A DNA stretch of 5,582 bases. Origin: an uncultured Anaerosolibacter sp. (GTDB lineage: Bacteria; Bacillota_A; Clostridia; Peptostreptococcales; Thermotaleaceae). Location: positions 1 to 5,582 of the forward strand of contig CALECF010000184.1 in NCBI GenBank assembly GCA_937948705.1, given 5' to 3'. A program made the translations under genes and the position numbers. The notes below the pieces were generated by a model. It worked only from the letters and a program-made list of their open reading frames with translations, was not told where the DNA came from and searched no databases. Below, one piece after another: positions 1 through 5,582 of the stretch (the stretch's first letter is position 1; every line of letters starts with the position of its first letter).

Positions 1-2
1 CA

Positions 3-101
3 GGGAAGGCCACGGAAAAAGGAGTATCTTATTTTCTTCATGATGTAGATGGGGCAAAAAAACTTGTCATCGATATGTATAACGATGGAGAGATAGAATA
101 G
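3..101 (+). CDS. C-terminal end of an unidentified protein (gene truncated by the window edge)
   Basis: An open frame enters from the left edge and runs 32 codons to a TAG at 99-101. The visible residues are mixed and hydrophilic (GVSYFLHDVDGAKKLVID, ending NDGEIE), as expected of a soluble protein. There is no start in the window because the gene begins upstream. The frame ends one base before a well-formed intrinsic terminator, which is the best support that it is a real gene end. I do not recognise the family and give no function. Nothing links it to the insertion sequence that starts about 130 bp further on. Confidence 0.55.
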   Translation, partial: GKATEKGVSYFLHDVDGAKKLVIDMYNDGEIE

Positions 102-130
102 AAGCGGTGTTATTTACATCGCTTTTTTTT
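102..130 (+). terminator. Rho-independent terminator of the upstream gene
   Basis: AGCGGTGT (103-110) pairs with ACATCGCT (116-123) across the 5-base loop TATTT, with one G-U pair. An additional A-U pair (102/124) extends the stem. Eight T's (123-130) follow directly. The hairpin begins immediately after the TAG at 99-101, so it should end that gene's transcript. Confidence 0.85.
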
Positions 131-153
131 ACGACCATATATACGACCATATA
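130..153. repeat. Perfect 12-bp tandem duplication
   Basis: TACGACCATATA occurs twice head to tail at 130-141 and 142-153 with no mismatch. It lies directly after the terminator T-run. It looks like a small replication-slippage duplication; no function is evident. From 154 to the insertion sequence at 229 I see nothing else. Confidence 0.9.
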
Positions 154-228
154 GAGGGAGTAAATAATTTTATAGCATCATTTGCTGGGTGAAAAAAAGG
201 GATAATGGAATGGGTGTTGAATATATAA

Positions 229-247
229 GTGAGTAAATTTCATAATT
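229..247 (+). repeat. Left terminal inverted repeat of the insertion sequence
   Basis: GTGAGTAAATTTCATAATT matches the reverse complement of 1707-1725 at 18 of 19 positions; the only difference is the sixth base, T here and G in the right copy. Similarity stops abruptly on the inner side. Confidence 0.85.
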
Positions 248-289
248 CTTAGATATTGATTTTTCTAAAATCTAGCTGATACAAAAAGG

Positions 290-372
290 GGTTTCACCCC
301 ATAATGTCGAATAGATTAAGTGCGAACAAAACCTTCGAAAAAGGAGTGAAACCACTTAATGTATATTCGACA
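290..372 (+). promoter_or_regulatory. Transposase leader with structures that pair the ribosome binding site and start codon
   Basis: Two long-range pairings are visible. First, 305-322 (TGTCGAATA, G, ATTAAGTG) pairs with 353-372 (CACTTAAT, GTA, TATTCGACA), giving 17 base pairs around a small 1x3 internal loop. The start codon's A359 and T360 lie inside the stem. Second, 290-300 (GGTTTCACCCC) pairs with 343-353 (GGAGTGAAACC) at 10 of 11 positions, covering most of the Shine-Dalgarno AAGGAG at 341-346. The two pairings cross, so they form either a pseudoknot or alternative folds. A small local hairpin CCTT/AAGG (332-335/341-344) and a GGGGT/ACCCC hairpin (288-300) compete. By analogy with IS10, IS50 and IS200, such structures would limit transposase translation, especially on read-through transcripts. 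The complementarity is seen; the function is inferred. Confidence 0.6.
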
Positions 373-1576
373 AGTAACCTTTATTTCCTTTGAAGAAATC
401 ATCCAATTTCAACCACAAACCAAATTAGAAATGATTTTTTCAACACTAGATGTGAGCAAGCTTGCAAACGCTTTAAGAAAATCTAATGATTCTAGAGGCC
501 CAAAAGGTTATGAGCCTGCATCTCTAATTTACTCTCTCATTGCCATGCAAGTAGAACGAATGAAAGTAGTTAAAGATCTTGTTAGAAACTTAAAGCAAAA
601 CCCAGTATTACGCTATTGTTGTGGCTTTGATGTTTTGGGAGAAGTTCCATCAGAAGCAACTTTTAGCAGATTCTTAGCCAAACTTACTGAATCAAAGGAA
701 TTAGAAGATTTATTCTACTCCCTTGTCAAAGAAGCGAAAGAACTAAACATCGTTGATGGAACAACTGTGGCAATTGATTCTACGAAGCTAGACGCTTTTG
801 AAGCTCCAATACCAAAATCTAAAATCATTGATGATGGTACCAATCCAAACTGGGGTAAGAAAAAAGATACCCATGGTAATGATGTAAAGTGGTTCGGATG
901 GAAGCTTCATATTTTGTGTGATGTAAAAAGTGAATTGCCTTTAGATATATTGATAACACCAGCAAATGTTTATGATGGTACACAAGCAATACCTTTAATT
1001 GAGCAGTTTACCAAAAACTATAAAAATATCATTCATCCACTACATTATGTGATGGATTCAGGCTATGATTTTGAAAATACTTACAAGGAAATTGTAAGTA
1101 AATATAATGGATTGCCTATCATAGCATATAATCCTAGAGGAAGCTACGCTCCTCCCGAAGGGCTCGATGAAAACTTTGACCCTGTCTGCTCCGCAGGATA
1201 TAAACTTATCTATTGGGGCAAGGATGGAGATTACTTAAAATTCAGGTGTCCCCATGCCGTAGGCAGATGCGACTGTCCCTATGGAATGATTTGGTGCTCT
1301 ACATCCAATTATGGATATACCTTGAAACTAAACTATAAAGAAGATCCAAGACATCACGGTTATCCTTTAAGGTCTAGTATTGAATGGAAAAAGCTTTATG
1401 ATAGTAGAACAGCCGTTGAACGTTGCAATAGTAGGTTAAAAGAATATCTTAGTACGGATAACATAAGGTCTAGAGGTATTAAAAAGGCTAAAGTATACGC
1501 TCTATTAAACTGGATTGCATTAGTTGCTGGAACAATAGCCTTAAATACAGGCAAACAAATTAAGCAAGCAGCTTAA
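359..1576 (+). CDS. DDE transposase of the IS4/IS5/IS1182 superfamily
   Basis: This 405-residue protein should bind the element's terminal repeats and catalyse strand cleavage and transfer during transposition. The N-terminal part (about 20-125) contains the DUF772-like region with VPSEATFSRF at 97-106. The RNase-H-like catalytic core supplies D140 in AIDSTKLDAFE, D233 in YVMDSGYDFE and E354. The C-terminal Y-(2)-R-(3)-E-(6)-K signature is exact (Y347, R350, E354, K361). Between the second Asp and the Glu is an insertion with a cysteine cluster (C277, C297, C304, C306, C313) that may bind a metal. The ATG at 359 is preceded by AAGGAG at 341-346, a rather long 12-nt spacing in a highly structured leader. 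There is no frameshift or internal stop. It is certainly a transposase; the family-level label is less sure. Confidence 0.93.
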   Translation: MYIRQVTFISFEEIIQFQPQTKLEMIFSTLDVSKLANALRKSNDSRGPKGYEPASLIYSLIAMQVERMKVVKDLVRNLKQNPVLRYCCGFDVLGEVPSEATFSRFLAKLTESKELEDLFYSLVKEAKELNIVDGTTVAIDSTKLDAFEAPIPKSKIIDDGTNPNWGKKKDTHGNDVKWFGWKLHILCDVKSELPLDILITPANVYDGTQAIPLIEQFTKNYKNIIHPLHYVMDSGYDFENTYKEIVSKYNGLPIIAYNPRGSYAPPEGLDENFDPVCSAGYKLIYWGKDGDYLKFRCPHAVGRCDCPYGMIWCSTSNYGYTLKLNYKEDPRHHGYPLRSSIEWKKLYDSRTAVERCNSRLKEYLSTDNIRSRGIKKAKVYALLNWIALVAGTIALNTGKQIKQAA

Positions 1577-1706
1577 GACGATAAATAGATTATAGGATTA
1601 AAACTTAAGGAGGACTTCGTGATTAGCACAATTCTAGAAAGAATTTTTTGCTTCAAAATATGAAGCCTAAGAGATCATTCTTGTTTTTCTTTATTTGGAA
1701 AAAGCT
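1577..1706 (+). other. Non-coding right-hand segment of the insertion sequence
   Basis: This segment lies between the transposase stop and the right terminal repeat. It holds a weak AT-rich hairpin AATTCT/AGAATT (1630-1635/1640-1645) followed by T's to 1649, which could act as a poor terminator for the transposase. A second hairpin is GCTTCA/TGAAGC (1650-1655/1661-1666). A consensus AAGGAGG (1607-1613) lies 5 nt before a GTG (1619) that opens only 14 codons, ending TGA at 1661-1663. Confidence 0.5.
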
Positions 1707-1725
1707 AATTATGAAATTTCCTCAC
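1707..1725 (-). repeat. Right terminal inverted repeat of the insertion sequence
   Basis: AATTATGAAATTTCCTCAC is the inverted partner of 229-247, with 18 of 19 positions matching. Host sequence resumes at 1726, and the stop codon of the neighbouring minus-strand gene is at 1729-1731. Confidence 0.85.
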
Positions 1726-1728
1726 ATA

Positions 1729-2112
1729 CTATCCTATGGCTACAATGAAACTAGAAATTAAGAGAAGTAGAGAAATAGGTGCCCAAATTTTTTTCTCAAC
1801 CACACTCTTGGTTAAAAAGTTGAGTATTGTCGCTAGAATACAAAATCCGACAACCAACCAAATACCCGAGACTGCAATGCTATGAAAATTTTCAAATGCT
1901 AGTCTAGCCTTGATTATTACAATAACTCCCAATAATAGCAAAATGAATATTTGAAACACTGCCGCTATCCTCATTGGTATAGGGTATTTCCCTTTAAATC
2001 TCCCCCCCATGGCGTATTCACCCCAGGGAAATCCAATCACAAGAGCAAATTGGAACAGGACTACAACTACAATTAATGTAAAAAAAGATATGGCTGCTAT
2101 AGAAATATACAT
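1729..2112 (-). CDS. Small four-helix integral membrane protein, function unknown
   Basis: The protein has 127 residues, mostly hydrophobic, with four predicted transmembrane helices (about 3-27, 48-68, 80-104 and 109-126). Between helices 1 and 2 is the motif GFPWGEYAMGGRFKGKYP, which I recognise as the conserved loop of a widespread, uncharacterised family of small bacterial membrane proteins. The charged stretch before the last helix (SVVEKKIWAP) also fits that family. The ATG at 2112 is chosen because GGGAGG lies 6-7 nt upstream of it. An in-frame TTG five codons earlier would place the Shine-Dalgarno inside the gene. The C-terminus looks complete, although the insertion sequence ends only 3 bp beyond its stop. 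It lies downstream of the decayed hydrolase on the same strand and was probably co-transcribed with it. No biochemical role can be assigned. Confidence 0.8.
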   Translation of the reverse strand: MYISIAAISFFTLIVVVVLFQFALVIGFPWGEYAMGGRFKGKYPIPMRIAAVFQIFILLLLGVIVIIKARLAFENFHSIAVSGIWLVVGFCILATILNFLTKSVVEKKIWAPISLLLLISSFIVAIG

Positions 2113-2138
2113 ATTTATTCCTCCCAATTAAATACTGA

Positions 2139-2345
2139 TTAAGCCGCTATAATATACACTTCTAAATTATCCTTATTATAAAGTAAATTGGATAAGTAAT
2201 CCACACTTTTATATACTCGAAAAAAAGAGAATCCTGAGTTTCCCCAGAATGTAGAAAGAATTTTAATTTGCATATTTATTTTAACATTTCCGAGCTGAAG
2301 TGCTCTATTGTACTCTCCGTCTTTTTCAACTGGGCTCACAGGCAA
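2139..2345 (-). pseudogene. Orphan 68-codon frame, possibly a gene remnant
   Basis: An open frame lies between the hydrolase pseudogene and the small membrane protein gene, ending 26 nt before the latter's ATG. It opens just after an in-frame TAG, and the only early starts are TTG (2343-2345) and GTG, neither with a Shine-Dalgarno. Residues such as VEKDGEYNRALQLGNVKI look protein-like, while the later part is low-complexity and AT-driven. I recognise no family. It may be the tail of a decayed gene or a chance frame in a roughly 300-bp gap. A weak hairpin, GGCACAC/GTGAGCC with one mismatch, lies at its upstream edge (about 2334-2353). Confidence 0.25.
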
Positions 2346-2413
2346 GTGTGCCTATTGAGGAAATCTTCTGCCTAGAATCGTTCATCTTGGGACTATAATG
2401 ATAACTCTACTCA

Positions 2414-3135
2414 CTACTCATTGATTATTTCATGTAATAAACTGTTAATTTCATGAATAACCAAATTAGGTTTAGATAACTGAGGAAAATGTCCACTATT
2501 TCTTGCTATCGTTACTCTCCCTTGCCCCGAAAGACTTAATAATTCTATCTGATAGTTCATCCTTGCCTCTCTTATTGCCCTTGGCATAATCCAACCAAAA
2601 GCTAGTTTATTACCTGCAACGACAATAATAGGGATATTAGGAAATTCTCCTAACTCTTGAATTCGCTTTATTGTAGATAGTACATGATCAACTTCAGAAA
2701 GCTTATTTGGACCTGTTTCTTTTTTTCTCTTCGAATCAGTCAAGACATCCTTTATCGTTGAAGATTCGAGAAAAACAAGTCCGCGTACATCATCAGGATA
2801 GGTTATAGTAAATAAATGCGCAATAAATCCACCAAGTGAATGCTCCACAATGAGGCAGGGTGGTTCTATCTTCAAACTTAGTAATAATTCTTTTAAGTCT
2901 TTAACCATTACAATGCCGGCCTGTGGTTCCTTAGGCTTGCTACTTTTTCCAATGCCTAATCGATTATATGCGAATAATACATTCTCGTGTTCTAATTCCC
3001 CTCACACTTTTGACCAACCTTCTATTGGCCCCCAGCACCATTAATCAATATGATAGCCGGGCTTTTAGTACCCTTAACTGCATATTCAAAATCATTTCCA
3101 CTTACCGATATAATTTTCTTTTCTATTTGAATCAT
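2414..3135 (-). pseudogene. Alpha/beta-hydrolase pseudogene (frameshift plus internal stop)
   Basis: Restoring one base gives a normal 240-residue alpha/beta-hydrolase starting at the ATG at 3133-3135, with GGAGG 5 nt upstream. The first 36 codons (MIQIEKKIISVSGNDFEYAV to the oxyanion-type NGAGG) then shift frame at a G5 run (C5 at 3029-3033 on plus), where one base appears lost. Reading continues in the new frame (PIEGWSKV), hits TGA at 3002-3004 where Trp is expected, and resumes GELEHENVLFAYNRLGIGKSS. The nucleophile elbow reads VEHSLGG (Ser about 100), where the family has GHSLGG; GAG could come from GGG by G-to-A. The catalytic His is probably His216 in NSGHFPQ; the acid residue is unclear. 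The 164-residue open frame from 2908 lacks the oxyanion loop and should not fold. It was probably a soluble esterase-like enzyme, substrate unknown. Confidence 0.88.
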
Positions 3136-3175
3136 TTTACCCTCCAAAAACAATCTTACACTGAATACTAAAAAT

Positions 3176-3194
3176 ATTATACAATACCATTATA
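3176..3194 (-). promoter_or_regulatory. Possible -10 elements for the hydrolase/membrane protein transcript
   Basis: Two perfect TATAAT hexamers read on the minus strand (plus 3176-3181 and 3189-3194), about 40-60 nt upstream of the hydrolase ATG. Neither has a good TTGACA-like partner 16-18 nt upstream; the best for the proximal one is TACAAA. The region is AT-rich, so chance matches are plausible. Confidence 0.35.
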
Positions 3195-3309
3195 CGAATT
3201 TGTAGATTTCCTATCCTTTTCGCCCATTTGTTGTATTTCTGCGTAGAAGTGCAACCCCCTTAACAAAATAAAATCTCATATATAAATCTGAGGGAACATA
3301 TATAACTCT

Positions 3310-3351
3310 CTAAACCCGCTCTATCAGCGCGACACACTCCACATGGCTCGA
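3310..3351 (-). pseudogene. Remnant of the 3' end of a RumA/RlmD-family rRNA uracil methyltransferase gene (copy A)
   Basis: The minus strand reads SSHVECVALIERV then TAG. This matches the characteristic C-terminus of 23S rRNA (uracil-5-)-methyltransferases of the RumA/RlmD family; from memory, the E. coli protein ends DMFPHTGHLESMVLFSRV-K, and clostridial members have HVECV. The rest of the gene is absent. Two in-frame stops lie within 14 codons upstream, beyond which MDIFPLT appears in the same frame. The first 24 bp (3322-3345) recur at 5289-5312. The scrap is too short for a functional gene. It fits a displaced 3' end left by integration of a mobile element into a rum gene. Confidence 0.6.
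3322..3345. repeat. Direct repeat, copy A (att-like, rum 3' end)
   Basis: This matches 5289-5312 at 21 of 24 positions in the same orientation, including an exact 14-mer (ACACACTCCACATG at 3332-3345 and 5299-5312). The three differences are all transitions. Similarity ends abruptly at the 3345/5312 side. On the other side the DNA diverges but the encoded residues (LI-x-RV) still match. Confidence 0.75.
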
Positions 3352-3517
3352 GACGACAGCATTGATGTCTTACACTGATTTTGACCCTTACGTTAGTGGG
3401 AATATGTCCATTGAACTATTCACATTTTTCCTTTCTCCATGAACCTTGGGGATACAAAAAAGGTGTTCATAAAGTTTGGTGCAGACTTGGCAGCTGTGTT
3501 GATAAATGACTTTCATG

Positions 3518-4117
3518 CTAACATTCATAGCGGCTTAAAAATGTATTAATTATTTCATTCAATAAATAATCAGCGTGTTTTAAGCTTTCACCATCCGTGA
3601 ATAAAGCCGACCAGGTTATACAACCTTCAACCATTCCATAAAAAATTCGAGCAGCAAGTTCCGGAGATTCAAAACTAAGTTTATGATCCTCCTTTGCAGA
3701 ATCAAGCCACTGTATAAGTGCTTTATGGGGAGCATACTGGTTCCGTGTGCCTTTGCCAAAATCAATATCCATTAAAAAAACGGAGGTCAGCAATTTTGAT
3801 AAACCCCTGCGGATAGGATCGTTGATTAAATACAATTCAGCCTCGGCGAATTTCTTCAGCTGCTCACCAAGGGATAAATCTTTTGAGTATTTGATGGGCT
3901 TTATCTCATCACGTTGTTTTAGGAAATCAGCTACAATTGCCTGAAAAAGGCTTTCTTTGCTTGTAAAGTGGTTGTAGATGGTACGTTTTGATACGCCTGC
4001 TACTTCCGCAATTTTATCCATACTTGAATTATCGAAACCATTTTCAATTAAAACCTTTATGGCTCCTTCCAAAATTATTTGGTGCTTCAAACTGGTATCC
4101 CTTTTTTTTCTTGGCAT
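3518..4117 (-). CDS. TetR/AcrR-family transcriptional repressor
   Basis: A 199-residue, one-component regulator: an N-terminal DNA-binding domain and an all-helical C-terminal domain that binds a small ligand and dimerises. The helix-turn-helix occupies about residues 30-53, with the family-typical MDKIAEVAGVSKRTIYNHF followed by TSKESLFQAIV. The C-terminal half (about 75-195) resembles the AefR-like TetR C-terminal group, but the ligand cannot be read from it. The ATG at 4115-4117 has AAGGAG 8-10 nt upstream. It is divergent from the DUF4386 gene, and the 155-bp gap carries two matching palindromes, so it most likely represses both itself and its neighbour. No terminator is obvious after its TAG. 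Length and domain order are normal and the gene looks intact. Confidence 0.93.
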   Translation of the reverse strand: MPRKKRDTSLKHQIILEGAIKVLIENGFDNSSMDKIAEVAGVSKRTIYNHFTSKESLFQAIVADFLKQRDEIKPIKYSKDLSLGEQLKKFAEAELYLINDPIRRGLSKLLTSVFLMDIDFGKGTRNQYAPHKALIQWLDSAKEDHKLSFESPELAARIFYGMVEGCITWSALFTDGESLKHADYLLNEIINTFLSRYEC

Positions 4118-4139
4118 TGATAACTCTCCTTAAAATAAA

Positions 4140-4157
4140 TTGCACTAATCAGTGTAA
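4140..4157. promoter_or_regulatory. Operator site 1 for the TetR-family repressor
   Basis: TTGCACTAATCAGTGTAA contains the palindrome CACT-AATC-AGTG (4143-4154), with outer T-A matches and one mismatched pair. It lies just upstream of the -35 box at 4165 and 22 bp before the TetR start codon, so binding here should block TetR transcription or its leader. Its half-sites are identical to those of site 2. Confidence 0.7.
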
Positions 4158-4164
4158 TTTATTG

Positions 4165-4193
4165 TTGACAGCAATTATATTACACTGTATAGT
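4165..4193 (+). promoter_or_regulatory. Sigma-A-type promoter of the DUF4386 gene
   Basis: A perfect -35 TTGACA (4165-4170) and a -10 TATAGT (4188-4193, one change from consensus) are separated by 17 bp. Transcription should start near 4200, giving a leader of about 70 nt. The -10 box lies inside operator site 2 and the -35 box follows site 1, an arrangement expected of a tightly repressed promoter. Confidence 0.85.
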
Positions 4194-4196
4194 GTA
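4181..4196. promoter_or_regulatory. Operator site 2 for the TetR-family repressor, overlapping the -10 box
   Basis: TACACTGTATAGTGTA has two perfect 6-bp inverted arms around a 4-bp centre. Its centre is exactly 40 bp from that of site 1, close to four helical turns, so two dimers would bind on the same face of the DNA. It covers the -10 element of the DUF4386 promoter. Confidence 0.75.
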
Positions 4197-4243
4197 CTTA
4201 AAAATAGTATTTATTGCAAGATTAAATTGTGCTGGCCGTCCAA

Positions 4244-4265
4244 CAAATAACTACTATTTGGGGGG
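4244..4265 (+). promoter_or_regulatory. Leader hairpin and ribosome binding site of the DUF4386 gene
   Basis: A perfect hairpin CAAATA/TATTTG (4244-4249/4255-4260, loop ACTAC) ends where the G-run GGGGGG (4260-4265) begins. The G-run is 7 nt before the ATG at 4273 and serves as an atypical Shine-Dalgarno. It decides the start: the frame is open far upstream to 3988, but that part overlaps the promoter and the TetR gene. Confidence 0.55.
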
Positions 4266-4272
4266 ATACAAT

Positions 4273-4962
4273 ATGATTATTAAGGATGGATATACAAGAA
4301 ACAGATTTTCGGTCGCTTTAGGTGGAGCATTGTTTTTACAGGCTATAACATCTTTGGCCAGCGGAACATTATTTCTTAGCCCTTTCAGCGATAAAAGTGA
4401 TATTGTAAAAATAATGCTCCACACAGCTTCAAATCAGGCAATCGCACATTTTACTATATTTTTGGACATTGTCACTGCTTTTGTTATCGTTTGGTTGGGT
4501 GTGTTACTTTTCAGCTTGCTGCGAAAAGCCAATCAGGTCTGGGCAACAACTGCACTAGCCTTTTACATAGTGGAAGCAGGTATACTTATTGTAAGTAAAT
4601 TTTTAGAGTATGCCCTAGTTCAGGTCAGTGATGCCTATTCAGCAAACAACGATAAGGTACTTGAAACAATAGGCCAGATATTGCTTAATGTGAAGGATTT
4701 TTCATACAGTATGCATATTGTACCTTTTGGGATAGGTGCAATTTTATTTTACTATTTATTATATAAAATCAAGGCTATACCGTCATGGCTTTCACTTTGG
4801 GGTCTGATAGCAGTTATACCGGTGCTTTTTGGTACACTTTTAAACACTTATGGCGTTGAGGTACCATTTATCGTAATGCTGCCCTATGTGCCATTTGAAT
4901 TCTTTGCTGGTGGATATATTTTGATAAAAGGCTTACCAGATAAAACACTTGTTGAACAATAA
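4273..4962 (+). CDS. DUF4386-family integral membrane protein
   Basis: A 229-residue protein that I recognise as the DUF4386 family, a group of roughly 230-residue bacterial membrane proteins of unknown biochemical function. Six hydrophobic helices are visible (about 13-37, 59-83, 90-115, 145-165, 171-192, 197-220). Family-typical features include the N-terminal ALGGALFLQAITSLASGTL, the helix DIVTAFVIVWLGVLLFSLL, the YSMHIVPFGIGAILFYYLLYK stretch (split by its Pro-Phe-Gly), PSWLSLWGLIA, and a C-terminal PFEFFAGGYILIKG. It acts in the cytoplasmic membrane. Genes of this family are often paired with a TetR-type regulator, as here. The divergent regulator and the operator-covered promoter suggest ligand-induced expression, but the signal and any transport or protective role are unknown. 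No terminator is apparent after its TAA. The gene looks intact. Confidence 0.88.
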   Translation: MIIKDGYTRNRFSVALGGALFLQAITSLASGTLFLSPFSDKSDIVKIMLHTASNQAIAHFTIFLDIVTAFVIVWLGVLLFSLLRKANQVWATTALAFYIVEAGILIVSKFLEYALVQVSDAYSANNDKVLETIGQILLNVKDFSYSMHIVPFGIGAILFYYLLYKIKAIPSWLSLWGLIAVIPVLFGTLLNTYGVEVPFIVMLPYVPFEFFAGGYILIKGLPDKTLVEQ

Positions 4963-5072
4963 GATATTTCTTCTGTTTATCCATTCGGTCTATGAAATAA
5001 CCACTTTGAAAAACGAAAGATGGAGTATCATTGATAAGATAGAAAACTGTGAAGATAATTGATTATAGTTAC

Positions 5073-5179
5073 ATCTAACCTGTCTCCTCAAGACCTATAA
5101 AAATAGGCGTTATCTAACCTATCAACTCAACCCTGTCACCTGCAGGTCAGTAGATATGTTACCACAAACTATAAAAATA
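5073..5179. repeat. Cluster of short imperfect direct repeats
   Basis: ATCTAACCT occurs at 5073-5081 and 5112-5120, each followed at similar distance by a CTCAA. CTATAAAAATA occurs at 5095-5105 and 5169-5179. The first of these is inside a small perfect hairpin CCTAT-AAAA-ATAGG (5094-5107). The pattern suggests two diverged copies of a longer unit with an insertion in one of them. No function is evident. Confidence 0.5.
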
Positions 5180-5270
5180 AGGGTTTCCTGACATTAACAC
5201 CTCCGGTAACGAAGCCGAGAGAAAAACGCAATGTCTGGGAACCCTTTGCTTATGAGCATTTTCAGGCCTT

Positions 5271-5327
5271 CTATTTCTCCACCCTTGATATCAACACAAC
5301 ACACTCCACATGCATAGTGTGTTGCAG
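5271..5327 (-). pseudogene. Remnant of the 3' end of a RumA/RlmD-family gene (copy B)
   Basis: The minus strand reads LQHTMHVECVVLISRVEK then TAG. The core HTMHVECVVLISRVEK corresponds to the C-terminal tail of RumA/RlmD 23S rRNA uracil-5-methyltransferases (compare the E. coli ending HTGHLESMVLFSRV, from memory). An in-frame TAA lies immediately upstream and no catalytic part of the gene is present. It differs from copy A both in the bases and in the length of its tail, so the two copies were not made by a recent local duplication; they look like ends of two related but distinct rum alleles. Confidence 0.62.
5289..5312. repeat. Direct repeat, copy B (att-like, rum 3' end)
   Basis: Partner of 3322-3345 in the same orientation: 21 of 24 identical, three transitions, 1,967 bp apart. 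The TetR and DUF4386 genes are the only intact genes between the copies. Confidence 0.75.
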
Positions 5328-5392
5328 TTAGCATAAGTATTGCTGTCTTGATATTCTATAAGGTCAAAACCTTTTCTATTATCAATATTGCC

Positions 5393-5418
5393 CGAGGGAC
5401 AATGCACCTGTCCCCTCG
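5393..5418. repeat. REP-like GC-rich hairpin
   Basis: CGAGGGACA (5393-5401) pairs with TGTCCC-C-TCG (5409-5418, one bulged C) around the 7-base loop ATGCACC. It is strikingly GC-rich against its AT-rich surroundings. GGGACA...TGTCCC palindromes of this form are typical of repetitive extragenic palindromes mobilised by REP-associated tyrosine transposases in several phyla. No T-run follows on either strand, which argues against a terminator. Only one copy is present in the window. Confidence 0.55.
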
Positions 5419-5582
5419 TCCCATTGCCTTAATTCGAGCTTGAGTTATGATAATCCTTTTAAATCTGTCTTAGTCAATTTATTCTGATGACAATGGTTCA
5501 ATCTAGAAATCAAATCAAAACACTCTGTATCATCGGCTTTTTACCTTAAAACTACTTAAGTGATCTTCTAATTCATTAAATT

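Follow-up and report, generated by a model that had tools for sequence, protein, structure and literature searches.

The analysed stretch of DNA, hereafter the window, comprises 5,582 nucleotides from an uncultured Anaerosolibacter sp. Its right-hand part holds two divergent genes, encoding a TetR/AcrR-family regulator and a DUF4386 protein, bracketed by two short sequences that read on the minus strand as the C-terminal tail of the methylase RlmD (RumA), here called scrap 1 and scrap 2 (Table 1). The scraps contain 24-bp direct repeats (3322-3345 and 5289-5312) that are identical at 21 of 24 positions and differ by three G/A transitions, two of them synonymous in the minus reading and one an A/V exchange. 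No rlmD body lies upstream of either scrap; in the minus reading they are preceded by DINAVVSS and LQHTM. The contig stops 270 bp to the right of scrap 2, so that the rlmD body and the presumed second element are both out of view.

An earlier note on this DNA had described two near-identical direct repeats reading as the RlmD/RumA C-terminus without a gene body, and this description was confirmed, its coordinates included. Taken alone the repeat is weak evidence: a direct 24-mer match of 21/24 was reached in 2 of 60 dinucleotide shuffles of the window, and the view of the repeat as highly significant in itself was dropped for that reason. The identification with rlmD therefore rests on comparison with other genomes, where rlmD genes have the tail motif in common with the scraps and the one tail-bearing long ORF that was checked is an intact RlmD (TIGR00479, E=7e-155).

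The palindromes between the divergent genes resemble operators, and the TetR regulator may repress both genes of the pair. The DUF4386 protein is probably a membrane protein; its AlphaFold2 model was nearly all helical (mean pLDDT 88) and had no match in the PDB at E≤0.001. PADLOC assigned no function to the cargo. The window region had no match in plasmid and phage DNA, no DUF4386 protein was found in viral contigs, and the literature searched, outside which lay preprints and most subscription papers, held no paper combining DUF4386 and TetR.

Table 1. Features of the right-hand part of the window, with strand and assignment.
Feature	Position	Strand	Remarks
Scrap 1, read as displaced rlmD C-terminal codons	3310..3345	-	HVECVALIERV-stop; motif as in rlmD tails elsewhere
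Distal (rlmD-far) end, type A	3346..3369	-	GACATCAAT-N8-CTCGAGC; adjoins scrap 1; sole exact match in window
TetR/AcrR-family regulator	3518..4117	-	199 aa; PF00440, PF14246
Operator-like palindrome	4140..4157	.	TTGCACTAATCAGTGTAA; between the divergent genes; function predicted
Second operator-like palindrome	4180..4197	.	TTACACTGTATAGTGTAC; function predicted
DUF4386 protein	4273..4962	+	229 aa; PF14329
Proximal (rlmD-near) end module	5061..5270	-	terminator-like hairpin, then GTTGAG repeats; conserved, non-coding
Inverted copy resembling rlmD sequence just upstream of tail (VDMLPQT)	5148..5170	+	142 bp behind tail
Hairpin after scrap 2	5181..5244	-	GGGTTCCCAGACATT / AATGTCAGGAAACCC, then T-rich run; covariation in module alignment
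Scrap 2, substitute rlmD tail, read as brought by unit	5271..5312	-	HVECVVLISRVEK-stop
Presumed distal end of later second element	5313..5582	.	end type '-'

Paired ends at the two scraps

Scrap 1 is adjoined by a sequence, termed the type-A end, that matched the consensus at 16 of 16 fixed positions. In the fetched loci, which had been chosen for holding tails, the start of a tail directly followed 14 of 16 distinct matches to a slightly relaxed form of this end and was absent after the other two. Type-A ends in other genomes adjoin the tail at the identical base.

Scrap 2 is more than a 24-bp scrap: behind it lie about 210 bp of conserved sequence, which intact rlmD genes elsewhere have behind them as well. 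This module was 75-83% identical at the nucleotide level to those of seven loci (L109, L081, L054, L049, L055, L077 and L156) and 68-73% identical to others; over 5061-5312 the identity to the module behind the intact rlmD in L081 was 82%. Together, scrap 2 and the module could be aligned over ~250 bp to rlmD-proximal modules elsewhere. The alignment contained 25 consensus pairs, of which 7 showed a compensatory change, all within the hairpin stem. Folding of the hairpin gave z scores of -3.4 on the plus strand and -1.2 on the minus strand, and an Rfam search returned no match at E≤1. From its sequence, the hairpin is a candidate terminator. Inverted matches resembling VDMLPQT (≤4/18 mismatches) also occur behind 18 of 79 other tails, a raw count without a chance control.

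The tail motif occurred in 79 copies in 52 of the 391 genomes of the Clostridia sample, with no match for a reversed control pattern; a looser tail pattern gave 3 control matches in the 52 genomes. A long gene body was present at 28 copies and lacking at 51, the orphans. Two of these (L096, and L105 at 1544) still show the rlmD-like residues VDMFP directly before the tail and could be broken genes. When orphan tails and rlmD genes no more than 300 kb apart were paired, the orphan lay on the rlmD strand and downstream of the gene in 30 of 32 cases; two pairs with a wider spacing were left out. This distribution in many Clostridia genomes supports the proposal of the earlier note that the 3′ end of rum genes is an integration hotspot. 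Tails and ends were counted in loci totalling 1.64 Mb with overlaps, or 1.43 Mb non-redundant including the window. Within one genus, three genomes had three different first units behind rlmD, and the other two of the five searched had no tail match. In several small units the space between the ends is taken up by one compact cargo set: a lone GNAT gene within 0.62 kb in one case, MerR-Hsp33 within 1.8 kb in another.

The two ends were associated in these loci. A type-A far end was found in 9 of 13 module-bearing units versus 1 of 15 units without the module (Fisher p=0.0008, window excluded), under rules for types A, B, C and D that were post hoc, having been written after the same sites were viewed. 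Among the 13 module-bearing units, the far end was clearly of another kind in three and A-like but offset in one more. No end type fitted 32 of the 74 non-window tails off long ORFs, and tails reading through more than 40 codons downstream, whose number was uncounted, were dropped from the assignment. Two units found later stand outside the association table: G597, with the module and a far end that is A-like, and G595, which is without the module.

A probable integrated unit and its possible origins

We consider, with good confidence, that 3346-5312 (~1.97 kb) is a two-ended, site-specifically integrated unit at the rlmD (rumA) 3′ end that carries the divergent TetR-DUF4386 pair and no recombinase. 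Since the paired ends go together elsewhere, scrap 1 would have been displaced by this unit and scrap 2 would be the unit's own tail. An incoming circle may have recombined within the last codons of rlmD, whereupon its proximal end would have given the gene a new tail and terminator (scrap 2 and the module), so that the methylase is proposed to have remained intact. The old tail, scrap 1, would have been pushed to the far side, beside the type-A end. A second element would then have inserted at the new tail, parting scrap 2 from the gene body. To the right of scrap 2, a 71-bp stretch (5458-5528) weakly matched internal sequence of a unit in L055/G354. Neither an empty site nor a circle was observed.

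The element end at scrap 1 and the end module at scrap 2 support the earlier suggestion of two separate insertions with the TetR-DUF4386 pair as cargo. The view of both scraps as displaced host gene ends is kept for scrap 1, whereas scrap 2 is best read as the cassette's own substitute tail with a terminator. Likewise, the pair had been called cargo or a leftover; it is taken here to be the cargo of a small unit whose two ends match, in place of a random leftover.

A 98%-identical DUF4386 protein (P0001) is encoded on a contig of 4949 bases. Across 291 genomes from the Clostridia sample, DUF4386 had two matches at E≤1e-30, both 43-45% identical, and the 3.6-kb loci of these two held no rlmD tail. 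Of 11 loci with DUF4386 relatives, 10 had no rlmD in the fetched stretch, which was counted against the integrated-unit reading. The sole rlmD match was in an Anaerolineaceae MAG (L001), where TetR (69% identical) and DUF4386 (51%) genes lie 1.3-2.1 kb behind an intact rlmD. This locus was considered as a second copy of the cassette and was not counted as support because the ends are missing, with no module, no type-A end and loose matches near 13.7 kb only, and because both genes are reversed relative to rlmD compared with the window.

In the window unit, a search with 23 serine recombinase queries detected no serine recombinase ORF of at least 40 aa, and Pfam identified the two genes of the unit as TetR and DUF4386. 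Among 17 further units no longer than 9 kb, 11 likewise gave no serine recombinase. Tyrosine recombinases were covered by Pfam scans of 34 of 57 small-unit ORFs only. A tandem pair of serine recombinases, of about 522 and 530-532 aa, was present in each of the large type-A units G284 and G151. These were the only whole pairs among the six type-A units of more than 9 kb; of the remainder, one had a 524-aa recombinase and a 210-aa piece, one had a 222-aa piece, and those of G228 and G217 had none. A pair was also present without a type-A end in G142. Type-D units had a recombinase match in five cases and none in G082. The unit has the look of a small cassette mobilised by an enzyme encoded elsewhere, and recombination was most likely catalysed in trans by the serine recombinases of elements with the same ends.

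The same observations bear on whether the unit is the decayed remnant of a larger ICE or IME, a strict CIME, that had its own recombinases and was reduced to its ends and two cargo genes, a reading we rate at a little short of even. Its insertion history is the same as that set out above, and only the origin differs. Decay to a CIME has been given as the account for most such tandems in a paper on these elements (PMC5704250), and is consistent with the whole or partial recombinase pairs that some of the large units with this class of ends carry and with the recombinase fragments in small units too (G241, G228, G151). The failure to find any such fragment in the window unit and in most other small units argues against it, as do the several small units with one compact cargo set between their ends.

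It is highly improbable that the locus is a composite made by a transposon or by homologous recombination between rlmD tails. An IS1182-type transposase gene, with a family name taken from a named relative, lies to the left (359-1576), and a relative is found inside an rlmD unit in L077; however, the IS is ~1.8 kb outside the unit, the type-A ends of other genomes meet the tail at one and the same base, and homologous recombination between tails would not produce element-end sequences. That the scraps are chance matches, or the remains of an rlmD pseudogene or duplication, unrelated to element ends, is the least credible reading of all despite the shuffle result, given the element-end sequence at the exact boundary of scrap 1 and the long alignment of scrap 2 with its module.

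Comparison with known elements

That rumA is a hotspot, used by conjugative elements, mobilizable elements and a phage, is already known; the small cassettes with paired ends are new. In the literature searched (preprints and most subscription papers lay outside it), recombinase-less rlmD cassettes were undescribed. We raise as a tentative proposal, to which we give slightly less than even weight, that the clostridial rlmD tail serves small cargo units with standardised paired ends as a docking site. In this cassette system, Ccr-like serine recombinase pairs on larger elements with the same ends would insert and exchange the units in trans. Each unit would supply a replacement tail for the methylase, in many cases with a terminator, and the cargo would include regulators with membrane proteins, GNAT, MerR-Hsp33, pAgo-SIR2, BlaR-like regulators and others. 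If units do move in trans, they would give anaerobes a means of exchanging genes for defence, regulation and transport.

With the recognisable paired ends, individual elements within clostridial rlmD islands can be delimited by a simple sequence rule: a tail with its module marks one end, and GACATCAAT-N8-CTCGAGC, followed by the next tail, marks the other. The authors of a study on Dehalobacter stated that they were unable to delimit each internal element (PMC11578063).

The ICEs, IMEs and phages described at rumA/rlmD use serine recombinases, replace the rumA C-terminus and form tandem arrays (PMC4701971, PMC4320837, PMC11578063). The window unit shares its target gene with the streptococcal rumA ICEs, C. 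difficile CTn5 and the Dehalobacter rumA hotspot, and, as in rlmD-integrated elements, its junction lies in the last codons with the displaced tail on the far side, where scrap 1 adjoins the type-A end. It differs in being ~2 kb long, in having yielded no integrase to the search, and in that neither of its two genes serves transfer; an integrase of its own with relaxase or conjugation genes, as in an ICE or IME, was not found by the serine recombinase search and Pfam. CIMEs have been described as having two att-like ends and no integration or transfer genes and as part of tandem accretion (PMC5704250). By the serine recombinase search and Pfam the window unit, too, has no such genes, and its distal type-A end, and its proximal module together with the tail, are candidates for the att-like sites. 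It differs from a CIME in its compact cargo and in belonging to an element class with characteristic paired ends; no parental ICE or IME with TetR-DUF4386 cargo was found.

In the SCC of staphylococci and ECC of enterococci, the cargo island likewise sits at the 3′ end of a gene for a methylase. That gene is rlmH, termed a tRNA methyltransferase gene in the source, and paired large serine recombinases are used (PMC6222049). The clostridial pair resembles theirs in matching the CcrB model best. The CcrA, CcrB and CcrC scores of the G284 pair, 69-151 bits, lay far below the cut-offs of 700 and 900, and all six recombinases scanned from related units fell below the Ccr cut-offs. SCC and ECC are inserted in rlmH, whose product acts on rRNA, whereas the tails of the window unit are of the RlmD type, as judged from the intact tail-bearing gene; ccrAB or ccrC, which lie within those elements, were not found in the window unit. 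Integron gene cassettes likewise form a row of small cargo units behind one gene. Integrons use tyrosine recombinases, whereas the clostridial units are associated with serine recombinases and have methylase-gene tails as sites. If the cassette reading is true, these units would be a serine-recombinase counterpart of integron cassettes and SCC.

rlmD tails in the window and in other genomes

The two repeats of the window were as first described. They were identical at 21 of 24 bases; the three mismatches were all G/A transitions, of which two are silent when read on the minus strand. Both repeats read on that strand as the C-terminal tail of RlmD (RumA) followed by a stop (HVECVALIERV-stop in scrap 1 and HVECVVLISRVEK-stop in scrap 2). 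The repeat was insufficient by itself, because the best direct pair reached at least 21 of 24 in 2 of 60 dinucleotide shuffles. Right of scrap 2 lies a palindrome, GAGGGACAATGCACCTGTCCCCTCG, which may be REP-like.

We searched 391 genomes of the class to which a Herbinix MAG belongs (Clostridia) with a degenerate pattern for HVECV[AV]LI. The pattern was present in 52 genomes, and a reversed control pattern gave 0 matches in the same search. From all listed places, 79 tails were read in frame; 28 were attached, that is, ended a long ORF, and 51 were orphans, two of which (L096 and L105) retained rlmD-like residues upstream. One attached-tail gene was confirmed as RlmD (TIGR00479, E=7e-155). With a looser pattern (three control matches in the 52 genomes) and further stretches, the list comprised 110 tails, the window's two among them, leaving out tails read through for more than 40 codons. 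The layout predicted in the earlier note, an orphan tail downstream of rlmD on the same strand, was indeed found in other genomes, in 30 of 32 attached-orphan pairs within 300 kb. The exceptions were an inverted tail in G284 and an orphan whose partner was a second rlmD gene of its contig.

Features of the window and examples of cargo in small units without a recombinase match in other genomes (G-numbers)
Feature	Location	Strand	Remarks
IS1182-type transposase, 405 aa	window 359-1576	+	intact-looking; PF01609, PF05598
Alpha/beta hydrolase gene	window 2411-3139	-	looks broken at ~3000-3050
Scrap 1	window 3310-3345	-	
Window unit	window 3346-5312		
Spacer palindromes	window 4140-4157, 4180-4197		
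Inverted VDMxP..T copy	window 5148-5170	+	
Scrap 2	window 5271-5312	-	
Palindrome right of scrap 2	window 5394-5418		
G368 unit			GNAT gene alone
G217 small unit			MerR + Hsp33
G284 small unit			radical SAM + MazG + phosphoesterase
G241 unit (3.8 kb), pAgo-SIR2 pair	L072 2998-6001		pAgo class II + SIR2 as main cargo
G287 unit			M56 peptidase + penicillinase-repressor-type regulator

Ends of the units and their pairing

The sequences directly upstream of orphan tails were partly grouped into recurring types. The commonest, type A (GACATCAAT-N8-CTCGAGC), occurs once in the window, immediately before scrap 1, where all 16 fixed positions match. Slightly relaxed, it had 16 distinct matches in the retrieved loci, which were selected for holding tails and total 1.64 Mb including overlaps; 14 of these matches directly preceded a tail start. 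At the rlmD-near end, scrap 2 together with the sequence downstream of it (5061-5312) aligned to locus L109 (83% over 272 bp), to L081, where rlmD is intact (82% over 245 bp), and to further loci with identity down to 68%. Alignments of this module (25 sites, the window among them, and 15 hand-picked sites) contained a hairpin, then a T-rich run, then GTTGAG repeats. Compensatory changes were present at 7 of 25 consensus pairs, all seven within the hairpin, which fits a putative rlmD terminator brought by the incoming element. The window also holds an inverted copy of the rlmD sequence preceding the tail (VDMxP..T); such copies occur in L049, L077, L081 and others, often ~141 or ~102 bp behind the tail, and were counted, without a chance control, at 18 of 79 other tails with up to 4 mismatches.

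Consecutive same-strand tails delimited 29 units, including that of the window. With the window excluded, a type-A far end was found in 9 of 13 units with the module at the near end and in 1 of 15 units without it (Fisher one-sided p=0.0008, a value that is optimistic because the end rules were written after viewing the same sites). That the window unit obeys this rule (module at 179, type-A far end) favours reading the two scraps as the putative boundaries of a single unit. The earlier note had taken each scrap as a gene end displaced by a separate insertion. Scrap 1 would be the tail displaced by the window unit, and scrap 2 a substitute tail that this unit brought with it, later separated from the rlmD gene body by a presumed second insertion. 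The sequence from 5313 on, the presumed end of that further insertion, matched no defined end type.

Recombinases and cargo

A search of stop-to-stop frames of at least 40 aa with 23 queries gave no serine recombinase in the window unit. The same search of 17 other units of up to 9 kb found a recombinase ORF or fragment in six and none in 11. Five of the six combined type-D ends with a serine recombinase of ~308 aa, whole or in pieces, and the other held a 53-aa remnant (G151); a sixth type-D unit (G082) had no match. A 308-aa serine recombinase (L148 12307-13230, G048) is the only ORF of at least 70 aa in a 1.2-kb unit, a minimal element with rlmD on one side and an orphan tail on the other.

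Among six type-A units larger than 9 kb, two (G284 and G151) carried a pair of recombinases in tandem (522 and 530-532 aa), another a 524-aa recombinase with a 210-aa piece, and another a 222-aa piece. The G284 pair had resolvase, recombinase and zinc-ribbon domains and CcrB as best model (145 and 151 bits vs a cut-off of 900) and is, by sequence, related to Ccr but not Ccr proper. The match between end type and enzyme was incomplete, because type-A units G228 (14.9 kb) and G217 (23 kb) had no recombinase match and G142 carried the tandem pair without a type-A end. The window unit would be moved by recombination in trans. Type-C ends (L117 119-1846 in G150, L053 and L156) accompany just one serine recombinase, of 575-576 aa, with an ORF that continues into the displaced tail, as is likewise described for streptococcal rumA ICEs in PMC4701971.

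The divergent TetR regulator and DUF4386 protein genes of the window unit are separated by a spacer with two similar palindromes, and TetR would repress both genes. DUF4386 gave a confident structure model with 0 PDB matches at E<=0.001. Of 11 loci that hold DUF4386 relatives, nine have a TetR relative adjoining DUF4386 or within ~1.1 kb of it, so the pairing is old and did not arise at the rlmD site of the window. The longest DNA match to the window TetR region (68% over 694 bp) was with L001 159-4142, from an Anaerolineaceae MAG, where an intact rlmD and then two ORFs precede it and neither module nor type-A end is present; this position may be coincidence. Left of the unit, the transposase had its nearest named relative in Crassaminicella indica (71% identical), and the C-terminal part of the hydrolase (2414-2908) was its only listed ORF. 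The longest contig recorded for this transposase is 5582 bases, which suggests that the window is an entire contig. In the G241 unit, PADLOC models matched pAgo class II and SIR2 at E=9e-206 and 1e-124. Tails occurred in three of five genomes searched from the genus of G284, and three different first units stood behind rlmD in G284, G595 and G597, an apparent sign of turnover at rlmD.

Relation to known systems

The proposal of a hotspot at the rum 3' end was supported by a type-A end before scrap 1 and the module at scrap 2. Insertions at the rumA gene end are known from Streptococcus, C. difficile and Dehalobacter (PMC4701971, PMC4320837, PMC11578063), and a streptococcal phage is reported there (PMC4288039). 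The window unit is a real feature, a small integrated unit in which no recombinase was detected, and its site belongs to a known class of hotspot. It may have arisen either as a purpose-built cassette or by decay of an element. Its ends are well defined and are not spelled out in the papers examined; the literature search gave no account of rlmD cassettes with paired ends and without a recombinase. SCC and ECC are described at rlmH (PMC6222049), and the unit falls outside SCC on both target and recombinases. It resembles CIMEs, defined along with accretion in PMC5704250, in having no detected integration gene and two end sequences that would serve as putative att sites.
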